From positions 1-46,604 of the forward strand of contig NZ_JAIEQY010000080.1 of NCBI RefSeq assembly GCF_019747315.1: a stretch of 46,604 bases of DNA. The letters run 5' to 3'. Below, piece after piece: positions 1-46,604 of this stretch. Made by a program: the position numbers and the translations under genes. The number at the start of each line of letters is the position of its first letter. Position 1 is the stretch's first letter. The stretch is from Roseococcus sp. GTDB lineage: Bacteria; Pseudomonadota; Alphaproteobacteria; Acetobacterales; Acetobacteraceae. A model generated the notes under the pieces. The model was not told the origin of the DNA. It did not search any database and saw only the letters and a program-made list of their open reading frames with translations.

Positions 1-62
1 ATGGCGCCCCCGGCGGCCATCAGCAGCATCGCGGCTGCCGCGCATTTTCCCCAGAATTGCAT
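1..62 (-). CDS. N-terminus of an exported protein (cut by window edge)
   Basis: Only the first 20 codons are inside the window. Read leftward from the ATG at 62-60 they give MQFWGKCAAAAMLLMAAGGA, a short basic start followed by a hydrophobic Ala/Leu/Met stretch, as in a Sec signal peptide. A purine-rich GAAGAGGACGAG lies about 5-16 nt upstream of the ATG. The gene is divergent from the Alg44-like gene and may belong to the same exopolysaccharide locus, but that is inference. The mature protein cannot be named. The residual doubt is whether the short reading frame is real. Confidence 0.5.
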   Translation of the reverse strand, partial: MQFWGKCAAAAMLLMAAGGA

Positions 63-254
63 CGTCTCGTCCTCTTCGCAGCACCCTGCTGCGTGACCGC
101 GAACCTATGGCCGTTCCCCCTGCATTTCGTTGCGCTGCATCAAGAGGTTGTGGGAAGCTTGCCCGGCGGCTCACCCCACGCTCCGCAGCCGTTTCCCGCA
201 CCGATCTCCGCGGCCATCATGCCCCGTTAAGGATGACCGTGCTGAGAACAGGGC

Positions 255-267
255 TGCACGCCGTGCA
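255..267. promoter_or_regulatory. 13-bp palindrome in the divergent intergenic region
   Basis: TGCACG-C-CGTGCA is a perfect palindrome in the 249-bp gap between the left-edge gene and the Alg44-like gene. It lies about 45 bp upstream of the latter's ATG and just before a TTGACT (275-280) that could be a -35 box, although I see no good -10 for it. It is a candidate operator only. The rest of the gap (63-311) shows nothing I can name. Confidence 0.25.
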
Positions 268-311
268 AAGTCGATTGACTTCACCGACTCCCTTGCGCGA
301 AGAGTTTTCGC

Positions 312-2015
312 ATGACGCAGAACGAGGGCAATTCGGCTTTGGGGTTCCATGCCGCCTGGCCCCCCGCGCCGCGGCTGAGCCGGCTGGGCGATGCACCTGT
401 CAACCGGCTGGTTGAAGCGCCTGTCAACCGACTGGTCGATTCGTCCGTCAACCGCCTGGTTGAGGCGCCTGGCAAATCGCCCTCCCTTTCCTTCCGCAGC
501 CCCTCCGGCAAGCGGTTGCACCCGCGCGTCGCCCTGCCTGCCAGCGTCGTCATTGGCGGCGCGGAATACGCCCTCTCCGACGTCAGCCTGGGCGGCTTCG
601 CGCTGGAGGGGGAAGGCCCGCCGGCCCAGGTGGATGACCCCCTCCGGGTCACCTTCCACATCGGCAAGGCCGACCTCACCCTGGCCATCGAGGCCACGGC
701 CAAGGTCCGTCGCCTCTCGCGCGGGGCGGCGAAATCCTTCCAGATCATCGAGATGTCGCCCGATGCGGCGGTGGCGCTGGACCGCCTGGTGGCCATCTGG
801 CTTAGCGGTTCCGAGAGCCTGGCCGATGCCCTTTCCCGCTCCTCGCTGGAAGCGCCCGAGCCGGCGCAATCGCGCTCGCGCAACTGGCGCAGCGTCGCGG
901 TGTTCGGGGCGGCCCTGGCGGCGCTGCTGCTGGCGGCGACCTTCGTCGCCTCCAGCCGGCTCGTGGTCTATTCGGAATTCGGCGCTGTCTCCGCGCCGAT
1001 GTGGATGGTGCGCGCGCCGCAGCCCGGCCTGCTGGTCCTGCAGGCCGGCGCGCCCGGCACGCTGACGGAGCCGGGCCAGGTGCTGGGCGAGCTGCACCCC
1101 GCTTTGCCGCCGCAGCTTCTCTCCGACACGGAAAATCAGCTCCAGGCGCTCGAAGCCCGCTCGCGCCAGCTGGCGGGGGAATTGGCGCATGGCGATGCCA
1201 GCTTCCAGGCCTTCCGCGCCCAGGCCGAGGCCGAATTCGCCGCGGCCAGCGAGACGCGGCGCCTGATGGAGCGCCAGGTCGCCACCCAGGAACGCCTGTT
1301 CACTCGCCTGGCCGGGCTGGGCCGCCAGGGGATCATCTCCGCCGCGCGCGTGGATCAGGAAGAAATCAACCTGATGACGCAGCGCCGCGTCCTGGCCGAG
1401 GCCTCCGCGGCCGAGAATGCGGCGCGCCTGCTGCTGGCCGAGGCGCGGGCCGGGCGCTTCCGCAGCGATGGCCGCCCCACGGCGCGCTCGCCCGAAGAGG
1501 TGCGGCGCGAGGCCGCGGCCGTGGACCATTCGCTGGCGGAAATGCGCCAGACGCTGGCCCGGCTGCGCGCGCCCGTGCCGCTGGTCTCGCCCTGCCGGTG
1601 CCGCATTGCGCAGGTCGCCGTGCCCTCGGGCACCGCCGTGGTCGCCGGCGATGTGCTGCTGGGCCTGGCGGAGACCGCCAGCCAGGCGCAGCTGGAGGTG
1701 GATGCGCTGGTGCCCAGCACGCGCATGCCCTTCCTGGAGCAGGGGCAGCGGGTCACGGTCCGCCTCGCCGGCTCGAACGACTCGACGCCGGGGCGCATCA
1801 CCGCCCTCAATCTCAACCCGGAGAATACCGGCCGGATCGGCCTGCCCGACAACCTGCGCAGCCTTCGCATCTATGGTCTGGTGACCGTGGCGCTGGATGA
1901 AGTCCCCCCAGGCGCGGCAATCGGACTGCCCGGGCTGCTCCAGGCGCCGATTTCGCTGCGCATGCTGTTGCTGAACCTGCCGGGCTTCGCCTGGATCGCC
2001 CGGCTGGGCGATTGA
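312..2015 (+). CDS. Alg44-like PilZ/HlyD protein, c-di-GMP-binding subunit of an exopolysaccharide synthase
   Basis: This 567-residue protein has the layout of alginate co-polymerase Alg44: a cytoplasmic PilZ domain, one membrane helix and a periplasmic HlyD-like membrane-fusion part. The PilZ signature is intact, with R68-LHP-R72 and D90-V-S-L-G-G95, so c-di-GMP binding is expected. The helix is at about 194-214, followed by a coiled coil (about 260-390) and a lipoyl/beta-barrel region (about 400-550). Residues 27-50 are three tandem octapeptides ending VNRLV, which I do not know from Alg44. The ATG at 312 follows GAAGAG. The stop overlaps the start of the Alg8-like polymerase, which strongly supports a joint function in polymer synthesis and export. 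The exact polymer is inferred, not shown. Confidence 0.8.
   Translation: MTQNEGNSALGFHAAWPPAPRLSRLGDAPVNRLVEAPVNRLVDSSVNRLVEAPGKSPSLSFRSPSGKRLHPRVALPASVVIGGAEYALSDVSLGGFALEGEGPPAQVDDPLRVTFHIGKADLTLAIEATAKVRRLSRGAAKSFQIIEMSPDAAVALDRLVAIWLSGSESLADALSRSSLEAPEPAQSRSRNWRSVAVFGAALAALLLAATFVASSRLVVYSEFGAVSAPMWMVRAPQPGLLVLQAGAPGTLTEPGQVLGELHPALPPQLLSDTENQLQALEARSRQLAGELAHGDASFQAFRAQAEAEFAAASETRRLMERQVATQERLFTRLAGLGRQGIISAARVDQEEINLMTQRRVLAEASAAENAARLLLAEARAGRFRSDGRPTARSPEEVRREAAAVDHSLAEMRQTLARLRAPVPLVSPCRCRIAQVAVPSGTAVVAGDVLLGLAETASQAQLEVDALVPSTRMPFLEQGQRVTVRLAGSNDSTPGRITALNLNPENTGRIGLPDNLRSLRIYGLVTVALDEVPPGAAIGLPGLLQAPISLRMLLLNLPGFAWIARLGD
390..470 (+). repeat. 24-bp tandem repeat, three full copies and a partial fourth
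   Basis: Three 24-bp units (390-413, 414-437, 438-461) and a truncated fourth (462-470) encode DAPVNRLV, EAPVNRLV, DSSVNRLV and EAP in the Alg44-like N-terminus. The codons differ slightly between units, so the repeat is not brand new and appears to be kept at the protein level. It precedes the PilZ domain. Confidence 0.85.
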
Positions 2016-3700
2016 GGGTGGCCCCACGGCCCAGTGAATCCCTGCTGCCCGGGCACCTCGCGGATTCCACCCCCGGTGCGGCCCTGGCCGGCTGGATGGT
2101 CCTGGCCGCGCTGGCGCTGGTGCTCCTTGCCCTGCTGCCCGAGGAGGACATGCCCACTGCCGGGACGGCGCTGCTGACCATCGGTGCCATCGGCCTCTGG
2201 CGCTGGGGTTGGGCCGCGCTGCATTTCGTGCGGGCGTTGATCTACCGCCGGCGGGTCTTTCCCCGGCTGCGCGCCCTGGCCGATGGCGCGCCGCTGCCTC
2301 CGGCGCTTTATGTCGTCGTCACCAGCTATCGCATCAGCCCGGAGATGAATGCCGCCGTCTATGGGCGCCTGCTGGATGAGGTGATGCGCCTCAGGATTCC
2401 CTGCTGCGTCGTGGCCTGCATCACCGACATGGCCGATGCGGAGGTGCTTCGCCTGGTGTTCGACCGCCGCCGCGCGACCCTGGCCGAAGGCTCTGCGCTC
2501 TACCTCCTGCCGCAGGCGGGCACCGGCAAGCGAGGCGCGCTGGTGGATGCGATCAACCTGATCCAGGGGCTCGGCCCCGCGCCACAGGCGCAGATGCTGC
2601 TGATGGATGGCGACACGCTGGTGGAGCCCGGGCAGCTGGAAAAGACCTGCCGCTTCCTCTCGGCCTTCCCCGATGTGGGGGCCGTCACCACCGACAACCT
2701 GCCCCTGGTGCGTGGCCCCGCCCCAGTGCGCGAATGGTATCGCCTGCGCATGGCGCAGCGCGACCAGGCCATGTGCTCCATGGCTCTGTCGCGCCGCCTG
2801 CTGGTGCTGACGGGACGATTTTCGCTGTTCCGGATGGCGGCCGTGGCCTCGCCGGGCTTCGCGCTGGCCATCGGCAATGACGGCATCCGGCACTGGCGCC
2901 TCGGCTTCATCCGGATGGTGACGGGGGATGACAAGAGCACCTGGTTCGCGCTGCTCAAGACCCCCTGGCGGATGCTCTACATCCCGGATGTCGCGGTGAT
3001 CTGCGCCGAGGAACTGCCGGCGGGCGGCTGGTTCAAGGCGACCACGGCGCTGATGCTGCGCTGGTATGGCAACACCACCCGCAACAATGGCCGCGCCCTC
3101 GCCCTGGGCCCAGGCAGGCTGGGCTGGTTCTTTTGGCTCTGCCTGCTGGACCAACGCGTTTCACCCTGGACCAGCCTGGCGGGGCCGTCGGTGATGCTCG
3201 TCGCGGCCATCCTGCACGGCTACGGGTTCATCATTCTCTATGTGCTGTGGGTGCTGTTCACGCGCAGCATGATCACGCTGCTGAATTGGTGGGGGACGGG
3301 CCGTTTCCATCCGATCTTCCCGCTGCTGCTCTACTACAACCAGATCGTCGGCTCGGTCGTGAAGATCTTCGTGCTGCACCACCCCGACCGGCAGCGTTGG
3401 AACCGCCAGGGGCTGGCGGCGACGGGCAACCAGGGTCTGGCGGCGCGGCTTTCGCCCGGCTTCTTCGCCGTCTCGCTCTGCAGCTTTTTGCTGCTCGTGC
3501 TGGCGCTGGCCCAGCGGCTGGACCCGCAGGTGGAACATGGCGCGCCGGTCGGCCTGCCCGCCGTGCTGGATTCCAGGCCGCGGCCCGAGCACTATCTGCG
3601 CATGCCCTGCGCGCCGGACCGGCTGACCCCCTGCACGACGGTGACGCCGCCGCCGCCGCCCGCGAGCCTCATCGCGCCGGGGCCGCGTCCCAGAGCGTGA
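2012..3700 (+). CDS. Alg8-like family 2 glycosyltransferase (exopolysaccharide polymerase)
   Basis: A 562-residue membrane-bound processive glycosyltransferase. Two N-terminal hydrophobic segments (about 28-45 and 52-75) precede the GT2 domain. It has D199-G-D201 (nucleotide-sugar and metal binding), TGDD at 304-307 (catalytic base region) and RW at 350-351 in LMLRWYGN, the counterpart of the QxxRW site. LALGPGRLGWFFW, DQR-S-WTSL and LLYYNQIVGSVVKIF match Alg8, the GDP-mannuronate polymerase, better than cellulose or hyaluronan synthases (judged from memory). Several helices follow. Translation starts at a TTG (2012) within TTGA, overlapping the Alg44-like stop; a GTG at 2018 is possible. Pairing with a PilZ subunit implies activation by c-di-GMP. 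No algD, algG, algE or other alginate genes are visible. Confidence 0.8.
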   Translation: MRVAPRPSESLLPGHLADSTPGAALAGWMVLAALALVLLALLPEEDMPTAGTALLTIGAIGLWRWGWAALHFVRALIYRRRVFPRLRALADGAPLPPALYVVVTSYRISPEMNAAVYGRLLDEVMRLRIPCCVVACITDMADAEVLRLVFDRRRATLAEGSALYLLPQAGTGKRGALVDAINLIQGLGPAPQAQMLLMDGDTLVEPGQLEKTCRFLSAFPDVGAVTTDNLPLVRGPAPVREWYRLRMAQRDQAMCSMALSRRLLVLTGRFSLFRMAAVASPGFALAIGNDGIRHWRLGFIRMVTGDDKSTWFALLKTPWRMLYIPDVAVICAEELPAGGWFKATTALMLRWYGNTTRNNGRALALGPGRLGWFFWLCLLDQRVSPWTSLAGPSVMLVAAILHGYGFIILYVLWVLFTRSMITLLNWWGTGRFHPIFPLLLYYNQIVGSVVKIFVLHHPDRQRWNRQGLAATGNQGLAARLSPGFFAVSLCSFLLLVLALAQRLDPQVEHGAPVGLPAVLDSRPRPEHYLRMPCAPDRLTPCTTVTPPPPPASLIAPGPRPRA

Positions 3701-4448
3701 GGGCGGCGAAATCCGCCCATTGCTCGCGGGGTGAGGCCCAGCGCGGATCATTGCCGCCGAAGAAGGTGGCGAAGAGAGCGGCATCCACGCGGATGCCGGC
3801 CGTCTCGCGCAGCACCAGGTCGCGCCGTTCCAGCACGCGCTGCCCGTTCACCCAAAGGCGGATCATCCCATTGGCCTCGCCGGGGCGGTTCAGGATCACC
3901 TCCTGCGCAATCTCGGTCCAGGCGCCGGGGGTGAGGCGCCAGCTGCCGCGGCCGATGCTGTCGCCGCAGCGCGCGGCACGGTCCGGCGCGTAGAGGTAGA
4001 GCTCACCTGCGCCCTGGCCGCGCCACATCAGCCGGGCGGAGAAGCCGCGGGAAAGATCGGCCGGCGTGCAGCCGCGCGGCGCCTCGCCCCCCGCGAGCCC
4101 GGGCAGCTTGCCGCCGAGCGCGAAGTCGAAGCCCTCGCCGAAGCGCACGCGGTAGCTGAGGCAGCGTGCCTCGGCCCCCGGCCCCTCCGGCCAGAGGAAG
4201 CCCGCCCCGCCCACCGGGGCCGCGGCGTTGCCCGGATTGATGGAGCCGGCCGGGTAGCGCACGCGCATCCCGCCCGCCTCGCCGGGCAGGGGCGTCACAT
4301 TCTCGCGGCCCCACACCTGGCGAAGGCCAGCCAGGCGCAGATCGCCCGTGAAGGGCGTGGCGCGCGGGTAGCGCCCCTCGCAGGGCTGGGCCATGGCGTT
4401 CGCCCAGGGCAGGCCCAGCAAGGCCAGGCAGGCAAGGCGCCAGGCCAT
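3669..4448 (-). CDS. Secreted PL14-like polysaccharide lyase (putative alginate lyase)
   Basis: A 259-residue protein with a signal peptide (about 1-21, ending ANAMAQ). The body resembles the polysaccharide lyase family 14 fold seen in alginate and glucuronan lyases. GGKLPGL, ELYLYAPD, LNRPGEANGMIRLWVNG and FATFFGGND are the typical strands of that jelly roll. It would cleave a uronate polymer in the periplasm or outside the cell. Its 3' end overlaps that of the Alg8-like polymerase by 32 bp, so maker and cutter of a possible alginate-like polymer lie tail to tail. It starts 11 nt after the Bug receptor stop, with GGGGGG as ribosome site, so the two are probably one transcript. Family assignment is from memory of motifs; activity is inferred. 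Confidence 0.65.
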   Translation of the reverse strand: MAWRLACLALLGLPWANAMAQPCEGRYPRATPFTGDLRLAGLRQVWGRENVTPLPGEAGGMRVRYPAGSINPGNAAAPVGGAGFLWPEGPGAEARCLSYRVRFGEGFDFALGGKLPGLAGGEAPRGCTPADLSRGFSARLMWRGQGAGELYLYAPDRAARCGDSIGRGSWRLTPGAWTEIAQEVILNRPGEANGMIRLWVNGQRVLERRDLVLRETAGIRVDAALFATFFGGNDPRWASPREQWADFAALTLWDAAPAR

Positions 4449-4459
4449 CCGAACCCCCC

Positions 4460-5434
4460 TTACTCCGCGCGGATCTGCGCGCCTTCCACCACGGCGCGCC
4501 AGCGGGTGATCTCCGCCTCCTGGAAGCGGCGGAAATCGGCGGCGCTGGAGGCCACGACATCCACGCCCAACTGGTTCAGCCGCTGCCGGCTCTCGGGGTG
4601 GCGCAGGCTCTCGATGCAGGCGGCCTCCAGCCGCGCCAGGATGGGGGCCGGCACGCCGATCGGCGCCATCACCGCCTGCCAGGAGGTGACGACGAAATCA
4701 TCGAGACCCATCTCCGCCGCCGTCGGCACGTCAGGGATGGTCGGATTGCGCGTCGCACTCGTCACCATCACGGCGCGCAGCCGCCCGCCCGCGATGTGCT
4801 GCGCCACGGTGCCGAGATTCTGGAATGTCAGCTGCACATCGCCGCCCAGCAGCGCCGTCGTCGCAGCCGCCCCGCCCTGGTAGGGGATATGCGTCGCCTC
4901 GGTGCGGGTGCGCAGCTTCAGCAATTCCATCGTCAGATGCTCGGAGGAGCCGACGCCCGAGGTGGAGTAGGAAGCGCGGCCGCCATTGGCGCGCAGCCAG
5001 GCCATCGTGCCCGCGTAATCGGTGGCGGGCACCTGCTGCGGGTTCACGACCAGCACGTTCGGCATGGTGACGGCGAGCGTGATGGGCGCAAAATCCCGCA
5101 CGGGATCATAGGGCAGATTGGGCCGCAGCGCCTTGTTGATGGCGAAGACGCCGATGGAGCCGGTCATGATGGTGTGCCCATCCGCCGCGGCGCGGGCCAT
5201 GGCCTGGGCCGCGACCGCGCCATTGGCGCCGGGGCGATTCTCCACCACCACCGTCTGGCCCAGCAGGCCACCGAGGCGCGCGGCGATGACGCGGCCCGTG
5301 ATGTCCGAAGGGCCGCCCGCCACGAAGGGGATCATCATGTTGATGGGCCGTTGCGGCCAATCCGCCTGGGGCTGCGCGAGGGCGAGGCTGGGCAGGAGTG
5401 CGGGCGTGGCGAGCAGGGCGCGGCGATGGATCAT
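4460..5434 (-). CDS. Bug/TctC-family solute-binding protein (1)
   Basis: A 324-residue periplasmic receptor of the tripartite tricarboxylate transporter (Bug) family, which binds carboxylates and other small acids. The Sec signal peptide is MIHRRALLATPALLPSLALA. PINMMIPFVAGGPSDITGR and VVVENRPGANG are the two hallmark loops, and HIPYQGGAAA and the LGGDVQ segment follow. The ATG at 5434 is preceded by CGGAGGAA, which favours it over longer upstream frames. No TctA/TctB membrane genes are in the window, so it must use a distant permease or act as a sensor. The PL14-like lyase follows after 11 nt, hinting that the ligand could be a uronate fragment (speculative). Confidence 0.9.
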   Translation of the reverse strand: MIHRRALLATPALLPSLALAQPQADWPQRPINMMIPFVAGGPSDITGRVIAARLGGLLGQTVVVENRPGANGAVAAQAMARAAADGHTIMTGSIGVFAINKALRPNLPYDPVRDFAPITLAVTMPNVLVVNPQQVPATDYAGTMAWLRANGGRASYSTSGVGSSEHLTMELLKLRTRTEATHIPYQGGAAATTALLGGDVQLTFQNLGTVAQHIAGGRLRAVMVTSATRNPTIPDVPTAAEMGLDDFVVTSWQAVMAPIGVPAPILARLEAACIESLRHPESRQRLNQLGVDVVASSAADFRRFQEAEITRWRAVVEGAQIRAE

Positions 5435-5534
5435 GTGGGGTTCCTCCGGTTTGGTCGCATCCTGCCGCGCGGGGCCCCGCTTGTCCAAACAACCCGTTCC
5501 CGTCATATCCGCCGGGTTACGGGAGCCGAAATGA

Positions 5535-7208
5535 ATGTCCATTGATCTTGAGATCGCCCGCGCCGCCACCCTTCGCCCGATCGCGCAGATCGCGGAGAAG
5601 GCCGGCATTCCCGTCGAGGCGCTGGAGCCCTACGGCAAGTACAAGGCGAAGATCGGCCTGGATTTCGTGGCCCGCACCCGGCATGACCGGCCGCTCGGCA
5701 AGCTCGTCCTCGTCACCGGCATCAACCCGACGCCGGCTGGCGAGGGCAAGACGACCACGACCGTGGGCCTCGGCGATGCGCTGAACCACATCGGCAAGCG
5801 CGCCATGATCTGCCTGCGCGAACCCTCGCTCGGCCCCTGCTTCGGCGTGAAGGGGGGTGCCGCCGGCGGCGGCCATGCGCAAGTGGTGCCGATGGAGGAC
5901 ATCAACCTCCATTTCACCGGCGATTTCCACGCGATCACGGCGGCCAACAATTTGCTGGCCGCCATGTTGGACAACCACATCTACTGGGGCAATGCGCTGG
6001 GCATTGACGCCCGCCGCATCACCTGGCGCCGCGCGCTGGACATGAATGATCGCGCGCTGCGCGGCATCGTGGGTTCGCTCGGCGGCACGGCGAATGGTTT
6101 TCCGCGTGAGGATGGCTTCGACATCGTCGTCGCTAGCGAGGTGATGGCGGCCTTCTGCCTGGCCTATGACCTGGCCGACCTGCAACGCCGCCTGGGCCGG
6201 ATCATCGTCGCCTCGACGCGCGAGGGGAAGCCTGTCACGGCGGCCGATCTCAAGGCCGATGGCGCCATGGCCGTGCTGCTGCGTGACGCGCTGGCCCCAA
6301 ATCTCGTGCAGACGCTGGCGGGCTCGCCCGCGCTGGTGCATGGCGGACCCTTCGCCAATATCGCGCATGGCTGCAACTCCGTGATGGCGACGACGCTGGG
6401 GCTGCATCTTTCCGATGTGGTCGTCACCGAGGCGGGCTTCGGCGCCGACCTCGGCGCCGAGAAGTTCCTGGACATCAAGTGCCGCCTCTCGGGGCTCTCG
6501 CCCGATGCCTGCGTCATCGTCGCCACCATCCGCGCGCTGAAGATGCATGGCGGCGTGGCCAAGGCTGATCTGGGGCGCGAGGATGTGGGCGCCGTGAAGC
6601 GCGGCATCGCCAACCTCGCCCGCCATGTCGAGAACATCAAGAAATTCGGCCTGCCGCCGGTGGTGGCGCTGAACCGCTTCACCGCCGACACCGAGGCCGA
6701 GATCAAGGCCGTGCAGGATGCCATGGCCGCCCTCGGCACCGAGGCCATCCTTTGCACCCATTGGTCCGATGGCGCGGCCGGCACGGTGGAACTGGCGCAT
6801 GCCGTGATGCGCCGCCTGGATGCGGGCGAGGCCGCCTTCAAGCCGCTCTACCCCGATGCCCTGCCGCTGGCGGAGAAGATCGGCACCATCGCGCGCGAAA
6901 TCTACCGCGCGAAGGATGTCTCGATCCCGGACGCCGTGCTGGCGAAGCTCAAGCGCTTCGAGGCGATGGGCTTCGGCGCGGCACCCGTGTGCATCGCCAA
7001 GACGCAATACAGCTTCTCGGCCGACCCCACGGCGCTGGGCGCGCCGGAGGGCCATGTCCTGCCGGTGCGCGATGTGCGGCTGCTGGCGGGTGCGGGCTTC
7101 GTCGTCGCCATCTGTGGCGAGGTGATGACCATGCCGGGGCTGCCGCGCGTGCCGGCGGCGGAGACCATCCGCCTCGATGAGCTGGGGCGGATCGAAGGGC
7201 TGTTCTGA
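5535..7208 (+). CDS. fhs: Formate-tetrahydrofolate ligase
   Basis: A 557-residue enzyme making 10-formyl-THF from formate, THF and ATP in cytoplasmic one-carbon metabolism. The full family length is present, with the P-loop [10 protein letters not shown] (66-75), [19 protein letters not shown] and [12 protein letters not shown] motifs, and [10 protein letters not shown] further on. The ATG at 5535 gives MSIDLEI and follows GGGAG at a good distance; the ATG at 5531 hits a stop at once. The gene stands alone, divergent from the Bug receptor, and is followed by two strong hairpins. It may supply formyl-THF for purine synthesis or assimilate formate; the sequence does not decide. Confidence 0.97.
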
Positions 7209-7219
7209 GCGCGCGGCCA

Positions 7220-7272
7220 GGAGGGGCTTTGCCCCTCCCGGACCCTCCCCACCAAAGGCCGGGGGCCTTTGG
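7220..7272. terminator. Two adjacent perfect hairpins between convergent genes
   Basis: GGAGGGGC-TTT-GCCCCTCC (7220-7238) is followed by CCAAAGGCC-GGG-GGCCTTTGG (7252-7272). Both stems are perfect with 3-nt loops. They sit between the 3' ends of fhs and the nitroreductase and could terminate transcription from both sides, though no long T-run follows. The style, an 8-9 bp stem with a 3-nt loop and a GGGC/GCCC core, is shared with palindromes at 8000 and 43525, so this may also be a dispersed repeat. Confidence 0.6.
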
Positions 7273-7299
7273 AAACCGGCTTTGCAGCTCTCTGGCTGC

Positions 7300-7977
7300 C
7301 TAGTCTTCGAAGCCGACGAAGCGAAGGAAGTTTTCGTTCGGCTCGCGGTCGGCGGCCACACCATTCGCGGGGAAGCTCTCTTCCGGATAGCCGAGCGCGA
7401 TGCAGGTCATGATCACCTGGTCCTCCGGGATCTGCGCCTCCTCGCGCACGATCTCGGAGCGCATGATGCCCTGGCCATTCACCACCGTGCCGAGGCCACG
7501 ATCCCAGGCGGCGAGGCAGATGCCGTAGCTCAGCGCGCCCAGGTCGAAATGCACGACGGCACCCGGGTCCAGTGCGCGATCATAGGTCAGCACCAGCGAG
7601 ACCGGCGCGTCGAATTGCCGGAAGCCGCGCATCACCCAATCCTGCCGCATCGGCTTGTCGTCGCGCGCGATGCCCATGGCACCGAAGAGCTTCACCGCGA
7701 TGGCGACCTGCCGGGCGCGGTGCACGCCCTCATATTCGCCATGGCTGACGATGTCGCGATTGGCCTTGGCGCCGCCGGCCATGGTCTGAATGTTCCGCTG
7801 GCGCACACGCTCCAGCGGCGCGCCGGTCAGCACATGGACGTGCCAGGGCTGGGTGTTCATGGAGGAGGGGGCACGCTTGGCGACCTCGACGATCTCCTCG
7901 ATCACGGCGCGGGGCACGGGGTCGGGCTTGTAGCCGCGCACGCTGCGGCGGGTGCGGGAGAGGGTTTCGAAATCCAA
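7300..7977 (-). CDS. Nitroreductase-family FMN oxidoreductase
   Basis: A 225-residue nitroreductase-like flavoprotein. RRSVRGYKPDPVP near the start (FMN phosphate contact), KRAPSSMNTQPWHVHV, DLGALSYGICLAAWDRGLGT and the C-terminal ALGYPEESFPANGV stretch fit the NAD(P)H-dependent FMN family. The substrate is unknown. I place the start at TTG 7977, which follows GGGAG at 8 nt. A longer frame to 8061 would read through the palindromic repeat and add an unlikely N-terminus. It is the last gene of the minus-strand cluster with the CoA-transferase-like pair, which suggests a role in the same catabolic or reductive pathway. Confidence 0.85.
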   Translation of the reverse strand: MDFETLSRTRRSVRGYKPDPVPRAVIEEIVEVAKRAPSSMNTQPWHVHVLTGAPLERVRQRNIQTMAGGAKANRDIVSHGEYEGVHRARQVAIAVKLFGAMGIARDDKPMRQDWVMRGFRQFDAPVSLVLTYDRALDPGAVVHFDLGALSYGICLAAWDRGLGTVVNGQGIMRSEIVREEAQIPEDQVIMTCIALGYPEESFPANGVAADREPNENFLRFVGFED

Positions 7978-7999
7978 CGCTGCTTCTCCCAAGAAGAAA

Positions 8000-8058
8000 C
8001 CAGGGGCGCTGCCCCTGGACGAAGCAAAAAACCTGGGGGCAAGAACCTCAGGTTCTTG
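8000..8058. repeat. Bipartite palindromic repeat (copy 1)
   Basis: Two perfect palindromes lie between the CoA-transferase beta gene and the nitroreductase: CCAGGGGC-GCT-GCCCCTGG (8000-8018) and CAAGAACCT-C-AGGTTCTTG (8040-8058). The second matches the element at 43497-43515 in 17 of 19 positions when reverse-complemented, and each copy is paired with a GGGC/GCCC hairpin. I read this as a dispersed REP- or MITE-like element inserted into an operon. Confidence 0.65.
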
Positions 8059-8070
8059 CAACTCCGATTG

Positions 8071-8811
8071 TTAGGCGGCGCGCTGGCGGGCGAAGACGCG
8101 GCTGCAAAATTCGGGATAGGTCTCCAGCATCTCGTCGCAGACCACGCCGCGCAGCAGGGCCAATTCCTCCTGCGTCGGCGCCGGGGTTTCGCCCACGCCT
8201 TCCGGCACGTCGAAATCGAAGCCGGTCATCTGCCGGATGCTCTCCAGCGTCTCGCCCGCGTGAATGGAGGCGAGCGAGAAGCGGGCGCGGTCCGGGTGGA
8301 AGTGGAAGATGCAGCGCCCCGTCACCAGCGCCTGCGCATGGCCACGGCGAAACACGCCCGGCTCCGAAACACCCGGCGCCGAGATATGCGCCACGCGATC
8401 CACCAGCACGCGCGGGCTGTGCTCCTCACGGAACAGGATGGTGCGGCCAGCCATGAAGTACATGAAGGCCGAGCCGAAGCTGCCGGGGAAGCGGACGTCC
8501 ATGCCCGGCCAGTCGCCCGTGCCGATCAGGTTGAGATTGGCCTGCCCGTCAATCTGCCCGCCGCCCAGGAAAAACAGGTCCACGCGGCCCTGGCCCGTCA
8601 GGTCGAACAACTCGCGCGAGCCATCGGTGAAAGGGTTGCCGGTGCGCTTGTGCAGCAGCGAAAGCCGCAGGGGCTCGCCCTGCTTCACGCAAAGCCAGCA
8701 GGCAGCGGCCGGGATGGGCGAGGCCGCGCCGACCGCGATATGCGCCGTCGGCACCGCGCGGATCAGCCGCGCGATGGAGACGGCGAGGAGTTCTTCCGTC
8801 CGGTAGCTCAT
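8071..8811 (-). CDS. CoA-transferase family I, beta-type subunit
   Basis: A 246-residue protein of the glutaconate CoA-transferase B / IpdB type. FFLGGGQIDGQANLN is the conserved G-x-x-Q-x-D-x-x-G/A-N-x-N element. The C-terminal HFHPDRARFSLASIHAGE and FDFDVP stretches resemble the family tail. The ESG/ENG glutamate that carries the CoA thioester in true transferases is not visible at its usual place; LLHKRTGNP stands there. IpdB of steroid ring degradation also lacks it, so a hydrolase-like role is possible. The ATG at 8811 overlaps the alpha stop (ATGA), indicating tight coupling to the partner subunit. Confidence 0.8.
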   Translation of the reverse strand: MSYRTEELLAVSIARLIRAVPTAHIAVGAASPIPAAACWLCVKQGEPLRLSLLHKRTGNPFTDGSRELFDLTGQGRVDLFFLGGGQIDGQANLNLIGTGDWPGMDVRFPGSFGSAFMYFMAGRTILFREEHSPRVLVDRVAHISAPGVSEPGVFRRGHAQALVTGRCIFHFHPDRARFSLASIHAGETLESIRQMTGFDFDVPEGVGETPAPTQEELALLRGVVCDEMLETYPEFCSRVFARQRAA

Positions 8812-9629
8812 TCCGCGGCCACCGCCTGCTTGCCAAACACGTGCTCGGCGCACCATTCGGCGAAGCCCGCCTCCGTCTTGGCGGCGCGGGCGTAGTCGAG
8901 GACGTACTCCGTGTCGAAGCCATATTCATCGAGCAGTGCCGCCGGCTGCGCGCCGCGCTCGGCGATGGCGACGCCCGAGATATAGGTGGCGTTGATCGCG
9001 CCGGGGCAGAGGCGCTCATCCTCCAGGAAATTGCCCTCCACCACGCGCTCCACCGTCACCAAAGCGCGCTTGCTGGCATGGGCGATGGTGGCGCATTCGC
9101 GCCGGCGGCCCACCCAGACATTGCCCGCGCTGTCCGCCATCACCGCGTGGAAGACGGCCACATCGGGGTTGAGCGCCGGCAGCAGCGTGATCTTCTCGCC
9201 GGTCCCAAACGGGCTTTCGACGACCTTCCAATCCGGGCGGTTCGCCAGGATGTCGCTGCCGATCAGCCCGCGGAGCGGCATGAAGGGCACGCCCTTCTCG
9301 GTCGCCTGCAGCATGGTGTGGATGGCGGGGCAGGTGGCGTCCAGGATGCGCAGCTTGCCGGCCTTGAGTGCCGCCGAGAAGCGCGGCGCGAAGCCGGCCT
9401 CGCCCAGCGTCACCGCGCTGGTCTGCACCTCCTCCACGCAGCCGGCGCCGATCAGGATGTCGGTCGCGAAGCCGGAGATGGGCACGCCCACCAGGCGCAG
9501 CCTGCGCGCGCCACGGCGGATCAGCGCCTTGGCGAGTGCGACGGAGGGGAGGGAGTTGTCGGGCGGGAGTGCGATCATCGCCCCATCGGGGATGCTCGCG
9601 GCCATCGCGTCCAGGCTCATTGGGGTCAT
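8808..9629 (-). CDS. CoA-transferase family I, alpha-type subunit
   Basis: A 273-residue partner of the beta-type subunit. MIALPPDNSLPSVALAKALI, RLRLVGVPISGFATDILIGAGCV and the later VFHAVMADSAGNVWVG follow the order of the alpha subunit of glutaconate/acetoacetate-type CoA-transferases and of IpdA. The ATG at 9629 has AAGGAA upstream; a second ATG at 9620 is possible. The two subunits overlap by 4 nt and should form one alpha2beta2-type enzyme. The substrate is not readable from the sequence. Neighbouring hydrolase and nitroreductase genes suggest breakdown of an acyl-CoA derived from an aromatic or alicyclic compound, which is inference. Confidence 0.82.
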   Translation of the reverse strand: MTPMSLDAMAASIPDGAMIALPPDNSLPSVALAKALIRRGARRLRLVGVPISGFATDILIGAGCVEEVQTSAVTLGEAGFAPRFSAALKAGKLRILDATCPAIHTMLQATEKGVPFMPLRGLIGSDILANRPDWKVVESPFGTGEKITLLPALNPDVAVFHAVMADSAGNVWVGRRRECATIAHASKRALVTVERVVEGNFLEDERLCPGAINATYISGVAIAERGAQPAALLDEYGFDTEYVLDYARAAKTEAGFAEWCAEHVFGKQAVAAE

Positions 9630-9669
9630 GGGGCGTTCCTTCCTGGGCGCGAGGCTAGACCGGAAGCGC

Positions 9670-10677
9670 TCAGGCTTCCAGCCACTCCCGCGTCGCGGAT
9701 TTGAGGAAGGCGAAGTCCTCGGGCAGGCCCAGCGGGTTGCCGGCGCGGTGGCCATTGATGCTGGGGATCACGCGCATCTCGGCCAGGCGCAGATGGGGCA
9801 GTTCCAGCGCATTGTCGGCCACGCGGAAATACAGATCGGTCTCGCCGGGCATCAGCAGGACACGCGCCTGGATGGCGCCGAGTGCCAGCGACAGATCGCC
9901 GCCATAGAGCGGGTTGGCGCTGATGTCGCCGGCATCCCAGCCGCGTGCCTGGGCGTAGAGATTGCCGGCATCGCGCATTCCCCAGCGCGCTTCCCACTGG
10001 TTCACCAGGAAGGCTTCCAGGCTGGCTTCGCTCGCGAGGTGGCGGCCGGCGCGATAGAAATCCTGGCTCAGCGCCCAGCTGGCATAGATGCGGCCGAAGG
10101 CGCGCAGCGCGGCCTCAGGCTTGGCGGAGAAGCGGCCGCCGCCGATATGCTCGGGCGCCGCCTCCAGCACCGCCATCAGGCTGCGGAGAAACACCTGATT
10201 GTGCACCGCCGTGCGCGCGCTGCCGCAAATGGCGATGATGCGCTCCACCGCCTCGGGAAAGATCGCGGCCCAGTGATAGGCCTGCTGCGCGCCCATGGAC
10301 CAGCCATAGACGCAGTGGAGGCGCTCGATGCCGAATTGCTCCGCCAGCAGCCGCCGCTGCGCCTGCACATTGTCCCAGGAGGTGACGAGGGCCGGGTAAT
10401 GCGGATCATTGGAAGGGCTGGAGGAAAGGCCGTTGGCGAACATGTCCGGCTGGATGATGAACCAGCGCGTGGGGTCCAGGATGCCGTCGGGCCCGATCAG
10501 CCATTCCAGCTCCGGATGCAGCGCCGAATAGCTGGTGGGGTAGAGGATCACATTGTCGCGCTTCGGCGAGAGCGTGCCATGCGCCTTCCAGCTTAGCTTC
10601 GCGTCGCGGATCACCTCGCCCGAGAGCGTGGTCATGTCACCGAGGGCATGGATGCCCGTTTGCGTGGGCCAGGTCAT
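9670..10677 (-). CDS. MetX-like alpha/beta-fold hydrolase or acyltransferase
   Basis: A 335-residue alpha/beta hydrolase related to homoserine O-acetyltransferases. The nucleophile elbow is YGWSMGAQQAY (GxSxG type), the acid is in PGETDLYF and the base in SINGHRAGNP, so the triad is complete. The opening LSWKAHGTLSPKRDNVILYPTSYS is typical of this MetX-related branch. The ATG at 10677 overlaps the stop of the preceding 60-codon gene (ATGA); an internal ATG at 10635 is also possible. Whether it acylates a hydroxyl or hydrolyses an ester is unclear. It lies 40 nt before the CoA-transferase-like pair, so a catabolic role is likelier than methionine synthesis. Confidence 0.8.
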   Translation of the reverse strand: MTWPTQTGIHALGDMTTLSGEVIRDAKLSWKAHGTLSPKRDNVILYPTSYSALHPELEWLIGPDGILDPTRWFIIQPDMFANGLSSSPSNDPHYPALVTSWDNVQAQRRLLAEQFGIERLHCVYGWSMGAQQAYHWAAIFPEAVERIIAICGSARTAVHNQVFLRSLMAVLEAAPEHIGGGRFSAKPEAALRAFGRIYASWALSQDFYRAGRHLASEASLEAFLVNQWEARWGMRDAGNLYAQARGWDAGDISANPLYGGDLSLALGAIQARVLLMPGETDLYFRVADNALELPHLRLAEMRVIPSINGHRAGNPLGLPEDFAFLKSATREWLEA

Positions 10678-10856
10678 GACAGGGTGAAGGCCTCATGCAG
10701 GGCGGATTGGACCATGCCGCCGAGGACGGCACCGCCGCCGGCCGCATGGATCCAGTCGCCGATGGTGACGGCCGCCACCGCATGGCGCGGCGTCTGGCCG
10801 ATGGCGGGAGAGGCCAGCAGCGCCGCCCCGGCGCCGAGGAGGTGGCGACGATCCAT
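10674..10856 (-). CDS. Small exported protein, unknown function
   Basis: A 60-residue frame that begins MDRRHLLGAGAALLASPAIG, a convincing signal sequence with an RR pair (Tat or Sec). The mature part is only about 40 residues and includes a glycine-rich GGGAVLGG stretch. GGGAGA lies about 12 nt upstream of the ATG, and the stop overlaps the hydrolase start by 4 nt, which supports that it is translated. No family is recognised. It heads the minus-strand operon with the alpha/beta hydrolase and the CoA-transferase-like genes. Confidence 0.55.
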   Translation of the reverse strand: MDRRHLLGAGAALLASPAIGQTPRHAVAAVTIGDWIHAAGGGAVLGGMVQSALHEAFTLS

Positions 10857-10890
10857 CGAACTGGGTCTCCCAAGCGGTGAGGCCTTGGCT

Positions 10891-10943
10891 TAGCCCAGGA
10901 TGCCGCGCCGCGAAACAGCGGGGGCGTGGCCAGGCCTGGGCTA
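10891..10943. promoter_or_regulatory. 9-bp inverted repeat between divergent genes
   Basis: TAGCCCAGG (10891-10899) and CCTGGGCTA (10935-10943) are exact inverted copies about 35 bp apart in the 123-bp divergent gap. They could be half-sites of a regulator or a stem in the leader of the binding-protein gene. Nothing else is recognised in this gap. Confidence 0.25.
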
Positions 10944-10979
10944 CCGTGGTTCACTGGCAACTTCAGAGGAAACACCGCG

Positions 10980-11771
10980 ATGCTTGCCCCGCGCCATCCC
11001 ATCACGCGCCGTGTGGCGCTGTTCAGCCTGGTTCCGGCACTGTCTCCGGCGCTGGTCCAGGCGCAGTCCTGGGCTGTGGCGCCAGGCCCGGTGCTGCGCG
11101 TGGCGATCATCACCTCCAACCCCGTGCTGGTCACGCCGCACCCGCATGGCCCGCCGGGCGGGGTGGCGGTGGGGCTGGCCGAGGCGCTGGGCACCATGCT
11201 GGGCAAGCCGTTGCAACTCATCCCCTACGCCACGCCGGCGGCCTTCGAGGCCAGCCTCGGAAGCGGGGCCTGGGATGTCGGCTTTGCGGTGCGCGATCCT
11301 GCCGGCGCGGCCCGGCTGGCCCTGAGCGATGTCTTCATGGTGGTGGACCAGGTCTATCTCGCGCGGCCCGGATCATCGCTGGCCGCGGCCGGCGATGTGG
11401 ACCGGCCGGGCGTGCGGGTGGGCGTGGCGCAGGGCTCGGCGGCGGATGCGTTCCTGACCACCACGCTCCGCCAGGCGGCGATCATCCGGCTGCCCGGCGG
11501 CACCGGCCCGGCGCGCGATGCGCTGGCCCAGGGGCGGGTGGATGTCTTCGGCGACGATGCGCCGCTGGCAAGCCAGGTCGCGGCCCTCCTGCCGGGCGCC
11601 CGGATGCTGGAGGGACGATTCACGCTGGTGGAGATGGCGCTTGCGCTGCCACCAGGCCAGGCGGAGGGGCTGCCGGTGCTGAATGATTTCCTCCGCGTGT
11701 CCAAGCAGCGGGGGCGCGTGGAGCGCCTGATTGCCGCATCGGGGCTGCAGGGCGTGCGGCAGACGCCTTGA
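10980..11771 (+). CDS. ABC-type periplasmic substrate-binding protein (SBP family 3)
   Basis: A 263-residue exported protein with a signal peptide (about 1-30, ending PALVQAQ). LRVAIITSNPVLV and GVAVGLAEALGTMLGKPLQLI at the start, WDVGFAVRDPA in the middle and RVGVAQGSAADAFL afterwards are the usual features of amino-acid-type (family 3) binding proteins. No permease or ATPase gene adjoins. The ATG at 10980 follows AGAGGA. The stop overlaps the GNAT start. The ligand is unknown, and some such orphans act as sensors rather than transport components. Confidence 0.85.
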   Translation: MLAPRHPITRRVALFSLVPALSPALVQAQSWAVAPGPVLRVAIITSNPVLVTPHPHGPPGGVAVGLAEALGTMLGKPLQLIPYATPAAFEASLGSGAWDVGFAVRDPAGAARLALSDVFMVVDQVYLARPGSSLAAAGDVDRPGVRVGVAQGSAADAFLTTTLRQAAIIRLPGGTGPARDALAQGRVDVFGDDAPLASQVAALLPGARMLEGRFTLVEMALALPPGQAEGLPVLNDFLRVSKQRGRVERLIAASGLQGVRQTP

Positions 11772-12313
11772 TCCTCCGCGGCCCGCGCCTCACGCTGCGG
11801 CCGCTGGCCGAGGGGGATGCCGCGGAATTCGCCGCGCTCAACGGCGATGCGGCGGTGATGCGCCACTTCCCCAAGCCCCTCGACTTCGCCGAGAGCGAGG
11901 CCTTCCGCGCCCGCATCGCGCGGCATTTCGACGAGCACGGCTTTGGCTTCTGGGGCGTGTTCCGGCGGGATGCGCCGGGCCTGGTCGGCCTGGTCGGCCT
12001 GCTCAACATCCCCTGGCGCGCGCGCTTCACCCCGGCCGTGGAGATCGGCTGGCGCATCGCTCCCACGCATCAGCGCCAGGGCCATGCCGAGGAAGCGGCG
12101 CGCATGGCGCTCGCGCATGGCTTTGGCGCATTGGCCCTGCCGGAGATCGTGGCCTTCACCATCCCGGCCAATGCACCCTCCTCGCGGTTGATGGAGAAGC
12201 TCGGCATGGCAGCGGATGGTCGCTTCGCGCATCCCAGCCTGCCCGAGGGCCATCCGATGCGCGAACACCTGCTCTACCGCCTCAGCCGGGAAGACCACGC
12301 CCGGCGCGGTTGA
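11768..12313 (+). CDS. GNAT-family N-acetyltransferase (RimJ/RimL type)
   Basis: A 181-residue acetyltransferase. LRGPRLTLRPLAEGDAAEF is the usual RimJ/RimL opening. The acetyl-CoA binding segment is IAPTHQRQGHAEEAARMAL (R/Q-x-x-G-x-A), followed by VAFTIPANAPSSRLMEKLGM, the conserved N-x-x-S-x-x-x-x-E-K-x-G-M helix. It acetylates an amino group of an unknown protein or small molecule. The start is a TTG at 11768 within TTGA, overlapping the previous stop, so expression is coupled to the binding protein. Confidence 0.88.
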   Translation: MILRGPRLTLRPLAEGDAAEFAALNGDAAVMRHFPKPLDFAESEAFRARIARHFDEHGFGFWGVFRRDAPGLVGLVGLLNIPWRARFTPAVEIGWRIAPTHQRQGHAEEAARMALAHGFGALALPEIVAFTIPANAPSSRLMEKLGMAADGRFAHPSLPEGHPMREHLLYRLSREDHARRG

Positions 12314-12315
12314 TG

Positions 12316-12336
12316 TTGCATTGCAGCAAAATTTGC
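12316..12336. promoter_or_regulatory. TGC/GCA-rich overlapping palindromes upstream of the DUF3141 gene
   Basis: TTGC-N6-GCAA (12316-12329) overlaps GCAAA-A-TTTGC (12326-12336), about 85-100 bp upstream of the DUF3141 ATG. TGC/GCA-rich sites of this kind are known from alphaproteobacterial phasin promoters bound by the PHA-responsive repressor PhaR. I infer a PhaR-type operator here. The rest of the gap (to 12418) ends in GAAGGAG, a good ribosome site. Confidence 0.5.
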
Positions 12337-12418
12337 GCGACATCCGCCCAAGGGTGGCGGCGCGTGCCATAAAGGCGCGGCAAACCCGATCAAGCAGCCA
12401 CCCGCGAAGGAGCTTGCC

Positions 12419-14809
12419 ATGCCGGATGACCAACGCCTGCCCATCACCTGGCGTGCGCCGGCGGAGAAAGGTGCGGCCATCTTCTGGCCCTTCGGCGCCT
12501 GGCATGACTACTGGGTGGATGCGGCGCAGCGGGCCGTGCTCGTGCTCGATGCGCTGCGCCAGCGGGGCGACACGCAGATCGCGCGCAGCCAGAGCGTCGC
12601 GCCCCATGTGCTGAGCTTCGAGGTGGAGCTGCTGGTGGATGGCCGGGAATTGCCCCGGCCGGTGAATTACGGCCTGGTTCGCATCCTCCCGCCGGAGGGC
12701 CAGGTGGTGGACCCCGCCAAGCGCCCCTTCATCGTCTTCGACCCCCGCGCCGGCCATGGGCCTGGCATTGGCGGCATGAAGCAGGAGAGCGAGATCGGCG
12801 TCGCCATCGCGGCCGGCCATCCCTGCTATTTCGTGGGCTTCCTGCCGAACGCCGTGCCGGGCCAGACCATCGAGGATGTCTGCCGGGCGGAAGCGCATTT
12901 CGTCGAGACCGTGATGGCCCGCCACCCCGAGGCGGAAAGCGGCCCCTGCCTGATCGGCAATTGCCAGGCCGGCTGGCAGATCATGATGATGTCCGCGATG
13001 CGCCCCGGCCTTTCCGGCCCCATCCTGCTGGCCGGCGCGCCGCTCTCCTACTGGGCGGGCGTGCGCGGCAGGAACCCGATGCGCTACACGGGCGGCCTGC
13101 TCGGCGGCTCCTGGCTGACCGCGATGACCGGCGATCTCGGCCATGGCACCTTCGATGGCGCGCATCTCATCGCCAATTTCGAGAGCCTGAACCCGGCCAA
13201 CACCTATTGGACCAAGGGCTACAACCTCTACTCCCGGGTGGATACCGAGGCGCCGCGCTTCCTGGATTTCGAAAGCTGGTGGGGCAATCCCGTCACGCTC
13301 AACGCCGGCGAGATGCAGTTCATCGTGGATGAGCTGTTCATCGGCAACAAGCTCTCCACCGGTGCCATGGTCGCGAGCGACGGCACGCGGCTCGACCTGC
13401 GCAACATCACGGCGCCCATCATCGTCTTCTGCTCCTGGGGCGATGACATCACGCCGCCGCAGCAGGCGCTGGGCTGGCTGACGGATCTCTACGCCGATGA
13501 CGCGCAGATGATCGCGGCGGGGCAGACCGTGGTCTACACGGTGCACCAAAGCATCGGGCACCTGGGCATCTTCGTCTCGGGCAAGGTCGCGTCCCGGGAA
13601 CATGGCGAGTTCACCAACTGCATGGACATGATCGAGATGCTGCCGCCGGGCCTCTACGAGGCGGTGATCTCCGAAGTGCCGGAGGGCACGGCCCATCCCG
13701 AGCTGATCCACGGCAAGTACCTGTTCCACCTGGAGCCGCGCGGGCTGGACGATATCCGCGCCCTCGGCGGCAATGACGCGGCGGATGCGCGGCGCTTCGA
13801 GACGGTGGCGCGGGTTTCCGAGATCAATCGCGGCCTCTACCAGCAATTCCTCGCCCCGGTGGTGCGCGCGATGAGCAGCGCGGAATCGGCCGAATTCCTG
13901 CGCCGCACCCATCCCAACCGCCTGCGCTTCGAGATGTTCTCCAGCCAGAACCCGCTGCTCGGCGGCATTCCCGGCCTGGCGGAGGAGGTGCGGCAGATGC
14001 GCCATCCGGTGGGCGAGGATAATCCGCTGCTTCAATGGGAGCGGCAGGTCTCGGCCGGCATCGTGACCATGCTGAACGCCTGGCGCGACACGCGGGACAT
14101 GATGAGGGAGGCAAGCTTCCTCGCCACCTATGGCTCGCCCCTGGTGCAGGCGCTGGTGGGGCTGGGTGGGGCGGAGGCGCGGCCTGCGCCGCGGGACCTG
14201 CTGCGCGACAATGCGGCCGAGCATGCGGCCCTGGCCCTGGCCCGCAACATCGCGTCCGGCGGCCTGGCCGAGGCGACGCTGCGCGGGCTGATCTACATCC
14301 TGCGCGCGGAACAGCGCTTCGATGAGCGTTCCGCCGCCGTGATCGAGACGCTCCGCGCCGCGCAGCCGCGCGAGGCGCGCCTCACCCTCCCGGCCTTCCG
14401 CGCCCTGGTGCGCGACCAGGCGCAGTTGCTGCGGATGGATGAGGCCGGTGCCATCGCCGCCCTTCCCGCCCTGCTGCCCGAGGATGCGGCGGCCCGCGGC
14501 AAGGCCTTCGCGGCGTTGCGCGAGGTGGTGCTGGCCCAGGGCGCGCTCTCGCCGGCGGGTGAGGCGCGACTGGCGGAGCTGGCCGCGATCTTCGGCGTCG
14601 CCGAAGCGGCCGGGCCGGAGACAGTGGCCCCTCCGCCTGTGCTGGAAGCGGCAGTCCCGGAACCGGAATCGCCTGCCATCGCGATCCGCCTCTCGCCCAC
14701 GCGCCCCAAGGCCAAGGCCGCACCCCGCACGCCCAAGCCCGCCGCCACGAAGCGCGCCGCCGTGGCCGCGCCGGAGCCACCGCGCCGCACACCGCGGAGG
14801 CGTTCCTGA
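12419..14809 (+). CDS. DUF3141 protein, PHA synthase-like alpha/beta hydrolase
   Basis: A 796-residue protein of the DUF3141 family, distantly related to polyhydroxyalkanoate synthases. A Cys-Asp-His triad can be placed: C182 in GNCQAGW (lipase-like box), D342 or D343 in SWGDDITPPQQ, and H381 in SIGHLGIF. A helical region follows (about 440-720). The last 50 or so residues are rich in Pro, Ala, Lys and Arg, ending RRTPRRRS, like histone H1 or the DNA-binding tail of phasin PhaF. GAAGGAG precedes the ATG. The gene overlaps fabI by one base, and a phosphate acyltransferase and PhaJ-type hydratase follow, so a role in 3-hydroxyacyl-CoA or PHA metabolism is likely. The real activity of DUF3141 is, to my knowledge, unsettled. 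Confidence 0.85.
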   Translation: MPDDQRLPITWRAPAEKGAAIFWPFGAWHDYWVDAAQRAVLVLDALRQRGDTQIARSQSVAPHVLSFEVELLVDGRELPRPVNYGLVRILPPEGQVVDPAKRPFIVFDPRAGHGPGIGGMKQESEIGVAIAAGHPCYFVGFLPNAVPGQTIEDVCRAEAHFVETVMARHPEAESGPCLIGNCQAGWQIMMMSAMRPGLSGPILLAGAPLSYWAGVRGRNPMRYTGGLLGGSWLTAMTGDLGHGTFDGAHLIANFESLNPANTYWTKGYNLYSRVDTEAPRFLDFESWWGNPVTLNAGEMQFIVDELFIGNKLSTGAMVASDGTRLDLRNITAPIIVFCSWGDDITPPQQALGWLTDLYADDAQMIAAGQTVVYTVHQSIGHLGIFVSGKVASREHGEFTNCMDMIEMLPPGLYEAVISEVPEGTAHPELIHGKYLFHLEPRGLDDIRALGGNDAADARRFETVARVSEINRGLYQQFLAPVVRAMSSAESAEFLRRTHPNRLRFEMFSSQNPLLGGIPGLAEEVRQMRHPVGEDNPLLQWERQVSAGIVTMLNAWRDTRDMMREASFLATYGSPLVQALVGLGGAEARPAPRDLLRDNAAEHAALALARNIASGGLAEATLRGLIYILRAEQRFDERSAAVIETLRAAQPREARLTLPAFRALVRDQAQLLRMDEAGAIAALPALLPEDAAARGKAFAALREVVLAQGALSPAGEARLAELAAIFGVAEAAGPETVAPPPVLEAAVPEPESPAIAIRLSPTRPKAKAAPRTPKPAATKRAAVAAPEPPRRTPRRRS

Positions 14810-15588
14810 TGTCCGGCGTTCCGCATCCCGCGCTGGCCGGCAAGAAGGCGCTGGTCGTCGGCGTCGCCAATGAGCACTCCATCGCCTATGGCTGCGCCAA
14901 GGCGCTCCGCGAGCTCGGCGCCGATCTCGCTATCACCTATCTGAACGAGAAGGCGCGCCCCCATGTGGCGCCGCATGCCGAGGCACTGGGCGCGGAGATC
15001 CTGGCGCCGCTCGATGTCTCGCAGCCCGGCCAGCTGGAGGCGGTCTTCGACCAAGTCACCCGGCGCTGGGGGCGGCTCGACATCCTGGTGCATTCCATTG
15101 CCTTCGCGCCGAAGGAGGATCTGCAGGGCGGGCTCCTCGACTGCTCGGCCGAGGGCTTCGCCAAGGCCATGGACATCTCCTGCCATTCCTTCGTGCGCAT
15201 GGCGAAGCTGGCGGCGCCCCTGATGACCGAGGGCGGCTCCATGTTCGCGATGAGCTATCACGGCGCGGCGCGGGTGGTGCCGAACTACAACGTGATGGGT
15301 CCGGTGAAGGCGGCGCTGGAAGCCTCCTGCCGCTACCTGGCGCATGAGCTGGGGCCGCAGGGCATCCGCGTGCACGCCATCTCGCCCGGGCCGTTGAAGA
15401 CGCGTGCCGCCTCGGGCCTCAAGGGCTTCGATCTGTTGCTGGCAGAAGCGGCCCAGCGCGCGCCGCTGGGCGAATTGGCCGACATCATGGATGTGGGCTT
15501 CGCCTGCGCCTATCTCGCCACCCCCTATGCGCGCCGCGTGACGGGCGGAACCATTTACGTGGATGGCGGCGCCAATATCGTGGCGTGA
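14809..15588 (+). CDS. fabI: Enoyl-[acyl-carrier-protein] reductase FabI
   Basis: A 259-residue NADH-dependent enoyl-ACP reductase of the short-chain dehydrogenase fold. The cofactor loop is VVGVANEHSIAYG, and the active site has Y150, Y160 and K167 in the FabI spacing (Y-x9-Y-x6-K). AISPGPLKTRAASGL and the C-terminal VTGGTIYVDGGANI complete it. It reduces trans-2-enoyl-ACP in fatty acid synthesis. Here it lies inside the DUF3141 operon (TGATG overlap upstream, phosphate acyltransferase downstream). It could therefore be a second copy devoted to acyl-CoA or PHA precursor balance rather than the main housekeeping enzyme. Confidence 0.95.
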   Translation: MSGVPHPALAGKKALVVGVANEHSIAYGCAKALRELGADLAITYLNEKARPHVAPHAEALGAEILAPLDVSQPGQLEAVFDQVTRRWGRLDILVHSIAFAPKEDLQGGLLDCSAEGFAKAMDISCHSFVRMAKLAAPLMTEGGSMFAMSYHGAARVVPNYNVMGPVKAALEASCRYLAHELGPQGIRVHAISPGPLKTRAASGLKGFDLLLAEAAQRAPLGELADIMDVGFACAYLATPYARRVTGGTIYVDGGANIVA

Positions 15589-15605
15589 GCCTCCGGAGAA
15601 TCCGC

Positions 15606-16538
15606 ATGACCTCCCGTTATGACGTCCTGATCGCAGCTTGCGCCGGGTTGCCGCCCACGCGCGTGGCGGTGGCGCATCCCTGTGACGTGACCTCGATCGA
15701 GAGTGTCATGGCGGCGATGCAGGCCGGCATCATCCTGCCCATCCTGGTGGGCCCGCAGGCGAAAATCCGCGCGGCTGCGGCGGCCGCCGGCGTAGAGCTG
15801 GGCGCGATCGAGATCCTCGACGCGCCGCACAGCGATGCGGCGGCCGAGATGGCGGTGGGCCTGGTCCGCGAGGGCCGTTGCGAAGCGCTGATGAAGGGCA
15901 GCCTGCACACGGACGAACTGATGCGCCCCGTGGTGGCGCGCGACGGGCTGCGCACCAAGCGGCGCGTCAGCCATTGCTTCGTGATGGACGTGCCCGGCCA
16001 TGCCGACCCGCTGATCATCAGCGACGCCGCCGTGAACATCCTGCCCACGCTGGCCGAGAAGATGGACATCACGCAGAACGCCATCGACCTCGCCCATGCG
16101 TTGAAATTCCAGCAGGTGCGGGTGGCGATCCTCTCGGCGATGGAGACGGTGAACCCCGCCGTGCCCAGCACCATCGAGGCGGCGGCGCTCTGCAAGATGG
16201 CCGATCGCGGGCAGATCACCGGCGCGCTGCTGGATGGGCCGCTGGCGCTGGACAATGCCATTGATCCCGAGGCGGCGGCGATCAAGAAGATCGTCTCGCC
16301 CGTCGCGGGCCGGGCCAATGTGCTGATCGTGCCCGACCTCGAAGCCGGCAACATGCTGGCGAAAAGCCTGACCTTCCTGGCCGGCGCCTCGGCCGCCGGG
16401 GTGGTGCTGGGGGCGCGGGTGCCCATCATCCTGACCAGCCGGGCGGACAGCATGCAGACGCGCATCGCCTCCTGCGCCATCGCGGCGCTGGTGGCGGCGG
16501 AAAGACGGGCGAGCCTGGTGCAGGCCGCGGGCGCCTGA
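15606..16538 (+). CDS. Phosphate acetyl/butyryltransferase
   Basis: A 310-residue enzyme swapping phosphate and CoA on a short acyl group (Pta/Ptb family, catalytic domain only). Features include ILPILVGPQAKI, EALMKGSLHTDELM, VSHCFVMDVPGH and ITGALLDGPLALDNAI, then AGNMLAKSLTFLAGA. I choose the ATG at 15606, which follows CCGGAGA at 7 nt. A GTG at 15585 overlapping the fabI stop is the alternative. This family is normally paired with acetate or butyrate kinase, but only a decayed kinase fragment follows here, so the acyl phosphate formed needs another outlet. Confidence 0.92.
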   Translation: MTSRYDVLIAACAGLPPTRVAVAHPCDVTSIESVMAAMQAGIILPILVGPQAKIRAAAAAAGVELGAIEILDAPHSDAAAEMAVGLVREGRCEALMKGSLHTDELMRPVVARDGLRTKRRVSHCFVMDVPGHADPLIISDAAVNILPTLAEKMDITQNAIDLAHALKFQQVRVAILSAMETVNPAVPSTIEAAALCKMADRGQITGALLDGPLALDNAIDPEAAAIKKIVSPVAGRANVLIVPDLEAGNMLAKSLTFLAGASAAGVVLGARVPIILTSRADSMQTRIASCAIAALVAAERRASLVQAAGA

Positions 16539-16563
16539 GCCATGGCGGCGCTGTTTGTCGTGC

Positions 16564-16728
16564 CGGTTCCTCCATGGCCTGTCCCATGAAGACATCGCCA
16601 GCCCAATGCCCCGGCTGGGCCTGGCCGGCGGGCGCGTCACCGTGCCGCATCTCGGCCCTGGGGCGAGCCCCTGCGCCATGCGGGATGGGCGCAGCCTGGC
16701 CAGCACCATGGCCGCGCTGGAGGCGCTG
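16564..16728 (+). pseudogene. Acetate kinase remnant
   Basis: About 55 codons in one frame still read as the middle of acetate kinase: FLHGLSHEDIA matches the FHGLSYEYIA region, and GRVTVPHLGPGASPC followed by AMRDGRSLASTM matches the GRVxVAHLGNGASxC and GRSxASTM blocks. Three positions inside the signature are now proline, including the Asn of HLGNGA. The N-terminal LNAGSSSxK part and the C-terminal half are missing. It lies directly downstream of the phosphate acyltransferase, where ackA is expected. I conclude that it is the relic of a deleted kinase gene. The rest of the 290-bp gap (16539-16828) holds nothing else I recognise. Confidence 0.75.
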
Positions 16729-16828
16729 ATCCAAGACGATCCGGCCTGCTGGGCTGAGCGGCCTTCGGCATTCCCCGGCCGCCGGCTTTGGGTTACACCC
16801 GGCCGGACGAAACCAGGGGCCGAATCGC

Positions 16829-17248
16829 ATGGATGGCTATTTCTTCGAGGATTTGTCCGTCGGCCAGAGCGCCAGCTTCGGCAAGACCATCACCGAGGCC
16901 GATATCCTCCTCTTCGCCGGTGTTTCCGGCGATACGAACCCGGTCCATATCAACGCTGAAGTCGCCGCCGCCTCCATGTTCAAGGAGCGCATCGCGCATG
17001 GCATGCTCTCGGCCAGCCTGATCTCCACCGTGCTCGGCACCCGGCTGCCGGGGGCGGGGACCATCTATCTCGGCCAGAACTTGAAATTCCGCGCCCCGGT
17101 GAAGATCGGCGAGACGGTCACGGCCACGGTCACCGTCACCGCGCTCGACGCCGCCAAGAAGCGCGTGACGCTGAGCACAATCTGCACCGTCGCCGGCAAG
17201 GCGGTGATCGATGGCGAAGCCACGGTCATGGTCCCCTCCCGCGCATGA
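16829..17248 (+). CDS. MaoC-type (R)-specific enoyl-CoA hydratase, PhaJ-like
   Basis: A 139-residue single hot-dog hydratase. D35 and H40 in SGDTNPVHIN are the catalytic pair at the spacing known from PhaJ, and ERIAHGML follows as in the R-hydratase motif. It should interconvert crotonyl- or enoyl-CoA and (R)-3-hydroxyacyl-CoA, the direct PHA precursor. AGGGG lies about 10-15 nt before the ATG. It stands downstream of the acetate kinase relic and upstream of the LOG gene, which it overlaps by 4 nt. Its position behind the DUF3141-fabI-phosphate acyltransferase genes supports a PHA link. Confidence 0.9.
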   Translation: MDGYFFEDLSVGQSASFGKTITEADILLFAGVSGDTNPVHINAEVAAASMFKERIAHGMLSASLISTVLGTRLPGAGTIYLGQNLKFRAPVKIGETVTATVTVTALDAAKKRVTLSTICTVAGKAVIDGEATVMVPSRA

Positions 17249-17826
17249 AGCGCGTCTGCGTCTTCTGCGGTGCCCAGCCGGGGCATGACCCCGTGCATGC
17301 CAACCTGGCGGCGGCGCTCGGTCGCGCCATTGCGGCGCGGGGCCTGGGCCTGGTCTATGGCGGCGGCAAGGTCGGGCTGATGGGCATTGTCGCCGATGCC
17401 GCGCTGCAGGGCGGGGCCGAGGTGATCGGCGTGATCCCGGAGGCGCTGATGGACCGCGAGCTCGGCCATGGCGGCGTCACGGAATTGCGCGTGGTGCCCT
17501 CGATGCATGTGCGCAAGGCCATCATGAACGATCTCTCCGATGGCTTCGTGGTGCTGCCGGGCGGCATCGGCACGCTGGAGGAAAGCGTGGAAATCCAGTC
17601 CTGGGCGCAGCTTGGCATCCATGGCAAGGGCCTCGTCTATCTCGACGTGGATGACTACTGGGCGCCCTTCTTCGCGCTGCTGGACCGCATGTCGGGTGCG
17701 GGCTTCGTGCGGCCGCAGCATGCGGGCCTCGCCTTGCGGGCGGCCACGCCCGAGGCGGCGCTGGATGCCCTGGCCAACTGGACGCCCCCCAGCGTGACCC
17801 GCTGGATGACGCAGACCGAGGCATGA
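17245..17826 (+). CDS. LOG-family nucleoside 5'-monophosphate phosphoribohydrolase
   Basis: A 193-residue Rossmann-like protein with the LOG hallmark PGGIGTLEE (105-113) and R90-K91 in SMHVRKAIM. Family members split cytokinin riboside or purine monophosphates into base and ribose 5-phosphate. VYGGGKVGLMG is the nucleotide loop. In a free-living bacterium it is probably a nucleotide salvage or clean-up enzyme. It starts at an ATGA overlap with the hydratase and ends in an ATGA overlap with ribF. Confidence 0.93.
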   Translation: MKRVCVFCGAQPGHDPVHANLAAALGRAIAARGLGLVYGGGKVGLMGIVADAALQGGAEVIGVIPEALMDRELGHGGVTELRVVPSMHVRKAIMNDLSDGFVVLPGGIGTLEESVEIQSWAQLGIHGKGLVYLDVDDYWAPFFALLDRMSGAGFVRPQHAGLALRAATPEAALDALANWTPPSVTRWMTQTEA

Positions 17827-18743
17827 TCTTCCAGAGCTGGACGGCGTTGCCGGAGACCGCGCGCGGCGCGACGCTGGCGCTGGGCAACCTCGATGGCGTG
17901 CATCTGGGCCATGCGGCGGTGCTGGCCGCCGCCCATCAGGCGCGGCCGGACCTGACGCTGGGTGCCATCACCTTCGAGCCGCATCCGCGCGAGCATTTCC
18001 GCCCCGATGACCCGCCCTTCCGCCTGACGCTGCTGCCCGCCAAGGCGGCGGCGCTGGGCGCCTGCGGTGCGCGGCTCGTGGTGGCGCTGCCCTTCGGCGC
18101 GGAACTCGCCGCCATGTCGGCAACCGATTTCGTGGAGCAGGTGCTGCACCAGGGGCTTGGCGCCAGGCACCTGGCCTGCGGGCCGGATTTCGCCTTTGGC
18201 CATCGTCGTGGCGGCGATGTCGCCTTCCTGCGCCAGGCGGCCGAGGCGCGGGGCATCGGGCTTTCCATCGTGCCCCATCTGGCCGATGCCGAGGGCGCCA
18301 TCAGCTCCACCCGCATCCGTCGGCTGCTGCAGGAGGGTTACCCGGAGCGCGCGGCGGCCCTGCTGGGGCGCAGCTTCGCGATCACCGGGCCGGTCACCCA
18401 TGGCGATGCGCGGGGCCGCACCATCGGCTTTCCCACCGCCAATATCCCGCTCGGCCGGCATCTGGAGCCGGCGCGGGGCGTCTATGCGGTGCGCGCGACG
18501 CTGCCCGATGGCCGGGTGGTGCCGGGCGTGGCCAATCTCGGCCGGCGGCCGACGCTGGGGGGTGATCCGATCTCCCGGCTGGAGGCGCATCTGTTTGATA
18601 TGGCAGAAGATCTCTATGGGCAGGAGGTGAGCGTGGCGCTCATCGCCTTCATCCGGGAGGAGCGGAAATTCGCGGATTTCCCGGCGCTGGTCACGCAGAT
18701 CAAGACGGATGCGGCCACGGCACGGGCGCTGCTCGGCGCTTGA
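17823..18743 (+). CDS. ribF: Bifunctional riboflavin kinase / FAD synthetase
   Basis: A 306-residue cytoplasmic enzyme making FMN and then FAD from riboflavin. The N-terminal adenylyltransferase domain has GNLDGVHLGHAAV (21-33) and SSTRIRRLL, the ISSTxIR motif. The C-terminal kinase domain has GRTIGFPTANI and GVYAVRA, with the LxEAHLFD-type stretch RLEAHLFD. Full family length. The start is an ATGA overlap with the LOG gene. ileS follows after 147 bp, an order common in many bacteria (ribF-ileS-lspA). Confidence 0.97.
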   Translation: MIFQSWTALPETARGATLALGNLDGVHLGHAAVLAAAHQARPDLTLGAITFEPHPREHFRPDDPPFRLTLLPAKAAALGACGARLVVALPFGAELAAMSATDFVEQVLHQGLGARHLACGPDFAFGHRRGGDVAFLRQAAEARGIGLSIVPHLADAEGAISSTRIRRLLQEGYPERAAALLGRSFAITGPVTHGDARGRTIGFPTANIPLGRHLEPARGVYAVRATLPDGRVVPGVANLGRRPTLGGDPISRLEAHLFDMAEDLYGQEVSVALIAFIREERKFADFPALVTQIKTDAATARALLGA

Positions 18744-18766
18744 CCACGGGCGCCCGGACTCCGCAT

Positions 18767-18790
18767 ATCGGGCAGATGCGCGTGCCCGAT
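18767..18790 (+). other. 8-bp stem hairpin in the ribF-ileS gap
   Basis: ATCGGGCA (18767-18774) and TGCCCGAT (18783-18790) form a perfect stem with an 8-nt loop in the 147-bp gap before ileS. It lacks a T-run, so it is a weak terminator or leader structure. No T-box features are visible. The gap also has two direct copies of GGCGCCCGG (18749, 18810) of unknown meaning. Confidence 0.35.
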
Positions 18791-18890
18791 CTTCTCCGGC
18801 TTCGAATTCGGCGCCCGGCCTTCGTCTGAAGGTCGGGATCAGCCCCGCACGCCCCTTCCTTTTCCGCGCTTGGCGCGACCGAGAACCTGC

Positions 18891-21701
18891 ATGAACGACG
18901 CCCCCGAGACACCCGCTCGCGATTATCGCAAGACGGTCTTCCTGCCGCAGACCGCCTTCCCCATGAAGGCCGACCTGCCGAACCGCGAGCCGAAGCTCCT
19001 GGCCAAATGGGCCGCCGCCGAAAGCTGGAAGACGCTGCGCGAGAAGTCGCAGGGCCGCCCGCCCTTCGTGCTGCATGATGGCCCGCCCTACGCCAATGGC
19101 CCGCTGCATATCGGCCACGCGCTCAACAAGATCCTGAAGGATGTGATCAACCGCGCCGCCCAGATGTCGGGCACGGACGCGAACTACATCCCCGGCTGGG
19201 ACTGCCACGGCCTGCCGATCGAGTGGAAGGTCGAGGAAGAGTATCGCGCGAAGAAGCAGGACAAGGACCAGGTCCCCGTCCTGGAGTTCCGCGCCGAATG
19301 CCGCGCCTATGCCGCGAAGTGGCTCGCCGTGCAGTCGGAGGAGTTCCAGCGCCTCGGCGTCGCCGGCGATTGGGCGCAGCGCTACGCGACGATGGATTTC
19401 GCCGCCGAATCCGTGATCGTGGAGGAGATCGGCCGCTTCCTGATGAATGGCTCGCTCTATCGCGGCCTGCGCCCCGTCATGTGGAGCCCGGTCGAGAAGA
19501 CGGCCCTGGCCGAGGCCGAGATCGAGTACATGGACCATGTCTCGCCCACGCTCCACGCGCTGTTCCGCGTGGAGCGGGCGCGCGGCATGCCGGAGCTGGT
19601 GGGCAGCGATGTCGTGATCTGGACGACCACGCCCTGGACCATCCCGGGCAATCGCGCGCTGGCCTATGGGCCGGAGATCCAATACGCGCTGATCCATGTG
19701 GACCAGGTGGCCGAGGGCGCGCTGGTGAAGCCCGGCGCGCGGCTGGTGGTGGCGCTGGCCCTGCTGCCGCAATTCTGCACCGAGGCCGGCATCGCGACCC
19801 ATACGCTGGCCAAGACCTTCCCGGGCACCGCCTTCGAGGGCGCCATCTGCGCCGCTCCGCTGCGCGGCCATGCCGGCGCCTATGCGCATGAGGCGATCAT
19901 GCTGGCGGGCGACTACGTGACCGATGATGCGGGCACCGGCATCGTCCACATCGCGCCGTCTCATGGCGAGGAGGATTTCGCCCTCGTCGTCGCGCATAAC
20001 CGCGCGCATCCCGAAGCGCGCATTGAAATTCCGGAATGCGTGGGCGATGACGGCACCTATACGCATCAGGCCCCGGGCTTCGAGGGCGTCCATGTCTTCC
20101 GCGCGCATGAGCCGGTCTATGCGGCGATGACGGCGCTGGGCACGCTGGCGGCGAAGGGCAAGCTCACCCACAGCTACCCGCATTCCTGGCGCTCCAAGAA
20201 GCCGGTGATCTATCGCGCCACGCCGCAATGGTTCATCGCGATGGATGACGCGAACCAGATCCGGCAGAAGTCGCTGGACGCCATCGCCGCCACGCATTTC
20301 GTGCCCGACATCGGCCGCAACCGCATCGGCGCCATGGTGGCGGGCCGCCCCGACTGGTGCATCAGCCGCCAGCGCGCCTGGGGTGTTCCCATCGCCGTCT
20401 TCGTCGAGAAGCGCACGGGCGAGGTGCTGCGCGACGCCGCCGTCATGCAGCGCATCGTGGACGCCTTCCGGACCGAGGGCGCGGATGCCTGGTACCAGCC
20501 GGATGCGGCGGCCCGCTTCCTCGGCAATGACCGGAACCCGGCCGATTACGAGCAGGTGATGGACATCGTGGATGTCTGGTTCGAAAGCGGCAGCACCCAC
20601 GCCTTCGTCCTGCCGCCGCGCAACCTGCCCTTCCCGGCGGACCTGTATCTCGAAGGCTCGGACCAGCATCGCGGCTGGTTCCAGTCCTCGCTGCTGGAAT
20701 CGGTCGGCACGCGCGGGGTCGCACCCTTCAAGGCCATCCTCACCCATGGCTTCGTGCTGGATGAGGGCGGGCGGAAGATGTCCAAGTCGCTCGGCAACGT
20801 CACCGCCCCGCAGGAGGTCATGACCAAGTATGGCGCGGATATCCTGCGCCTCTGGGTGATGAATTCCGACACGGCGGAAGACCTTCGCATCGGCAAGAAC
20901 ATCCTGGAGCAGCAGGCGGAGCTCTATCGCCGTCTGCGCAACACGCTGCGCTGGCTGCTCGGCAACCTCGCGGGCTTCGAGGAAAGCGAGCGCGTGGCGG
21001 TCGCCGAAATGCCGGAGCTGGAACGCTGGGTGCTGCACCGCCTGACCGAGCTGGATGCGCGCCTGCGCAAGGCCGTGCAGGATTATGACTGGAGCGGCGT
21101 GATCCCGGAACTCCACGCCTTCTGCAACAACGACCTCAGCGCCTTCTATTTCGACATCCGCAAGGACAGCCTCTATTGCGACGCGCAGGACGCGCCCCGC
21201 CGCCGCGCCGCGCGCACCGTGCTGGACCAGCTGCATCGCTGCCTCTGCGCCTGGCTGGCCCCCGTGCTGGTCTTCACGGCGGAGGAAGCCTGGCTCTCGC
21301 GCTTCGGCGAGGCGGCCCTGAGCATCCACCTGCAGGATTTCCCGATCCTGCCCGCCGAATGGCGCGATGACGCCCTGGCCGAGCGCTGGGTGGAAATCCG
21401 CCGCGCCCGCAAGGCGGTGACCGAAGGGCTGGAGAGCAAGCGGCGCGATGGCGTCTTCGGCTCCTCGCTGCAGGCCAAGGTGGTGCTGGCCTTCCCGGCC
21501 GAGGCGCCGCTGCGTTCCCTCTCGGCCGAGGATTGGGCCGAGACGCTCATCGTCTCTCAGGTGGAGATCGGGGCGGCGCTCGACATCACCCTGGCCCCCG
21601 GCGCGAAATGCGAGCGCTGCTGGCGCGTGCTGCCGGAAGTCGGCGCCTCGGCCGCGCATCCGGGCCTCTGCCTGCGTTGCGAAGCGGTGGTGGCAGGCTG
21701 A
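18891..21701 (+). CDS. ileS: Isoleucyl-tRNA synthetase
   Basis: A 936-residue class I aminoacyl-tRNA synthetase charging tRNA-Ile. The HIGH motif is at 73-76 (NGPLHIGHALNK). The editing domain includes VIWTTTPWTIPGNRAL and DAGTGIVHIAPSHGEEDF. KMSKSLGN follows. The C-terminal zinc site has CERC and CLRC, the tRNA-contacting finger of the bacterial type. I use the ATG at 18891 (MNDAPETP); a TTG at 18870 would add seven residues. The stop overlaps lspA by one base. Confidence 0.98.
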   Translation: MNDAPETPARDYRKTVFLPQTAFPMKADLPNREPKLLAKWAAAESWKTLREKSQGRPPFVLHDGPPYANGPLHIGHALNKILKDVINRAAQMSGTDANYIPGWDCHGLPIEWKVEEEYRAKKQDKDQVPVLEFRAECRAYAAKWLAVQSEEFQRLGVAGDWAQRYATMDFAAESVIVEEIGRFLMNGSLYRGLRPVMWSPVEKTALAEAEIEYMDHVSPTLHALFRVERARGMPELVGSDVVIWTTTPWTIPGNRALAYGPEIQYALIHVDQVAEGALVKPGARLVVALALLPQFCTEAGIATHTLAKTFPGTAFEGAICAAPLRGHAGAYAHEAIMLAGDYVTDDAGTGIVHIAPSHGEEDFALVVAHNRAHPEARIEIPECVGDDGTYTHQAPGFEGVHVFRAHEPVYAAMTALGTLAAKGKLTHSYPHSWRSKKPVIYRATPQWFIAMDDANQIRQKSLDAIAATHFVPDIGRNRIGAMVAGRPDWCISRQRAWGVPIAVFVEKRTGEVLRDAAVMQRIVDAFRTEGADAWYQPDAAARFLGNDRNPADYEQVMDIVDVWFESGSTHAFVLPPRNLPFPADLYLEGSDQHRGWFQSSLLESVGTRGVAPFKAILTHGFVLDEGGRKMSKSLGNVTAPQEVMTKYGADILRLWVMNSDTAEDLRIGKNILEQQAELYRRLRNTLRWLLGNLAGFEESERVAVAEMPELERWVLHRLTELDARLRKAVQDYDWSGVIPELHAFCNNDLSAFYFDIRKDSLYCDAQDAPRRRAARTVLDQLHRCLCAWLAPVLVFTAEEAWLSRFGEAALSIHLQDFPILPAEWRDDALAERWVEIRRARKAVTEGLESKRRDGVFGSSLQAKVVLAFPAEAPLRSLSAEDWAETLIVSQVEIGAALDITLAPGAKCERCWRVLPEVGASAAHPGLCLRCEAVVAG

Positions 21702-22204
21702 TGGCGCCCCCGCTGCGCACGGGCCTGGTCTTCGCCGCCCTGCTGCTGGTCGCCGACCAGGTGAGCAAGTATCTCATCCTGGAGGTGGTCAACCTGCCGC
21801 ATTGGCGCAACATCCCGCTGGTCGAGCTCGGGCCGGTGGGGCTCGACCTCACCATGGTGTGGAATCGCGGCGTGACCTTCGGGCTCTTCTCGGGCGAGGG
21901 AAGCTGGAACCACCTGATCCTGTCCGCGCTGGCGCTGGTGGTGGCGGGATTCCTGCTGCGCTGGCTGGCGCGCTCGGAGACGCGGCTGGTCACCTATGCG
22001 CTGGGGGCGGTGATCGGCGGGGCCATCGGCAATGTGATCGACCGCGTGCGCTTCGGCGCCGTGGTGGATTTCGTGGATGTTCACGCCTGGGGCTGGCACT
22101 GGTATGTCTTCAATGTCGCTGATGCGGCGATTGTCTGTGGCGTGCTGGCCCTGGTGGTGGATGCCTTGATCCGGCCCGAAACCAAGCGCAAAGAGGCTCC
22201 ATGA
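21701..22204 (+). CDS. lspA: Lipoprotein signal peptidase II
   Basis: A 167-residue inner-membrane aspartyl protease that removes signal peptides from diacylated prolipoproteins. Four hydrophobic helices are visible (about 8-27, 68-88, 96-112, 134-155). D123 in VVDFVD and D141 in FNVAD are the catalytic pair, and ADQVSKY and NRGVTFG are the other conserved blocks. It starts directly at the ileS stop (TGATG). The next gene encodes a lipoprotein, a likely substrate. Confidence 0.97.
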   Translation: MAPPLRTGLVFAALLLVADQVSKYLILEVVNLPHWRNIPLVELGPVGLDLTMVWNRGVTFGLFSGEGSWNHLILSALALVVAGFLLRWLARSETRLVTYALGAVIGGAIGNVIDRVRFGAVVDFVDVHAWGWHWYVFNVADAAIVCGVLALVVDALIRPETKRKEAP

Positions 22205-22755
22205 TGAAGAACGTGGCCCCCATCCTCCTCCTGGCGCCCCTGCTGCTGGCCGGCTGCGGCGACAGCGCCCGGACCTTCGGCCTGACGCGTGACGCACCGG
22301 ACGAATTCCAGGTGACGACACGCGCGCCGCTCTCCATGCCGCCGAGCCTCGGCAGCCTGCCGCCGCCGCGCCCCGGCGCCTCCCGCCCGCAGGAGCTGAC
22401 GGCGCGTGAGCAAGCCGAATCCGCCCTGGTGCCCGGCACCTTCGCCCCCGCGCAGCGCGCCGGCCAATCCACGGGCGAGCGCGCGCTGCTCTCCTCCACC
22501 GGCAGCACCGCGCCCCAGGATATCCGCACCCGCGTGGATGAGGAGACCCTGCGGCTGGAGCGCGTGAACCGCAGCGTGGTGGACCAGGCGCTGTTCTGGC
22601 GCCAGCCGCCGACGCCGGGCGTGCCGGTGGATGCCGCGCGCGAATCCCAGCGCCTGCGCGAGAATGCGGCGCTCGGCCGCGATGTTTCGGAGGGCCAGAC
22701 GCCGGTCATCCAACCGGTCCAGCGCAGCTGGATGGACAGCCTGCGCTTCTGGTGA
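22201..22755 (+). CDS. DUF3035-type lipoprotein
   Basis: A 184-residue lipoprotein with lipobox LLAGC (C19), so it is processed by the neighbouring LspA. After the Cys it has DAPDEFQVTTRAPLSMPP, the typical DUF3035 opening, then a low-complexity Pro/Ala region and an acidic/arginine helix. The position behind lspA and before M16 peptidases is commonly seen in Rhodospirillales (from memory). Its function is not known; a role in envelope assembly is plausible. It starts at 22201 (ATGATG, overlapping the lspA stop) and ends just before a strong terminator. Confidence 0.85.
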   Translation: MMKNVAPILLLAPLLLAGCGDSARTFGLTRDAPDEFQVTTRAPLSMPPSLGSLPPPRPGASRPQELTAREQAESALVPGTFAPAQRAGQSTGERALLSSTGSTAPQDIRTRVDEETLRLERVNRSVVDQALFWRQPPTPGVPVDAARESQRLRENAALGRDVSEGQTPVIQPVQRSWMDSLRFW

Positions 22756-22760
22756 GCGAC

Positions 22761-22790
22761 GCCGCGCCCGGAGCCTGGGCGCGGCTTTTT
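22761..22790 (+). terminator. Rho-independent terminator
   Basis: GCCGCGCCC-GGAGCCT-GGGCGCGGC is a perfect 9-bp stem followed at once by TTTTT (22786-22790). It lies 5 bp after the DUF3035 stop and closes the LOG-ribF-ileS-lspA-lipoprotein run. Confidence 0.92.
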
Positions 22791-22848
22791 GGCATGGTCC
22801 CACCCTTGCCCGCTGGCGCGATGCCCTGACCGGCCCCACATGGAAGCC

Positions 22849-24231
22849 ATGACCATCGTGACCCGCCGAATCGCCCTCAAGGGCGCCGCCGCCGCCGGCC
22901 TCGCCGCCCCGGCCATCCCCAACTCCGCCGCGGCGCAGCTGGCGCCGCCGCCACGTCGGCCGGACCAGCCGCTGTTTGGCGCTATCAGCTGGACGCTGGC
23001 CAATGGGCTGCGCGTCGTGCTGGCCGAGAACCGCCGCGCACCGGTGGCCGCGCATTACCTCTATGTCTCCGCCGGCGGCGGCGAGGACCCGGCGGGCAAG
23101 TCGGGTGTGGCGCATTTCCTGGAACACATGATGTTCAAGGGCAGCCCGCATATCCCCTCCGGCGCCTTCAGCCGGACCGTGGCGCGGGAGGGGGGGCAGG
23201 ACAATGCCTTCACCAGCCGCGATGTCACCGCCTATTTCCAGATCGTCGAGGCCTCGCGCCTGCCGCTGATGATGCGGATGGAGGCGGACCGCCTGGCCGC
23301 GCCCCTGATCCCCGAGGGCGAGACCGAATCGGAACGCAATGTGGTGCTGGAGGAGCGCCGCCAGCGCACCGATGCCGTGCCGCGCGGCCGCTTCCGCGAG
23401 GCCTTCGACGCCGCCATGTGGGGTCCGCAGCATTGGCGCGGCCGCCCGCTGATCGGCTGGGAGGGAGAGATTCGCGCCATCACCCGGCAGGACCTGGTGG
23501 ATTTCCACGCGGCCCATTACGCGCCCGCCAACTGCACCCTGATCGTCGCCGGCGATGTGCGCGAGGCCGATCTGCGCCGCTGGTCCGAGGAATTCTACGG
23601 CCCCGTCCCGGCCCGCCCGAAGCCCGAGCGCAGCCGCGGCGCGCCGCTGGCGGCCGCACCCGAGCCGCGCCTCATCACGCGGGATCCCGCGGTGCGCGAG
23701 GCGAGCTTCCTGCAGGCTTTCGCCGCACCCTCCGCCACCTGGGGCGACACCTCGAAGTCGGACCCGCTGGAGGTGATGACCCATGTGCTGGGCGGCGGTC
23801 CCGGCTCGCGCCTGCATCGCGCGCTGGTCGAGCCCGGCCATGCCGTCAGTGCCGGTGCCGGCTATGACGGCGATGTGGTCGGTGTCGGCGCGCTTTATGT
23901 GGCGGTGACGCCGCGCCCCGGCGTGAGCCAGGAGCGCATCGAGGAGATCGTGGCCGCCACCATCGCCGAGCTGGTGCAATCCGGCGCAACCGAGGCCGAG
24001 ACCCGCCGCGCCATCCGCCAGCAGACGGCCGGCGCGCTGCTCGCGCTGGATGGGCTGGGGGCGGCGCCGCGCATGCTGGGCGGCGCGCTCGCCATCGGCC
24101 TGCCGATCGAAGCGGTCGAGCAATGGCCCGCCCGGATGGCGGCGGTGACGGAGGCCCAGGTGAACGCCTCCGCCCGCGCCGTCCTCGGCAGCCCCGCGAT
24201 CGCCACCACCGCCTGGCTGCTGCCGCAGTGA
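22849..24231 (+). CDS. M16 zinc metallopeptidase, catalytic member
   Basis: A 460-residue exported peptidase of the pitrilysin/processing-peptidase family. A Tat-like signal (TRRIALKGAAAAGLAAP) opens it. The inverted zinc motif is H89-F-L-E92-H93 in VAHFLEHMMFKG, with a downstream glutamate in ESERNVVLEERR. The C-terminal half has the usual LGGGPGSRLHRAL segment. It should degrade peptides or signal fragments in the periplasm together with the next, inactive M16 subunit. I start at 22849 because GGAAG lies just before it. An ATG at 22840 is possible. Confidence 0.93.
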   Translation: MTIVTRRIALKGAAAAGLAAPAIPNSAAAQLAPPPRRPDQPLFGAISWTLANGLRVVLAENRRAPVAAHYLYVSAGGGEDPAGKSGVAHFLEHMMFKGSPHIPSGAFSRTVAREGGQDNAFTSRDVTAYFQIVEASRLPLMMRMEADRLAAPLIPEGETESERNVVLEERRQRTDAVPRGRFREAFDAAMWGPQHWRGRPLIGWEGEIRAITRQDLVDFHAAHYAPANCTLIVAGDVREADLRRWSEEFYGPVPARPKPERSRGAPLAAAPEPRLITRDPAVREASFLQAFAAPSATWGDTSKSDPLEVMTHVLGGGPGSRLHRALVEPGHAVSAGAGYDGDVVGVGALYVAVTPRPGVSQERIEEIVAATIAELVQSGATEAETRRAIRQQTAGALLALDGLGAAPRMLGGALAIGLPIEAVEQWPARMAAVTEAQVNASARAVLGSPAIATTAWLLPQ

Positions 24232-24276
24232 GCGGACAAGCGCCTCGTGCGGTGAATAGTGCCGCCCTCGAAGCTT

Positions 24277-24381
24277 CCGGCCGCAACGCGGCCGGCGCCG
24301 CCCAACTGATTTCCCCATCCAGCGCGCCTGAAGCGCGGCGAAGCCAAGCCGGCGGAGCCGGCGCGTCGCGCCAACGGCGCG
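24277..24381. repeat. Cluster of short GC-rich hairpins between the two M16 genes
   Basis: The 183-bp gap between two genes that should be co-translated holds several tight palindromes: CCGGCCGC-AAC-GCGGCCGG (24277-24295), GCCGGC-GGA-GCCGGC (24348-24362) and CGCGCC-AAC-GGCGCG (24367-24381), with more GCGC-rich partial repeats around them. All have 3-nt loops. There is no T-run. They may be an inserted palindromic element, or an RNA structure that sets the ratio of the two peptidase subunits. Confidence 0.6.
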
Positions 24382-24414
24382 CTTTCAGCGCGATGCGCTT
24401 GAGGGCCTAAGATA

Positions 24415-25695
24415 ATGTCCCAGACCTTGTTTGGCGTGACCCTGCCGGCCCGCCGCGGCTTTTCCGTGCCGATCCAGATTGTCGAGCAGGGCGGGATCTC
24501 CGCCTGGCTGGTCGAGGATCACTCTGTCCCGGTCGTCTCCCTCGCCTGGGCCTGGCCCGGCGGGCAGGCGAATGATCCGGCGGGGCGCGAGGGCATGGCC
24601 GGCTTTGCCGCCGCCATGCTCAGCGAAGGCGCCGGCGACCTCGACAACATCGCCTATGCCGATGCGCTGCGCGATGCGGGCATCGGCCTTTCCTTCTCCG
24701 CCGCGCGGGACGGCTTCGAGGGCAATTTCCGCGCCCTCTCCGATGCCCTGCCCGAGGCGGTGCGCCTGGCCCGGCTTGCGATGACGCGGCCGCGCCTCGA
24801 TGCCTCGGCCGTGGCGCGGGTGCGGGCGAGGGCGGTGCTCGGCGCCCGCCAGGCGCTGGAAACGCCCGCCGGGATCGCGCGCCGGGCCTTCTGGGAATCG
24901 GCCTATCCGGGCTTCCCGGCCGGGCGGCTTTCCACGCCCGAGAGCCTGACCGCCATCACCGAGCCGGATATCCGCGGCTTCCTGGCCGCGCAGCTGCGCC
25001 AGGGCGGCGTGATGCTCGCGGCCTCCGGGGCCATCACCGCCGAGCGGCTGCGCGCCGTGATGGCGGAACTCTTCGCCGAGCTGCCGCCCGGCGCACCCGG
25101 TGCCATGCCCGCCCTGCCGCCGCTCGCCGCCTTCGGCACGGTGCGGCGCGAGAAGGCGGCGCCGCAATCCACCCTGGTCTTCGGCCAGGACGGGCTGCTG
25201 CCGACCGATCCGGGCTGGGAGGGCTTCCAGGTGGCACTGCGCATCCTGGCCGGTGGCGGCTTCACCAGCCGGCTGATGCGCCGCATCCGCGAGGAGCGCG
25301 GCCTGACCTATGGCATCGGCGCCGGGCTGGATGTGCTCTTCGGCCGCGGCATCGTCATCGGCAATGTCGCCACCGAGAATGCCAAGGTGGGCGAGGTCTG
25401 GGGCCTGATCCGCACTGCCTGGGCCGAGATGGCGGCCGAGGGCCCGACGCAGGAGGAGCTGGTCGAGGCGGTCGATTTCCTCGGCGGTTCGCTGCCGCTG
25501 CAATTCACCGACAGCCGCCGCACCGCCTCCCTGCTGCTGGGCCTGCGCCAGGCCGGCCGTTCGCCGGAATGGCTGGCCGGAAGGCCGGAGCGGCTGGCGG
25601 CGCTGGACCGAGCTGGCGTCGCCGCCGTGGCACGCCGTGTCCTGCGGCCGGATGGCCTTGTTCTGGCAGTGGCCGGGGAGCCGCAAGGCCTGTAA
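24415..25695 (+). CDS. M16 peptidase-like protein, non-catalytic partner
   Basis: A 426-residue protein of the M16 fold without the zinc motif: MAGFAAAMLSEGAGD stands where HxxEH would be. The second half keeps GGGFTSRLMRRIREERGLTYGIGA, the Arg/Tyr substrate-binding signature of the inactive subunit. No clear signal peptide is seen with the ATG at 24415, although the catalytic partner has one, so either it is exported by association or the start is misread. GAGGG lies about 10 nt upstream. It should form a heterodimer with the preceding peptidase. Confidence 0.88.
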   Translation: MSQTLFGVTLPARRGFSVPIQIVEQGGISAWLVEDHSVPVVSLAWAWPGGQANDPAGREGMAGFAAAMLSEGAGDLDNIAYADALRDAGIGLSFSAARDGFEGNFRALSDALPEAVRLARLAMTRPRLDASAVARVRARAVLGARQALETPAGIARRAFWESAYPGFPAGRLSTPESLTAITEPDIRGFLAAQLRQGGVMLAASGAITAERLRAVMAELFAELPPGAPGAMPALPPLAAFGTVRREKAAPQSTLVFGQDGLLPTDPGWEGFQVALRILAGGGFTSRLMRRIREERGLTYGIGAGLDVLFGRGIVIGNVATENAKVGEVWGLIRTAWAEMAAEGPTQEELVEAVDFLGGSLPLQFTDSRRTASLLLGLRQAGRSPEWLAGRPERLAALDRAGVAAVARRVLRPDGLVLAVAGEPQGL

Positions 25696-25726
25696 AGATC
25701 ACGGTTCGAATCAGGCGGACCGAAGC

Positions 25727-27352
25727 ATGAGTGGTGATTCCCTGGAAGCGGCATGGGCCCGCCTGCACGAAAGGGCCGCCGCGCCGGAGGCGGCGGCGAT
25801 TCGCCCGCTCTTCGCGGCCGACCCGCAACGCTTCGAGCGCTTCCACGCGCGCGGCGCCGGCCTGTTGCTCGACATCTCCAAGACCGCCATCTCCGATCCG
25901 GTGCGCGCGGCCCTGCTGGACCTCGCCCGCGCCGCCGATGTGGCGGGGCAGCGCGACGCCATGGCGGCGGGCGCGCTGGTCAATGTGACGGAGCGGCGCG
26001 CGGCGCTCCATATGGCGCTGCGCGGCACGCTGCCCGGCGCGCCAGCGGAATGCGCGGAAGCGGCCGCGACGCTGGAGCAGATGCGCCTCTTCACCGAGGC
26101 GGTGCACCGCGGCGACATCCGCGGCGCCACCAATCAGCGCTTCGACACGGTGCTGAACATCGGCATTGGCGGCAGTGACCTCGGCCCCGTCATGGTGGGC
26201 CGTGCGCTGTGGCGCGCCGGCGATCCGATGCGGCCCATCCATCTGGGCAATGTGGATGGCCATGGCTGGGAGACGGTGCTGCCGCAGCTCGATGCGCGCC
26301 GAACCCTGGTCCTGGTGGCGTCGAAGACCTTCACCACGCAGGAGACGATGGCCAATGCCCATCTGGTCAAGCAGTGGATGGAGGCGAGCGTCGGCAAGCT
26401 GGGCGCCACCGCGCATTTCGTGGCGCTCTCCACCAATCTGAAGGCGACGGCCGAATTCGGCATCGCGCCGGACCGCGTCTTTCCCTTCAACGACTGGGTG
26501 GGGGGGCGCTTCTCGCTCTGGTCGGCCATCGGCCTCTCGCTCGCGCTCTCGCTCGGCTGGGATCGGTTCCGGGCATTGCTGGACGGTGCGGCGGCGATGG
26601 ACCGGCATTTCCTGGAAGCGCCGCTGGAGCGCAACCTGCCCGTGCTGCTGGCACTGACCGAAGCCTGGCATGTGAACGGGTTGGGCCTCAATCGCCGTGC
26701 GGTGCTGCCCTATGACGAAAGGCTGCGCCGCCTGCCAGCGCATCTCCAGCAGCTGGAGATGGAGAGCCTGGGCAAGCGGGTGCATCGGGATGGCAGCGCG
26801 GTGACGGGCGCGACGGGTCCCGTGGTGTTCGGCGAGCCCGGCACCTCGGCGCAGCACAGCTTCATGCAGCTGGTGCATCAGGGCCCGAAGCCGGTGCCGG
26901 TGGATTTCATCCTGGTGGCCAGGCCCGACCACAGCCATGCCGAGAATCACCGCATCCTGCTGGCCAATGGCCTGGCCCAGGCCGAGGCGCTGCTGATGGG
27001 GCGCGACGCGGCGGGCGTGGAGGCCGATATGCGGGCCGCCGGCGCCGATGACGCGACCATCGCCCGCCTGCTGCCGCACCGCATCTTCCCGGGTGACCGG
27101 CCTTCCGTGACCATCGTGCTGCCCCGCCTCGATCCCGCCTCGCTCGGCGCGCTGATCGCCCTCTATGAGCACAAGGTCTTCGTGCTGGGCGCGCTCTGGC
27201 GCATCAACCCCTTCGACCAATGGGGGGTGGAGCTGGGCAAGGTGCTGGCGACGCCGCTGGTGGCCGAGCTGGCGGCCGGCGCGGCCTCCGGCGCGCATGA
27301 TGGTTCCACCCGCGGCCTGCTGGCGGAAGTGCTGAAGCTCCAGTCCGGCTGA
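25727..27352 (+). CDS. pgi: Glucose-6-phosphate isomerase
   Basis: A 541-residue cytoplasmic enzyme interconverting glucose 6-phosphate and fructose 6-phosphate. IGIGGSDLGPVM, VASKTFTTQETM, the catalytic glutamate E370 in GEPGTSAQHSFMQLVHQG (usually GTNGQHSF) and NPFDQWGVELGK, the second PGI signature, are all present. Length is near the E. coli type. The ATG at 25727 gives MSGDSLEAAW; an upstream extension would run into the M16 gene. mutL starts 8 nt after the stop. Confidence 0.97.
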   Translation: MSGDSLEAAWARLHERAAAPEAAAIRPLFAADPQRFERFHARGAGLLLDISKTAISDPVRAALLDLARAADVAGQRDAMAAGALVNVTERRAALHMALRGTLPGAPAECAEAAATLEQMRLFTEAVHRGDIRGATNQRFDTVLNIGIGGSDLGPVMVGRALWRAGDPMRPIHLGNVDGHGWETVLPQLDARRTLVLVASKTFTTQETMANAHLVKQWMEASVGKLGATAHFVALSTNLKATAEFGIAPDRVFPFNDWVGGRFSLWSAIGLSLALSLGWDRFRALLDGAAAMDRHFLEAPLERNLPVLLALTEAWHVNGLGLNRRAVLPYDERLRRLPAHLQQLEMESLGKRVHRDGSAVTGATGPVVFGEPGTSAQHSFMQLVHQGPKPVPVDFILVARPDHSHAENHRILLANGLAQAEALLMGRDAAGVEADMRAAGADDATIARLLPHRIFPGDRPSVTIVLPRLDPASLGALIALYEHKVFVLGALWRINPFDQWGVELGKVLATPLVAELAAGAASGAHDGSTRGLLAEVLKLQSG

Positions 27353-27360
27353 TACGCCCC

Positions 27361-29112
27361 ATGGCCATCCGCCTCCTCCCCGAGACCACCGCCAACCGCA
27401 TCGCGGCGGGGGAGGTGGTGGAGCGGCCGGCGGCCGTGGTGAAGGAGCTGGTGGAGAACGCCCTGGATGCCGGCGCGCGGATGATCCGCGTGGCGCTCGA
27501 ACAGGGCGGCATCGGCCGCGTGCTGGTCGAGGATGACGGCATCGGCATGGCGCCAGAGGATCTGGCGCTGGCCGTCGAGCGCCACGCCACCTCCAAGCTG
27601 CCGGAGGAGGCGATGCTCTTCGCCATCGGCACGCTGGGCTTCCGGGGCGAGGCGCTGCCCTCCATCGGCGCGGTGGCGCGGCTTTCCATCACCTCCCGCC
27701 CGCGGGAGGGCGAGGCGCATCGCCTCACGGTGGAGGGCGGGCGCAAATCGGCGGTCGCCCCGGCCTCGGGGGCGCCGGGCACGCGGGTCGAGGTGAATGA
27801 CCTGTTCTTCGCCACCCCCGCCCGGCGGAAATTCCTGCGCAGCCCCCGCAGCGAGGGCGAGGCGGCGATCGAGGCGCTGCGCCGCCTGGCGCTGGCCTGG
27901 CCCGAGGTGGGGTTCGAGGCGAGCCTGGATGGCCGCACCCTGCTGCAATGCGCGCCCTCCACCCGCGAGGGCCGCATCCGGGACCTGCTGGGCGCGGATT
28001 TCACTGCGGCCGCGCTGCCGCTCGCGGGCGGGGCGGCGGGCGTGCTGGAGATTTCCGGCCTGGCCGGCGGCCCCGCCTTCACCCGCGCCACGGCGATGGA
28101 GCAGCACCTCGTCGTCAATCGCCGCCCGGTGCGGGACCCGCTGCTGCGCGCCGCGCTGCGCGTGGCCTATCGCGAGGTGATGACGCCCGGCCGGCATGCG
28201 GTGGCGGCGATCTTCCTGGAGTTGCCGGCCTCGGAGGTGGATGTGAACGTCCATCCCATGAAGACCGAGCTGCGCTTTCGCGATGCCAATGGCGTGCGCG
28301 GCGCGGTGATCTCGGCGCTGCGCCGGGCGCTGGGGCATGGGGTTGGCCAAGCCGTCATGGTGGGTGGCGCCACGCTCGGCTATGCGGGGCCGGCGCGGCT
28401 TGGCTTCGGCGGCCCGCCGCGCCCGGCTTATGGCCTGACGTCGCCCGCGCCGGGGGGCTTTGCCGAGGCGCCCCTCCCACTCGGCTTCTCTGCCCCCACG
28501 CCGCATGCTGCACCCCAGGCGCCGGCCTCGCCCGACCACCCGCTGGGCCGCGCCCTGGCCCAGGTGCTGGAGACCTATATCCTCGCCGAGGCGCCCGATG
28601 GCGCCCTCATCCTGGTGGACCAGCACGCCGCGCATGAGCGCCTGACGCATGAGCGGCTTGCCGCGGAAATCCAGGCGGGCGGCGTGCGCGCCCAGCCCCT
28701 GCTGATCCCCGCCGTGGTGGAATTGCCCCAGGCCGCCCGCCTGGCCGAGGCCGCGCCGGAACTGGCGAAGCTGGGGCTGGAACTGGAGGGCTTCGGCCCC
28801 GGCGCTGTCATCGTCCGTGCCCTGCCGGCCTTGCTCGGCGCGCCCGATCCGGCGCCGCTGCTGCGTGACCTGGCCGAGGAACTGACCGAGAGCGGGGAAG
28901 GGATGGCTCTGGCCCTGCGCCTGGATGCCGCCATCGCGCGGCTGGCCTGCCATGGCAGCATCCGCGCCGGGCGCCGGCTTACGCCGCCCGAGATGGATGC
29001 GCTGCTGCGCGCCATGGAGCGCACGCCGCGCGCCGCCACCTGCAGCCATGGCCGCCCCACCTATCTGCGGCTGGGCGCCAGTGAATTCGCGAGGCTGTTC
29101 GGGCGGAGCTGA
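27361..29112 (+). CDS. mutL: DNA mismatch repair protein MutL
   Basis: A 583-residue MutL. The N-terminal GHKL ATPase has IAAGEVVERPAAVVKELVENALDAGA, written here in parts as IAAGEVVERPAA and VENALDAGA, plus DDGIGM and GFRGEALPSI. The C-terminal part has D420-Q-H-A-x2-E-x4-E, the metal-binding motif of nicking MutL proteins, with ACHGSIRAG and CSHGRPT, so this should be an endonuclease-type MutL as in bacteria lacking MutH. The linker (about 335-385) is Pro/Ala/Gly rich. Its last 52 bp are overlapped by the convergent unknown gene. Confidence 0.96.
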   Translation: MAIRLLPETTANRIAAGEVVERPAAVVKELVENALDAGARMIRVALEQGGIGRVLVEDDGIGMAPEDLALAVERHATSKLPEEAMLFAIGTLGFRGEALPSIGAVARLSITSRPREGEAHRLTVEGGRKSAVAPASGAPGTRVEVNDLFFATPARRKFLRSPRSEGEAAIEALRRLALAWPEVGFEASLDGRTLLQCAPSTREGRIRDLLGADFTAAALPLAGGAAGVLEISGLAGGPAFTRATAMEQHLVVNRRPVRDPLLRAALRVAYREVMTPGRHAVAAIFLELPASEVDVNVHPMKTELRFRDANGVRGAVISALRRALGHGVGQAVMVGGATLGYAGPARLGFGGPPRPAYGLTSPAPGGFAEAPLPLGFSAPTPHAAPQAPASPDHPLGRALAQVLETYILAEAPDGALILVDQHAAHERLTHERLAAEIQAGGVRAQPLLIPAVVELPQAARLAEAAPELAKLGLELEGFGPGAVIVRALPALLGAPDPAPLLRDLAEELTESGEGMALALRLDAAIARLACHGSIRAGRRLTPPEMDALLRAMERTPRAATCSHGRPTYLRLGASEFARLFGRS

Positions 29113-29681
29113 ACCTCCTCCCACAACACCTCGCAGGCGGCGCCGGCGCGCAGCGTCAGGGTCAGGCCTTCCAGCCCGGCCAGCGGCAGCGGGCCACGCA
29201 GCGCGGCCAGCACGGGCAGGATGGGGCCGGGCAGGGGCGTCTCGGGCAGGGTGATGCGGCCCATCTCGCCGCCGTTCAGCCGCAGGAAGGGCCGTGCGGG
29301 GCCACCGGCCAGCGCCAAGACGCCACCCTCGCCGAGGAGCCGCGCGCGGCGCCAGATGGCCTCCGGGATCAGCCCTTCCTCGGTCCAGAGGCGGCAGGCC
29401 AAGTGCTCCGGCCCCTCGCCCAACCCGCCGGAGAGCCGGAAGGGCGCGCCCTCGGCGCGCAGGCTCAGGGCCCGGCCTGGCAGGCGCAGGATGGCCCAGC
29501 CGGGGCCGGGCGCGGGCAGCCGTGCCTCGCCGGCTGCGGTGGCGACCACAAGGCAGGAGGAGGGAGCCGCGCCCGGCAGATGCAGGCCCAGCACGGCGCC
29601 CTCCGGCAGCGTCACCGGATGCGGCGCGGCACCGAGCCAGAGATGGCTGCGCCCGGGCCGGCGCTGGAAGATCAGCGGCAT
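29061..29681 (-). CDS. Unknown protein downstream of a glycosyltransferase
   Basis: A 206-residue frame rich in Leu, Gly, Ala and Pro, without signal peptide or membrane helix that I can make out. It has no domain I recognise. It begins inside the glycosyltransferase gene (10-nt overlap), which suggests translational coupling, and ends 52 bp inside mutL on the other strand. Alternating hydrophobic strands (for example CLVVATAAGEARL, GRALSLRA, GLTLTLRAG) suggest a beta-rich fold. It may help make or bind the glycan built by its neighbour, but that rests on position alone. Confidence 0.55.
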   Translation of the reverse strand: MPLIFQRRPGRSHLWLGAAPHPVTLPEGAVLGLHLPGAAPSSCLVVATAAGEARLPAPGPGWAILRLPGRALSLRAEGAPFRLSGGLGEGPEHLACRLWTEEGLIPEAIWRRARLLGEGGVLALAGGPARPFLRLNGGEMGRITLPETPLPGPILPVLAALRGPLPLAGLEGLTLTLRAGAACEVLWEEVQLRPNSLANSLAPSRR

Positions 29682-30736
29682 GCGGCGGCCAGTAGGAAGG
29701 CGGTGCGGCGGATCATCGCGGCCTCATCCCAGGCGGCGGCGACCTGGCGCGCGCGGGCCACGCGGGCGGCGGTGCCGGCGGCATCGCGCTGCATCTCGGC
29801 GAAGACGCTGCCGATCTGCGCGGGGTCACGCAGGATGAAGCGGGCCATCTCGGCCGCCTCGGGCCAGGCTTCCAGCGCCTGGCGGGTGGCGAGGATGGGG
29901 CAGCCCGCCTGCGCGGCCTCCAGCACCGAGAGCGGGCAGCCCTCATGCTCGGAGGGGAGGATGAAGGCATCGGCGGCGGCCAGCAGGGCCGGGACCTCCT
30001 CGCTCTGGCCCAGGAGGTGAACGCCCGTGGCGCCCACCAGCTTCTCCCGCAACGGCCCATCGCCGGCCAGGACCATTTGCGCGGGGGCAATGGCGGCGGC
30101 GATGCCTGGGGCGAATTGCGCGCCCTTGCGGATATCCAGGCGCCCCACCTGCAACAGCTTGGGGCCAGGTGGCAGGCCGCGCCAGGCGGGCAGGGCGGGG
30201 CGCGCCGGCGGCAGCCCGTTGGGGATGGCGGCCACGCGGTTCGGCGGCAGGCCGAACAGCGCCTCCAGCCGGCGGGCATTGGGCTCGGAGACCGCGGCCC
30301 AATCGGCGCGGAGGGTGGCGAGGGCGGCGCGGTCGGCGTCGCTCAATTCCCAATCCTGCCGAACCAGATGCGCCACGGCCAGGCTGGGGATGCCCGCCGC
30401 GTCCAGCGCTTCCAGCGCGCCGAAGCCCTCGGTGGGCAGGGGGCAGCAGACCAGCGCGACATCGGGTTGGAAGCGATGGAGGAGCGGCTGGAGCGCGCGG
30501 GATTGCCAGCGCCACGCGGCCTCCGGCGCCAGCGCGCCGGGCGGGCGCAGCGGGGCGGGCAGGGGCAGGGCCCGGCCCAGCGCGGGGCCGGCGGCGGCCA
30601 GCACATCCGGCTCGGCTGCGATGGCGAGTTCGGCGCCCAGCGCAATCAGGCCGCGCGCGACCTGCAACGTCTGCGCCTCGGCGCCGCCGAAGATCGGGGA
30701 GGGGATGACGACCAGGATGCGCTCGGGTTGGCGCAT
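29672..30736 (-). CDS. Family 4 (GT-B) glycosyltransferase
   Basis: A 354-residue cytoplasmic glycosyltransferase. The N-terminal ILVVIPSPIFGGAEAQTLQVARGL is the acceptor-side G-G-A-E loop. The C-terminal domain has LLQVGRLDIRKG, MVLAGDGPLREKL and the E-x7-E type motif EHEGCPLSVLEA that binds the nucleotide sugar. It transfers a hexose to an unknown acceptor, probably a lipopolysaccharide or exopolysaccharide precursor. It begins 7 nt after rsmD and overlaps the unknown gene downstream. Confidence 0.88.
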   Translation of the reverse strand: MRQPERILVVIPSPIFGGAEAQTLQVARGLIALGAELAIAAEPDVLAAAGPALGRALPLPAPLRPPGALAPEAAWRWQSRALQPLLHRFQPDVALVCCPLPTEGFGALEALDAAGIPSLAVAHLVRQDWELSDADRAALATLRADWAAVSEPNARRLEALFGLPPNRVAAIPNGLPPARPALPAWRGLPPGPKLLQVGRLDIRKGAQFAPGIAAAIAPAQMVLAGDGPLREKLVGATGVHLLGQSEEVPALLAAADAFILPSEHEGCPLSVLEAAQAGCPILATRQALEAWPEAAEMARFILRDPAQIGSVFAEMQRDAAGTAARVARARQVAAAWDEAAMIRRTAFLLAAACR

Positions 30737-30743
30737 CCGGGCC

Positions 30744-31292
30744 TCAGGCCTGGAGGATCAGCAGCCGGGCCTTGCCATGGCTGCGGTCATCGAGCGTGGT
30801 GAAGCGCGCCTCCGGCACCTCGTCGCGCTGGCCAAGCTCGGTGCAAAGGATGGCGCCGGGGGCGAACCAGCCGGCGGCGTCCAGCGCGGCCAGGGCGGGG
30901 GCGAGCAGCCCCGCGCCATAGGGCGGGTCGAGGAAGACCAATGTGGCCGGCTGAATGGGGCGCGGCGGCTTGGTCGCGTCGCCGGCGATGACCTGGGTGT
31001 CCGTCACCTTGCAATTGGCGATGTTCGCGCGGAGTGCGGCCAGCGCGCTGCGGTCCTTCTCGATGAAGGCGGCGCGGGCGGCGCCGCGCGAGAGGGCTTC
31101 CAGGCCCAGCGCCCCGGTGCCGGCGAAGGCATCCAGCACGCTCGCGCCATCCACCATCTCGCGCCCGGCCCAGGGGGCGTGCCAGAGCATGTCGAACAGC
31201 GCCTGGCGCGCGCGGTCGGAGGTGGGGCGCACCGTCTCGCCCTCGGGGGCGATGAGCTTCCTGCCCTTGAAGAGGCCTGAAATGATTCGCAC
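30744..31292 (-). CDS. rsmD: 16S rRNA (guanine(966)-N2)-methyltransferase RsmD
   Basis: A 182-residue SAM-dependent methyltransferase of the small ribosomal subunit. RIISGLFKGRKL is the typical start, VRPTSDRARQALFDML the RNA-facing segment, DAFAGTGALGLEALSRGA the SAM loop and LDPPYG the catalytic motif. The start is GTG at 31292, 4 nt after the stop of the pseudouridine synthase, in keeping with the family's N-terminus. A longer ATG frame from 31322 is less likely. Confidence 0.95.
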   Translation of the reverse strand: MRIISGLFKGRKLIAPEGETVRPTSDRARQALFDMLWHAPWAGREMVDGASVLDAFAGTGALGLEALSRGAARAAFIEKDRSALAALRANIANCKVTDTQVIAGDATKPPRPIQPATLVFLDPPYGAGLLAPALAALDAAGWFAPGAILCTELGQRDEVPEARFTTLDDRSHGKARLLILQA

Positions 31293-31296
31293 GGCG

Positions 31297-32064
31297 TCAG
31301 CGCTTCCGCACGGGTGCGGCAAGCCCGAGCTGTTCGCGCAGCACCTTCGGGTTCACCTCATCCACCAGGCCGCGCTCCAGCGTGCCGAGCTGGAAAGGGC
31401 CATAGGCCACGCGGATCAGGCGCGAGGTCTCCAGGCCCAGATACGAAAGAACGCGGCGGATTTCGCGGTTCTTCCCCTCCTGCAGGGCCACGGTCAGCCA
31501 GGCATTGTCGCCCTTGCGGCTGTCGATGCCGGCCTCGATCGGCGCGTAGCGCACGCCCTCGATGGTGACGCCCTGGGCCAGGGCGCTCAGCGCGCGCGGG
31601 TCGAGATCGCCGAAGACGCGCACGCGATAGCGCCGCACCCAGGCATTGGCCGGCAATTCCAGCCGGCGGGAGAGGGCGCCGTCATTGGTCAGCAGCAGCA
31701 GGCCTTCGCTGTTCAAATCGAGCCGGCCGACGGAGATCAGGCGAGGCAGGCCTTCGGGCAGGCGCTCGAAGACGGTGGGGCGGCCTTCGGGGTCGCGATG
31801 GGTGGTGACCAGGCCGGCCGGCTTATGGAAGCGGAAGAGGCGCGTGCGCTCCGGCTCATTCACCGCGCGGCCATCCACCGTCACGATGTCGTCGGGCTGC
31901 ACGAAGGTGGCAGGCTGGGTCACCAGCTTGCCGTCGAGCTTCACGCGGCCCTCGGCGATGATCTTCTCGGCATCGCGGCGGCTGGCGACACCGGCGCGGG
32001 CCAGCCATTTGGCGATGCGCTCGCCGCGCGCGGGGTCGTCCGTTTCCTTGGTTGGCGCGTTCAT
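31297..32064 (-). CDS. rluB: RluB/RsuA-family rRNA pseudouridine synthase
   Basis: A 255-residue pseudouridine synthase. The S4 RNA-binding domain (about 14-70, RIAKWLARAGVASRRDAEKII) is followed by the catalytic domain with GRLDLNSEGLLLLTNDG, where D116 is the catalytic aspartate. LQEGKNREIRRVL is the usual C-terminal block. RluB modifies 23S rRNA; the choice of RluB over RsuA or RluE is from overall similarity and is moderately certain. Both ends are tightly coupled (ATGA with the C26 hydrolase, 4 nt to rsmD), forming an RNA-modification operon. Confidence 0.9.
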   Translation of the reverse strand: MNAPTKETDDPARGERIAKWLARAGVASRRDAEKIIAEGRVKLDGKLVTQPATFVQPDDIVTVDGRAVNEPERTRLFRFHKPAGLVTTHRDPEGRPTVFERLPEGLPRLISVGRLDLNSEGLLLLTNDGALSRRLELPANAWVRRYRVRVFGDLDPRALSALAQGVTIEGVRYAPIEAGIDSRKGDNAWLTVALQEGKNREIRRVLSYLGLETSRLIRVAYGPFQLGTLERGLVDEVNPKVLREQLGLAAPVRKR

Positions 32065-32774
32065 CGGCAGGCCTCCACGAAGGCGCGCAGGATCAGCGGA
32101 TCGGCCGCATCCACGCTGTATTCCGGGTGCCATTGCACGCCGAGGGCGAAGCGATGCGCCGGCGCTTCGATGCCTTCGATCAGGCCATCGGGCGCGGTGG
32201 CGTTCACGATCAGGCCATCCCCCACGGATTTCACCGCCTGGTGATGCGCGGAATTCACCGCCATGCGCGTGGCGCCCGTGATGCGCGCCAGCAGCGTGCC
32301 CGGCGCGATCAGCACCTCATGCCCCGGCTCGGTGCGCGGGTTGGGCTGTTCGTGCGGGATGTCGCTCGGGTGCTCGTCGGGGATGTGCTGGATGAGGGTG
32401 GCACCCAGCGCCACCGCCAGCAATTGCTGGCCGCCGCAAATGCCGAGCACGGGCTGGTCCTTCGCCAGGGCGCGGCGCGTGGCGGCGAGTTCGAAATCGG
32501 TGCGGCCGGGCTTGAGCGTGACCTTGGGATGCGGCGCGCCGCCGCCCCACAAGCCAGGGTCCACGTCGAAGGCGCCGCCGGTGACGAGCAGGCCATCCAC
32601 CGCCTCGAGATAATCGGCGGCGAGTTCGGGCGCGTGCGGCAGCGCCACCGGCAGACCGCCGGCCGCAATCACGGCGGAGAAGTAGTTCTGCCGCAGCGCG
32701 TACCAGGGGAGTTTCGACCAGCCGCCGGCTGGCTCGGCATCCAGCGTCAATCCGATCACGGGGCGTTTTGTCAT
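32061..32774 (-). CDS. Class I glutamine amidotransferase-like hydrolase (peptidase C26)
   Basis: A 237-residue enzyme of the gamma-glutamyl-gamma-aminobutyrate hydrolase (PuuD) type. C113 in GICGGQQLL is the nucleophile, and H216 and E218 in GVQWHPE complete the triad. VDGLLVTGGAFDVDP and VNSAHHQAV are family blocks. It hydrolyses a gamma-glutamyl amide, probably in polyamine or amino acid catabolism. The ATG at 32774 gives MTKRPVIGLT; no strong ribosome site is visible, but the alternative upstream starts look worse. It is divergent from tadA across 80 bp. Confidence 0.92.
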   Translation of the reverse strand: MTKRPVIGLTLDAEPAGGWSKLPWYALRQNYFSAVIAAGGLPVALPHAPELAADYLEAVDGLLVTGGAFDVDPGLWGGGAPHPKVTLKPGRTDFELAATRRALAKDQPVLGICGGQQLLAVALGATLIQHIPDEHPSDIPHEQPNPRTEPGHEVLIAPGTLLARITGATRMAVNSAHHQAVKSVGDGLIVNATAPDGLIEGIEAPAHRFALGVQWHPEYSVDAADPLILRAFVEACR

Positions 32775-32854
32775 GGGGGGTGTGAAGCAGTGTGGCGCCG
32801 CCAGGGCAAGATGTCGTTTGCATGACGCGGTGATGCTCGGGCAGAAGCCAGCGC

Positions 32855-33295
32855 ATGACACCCATGGAGATCGCGCTCGCGGAAGCGCAGGCCGCGGCCG
32901 CGCGCGGCGAAGTGCCGGTGGGCGCGGTGGTGACGGATGCGCAGGGCGCAGTGCTGGCCCGCGCCGGAAATCGCGTGGAGGAGCGGCGCGACCCCTCGGC
33001 CCATGCCGAGATGCTGGCGCTGCGCGAAGCCGCCGCGCTGCGGGGCGAGAAGCACCTAGCGGATGCTACGCTCTGGGTGACGCTGGAGCCATGTGCGATG
33101 TGCGCGCAATCGGCTTCGCTGTTCCGCGTGGCGCGGGTGGTCTTCGGCGCCTATGACCCGAAGAGCGGTGGCGTGGAGCATGGCGCGCGCGTCTTCGCCC
33201 ATCCGCAATGCCACCACGCGCCGGAAGTGGTGGGCGGCGTGCGCGAGAGCGAGGCCGCGGCGCTGCTGCGCGAATTCTTCGCGGTGCGGCGGTGA
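32855..33295 (+). CDS. tadA: tRNA adenosine(34) deaminase TadA
   Basis: A 146-residue zinc deaminase converting A34 to inosine in tRNA-Arg. H50-A-E52 and C80-A-M-C83 are the zinc and proton-shuttle residues, in the deaminase spacing. GEVPVGAVV precedes them, and FGAYDPKSGGVEHGARVF is TadA-specific. A second ATG at 32864 is possible. It is convergent with the isoaspartyl peptidase, only 4 bp away. Confidence 0.96.
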   Translation: MTPMEIALAEAQAAAARGEVPVGAVVTDAQGAVLARAGNRVEERRDPSAHAEMLALREAAALRGEKHLADATLWVTLEPCAMCAQSASLFRVARVVFGAYDPKSGGVEHGARVFAHPQCHHAPEVVGGVRESEAAALLREFFAVRR

Positions 33296-33299
33296 GGGT

Positions 33300-34223
33300 T
33301 CAGTCGGCGTGAATGGCGGTGCGCGGCGCCTCGCCCGCGTGCCAGACGCCGCGATACATGCCCTCCGTGCCGAAGGGCAGGGCGGCACGGCCCGCCGCAT
33401 CCACCGCGATCAGCCCGCCGCGCCCGCCGGCTTCGGGCACGCGCCGCAGCGCGACCTCGGCCGTCGCTTCCGCCAGTGATTTGCCGGCCAGCCGCATCAG
33501 CGCCGAGATTTCATGCGCGGCGGCACAGCGCATGAAGGCCTCGCCCGTGCCGGTGCAGGAAATGGCGACATGCGCGTCGGCCCAGGTGCCCGCGCCGAGG
33601 ATGGGCGTGTCGCCCACGCGGCCGGCGCGCTTGTTGGTCATCCCGCCGGTCGAGGTCGCGGCGGCGAGCGCGCCGTGGCGGTCGCGGGCGACGGCGCCGA
33701 TGGTGCCCATCTTTGCCGCGATGTCATGATCCAGCGCCACCACCTGCGCCGCCTGGGCGGCAAGCAGCTGCGCGTGGCGATGCTCGGTGCGGAAGTAGTC
33801 CGGCGCTTCCATGGCGAGGCCCTGCGCCGCGGCAAACTCATCGGCGGCCGCACCCGCCAGCAGCACATGCGGCGTGGCCCGCATCACCGCTTGCGCGGCG
33901 AGGATCGGGTTGCGGATGCGCGTGACACCCGTGACGGCGCCGGCCGCGCCGCCGCTCGTCATCAGCGCTGCGTCCATCTCGATGGTGCCGGCGGCGGTGA
34001 AGGTGCTGCCGCGCCCGGCATTGAAGAGGGGGCAATCCTCGAGGCTCGTGGCCGCCGCCAGCACCGCCTCCTCCGCGCTGCCGCCGGCGGCGAGGATGGC
34101 GCCACCCGCCCGCAAGGCGGCCTCCAGGCCGGCGCGATAGGCGGCCTCCGTCTCGGGGGTCAGGTCGTCGCGCCGGATGGTGCCGGCGCCGCCATGGATG
34201 GCGAGGGTCCAGGTGTCTTGCAT
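33300..34223 (-). CDS. Isoaspartyl peptidase / plant-type L-asparaginase (Ntn hydrolase)
   Basis: A 307-residue precursor that should cleave itself before T174 in KMGTIGAVARD to give alpha and beta chains. The N-terminal AIHGGAGTI, the FNAGRGSTF loop and the beta-chain TSTGGMTNKRAGRVGDTPILGAG and CTGTGEAF blocks are typical. It removes isoaspartyl residues from peptides and may hydrolyse asparagine. No export signal is visible. It is oriented with the Bug receptors upstream, 18 nt after the first one's stop, so it may share their transcript. Confidence 0.93.
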   Translation of the reverse strand: MQDTWTLAIHGGAGTIRRDDLTPETEAAYRAGLEAALRAGGAILAAGGSAEEAVLAAATSLEDCPLFNAGRGSTFTAAGTIEMDAALMTSGGAAGAVTGVTRIRNPILAAQAVMRATPHVLLAGAAADEFAAAQGLAMEAPDYFRTEHRHAQLLAAQAAQVVALDHDIAAKMGTIGAVARDRHGALAAATSTGGMTNKRAGRVGDTPILGAGTWADAHVAISCTGTGEAFMRCAAAHEISALMRLAGKSLAEATAEVALRRVPEAGGRGGLIAVDAAGRAALPFGTEGMYRGVWHAGEAPRTAIHAD

Positions 34224-34241
34224 GCGGGCAGGATAGCCGGG

Positions 34242-35216
34242 CTAGCCCCCTGGGCGCAGCCCCAGCTCGCGCACCGTCTCGATCTCCTGCGCGTTCACCT
34301 GCACCACGTCATTCGCGTAGTTCTCGCTGTCGAGGTAGCGCACCGGCATGTCGAAGCGGGCCAGCACGGCCAGATGCTGCGGGTCATGCACCGCGGCCTT
34401 GAAGGCGTCATGCAGGATGTTGACGATGGCGGGCGCCGTGCCGCGCGGGGCGGCGATGCCATAGGCGCTCTCGGCCACCACGTCATGCCCCAGCTCGCGG
34501 AAGGTCGGCACATCGGGGAAGCGTGCCGCGCGCTGCGACATCCAGAGGCCGAGCGGCCGCACGCGGCCTTCCAGGGCCATATCCGCCCAGGCCGAGGTCT
34601 CGGCGGAGAACTGGATCTGACCGCCCAGCAGGTTCTGCAGATTGGGCGCCGCACCCCGGAAGGGCACCGCCGTCCATTCGATGCCGAGCATGCGGGCCAG
34701 GCGCGTCATCGTCACATCGGTCGTGTTGGCGCCGGGTGTCCCATAGAAAAGCGTGCCCGGATTGGCGCGGGCGTGGTCGAGCAATTGGCGCATGCTGCGC
34801 CATGGCGCGTCGGGCCGCACCACCACCCCGCCCATGTAGCCCACCATGCGCAGGATCCAGGTGAAATCCTGCATCGGGTCGAAGGGCGGGGTCATGTTCT
34901 GGGCGCGCATCATCGCCGGCATCCGGAACACGCCATTGGGCATCTGGCTGAGCGTATAGCCATCCGGCCGCGCCTCGCGCGCCAGGTTCTGCGCGCCAAG
35001 CGTACCCGAGGCGCCGGGCTTGTTCTCGACGATGATGGGCTGGCCGAGATGGCGGGACGCCACCTCGCAGACCATGCGCATCTGGATGTCGGTCGCACCG
35101 CCGGGCGTCCATGGCACGAAGACTCGCAGCGGCTTGTCGGGGAAACGCGATTGCGCGAGCGCGAGAGAGGGGGCGGCGAGGCTCCCGATCAGGGCCAACC
35201 GGCGCGTGACATTCAT
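34242..35216 (-). CDS. Bug/TctC-family solute-binding protein (2)
   Basis: A 324-residue periplasmic receptor with signal peptide MNVTRRLALIGSLAAPSLALA. PLRVFVPWTPGGATDIQMR and IIVENKPGASGTLG are the ligand loops. GGAGGA precedes the ATG at 35216. It is the last of three tandem receptors and the most diverged: it has GIAAPRGTAPAIV where the other two have GLAGPKNMDPGVV. No membrane partners are nearby. The ligand is unknown; the isoaspartyl peptidase downstream hints at an acidic amino acid or a related carboxylate, which is speculation. Confidence 0.93.
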   Translation of the reverse strand: MNVTRRLALIGSLAAPSLALAQSRFPDKPLRVFVPWTPGGATDIQMRMVCEVASRHLGQPIIVENKPGASGTLGAQNLAREARPDGYTLSQMPNGVFRMPAMMRAQNMTPPFDPMQDFTWILRMVGYMGGVVVRPDAPWRSMRQLLDHARANPGTLFYGTPGANTTDVTMTRLARMLGIEWTAVPFRGAAPNLQNLLGGQIQFSAETSAWADMALEGRVRPLGLWMSQRAARFPDVPTFRELGHDVVAESAYGIAAPRGTAPAIVNILHDAFKAAVHDPQHLAVLARFDMPVRYLDSENYANDVVQVNAQEIETVRELGLRPGG

Positions 35217-35304
35217 GCAGGCGTCCTCCGTTTCCAGGGAGCCTGCGGCTTTCGGGCGAGGCGGCGCAACACACCGCCTCGCACATGCAGCAATCAGCCC
35301 CCGG

Positions 35305-36264
35305 TCAGCTCAGGCGCAGGCCCAGCTGCTCGATCAGCCGGCGCTCCTCCACCATCGTCTGGCGGACGAAGGCGGTGTAGTCGGCGCTGTTCATGTAGTT
35401 GGGCTGCATGTCGAAGCGATCGAGGATCGTGACATGCGAGGGGTCGGCCAGCGCCTCGCGGAAGGCATCGTGCAGCACGCGCACCACGCCGGGGTCCATG
35501 TTCTTCGGGCCCGCAAGCCCGTAGGGGCTGATCGAGACGATATCGATGCCGCTTTCCTTCAGCGTCGGCACGTTCGGGAAGCGCTTGGCGCGGCTCTCGC
35601 CCCAGGTGGCCAGCACGCGCACGCGGCCTTCCTCCGCCATCGGCACCCAGCCCGAGCTGTCGGCCGTGATCTGGATCTGGCCGCCCAGCAGGTTCTGGAG
35701 GTTCTCGGCCACACCCCGGAAGGGGATATGCGTCCATTCCAGCCGCTGCATCTGCGCGATCTGCTCCATCGTCAGATGCAGCGAAGTGCCCACACCGGGC
35801 GTGCCGTAGTTCAGCTTGCCCGGCTCGCGCCGCGCGGCGGCGATGAGGTCACCCAGCGTCTGCCAGGGCGAGTCGGCGCGGACCACGATGCCGAACAGAT
35901 AGCCGGTGACGTGGATGACATAGGTGAAGTCCGCCAGCGGGTCGAACAGCGCACGGCTGTTCAGCAGCGGCTGGCGGAAGACGCTGATGGGCATCTGGCT
36001 CAGCGTGTAGCCATCGGGGGCCGCGCTCAGCAGGGCCTGGGCGCCCAGCACGCCGCCCGCACCCGCGCGGTTGTCCACGATGATGGGCTGGCCGAGCCGG
36101 CGCGAGGCCGCTTCGCACAGGGCGCGCATCTGCACATCCGTCGTGCCGCCGGCCCCCCAGGGGACGATCATGCGGATCGGCCGGTTGGGGAAGTTCTGCT
36201 GGGCATAGACGGGGGACGCCAAGGCGGCGCCGGGCAGGATGAGGGCGTGGCGGCGGGAGATCAT
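35305..36264 (-). CDS. Bug/TctC-family solute-binding protein (3)
   Basis: A 319-residue receptor with signal peptide MISRRHALILPGAALASPVYA. PIRMIVPWGAGGTTDVQMR, IIVDNRAGAGGVLG, IPFRGVAENLQNLLGGQIQ and GLAGPKNMDPGVVRVLHD are visible. GAGGAAA lies before the ATG at 36264. It is closest to the upstream receptor (4), sharing the GLAGPKNMDPGVV string, and so appears to be a tandem duplicate. The 88-bp gap to receptor (2) and the 47-bp gap to (4) show no terminator. Confidence 0.93.
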   Translation of the reverse strand: MISRRHALILPGAALASPVYAQQNFPNRPIRMIVPWGAGGTTDVQMRALCEAASRRLGQPIIVDNRAGAGGVLGAQALLSAAPDGYTLSQMPISVFRQPLLNSRALFDPLADFTYVIHVTGYLFGIVVRADSPWQTLGDLIAAARREPGKLNYGTPGVGTSLHLTMEQIAQMQRLEWTHIPFRGVAENLQNLLGGQIQITADSSGWVPMAEEGRVRVLATWGESRAKRFPNVPTLKESGIDIVSISPYGLAGPKNMDPGVVRVLHDAFREALADPSHVTILDRFDMQPNYMNSADYTAFVRQTMVEERRLIEQLGLRLS

Positions 36265-36311
36265 GGGTGGGGCTTTCCTCGGCTGTTCTTGGCCCCGTCT
36301 ATCGCCCCCGT

Positions 36312-37265
36312 TCAGTCCATCCGCAAGCCCAGACGGCGCACGGCGGCACCCTCTTCCGCGTTGAGCCGCCTTGCAAAATCCGAATAGGCCTCGGGGTCCA
36401 TGTAGCGCACCGGCATGTCGAATCGCTCCAGCGTGGCCACGTGATGCGGGTCGAAGAGGGCGGGCTTGATCGCGTCATGCAGGGCGCGGACCACGCCCGG
36501 GTCCATGTTCTTCGGCCCGGCCAGGCCGAAGGGGCTGTCGGAGACGATGTCGATCCCCACCTCGCGCAGCGTGCGGACCTCGGGGAAGCGCTTGGCGCGC
36601 TCGGCGCTCCAGACGACCAGGAGGCGGAAGCGCCCCTCCTGCACCATGGGCGCCCAGCCCGTGCTGTCGGCCACGCATTCGACGGAGCCTTGCAGCAGCG
36701 CCTGCGTCGTATCCGCGCCGCCGCGGAAGGGGACGTGCAGGAATTCGATCCCGCGCTCGGCTGCGATGCGCTCCATGGTGATGTGCAGCGAGGAACCCAC
36801 GCCGGGCGTGCCGTAGCTGACGCGGCCGGGATTGGCCTTGGCGTATTCGAGGAACTCCTCCCAGGTCCGGTAGCGGCTATCGCTGCGCACCACCACGCCG
36901 AAGACATAGCCGGTGAGGTGGATGACCCAGGTGAAATCGGTCATCGGGTCGAAGGTCGGGCGGCGGGACATGGCCGGGACCCGGAAGATGGTGACCGGCA
37001 TCTGGCCGATCAGGTGGCCATCGCCGCGCGGCTCCTGCGCGATCATGGCTGGGCCCAGCGTGCCGGTGGCGCCGGGGCGATTCTCCACGATGACGGATTG
37101 GCCGAGATTGCGGCCGGCCAGTTCGGCCAGCACGCGAAGATGCGTATCGGCCGAGCCGCCGGGCAGCCAGGGCACGACGAGGCGCACGGGGCGGTTCGGG
37201 AAGCCCTGCTGGGCCAAGGCGGGCGTGGCGAGCGGCAAGGCGAGCGCGGCGCGGCGGGTGATCAT
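36312..37265 (-). CDS. Bug/TctC-family solute-binding protein (4)
   Basis: A 317-residue receptor, first of the tandem trio. The signal peptide is MITRRAALALPLATPALA. PVRLVVPWLPGGSADTHLR and VIVENRPGATGTLG are the loops, and HVPFRGGADTTQALLQGSVE and GLAGPKNMDPGVVRALHD follow. GGGAGGAA precedes the ATG at 37265, which favours it over longer frames. It is divergent from hisZ across 140 bp, where the promoter of the trio should lie. The segment shows no operator I can name. Confidence 0.93.
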   Translation of the reverse strand: MITRRAALALPLATPALAQQGFPNRPVRLVVPWLPGGSADTHLRVLAELAGRNLGQSVIVENRPGATGTLGPAMIAQEPRGDGHLIGQMPVTIFRVPAMSRRPTFDPMTDFTWVIHLTGYVFGVVVRSDSRYRTWEEFLEYAKANPGRVSYGTPGVGSSLHITMERIAAERGIEFLHVPFRGGADTTQALLQGSVECVADSTGWAPMVQEGRFRLLVVWSAERAKRFPEVRTLREVGIDIVSDSPFGLAGPKNMDPGVVRALHDAIKPALFDPHHVATLERFDMPVRYMDPEAYSDFARRLNAEEGAAVRRLGLRMD

Positions 37266-37405
37266 GGCGGTTCCTCCCAGGATTTTGTCGCAGCATGGCA
37301 GCCGGATCAGGCGCCGGTCCATCGCAATCAGCGCGGGGGCAGGGGCACCCATGCCACCCCCGCATCTTGCCCGCGCGCATCCCCCCTGCCACACATCGCA
37401 ACCGC

Positions 37406-38569
37406 ATGAACGATGGACCCACCCCGAACTCGCCGCCCGGCCTGCTGCCGGCCGGGCTGATGGACCTGCTGCCGCCCCAGGCGGAGCGGGAAGCCGTGCT
37501 CGTGGAGGCCCTGATGGAGGGCTTTGCCCGCCACGGCTATGAGCGGGTGAAGCCGCCCTTGCTGGAATTCGAGGAAGGCTTGCTCGGCGGCTCCGGCGCC
37601 GCCGTGGCCGAGCAGACCTTCCGCCTGATGGACCCCGTCAGCCAGCGTATGATGGGGCTGCGCGCCGACACCACGCCGCAGGTGGCCCGTATTGCCGCCA
37701 CGCGCCTGGGTCTTCAGGCCCGGCCGCTGCGCCTGTGCTATGCCGGCCAGGTGCTGCGGGTGCGCGGCAGTGAGCTCGCGCCCTCGCGCCAATTGGCCCA
37801 GGCCGGCGTAGAGCTCATCGGCGGCGCCGCGCCGGAGGCCGATGCGGAAGTGGCGCTGGTGGCGGCCGAGGCCCTCGCCCGGGTGGGCGTCACCGGCATC
37901 ACGCTGGACGTGACCCTGCCGCGCATGGCCCAGGCGCTGCTCGCGGCTGCCGGGATTGACGACCGCCTGGCCGGCCGCCTGATTCACGCGCTGGACCGCA
38001 AGGACGCCGCCGCCGTCACGGCCCTGGCCGAGGGCGCCGGCCCCGTCGCCCTGCTGCTGCCCCGCCTCCTCGCCGCCGCCGGCCCCGCGCCGCATGCGCT
38101 GGCCGTGCTGCGCGAGGCCGAGCTGCCCGAGGCCGCCCGCGCCATCGCCGAGAATGCGGCCCGCATCATCGAGGCCATCGCGGCCCGCGCGCCCGGCCTG
38201 CGCATCACGCTCGACCCCATCGAGTTCCGCGGCTTCCGCTATCATGTGGGCGTGGCCTTCACCATCTTCGGCCCCGGCATGTCGGGCGAGCTGGCCAAGG
38301 GCGGGCGCTACCTCTCCGCGAATGACGAGCCGGCGACGGGCATGACGCTCTACCCCGACGCCGTGCTGCGCGCCGCCCCGCAAGCCGCCCCGCGCCCGCG
38401 CTGCTTCCTGCCGCTCGGCACGCCCGCCGCCATCGGCGCCGCGCTGCGCGAGCAAGGCTTCGCCACCGTCGCCGCGCTGGCCGCCGAGGACGCGGCCGCC
38501 GCCCTGCGTTGCACCCATTCCTGGGATGGCGCCAAGCCAGCCCCCCTGGTTCAGAAAGGTTCAGACTGA
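37406..38569 (+). CDS. hisZ: ATP phosphoribosyltransferase regulatory subunit HisZ
   Basis: A 387-residue paralogue of histidyl-tRNA synthetase that activates the short form of HisG in histidine synthesis. [41 protein letters not shown] (read in parts as FRLMDP and [14 protein letters not shown]) and YAGQVLR are motif-2-like blocks. The anticodon-binding domain of HisRS is missing, as expected. The genome should therefore carry a short hisG, which is not in this window. The stop overlaps purA by one base, a pairing often seen in Rhodospirillales (from memory). Confidence 0.93.
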
Positions 38570-39858
38570 TGGCCAATGTCGCCGTGATCGGCGCCCAATG
38601 GGGCGACGAGGGCAAGGGCAAGGTGGTGGACTGGCTGGCCAGCCGCGCCGATATCGTGGTGCGCTTCCAGGGCGGCCACAATGCCGGCCACACGCTGGTG
38701 GTGGATGGCACCACCTACAAGCTCAGCCTGCTGCCCTCTGGCGTGGTGCGCGGCAAGCTCGGCGTCATCGGCAATGGCGTGGTGCTGGACCCCGACGCGC
38801 TGCTGGGCGAGATCGCCAAGGTGCGCGCCCAGGGCCTCGATGTCGGCCCGCACAACCTGCGCATCGCCGAGAATGTGCCGCTGATCCTGCCGCTGCACCC
38901 CGCACTCGACCGCGCGCGCGAGGCCGCCCGCGGCGAGGACAAGATCGGCACCACCGGCCGCGGCATCGGCCCGGCTTATGAGGACAAGGTGGGCCGCCGC
39001 TCCATCCGCCTTTGCGACCTGGCGGAGCCCGAGACGCTCTCGGCCAAGCTGGATGAGCTGCTGCTGCATCACAATTCCCTGCTGCGCGGCCTGGGCGCCA
39101 CGCCCTTCGAGAAGCAGCCGTTGCTGGATGCGCTGCTGGCCCTGGCGCCCCAACTGCTGCCCTATGGCGAGCCGGTGTGGGAGCGGCTGGATGCGGCCCG
39201 CAGCGAAGGCAAGCGCGTGCTGTTTGAGGGCGCGCAGGCGGTGATGCTGGATGTGGACCACGGGACCTATCCCTACGTCACCTCCTCCAACACCGTCGCC
39301 GGCAATGCGGCGGCGGGTTCGGGCGTGGGGCCGGATGCCATCGGCCTCGTCCTCGGCATCGCCAAGGCCTATGCGACGCGCGTGGGCTCCGGCCCTTTCC
39401 CCTCGGAACTGCATGACGAGATCGGCAAGCGCCTGGGCGAGCGCGGGCGCGAATTCGGCACCGTCACGGGCCGGCCGCGCCGCTGTGGCTGGTTCGATGC
39501 CGCGATGGTCCGCCAGGCGGTGAAGATCGGCGGCGTGAAGGGCCTGGTGCTGACCAAGATTGACGTGCTGGACGGGCTGCCGGAGCTGAAGATCTGCACG
39601 GGCTACCGTCTGGATGGCGCGGTGGTGAAACACCTGCCTGCCGCGATGCGCGCCCAGGGCCGCTGCGAGCCGATCTTTGAGACGATGGAGGGCTGGTCCG
39701 GCTCATGCAAGGGGGCGCGCAGCTACGCGCAACTCCCCGCCCAGGCGGTGAAGTATGTGCGCCGCATCGAGGAATTGGTCGAGGCGCCCGTGATGATGCT
39801 GAGCACCTCGCCCGACCGCGACGACACCATCGCGCTGCGCGATCCTTTCGCGGGGTGA
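38569..39858 (+). CDS. purA: Adenylosuccinate synthetase
   Basis: A 429-residue enzyme making adenylosuccinate from IMP, aspartate and [11 protein letters not shown] (11-18) is the P-loop with the catalytic Asp13, [14 protein letters not shown] follows, and [15 protein letters not shown] and [18 protein letters not shown] are the IMP-binding blocks. [12 protein letters not shown] is the typical C-terminal stretch. It starts at the hisZ stop and is followed by a large nested inverted repeat ending in T-runs. Confidence 0.98.
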
Positions 39859-39859
39859 T

Positions 39860-39973
39860 GCCTCCGGCGGCTGGGGCCGGGGCCCCAGACCCCTTTTGTT
39901 TTCGCGCGGTCTTGCGGCGCATTCCGTGCCAAGTCCTGGGGTCTGGGGCCTTTCGGCCCCAGCCGCCGGAGGC
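39860..39973. repeat. 114-bp nested inverted repeat downstream of purA
   Basis: The outer arms GCCTCCGGCGGCTGGGGCC (39860-39878) and GGCCCCAGCCGCCGGAGGC (39955-39973) are exact inverted copies of 19 bp. Inside them GGCCCCAGACCCC (39881-39893) and GGGGTCTGGGGCC (39938-39950) are exact 13-bp inverted copies. Each half also folds alone (CTGGGGCC-GG-GGCCCCAG and CTGGGGCC-TTTC-GGCCCCAG), so one large or two small hairpins are possible. CCCTTTTTCCC then TTTTTT follows, so it probably also terminates purA. It looks like an inserted palindromic element of a kind common in GC-rich alphaproteobacteria. Confidence 0.85.
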
Positions 39974-40032
39974 CCTTTTTCCCTTTTTTGTTTTCCCGCT
40001 AGAACCCCGCCACAACCCCGCGGAGTTCCAGC

Positions 40033-40917
<885 letters not shown>

Positions 40918-40938
40918 ACCAAGCCGCCACTTTGACGC

Positions 40939-40968
40939 TTGCGTGACATGTCACAGGCTGTGTAGGAT
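40939..40968 (+). promoter_or_regulatory. Candidate promoter of the gntR-type gene
   Basis: TTGCGT (40939-40944) and TAGGAT (40963-40968) are separated by 18 bp, close to a sigma-70-type layout, and would start transcription near 40976. One operator palindrome lies between the two boxes and the other over the start site. It is predicted from position only. Confidence 0.4.
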
Positions 40969-40984
40969 CACTGACATGTCAGTG
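40943..40984. promoter_or_regulatory. Twin GntR-type operators with core TGACATGTCA
   Basis: GTGACATGTCAC (40943-40954) and CACTGACATGTCAGTG (40969-40984) are perfect palindromes sharing TGACATGTCA, with centres 28 bp apart, ending 14 bp before the ATG of a GntR/FCD regulator. Palindromic sites with this kind of short core are typical for FCD-type GntR proteins. Autoregulation of the regulator-dioxygenase genes is inferred. Confidence 0.75.
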
Positions 40985-40998
40985 AGCTTCGCAGCCCC

Positions 40999-41682
40999 AT
41001 GTCGCTGGTAACGCACATCGAACCGCCGCCCTCGCTCACGGAGCGCGCGGTGACGGCGCTGCGGCGGGACATCCTGACCACCCGCCTCGCCCCGGGGGAG
41101 ACCGTCTCGGAAACGGCCGTCGCGGCGCATCTGGAGCTGGGCAAGGCGCCGGTTCGGGCAGCGCTGGCGCGGCTGGCGGAGGAGGGCCTGGTCCAGGCCG
41201 TGCCGCGCCGCGGCTGGATGGTCAGCCTGGTCACCATCCGCGACATTCATGAGGTCTTCGACCTCCGCCTGATGCTGGAGCCCGAGGCCGCGCGCCGCGC
41301 CGCCGGCCGGGTCGATGCGGTGATGCTGCGCCGCCTCGATGCCATCTGCGCCGAGGGCTATGACTGCGCCGATGAGGATAGCGCCATGTGCTTCCTCGAC
41401 GCCAACAAGCAGTTCCACGTCGCCATCGCGGAGCTTTCGGGCAATTCCCGCCTGGCCCGCCAACTGGACCGGCTGCTGGACGAGAGCACGCGCATGCTGG
41501 TGCTGGGCCTGCGCCCGCGCGACCGCACGGGCGAGATGGCGCATGAGCACCACGCGCTGGTCGAGGCGCTGGCGCTGGGCCGCGCCGAAGAGGCGGCGCG
41601 CATCATGCATGAACAGGTTTCCGCCAGCCTCCAGATGGTGCTGGCCGCGCTGACCGCGCCCGATGCGAGGACCGCCGTATGA
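40999..41682 (+). CDS. GntR-family regulator, FCD type
   Basis: A 227-residue transcription factor. The winged helix (about 12-75) includes RDILTTRLAPGETVSETAVAAHL (in parts RDILTTRLAPGE and SETAVAAHL), then PVRAALARLAEEGLV and the wing PRRGWMV. The FCD domain (about 85-215) has FDLRLMLEPEAARRA, FHVAIAELSGNSRL and EHHALVEALALG, with acids and histidines for the metal site. It should bind a small carboxylate and control its own operon through the two palindromes just upstream. The stop overlaps the cysteine-dioxygenase-like gene (ATGA), whose substrate or product may be the effector. Confidence 0.93.
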   Translation: MSLVTHIEPPPSLTERAVTALRRDILTTRLAPGETVSETAVAAHLELGKAPVRAALARLAEEGLVQAVPRRGWMVSLVTIRDIHEVFDLRLMLEPEAARRAAGRVDAVMLRRLDAICAEGYDCADEDSAMCFLDANKQFHVAIAELSGNSRLARQLDRLLDESTRMLVLGLRPRDRTGEMAHEHHALVEALALGRAEEAARIMHEQVSASLQMVLAALTAPDARTAV

Positions 41683-42197
41683 ACATGATCGCCGCCCGCC
41701 CCGCCGTCGCCAGGACCGGCTTCGCCAACCTGCTCTCGGATATCCGCGTGGCGGCCCGATGCCCGCTGGAGGAGCGCCCGGCGGCGGTGGCGGCGGCCAT
41801 CGCGCCCTATCTGGGCGATGCCTGCCTGCTGGATGGACGCGACTGCCCCTCCAACCCTGACCGTTACGTCCGGCATCTGCTGGATGAGGGGGAGGGCTAT
41901 GCGGTGGTCGCCCTGGTCTGGCGCCCGGGGCAGATGTCGCCGGTGCATTCGCACCATGTCTGGTGTGCGCTGGGCGTGCATCGCGGCACGCTGACCGAGC
42001 ATTTCTTCGCCCCCGGCGCCGTGCCGCGCCCCAAGGCCGCGCATTTGCGCGGGGAGGGCGATATCAGCCACGGGCCCGGCTGCGCGGAGTTGATCCACCG
42101 CATCGCCAATTGCTGCGCGGAGACGGCGGTTTCCATCCATGTCTATGGCGTGCCCTACGCGGAATTCGGCGATGGGGTGAACCGCATCCTGGCTTGA
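41679..42197 (+). CDS. Cysteine dioxygenase-family protein (thiol dioxygenase)
   Basis: A 172-residue cupin. H90 and H92 in PVHSHHVW and H140 in ELIHRIAN are the three iron ligands, with the spacing of cysteine dioxygenase, and Y156 in SIHVYG fits the active-site tyrosine. YAVVALVWRPGQMSPVHSH is typical of the bacterial family. It would oxidise cysteine or a related thiol (3-mercaptopropionate, for example) to the sulfinate. It is co-translated with the GntR regulator and followed by an EamA transporter, which might export the product or import the thiol. Confidence 0.88.
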   Translation: MNMIAARPAVARTGFANLLSDIRVAARCPLEERPAAVAAAIAPYLGDACLLDGRDCPSNPDRYVRHLLDEGEGYAVVALVWRPGQMSPVHSHHVWCALGVHRGTLTEHFFAPGAVPRPKAAHLRGEGDISHGPGCAELIHRIANCCAETAVSIHVYGVPYAEFGDGVNRILA

Positions 42198-42245
42198 CGC
42201 GGGGGCGTTCCGCGCGCGCTATGGGGCGGCGATGCCAGTCCCGCC

Positions 42246-43139
42246 ATGCTGAACATGAATCCCAAGCTGCTGCTTGGCCTTTTGCTTGGCGCACTGGCTT
42301 CCGTGATCTGGGGCGGGCATGCCGTGGTCGCGCGCCTTGCGCTCAACGGGCAGGGCTTCCAGGTGCTGGACCTGCTGTTCTGCCGCTATTTGCCCGCCAC
42401 CCTGATCCTGACGCCGCTGGCCTGGCGAGCACGGCATGATGTCATGCGCCTTGGCGTCTGGAGGGTTCTGCTGCTGAGTTTTGTGGGCGGCGCGGGCAAT
42501 TTCGTGATCTTCGTGACCGCCTTCCACCATGCGCCGGCCAGCCATGGCGCCACCATCGCGCCCATGACGGCGCCGGTGGCCGGCGCCCTGCTGGCCTGGT
42601 GGCTGCTGCGCGAAAGGCCGACCCCGGGGCGCATCGCGGCCTTGGGTTGCATGCTGGCGGGCGTGCTCATCATCGCCTGGGACGGGCTGGGCCTGCATCC
42701 GGGCGCCTGGGTGGGGGACCTGATGCTGGTGGGGGCGGGCGGCACCTGGGCGGTCTTTACCGTGCTCCTGCGGCGCTGGCATGTGCCGGCCATTCCGGCC
42801 TCGGCCGCGGTCACGCTGGTGTCGCTGATCTTCATCCTGCCGGTCTTCCTGGCCTTGCGCGTGGAGCCCTTCTTCGCGCTGCCCACCGGGACCATCCTCT
42901 GGATGATGATCGCGCAGGGGGTGCTGCTGGGCTCCATTTCCATGCTGCTCTTTGCGCGCAGCGTGGAATTGCTGGGGGCGACGCGCGCGGGCACGATGGC
43001 CGTGCTGGTGCCGGTGACGGGGCTGGTCTTCTCGGCCCTGGTCCTGGATGAGCCGATCGGCGCGGTGAAGATCCTGGGCGCCGGGCTCGCGGTGGGGGCG
43101 ATGCTGGTCGCCGTGCTGTTCACCGGGCGGCGGGTGTAG
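42246..43139 (+). CDS. EamA/DMT-family transporter
   Basis: A 297-residue inner-membrane protein with about ten hydrophobic helices in two EamA repeats. LLGALASVIWGGHAVVARLAL opens the first (read as SVIWGGHAVVARLAL), and GDLMLVGAGGTWAVFTVLLRR the second. PVTGLVFSALVLDEPIG is the typical end of the second repeat. Such proteins export amino acids or metabolites. The ATG at 42246 is 48 bp after the dioxygenase stop; ATG 42255 is an alternative. It may belong to the same operon, so its cargo could be a thiol or sulfinate (inference). Confidence 0.9.
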   Translation: MLNMNPKLLLGLLLGALASVIWGGHAVVARLALNGQGFQVLDLLFCRYLPATLILTPLAWRARHDVMRLGVWRVLLLSFVGGAGNFVIFVTAFHHAPASHGATIAPMTAPVAGALLAWWLLRERPTPGRIAALGCMLAGVLIIAWDGLGLHPGAWVGDLMLVGAGGTWAVFTVLLRRWHVPAIPASAAVTLVSLIFILPVFLALRVEPFFALPTGTILWMMIAQGVLLGSISMLLFARSVELLGATRAGTMAVLVPVTGLVFSALVLDEPIGAVKILGAGLAVGAMLVAVLFTGRRV

Positions 43140-43142
43140 CCC

Positions 43143-43475
43143 TCAATCCACGATGAAGAGGGTGACGCCCGTCTCGGTGCGGGAGCGGTGCGGCGAATCC
43201 CCGAAGTCGGAAACCTGGTAGCTCATGCCGGCCTTCATCGGGAAGGTCCGGCCGTCCTTGAGTTCGGACACCATCTCGCCCTGCACGACGTAGATGATGT
43301 GCCCGCGGTCGCACCAATGGTCGGCCAGGTAGCCGGGCGAGTATTCGACCATGCGCACGCGGATGTCACCGATGTTCAGCGTGCGCCAGGTGCCCATGCC
43401 CGTCTCGCCCGGGTGTTCCGTGCGGGGGACGTTGTCCCAATCGGTCACGGTGAAGGGCAGGGCCGGGATTTTCAT
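43143..43475 (-). CDS. DHCW-motif cupin protein
   Basis: A 110-residue single-domain cupin with ADHWCDRGHIIYVVQGEM, the signature segment of the DHCW-motif cupin family (read as DHWCDRGHIIYVVQGEM), followed by FPMKAGMSYQVSD. The function of this family is not known to me. The His residues could bind a metal. The start is ATG 43475 (MKIPALPFTV); a GTG at 43484 is possible. It is the third gene of the thiolase-like cluster, behind the palindromic repeat. Confidence 0.85.
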   Translation of the reverse strand: MKIPALPFTVTDWDNVPRTEHPGETGMGTWRTLNIGDIRVRMVEYSPGYLADHWCDRGHIIYVVQGEMVSELKDGRTFPMKAGMSYQVSDFGDSPHRSRTETGVTLFIVD

Positions 43476-43496
43476 GAGTGTCACTCGTCGGAGGTG

Positions 43497-43545
43497 CAGG
43501 AACCTGAGGTTTCTGCCGGGATGCTCGAAGGGCAGAGCCCTTCGA
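43497..43545. repeat. Bipartite palindromic repeat (copy 2)
   Basis: CAGGAACCT-G-AGGTTTCTG (43497-43515, one mismatched pair) is followed by TCGAAGGGC-AGA-GCCCTTCGA (43525-43545, perfect). Together they mirror the element at 8000-8058, in the opposite orientation relative to transcription. The copy separates the DUF35 gene from the cupin gene in an otherwise tight minus-strand operon. Confidence 0.65.
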
Positions 43546-43562
43546 ACTACCCTTTGTCTGGC

Positions 43563-43961
43563 TTACGCCAGCACGAACACCGGCACAGGAGCCCCGTCGC
43601 CTTCCGTGGCGCGGAACTTGACCTTCACCTTCTGCCCGACCTTCAGCGCGTCCAGGTCGCACTCGACGATGTTGGTCAGCATGGTCGGGCCTTCGGCCAG
43701 CGTCACATAGGCCACGCAGAAGGGTTCCTTCCCGCGCGCCACGCTGTAGCTGTAGATCACGCCGTCCCCGGACGCCTCGACGAACTCGACATTGTTCGAG
43801 AGCGTGAAGGGCGAGACATGGCGCGGGTAGTGGAACAGCTTCCCCGTGTCATTGCACTTGCCGAGGATCAGCTTGCCCGCGCGGCAGCCGTCGAAATAGA
43901 CCTTGTTGTCCGGGCTTTCGGAGGGTGCCGCGGGGGTACGGTCAAAGGACATGGTCGCCAT
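43563..43961 (-). CDS. DUF35 OB-fold protein, partner of the thiolase-like protein
   Basis: A 132-residue protein with the DUF35 layout: an N-terminal rubredoxin-like zinc ribbon and an OB fold. The ribbon is degenerate: GKCNDTGKLFHYPRHVSPF keeps only one of the usual four cysteines. The OB fold has GVIYSYSVARG, VAYVTLAEGPTMLTNIV and KVGQKVKVKF. DUF35 proteins form complexes with thiolase-fold enzymes. I choose ATG 43961, which has CGGGAG before it. GTG 43970 (overlapping the thiolase stop) and ATG 43952 are alternatives. Confidence 0.88.
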   Translation of the reverse strand: MATMSFDRTPAAPSESPDNKVYFDGCRAGKLILGKCNDTGKLFHYPRHVSPFTLSNNVEFVEASGDGVIYSYSVARGKEPFCVAYVTLAEGPTMLTNIVECDLDALKVGQKVKVKFRATEGDGAPVPVFVLA

Positions 43962-43966
43962 GGTGA

Positions 43967-45133
43967 TCACTCCCGCTCCAGGATGACGGTGCCGCAGCCA
44001 TGCCGCGAACCGAGGTTGCCGCCCTTGCCATTGGCGAGGACGAGATCGGCATTCTTCACCTGCACCATGGGATGCGCTTCGCCGCGCGCCTGGCGCACCG
44101 CCTCGATCACCTTGGTCATGCCGCCGCGATTGCTCGGGTGGTTGTTGCAGAGGCCGCCGCCATCGGTGTTGAAGGGCAGCTTGCCTACGCCGGAGATCAG
44201 GTTGCCATCGGCCACGAAGCGGCCGCCCTGGCCCTTCTCGCAGAAGCCCAGATCCTCGATCTGCACGACGACGCTGATCGTGAAGCTGTCATAGATCGAG
44301 GCGTATTTGATGTCAGCCGGCTTCACGCCCGCCTTGTTGAAGGCCATCGGCCCCGACATCTTGGTGGCGGAGTAGGTGAGGTCGATCCCGCCGGCATTCT
44401 GGTGCTTATAGGCCTCGCCCCAGCCCTTCACGCCCACCTTCGGACGGTTCAGCGTGCGCGCGATTTCGGGACGCGCGATGATCAGCGCGCCGCCGCCATC
44501 GGAGATGACGCAGCAATCGAGGCGGTGCAGCGGATCGGCCACCATGGGCGAATTCACCACATCTTCGACCGTGACGACCTTGCGCAGCATCGCATGCTCA
44601 TTGTGCTGCGCGTGGTGCGAGGCGGCGACCTTCACCCAGGCCAGCTGCTCGCTGGTGGTGCCGAATTCATACATGTGCCGCATGGCGACATTCGCATGCA
44701 TGGTCGCGATGGTGCGGCCATAGGGCAGCTCGAAGCTCTCATCGGGCACGCCCGCACCCGCGGAGCGCACGGCGGTGCCGGTCTGCATGCCCTCGGCGCG
44801 CGGACGGCCGGCCAGCGTGATCAGCGCCACGTTGCACTTGCCGGCCATGATGGCCTCGACCGCGTGACCCACATGGATGACGTAGGAGGAGCCGCCGCTT
44901 TCCGTCGTGTCGTAATGGCGGAGCTTGTTGAGGCCCATGTAGTCGATCATGGACAGGCCACCCATGCCGGGTGCGTCACCCGCGCAGAAATAGCCATCGA
45001 TATCAGAGGCGGTCAGTCCGGCGTCCTGCAGCGCGCCGTAGGCGACCTCGGCATGCAGCTGCGCGGTGGACTTGTCCTCGGCCTTGCGCGTCGGGTGCTC
45101 GAAAGCGCCCACGATATAGGCGGGGTTCTTCAT
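43967..45133 (-). CDS. Thiolase-fold protein lacking the nucleophilic cysteine (SCP2/Ltp2-like)
   Basis: A 388-residue thiolase-superfamily protein of the lipid-transfer/SCP2 branch. MKNPAYIVGAFEHPTRK is the usual start. Where thiolases have the catalytic Cys (about residue 81), this reads ESGGSSYV, with glycine at the aligned position. The C-terminal CNNHPSNRGGM and RHGCGT blocks are kept. With a DUF35 partner encoded next to it, it resembles the Ltp2-DUF35 aldolases of steroid side-chain breakdown. A retro-aldolase or other C-C lyase on a CoA ester is therefore a better guess than acetyl-CoA acetyltransferase. AGGAAAGGG lies upstream of the ATG. Confidence 0.85.
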   Translation of the reverse strand: MKNPAYIVGAFEHPTRKAEDKSTAQLHAEVAYGALQDAGLTASDIDGYFCAGDAPGMGGLSMIDYMGLNKLRHYDTTESGGSSYVIHVGHAVEAIMAGKCNVALITLAGRPRAEGMQTGTAVRSAGAGVPDESFELPYGRTIATMHANVAMRHMYEFGTTSEQLAWVKVAASHHAQHNEHAMLRKVVTVEDVVNSPMVADPLHRLDCCVISDGGGALIIARPEIARTLNRPKVGVKGWGEAYKHQNAGGIDLTYSATKMSGPMAFNKAGVKPADIKYASIYDSFTISVVVQIEDLGFCEKGQGGRFVADGNLISGVGKLPFNTDGGGLCNNHPSNRGGMTKVIEAVRQARGEAHPMVQVKNADLVLANGKGGNLGSRHGCGTVILERE

Positions 45134-45248
45134 GGGGCTCGGTGCCCTTTCCTGGCGATCATCGCATCCTCCCGGGATGTATGGGCCGCGGCAATCTTGC
45201 GCGGCATCCAGAGCCTCGCCGCCATGCCGCCATTCGTCAACCTGGGAC

Positions 45249-46223
45249 TCAGCCCAGATTGAGGCGCCGGGCGAGGTCGCGATACAGCGCGATCTGCGTC
45301 TCCACCATCGCGCGCATGGCAGGTCCATCGAGGAAGCGGGGCACGCTGCCGGTGCGGCGCGTGGCGGTGAGCCATTCGGGATCCCCTGCCGTGGCGCGGG
45401 CCACCCGGCTCCAGAATTCCAGCACGGGCTCGGGCAGGTTCGCGGGTGCCGCCAGGGCGTTCCAGCCGGCGAGCTGCGAGAGCGCGGGCAGCCCCGCCTC
45501 GGCCGCCGTCGGCACCTGGGGCAGGCTGGCCAGCCGGGCATCGCCGCTGACGACGAGGGCGCGGACCTGGCCTTGCTGGATGGCGCCCAGCATGTCGCCC
45601 AGGTTGTTGCCCACGAATTGCGCATGGCCGCCCAGCAGCGCCGTCAGCGCCTCGCCACCGCCGCGGAAGGGCAGGGCCTGGGCGGCATCGATGGGCAGGT
45701 CGGCGCTGGCCAGCATGTGCCGGATGCCGAGGTCGAGGATGGTGGCCGGCCCGCTGGTCGCGAAGTTGAGCGTGCCCGGGGCGGCGCGGATGGCGTCGAT
45801 CAATTCCCGCAGGTTGCGCCAGGGCGCATCGGCGCGAACGCAGACCACGAAGGGGTTTTCATCCAGCAGCGCCAGCCAGGTGAAATCCTCGACGGTGTAG
45901 GGCGTTCGCGCATCGGTCGCGGGCAGGATGGCCGAGGAACCCACGCGGGCCAGCAGCAGCGTGTGCCCATCCGGCCGGGCGCGGGCGACGTATTGCGTGC
46001 CGATCGAGCCCGAGGCACCGGTGCGGTTCTCCACGATGATGGGCTGGCCCGGCTGCCCCATGTGGCGGGGCGCATGCGCGGCAAAGAGGCGGGCGGCGAG
46101 ATCCGCCGCGCCCCCCGCGGAGAAAGGGGCCACCAGGGTGACCGGCCGGTCCAGCACCTGCGCCCAGGTGGGGGAGGTGGCCAGCGCGAACGCGCCGAAA
46201 ATGGCCATGCGACGGTTGATCAT
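45249..46223 (-). CDS. Bug/TctC-family solute-binding protein (5)
   Basis: A 324-residue receptor with signal peptide MINRRMAIFGAFALATSPTWA. PVTLVAPFSAGGAADLAAR, IIVENRTGASGSIG and ALPFRGGGEALTALLGGHAQ are the family blocks. The start is ATG 46223; longer frames add an unlikely N-terminus. It lies 115 bp upstream of the thiolase-like gene on the same strand, so it may take up the acid processed by that cluster. The 115-bp gap shows nothing I recognise. It is not one of the tandem trio and is clearly diverged from them. Confidence 0.92.
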   Translation of the reverse strand: MINRRMAIFGAFALATSPTWAQVLDRPVTLVAPFSAGGAADLAARLFAAHAPRHMGQPGQPIIVENRTGASGSIGTQYVARARPDGHTLLLARVGSSAILPATDARTPYTVEDFTWLALLDENPFVVCVRADAPWRNLRELIDAIRAAPGTLNFATSGPATILDLGIRHMLASADLPIDAAQALPFRGGGEALTALLGGHAQFVGNNLGDMLGAIQQGQVRALVVSGDARLASLPQVPTAAEAGLPALSQLAGWNALAAPANLPEPVLEFWSRVARATAGDPEWLTATRRTGSVPRFLDGPAMRAMVETQIALYRDLARRLNLG

Positions 46224-46392
46224 GCCTCTGTTTCCATGGCCATGGATGGTCCTCCTCACGGCATCATGCCCTGGTTCCGGTGGGTCAGGGTTGCCCTTCC
46301 GCTTCACGCCATGCTACCGCGTGTTGCATGTTGAGATAGACTGGCCTGCCAAAGGGGGCGCAAAAACTCCAAGCGCTCCGGCACACACCAGT

Positions 46393-46428
46393 GATCTGTG
46401 CGCCGCCATGCTTGGGTGCGCACAGATC
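46393..46428. promoter_or_regulatory. 11-bp perfect inverted repeat at the right-edge gene
   Basis: GATCTGTGCGC (46393-46403) and GCGCACAGATC (46418-46428) are exact inverted copies with a 14-nt spacer. They lie at or just before the likely start of the right-edge gene and could be a regulator site or an RNA hairpin over the ribosome-binding region. The rest of the gap from 46224 holds nothing I can name. Confidence 0.45.
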
Positions 46429-46604
46429 CTTCCCTCGAGGAAGCCTCCGTGGCCTCGCACTCGGCGCCCTCCTGGCCTGGGTGCTGGGTGCGGTCTCGAT
46501 CGGCGTTCCCGCCTCTGCGCGCGCCGCTGAGGTTCGCAGCAGCGCCGCCGCTCGCCCTGCCGCCGCTCGCCCTGCCGCCGCCCGCCCGGCTGCCGCCCCT
46601 CCGG
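46412..46604 (+). CDS. N-terminus of an exported Ala/Arg/Pro-repeat protein (cut by window edge)
   Basis: One frame reads GLALGALLAWVLGAVSIG then VPASARAAEV, a good signal peptide with an AxA-type cleavage site, followed by AAARP repeats up to the edge. The start is unsure: TTG 46412 or GTG 46391 are in frame, while the best-placed GTG (46449, behind GAGGAAG) is in another frame without a signal sequence. At least the signal-bearing frame looks real. The function is unknown. It is divergent from Bug receptor (5). Confidence 0.4.
   Translation, partial: MGAHRSFPRGSLRGLALGALLAWVLGAVSIGVPASARAAEVRSSAAARPAAARPAAARPAAAPP
46544..46604 (+). repeat. 15-bp tandem repeat, about four copies
   Basis: GCCGCCGCTCGCCCT occurs at 46544 and 46559 exactly, and in two decaying copies at 46574 and 46589, up to the window edge. 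In the likely frame it encodes an Ala/Arg/Pro pentapeptide repeat, a low-complexity stretch after the signal peptide of the right-edge gene. Confidence 0.8.

Follow-up and report, generated by a model that had tools for sequence, protein, structure and literature searches.

A bounded three-gene cassette of Roseococcus with an Alg8-related synthase, an Alg44-like adaptor and a PL14 lyase: a candidate system for a polyuronate other than alginate

The stretch of DNA analysed here (46,604 nucleotides, referred to as the window) is a whole contig of a Roseococcus genome (G000:C398), and only the right flank of the locus is readable in that genome. At its left end, open reading frames and Pfam matches delimit a cassette of three genes coding for an Alg44-like PilZ/HlyD protein, a GT2 synthase (GT) and a secreted PL14 lyase. 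This agrees with a preceding sequence-only reading, which had described a PilZ/HlyD protein coupled to an Alg8-like GT2 polymerase, and a secreted PL14-like lyase overlapping the latter tail to tail. The features are as follows:

3..62, minus strand: start of an ompW-like resident gene cut by the contig end, outside the cassette (comparison of protein starts with G008)
312..2015, plus strand: gene of the Alg44-like protein (PilZ PF07238 and HlyD_3 PF13437, the latter 36 bits, both above cut-off)
380..475, plus strand: 24-bp tandem repeat, present four times where the alg44-like gene codes for the N-terminal tail (TRF score 108)
510..791, plus strand: stretch coding for the PilZ domain (PF07238, about 32-32.9 bits)
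2012..2015, plus strand: TTG start of the GT gene overlapping the TGA that ends the alg44-like gene (sequence)
2012..3700, plus strand: Alg8-related processive GT2 synthase (PF13641, 109 bits)
3669..3700, no strand: tail-to-tail overlap of the GT and PL14 genes, 32 bp (gene coordinates)
3669..4448, minus strand: secreted PL14 polysaccharide lyase (PF21294, 178 bits)
4460..5434, minus strand: resident TctC-type receptor forming the right border, outside the cassette (PF03401; comparison with empty sites)

A GTG at 2018 is an alternative GT start to the TTG at 2012. Judged by gene ends, the GT and PL14 genes also overlap by 32 bp in the remaining genus carriers, G008, G014 and G015. The ompW-like product begins with MQFWGK, as compared with MKSWGK in G008, and its counterpart in G015 is an OmpW (PF03922).

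With respect to its distribution, the GT is present in four of the 21 genomes of the genus, i.e., the window's genome and the three just named. At seven of ten cassette-free sites examined ompW abuts tctC, the two matches lying 155-182 bp apart, and because the two genes adjoin each other where the cassette is missing, the cassette is bounded; it is an accessory and self-contained unit and not a torn alginate operon. That it might be a piece of a larger alginate operon clipped by the contig end is ruled out by the three carriers with both flanks, and the leftward extension proposed earlier as a way to export and epimerase genes leads nowhere of that kind, as resident ompW and tctC bound the cassette. 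No algD-, algG-, algK-, algE- or algX-like neighbours stand beside it in the flanks of G008, G014 and G015 or on the right side in the window, so that the lack of these genes already remarked upon in the sequence-only reading holds in carriers with sequence on both sides, nor are precursor, export or modification genes of an alginate operon clustered in the flanks of these three genomes. The cassette itself contains neither a sugar-nucleotide gene nor a dehydrogenase. OmpW was considered as exporter and ruled out, since ompW is also found at sites without the cassette. Partial AlgE-like matches to PF13372 (43-46 bits) turn up in three of the four genus carriers, either on a different contig or at a great distance from the cassette. 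As the GC3 of the cassette (0.88-0.90) matches that of other genes in the window (fhs 0.88, tctC 0.90), a recent foreign origin is not indicated by base composition.

The PL14 gene is convergent to the GT gene in all seven carriers found in the window's family, comprising the four of the genus, Pararoseomonas, G177 and G239. The same trio also occurs in Microvirga and Hydrocarboniphaga, PL14 adjoining the synthase in both, and each genus carrier has exactly one PL14 match, the cassette's own copy. Of the earlier suggestion of a uronate exopolysaccharide system of Acetobacteraceae with its own lyase, the lyase and a probable uronate polymer are retained, whereas the system is not peculiar to that family, given these two genera and the kin in Halomonadaceae described below.

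According to Pfam and an AlphaFold model (mean pLDDT 79, pTM 0.43), the Alg44-like protein consists of a disordered N-terminus, a PilZ domain (strands at 77-148), one membrane helix (188-216) and a periplasmic HlyD/EmrA-type barrel with a long alpha-hairpin (helices at 267-338, 344-379 and 394-419), and hence has the PilZ domain, the single membrane helix and the membrane-fusion domain of an Alg44. The c-di-GMP motifs of PilZ, RLHPR (RxxxR) and DVSLGG (D/NxSxxG), are intact, predicting binding, and the modelled domain superposes in Foldseek on the Alg44 PilZ with c-di-GMP (4rt1; TMt 0.80, 2.7 A, 107 columns). The top Foldseek match of the model is EmrA (4tko), which shares the barrel and the long hairpin, whereas the window's protein differs in its cytoplasmic PilZ domain and in having a glycan synthase as its partner. 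Pseudomonas-type Alg44 aligns piecewise to about 67-255 and 424-502, skipping the hairpin, which makes up the difference in length between the 567 aa of the window's protein and the 387-404 aa in six Pseudomonas-type loci. NCBIfam (E 0.1) returned general adaptor models and one unrelated model for this protein, all below their cut-offs, and no match for the GT or the lyase.

The putative lyase has a Sec-type signal peptide, as judged by eye, and belongs to PL14 by its profile as well as by its active-site residues: K114, S137, R139, Y151 and Y153 align with K92, S114, R116, Y128 and Y130 of vAL-1 (chain 3a0n), residues with a catalytic role. vAL-1 is a chlorovirus enzyme lysing cell walls, whereas the window's lyase is closer to 5gmt, its best solved relative (1e-23), which is named an alginate lyase. 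Of five solved PL14-like relatives four bear this name, the other name met with being VAL-1, and crystals of vAL-1 with GlcA are given in a figure legend (3a0n, 3im0).

The GT is 39-40% identical to six Pseudomonas-type Alg8 proteins and has the motifs of processive synthases in invariant columns (DGD 199-201, GDDK 305-308, RW 350-351). No solved relative was found by sequence, either with the single sequence (E 1) or with a profile (0.001). Among the fold matches listed, the nearest to its model (pTM 0.78) is hyaluronan synthase (Z 27.5, 382 residues, 2.9 A, 15% identity), as against Z 18.9-20.8 for bacterial BcsA chains, and the likeness has no Alg8 control. No Alg8 structure is named among these matches, which tells nothing about membership. 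Hyaluronan synthase moreover is a one-protein system without a PilZ adaptor.

In the phylogenetic tree, the synthases linked to GDP-mannose dehydrogenase (GMD), which include the Pseudomonas-type enzymes, form a branch of 24 rows (support 84/95); others are linked to UDP-glucose dehydrogenase (UGD). By sequence, the window's GT is Alg8-related but lies outside this branch: holding it together with the GMD-linked synthases was rejected (p-AU 0.00016), as was the window clade as sister of the UGD/PL14 clade (p-AU 0.00015), the groups being named after the first tree. A grouping with cellulose or other synthases, which had been put forward as speaking against kinship with Alg8, was not seen, although this is a weak test, as the E. 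coli outgroups BcsA and PgaC sit on branches of about 10 and are useless for rooting or placement. Loci L154, L166 and L170 (GT missed by the gene caller) and the duplicates L018, L019, L161 and L162 were left out of tree and locus counts, and the tree further omits L037, L044 and L104 as well as the greater part of the Halomonadaceae rows, which were thinned with a list drawn up by hand.

A search with PF00984 found no GMD in any of the four genus carriers, of which two are 98-99% complete and 1% contaminated and two are drafts of lower purity or completeness; the only types that turned up were UGD and WecC. Because the GT lies outside the GMD branch and GMD was not found in the genus carriers, the label 'alginate-type' given to the locus in the sequence-only reading is misleading as to the product. 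UGD is present in all four, its apparent lack in the window's genome being an assembly gap, as contig C310 ends inside the gene (142 residues at 92%). All four also have a WecC/Cap5O-type dehydrogenase and PF01050, as in AlgA-type enzymes, and therefore GDP-mannose is probably available to them. In Pararoseomonas, which has the cassette, a search for GMD and UGD yielded only one WecC-type dehydrogenase, and GMD was found in four of ten window-clade genomes (G177, G239, Microvirga and Hydrocarboniphaga sp.).

Most loci compared stem from the best 80 of 568 matches. Among the matches listed, PL14 accompanies none of 24 GMD-linked loci as opposed to 57 of 59 UGD-linked ones, and UGD directly precedes the GT in 55 of the latter; conversely, MBOAT-like and AlgA-like genes (16/24 each), AlgG-like genes (11/24) and AlgX/J-like genes (19/24) are found in the GMD-linked and in none of the 59 UGD-linked loci. 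However, because 56 of these 59 belong to Halomonadaceae (outside them PL14 occurs in one of three, again among the matches listed), the linkage of UGD and PL14 amounts to about one independent contrast, i.e., one pair, and the counts are not independent events. Of 20 loci in a Rhizobium-like family, 15 have GMD and none has UGD or PL14.

From the gene content, motifs, borders, tree position and dehydrogenase inventory shown above it is proposed, with a probability of roughly 0.45, that the cassette makes a polyuronate other than alginate, in the simplest case polyglucuronate, by means of a synthase under c-di-GMP control that works together with an EmrA-like adaptor and a dedicated lyase. The GT would polymerise a sugar nucleotide, most simply UDP-glucuronate, and thread the chain through the inner membrane, while the PilZ domain of the Alg44-like protein beside it would sense c-di-GMP. 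The EmrA-like barrel would carry the chain across the periplasm, and the long hairpin would probably dock to a resident outer-membrane channel, of the TolC type or another, in place of AlgK/AlgE. The PL14 enzyme would cut this polymer, within the periplasm or beyond it, either trimming it or clearing misrouted chains like AlgL. Against this stand the Pararoseomonas genome with its cassette, in which neither GMD nor UGD was found, the GMD genes in the window clade, the lack of a dehydrogenase in the cassette, the rejected sister relationship with the UGD/PL14 clade, and the names of the solved PL14 relatives (alginate lyases or VAL-1). The UGD-PL14 linkage, too, is about one contrast, and UGD is widespread and serves other purposes as well. 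Furthermore, the known glucuronan makers are rhizobial, yet the 20 loci of the Rhizobium-like family include none of UGD type, and the GT had no match on a Sinorhizobium plasmid.

An acidic polymer of mixed or different composition, e.g. one in which GlcA alternates with a second sugar, or one of an N-acetylated uronate made via the WecC-type dehydrogenase, is an unlikely product, although this dehydrogenase occurs in all genus carriers and in Pararoseomonas and the nearest fold is that of a dual-donor enzyme. A fold likeness at 15% identity tells little of donors, the usual role of WecC-type enzymes is in capsule or O-antigen loci, and the cassette has no sugar-nucleotide gene. In its favour, at least one uronate lyase (Smlt1473) is described as broad in range. 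A stripped-down alginate (polymannuronate) synthase, with PL14 in AlgL's place and GDP-mannuronate made elsewhere in the genome, is somewhat more doubtful still: the identity to Alg8, the GMD genes of the window clade, the probable GDP-mannose supply and the lyase names are in its favour, but the four genus carriers, two of them nearly complete, yielded no GMD, the GT lies outside the GMD branch and PL14 is missing from the GMD-linked loci listed. That the lyase is a scavenger of foreign alginate or algal glucuronan, by chance beside an unrelated synthase, is very improbable in view of the convergent pair in all seven family carriers, its adjacency in Microvirga, Hydrocarboniphaga and nearly all listed UGD-linked loci, and the single PL14 match per genus carrier, even though PL14 enzymes are reported, in the source excerpts available, from sea hare and chlorella viruses.

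Compared with known systems, the window shares with Alg8-Alg44 of Pseudomonas and Azotobacter a GT2 polymerase with DGD and GDDK, a PilZ-TM-membrane-fusion partner and a lyase in the locus. It differs in having no algD-, K-, E-, G-, X-, I-, J-, F- or A-like neighbours, in the order alg44 then alg8, in PL14 replacing PL5 and in the GT's place outside the GMD-linked branch. An operon common in Halomonadaceae (UGD-alg8like-alg44like-PL14-PL5-Sel1), for which no published name was found, has the GT, Alg44-like and PL14 families in common with the window, and both are without AlgA/G/I/X-like genes. Unlike the window, it includes a UGD along with a PF05426 lyase and a Sel1 protein, the GT and alg44-like genes stand in reversed order, and its GT forms a separate clade. 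The second alginate-type operon reported for Ectopseudomonas guguanensis (algDA-alg8-alg44-Un-Un-algIJFXLG; PMC13296017, in the portion available) likewise has the Alg8/Alg44 pair in a non-canonical setting, but retains algD and algA together with modification genes; locus L158, which is arranged much alike, belongs to the GMD type and is placed at a great distance from the window in the tree. A literature search recognised no such locus as the window's, and two papers on cyanobacteria report, in their accessible parts, either that a PilZ+HlyD_3 protein is missing there or that alg44-like genes are without PilZ.

The adaptor suggests that an Alg44-type protein might export its polymer without AlgK/AlgE, by way of an EmrA-like hairpin, and PL14 enzymes would gain a biosynthetic role. 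As a tentative generalisation, held at somewhat less than even odds, Alg8/Alg44 machines may be split into a GDP-mannuronate branch making alginate and one or more UDP-glucuronate branches making polyglucuronate with a dedicated PL14 lyase, the window being the smallest version and the Halomonadaceae operon the fullest. Glucuronan is a bacterial product whose biosynthesis genes and loci remain unknown according to the available text of a 2023 paper (PMC10180729). The UGD-synthase-adaptor-PL14 operon together with the three-gene cassette is a concrete candidate for these genes, and if the split is true, bacterial glucuronan synthesis would have its first genetic candidate, one under the control of c-di-GMP.

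With respect to the sequence-only reading, its three genes, coding for an Alg44-like protein, a GT2 synthase (GT) and a PL14-like lyase, are found where it had placed them, as open reading frames with Pfam scores above the curated cut-offs. The window itself spans one entire contig (G000:C398), at the left end of which lie the following features.

Features at the left end of the window (coordinates, strand, description)
3-62, minus strand: start of the ompW gene, a resident neighbour by site comparison
312-2015, plus strand: Alg44-like gene; PilZ 32 bits and HlyD_3 36 bits, both above the curated cut-offs
2012-3700, plus strand: GT2 gene; Glyco_tranf_2_3 109 bits, above the curated cut-off
3669-4448, minus strand: PL14 lyase gene; Polysacc_lyase_14 178 bits, above the curated cut-off

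The GT2 gene starts at a TTG overlapping the TGA of the Alg44-like gene, or else at a GTG at 2018. The tail-to-tail overlap of GT and lyase, also seen in the earlier reading, measures 32 bp, and its recurrence at equal length in the other three carriers of the genus (G008, G014 and G015) exceeds chance.

The GT is present in 4 of 21 genus genomes (G000, G008, G014 and G015). In G008, G014 and G015, where both flanks are sequenced, the order is cysI-like gene, small gene, ompW, cassette, tctC and fhs. Ten more genus genomes were inspected at ompW: in seven (G005, G011, G012, G007, G016, G019 and G009) no more than 155-182 bp separate ompW from tctC by their matches, without the cassette, and in three (G004, G010 and G003) ompW occurs with prx and fhs while tctC was not found. 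Since flanked sites with the cassette and ompW-tctC sites without it both exist, the three genes are a single bounded accessory unit, comprising by its sequence the synthase, the PilZ adaptor and the secreted lyase. Its GC3 is similar to that of the adjoining genes. To the left, where the sequence-only reading proposed looking for export and epimerase genes, G008, G014 and G015 have ompW, the small gene and the cysI-like gene. Besides the TctC-like receptor gene at 4460-5434, several more such genes lie at 34242-37352 and 45249-46223 (gene calls, similarity by eye).

In the family sampling (249 genomes) six genomes match, three strongly (G000, G177 and G239) and three weakly (E 4.8e-4 to 9.9e-4). 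Among the best 80 of 568 loci from the scan of named genomes, identities are 53% for Pararoseomonas, 44-48% for Hydrocarboniphaga and 47% for Microvirga, contigs of G014 and G008 also being present; after Microvirga come Vibrio, Bacterioplanes and numerous Halomonadaceae. The PL14 gene is convergent to the GT in all seven carriers found within the window's family (the G239 contig begins inside the GT, so that any alg44 would lie beyond its end), and in Microvirga and Hydrocarboniphaga all three genes share one strand.

In a GT tree of 57 rows, with the Halomonadaceae thinned by hand, the window GT falls into a clade of eight (three genus rows, Pararoseomonas, G177, Microvirga and two Hydrocarboniphaga; support 97/85). 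All 24 rows linked to GDP-mannose dehydrogenase (GMD) lie on one side of one branch (84/95, not starred), and 16 rows form the group linked to UDP-glucose dehydrogenase (UGD) and PL14 (100/99), whose member L100 has no called dehydrogenase. Constraining the window clade together with the GMD rows was rejected (p-AU 0.00016), as was joining it to the UGD/PL14 rows (p-AU 0.00015), both tests being weakened by the groups having been named after the first tree was seen. Because both placements are rejected, the window clade is, on its sequences, a third lineage, neither Alg8 proper nor simply the Halomonadaceae type. In the PL14 tree, which has long branches, the window groups with Roseococcus, Pararoseomonas and Microvirga (100/98). 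The GT of Hyphomonas sp. (L113) and a related genome (L164) forms yet another, long-branched lineage and is accompanied by a long Alg44-like protein, with neither dehydrogenase nor PL14 in the locus.

Alginate requires GMD (AlgD), according to PMC3815931. BLAST typing of the 85 locus dehydrogenases, for which the UGD of L026 (best solved match 4a7p), a GMD encoded in a Pseudomonas-type operon and one enzyme of WecC type served as references, gave 61 UGD and 24 GMD with non-overlapping score margins. Subtracting three loci without a called GT and four duplicates from 109 left 102, most from the best 80 of 568. Gene content comes from our own gene calls and BLAST clusters: the names UGD, Alg44-like, PL5 and Sel1 are based on Pfam scans of one or two proteins per cluster, MBOAT and AlgA on plasmid-record annotation, and AlgE, AlgG and AlgX/J on position in the Pseudomonas-type operon.

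Gene content of synthase loci by dehydrogenase
GMD (n=24): PL14 0, PL5-like 16, Sel1 9, MBOAT 16, AlgA-like 16, AlgE-like 9, AlgG-like 11, AlgX/J-like 19
UGD (n=59): PL14 57, PL5-like 57, Sel1 56; MBOAT, AlgA-, AlgE-, AlgG- and AlgX/J-like each 0
No called dehydrogenase (n=19, including the window's clade): PL14 10, PL5-like 5, Sel1 2; MBOAT, AlgA-, AlgE-, AlgG- and AlgX/J-like each 0

Of the 59 UGD loci, 55 have UGD directly before the GT, and 56 are from Halomonadaceae; of the three from outside that family, Caenispirillum has PL14, and Bacterioplanes and L085 do not. On the tree, the UGD versus GMD contrast amounts to one independent pair. In the family of the Rhizobium-like G384, 23 of 297 genomes match, at 25 places; among the 20 places examined (all but G384's own, L159, and four others), hits above 55 bits put GMD in 15, and UGD and PL14 in none.

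The conserved Halomonadaceae operon (L045-L115, e.g. L069:8574-19000) reads UGD-alg8like-alg44like-PL14-PL5-Sel1 and often adjoins SUF/Rrf2-like or purA-like genes (by eye); four Billgrantia loci (L057, L059, L062 and L076) carry a second PL14 and PL5-like pair after Sel1. Nesting of the Caenispirillum copy (L058) among halomonads on the tree suggests transfer. A lone alg8-alg44 pair in a 1.8-Mb genome (L021:9784-12913) is flanked by a glutathione-peroxidase-like gene on one side and by flagellar-like genes on the other (by eye), lyase and dehydrogenase clusters not being found nearby, and the Pseudomonas-type G467 (L153, L154) has a second strong synthase-profile match outside its alginate operon.

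A PF00984 search found UGD in G008, G014 and G015, a WecC/Cap5O-type enzyme in all four genus carriers, and GMD in none of them; in G000 the UGD is cut by the end of its contig (142 residues, 92%). Completeness and contamination are 98-99% and 1% for G008 and G015, 97% and 6.5% for G000, and 88% and 7% for G014. Ten genomes count as window-clade, eight through their tree rows and two, G014 and G239, through sequence identity; UGD occurs in eight of the ten and GMD in four. H. effusa has UGD and no GMD. However, Pararoseomonas shows a single dehydrogenase, of WecC type, G239 (67% complete) shows GMD alone, and GMD accompanies UGD in G177, Microvirga and Hydrocarboniphaga sp., all of which counts against our leading reading, a c-di-GMP-gated synthase of a non-alginate polyuronate, most simply polyglucuronate, which we place slightly below even odds (about 0.45).

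The window Alg44-like protein retains RLHPR and DVSLGG, and 16 of 18 aligned rows have both motifs complete when D, N or E is accepted in the second, homology in the two misses (L039 and L050) beginning upstream of the called start. In its model (mean pLDDT 79, pTM 0.43) the PilZ domain is joined by a single membrane helix to a barrel from which a long helical hairpin extends. Among solved structures it is matched best by EmrA and EmrAB-TolC, and also by the Alg44 PilZ domain 4rt1 (107 columns, 2.7 A). Pseudomonas-type Alg44 aligns piecewise, to about 67-255 and 424-502, and the predicted hairpin is therefore an extra of the window protein. Lengths are 465-635 aa in UGD loci (59 proteins) and 299-468 aa in GMD loci (14 clustered). 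A 24-bp tandem repeat (four copies, 380-475; VNRLVEAP-type) extends the N-terminal tail and is absent from the nearest relative (G014/L037), and all 18 Alg44-like proteins compared keep both cysteines of a CxC motif (C428 and C430) within the latter half of the lipoyl barrel.

Of the solved folds compared with the GT model, that of chlorella virus hyaluronan synthase comes first (Z 27.5, 382 residues, 2.9 A), followed by PcManGT (24.6), Chs1 (21.4) and BcsA (about 20.7), a ranking that, run without an Alg8 control, indicates no more than a processive membrane GT2. The PL14 protein retains K, S, R, Y and Y aligning with vAL-1 residues that we take to be catalytic. PMC9614988 describes vAL-1 crystallised with GlcA, and PMC8511899 a different lyase, Smlt1473, active on polyglucuronate (at pH 7) as well as on alginate (at pH 9); uronate lyase range can thus be broad, and the family name does not settle which substrate is cut.

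Because of the lyase, the polymer would be acidic and, GMD not being found in the genus, probably not mannuronate there; UDP-GlcA would be the simplest donor, since UGD is present and is the operon partner in cousin loci. Export may proceed via the hairpin through a resident channel, and the lyase might act as trimmer or clearer, as AlgL is described to do in PMC3815931. In the open-access literature, mostly judged from listings, we recognised no description of the trio or of the Halomonadaceae operon, and PMC10180729 gives the genes for glucuronan as not known. The synthase and adaptor families are already known, which does not apply to their combination, to the accompanying lyase or to the probable product.
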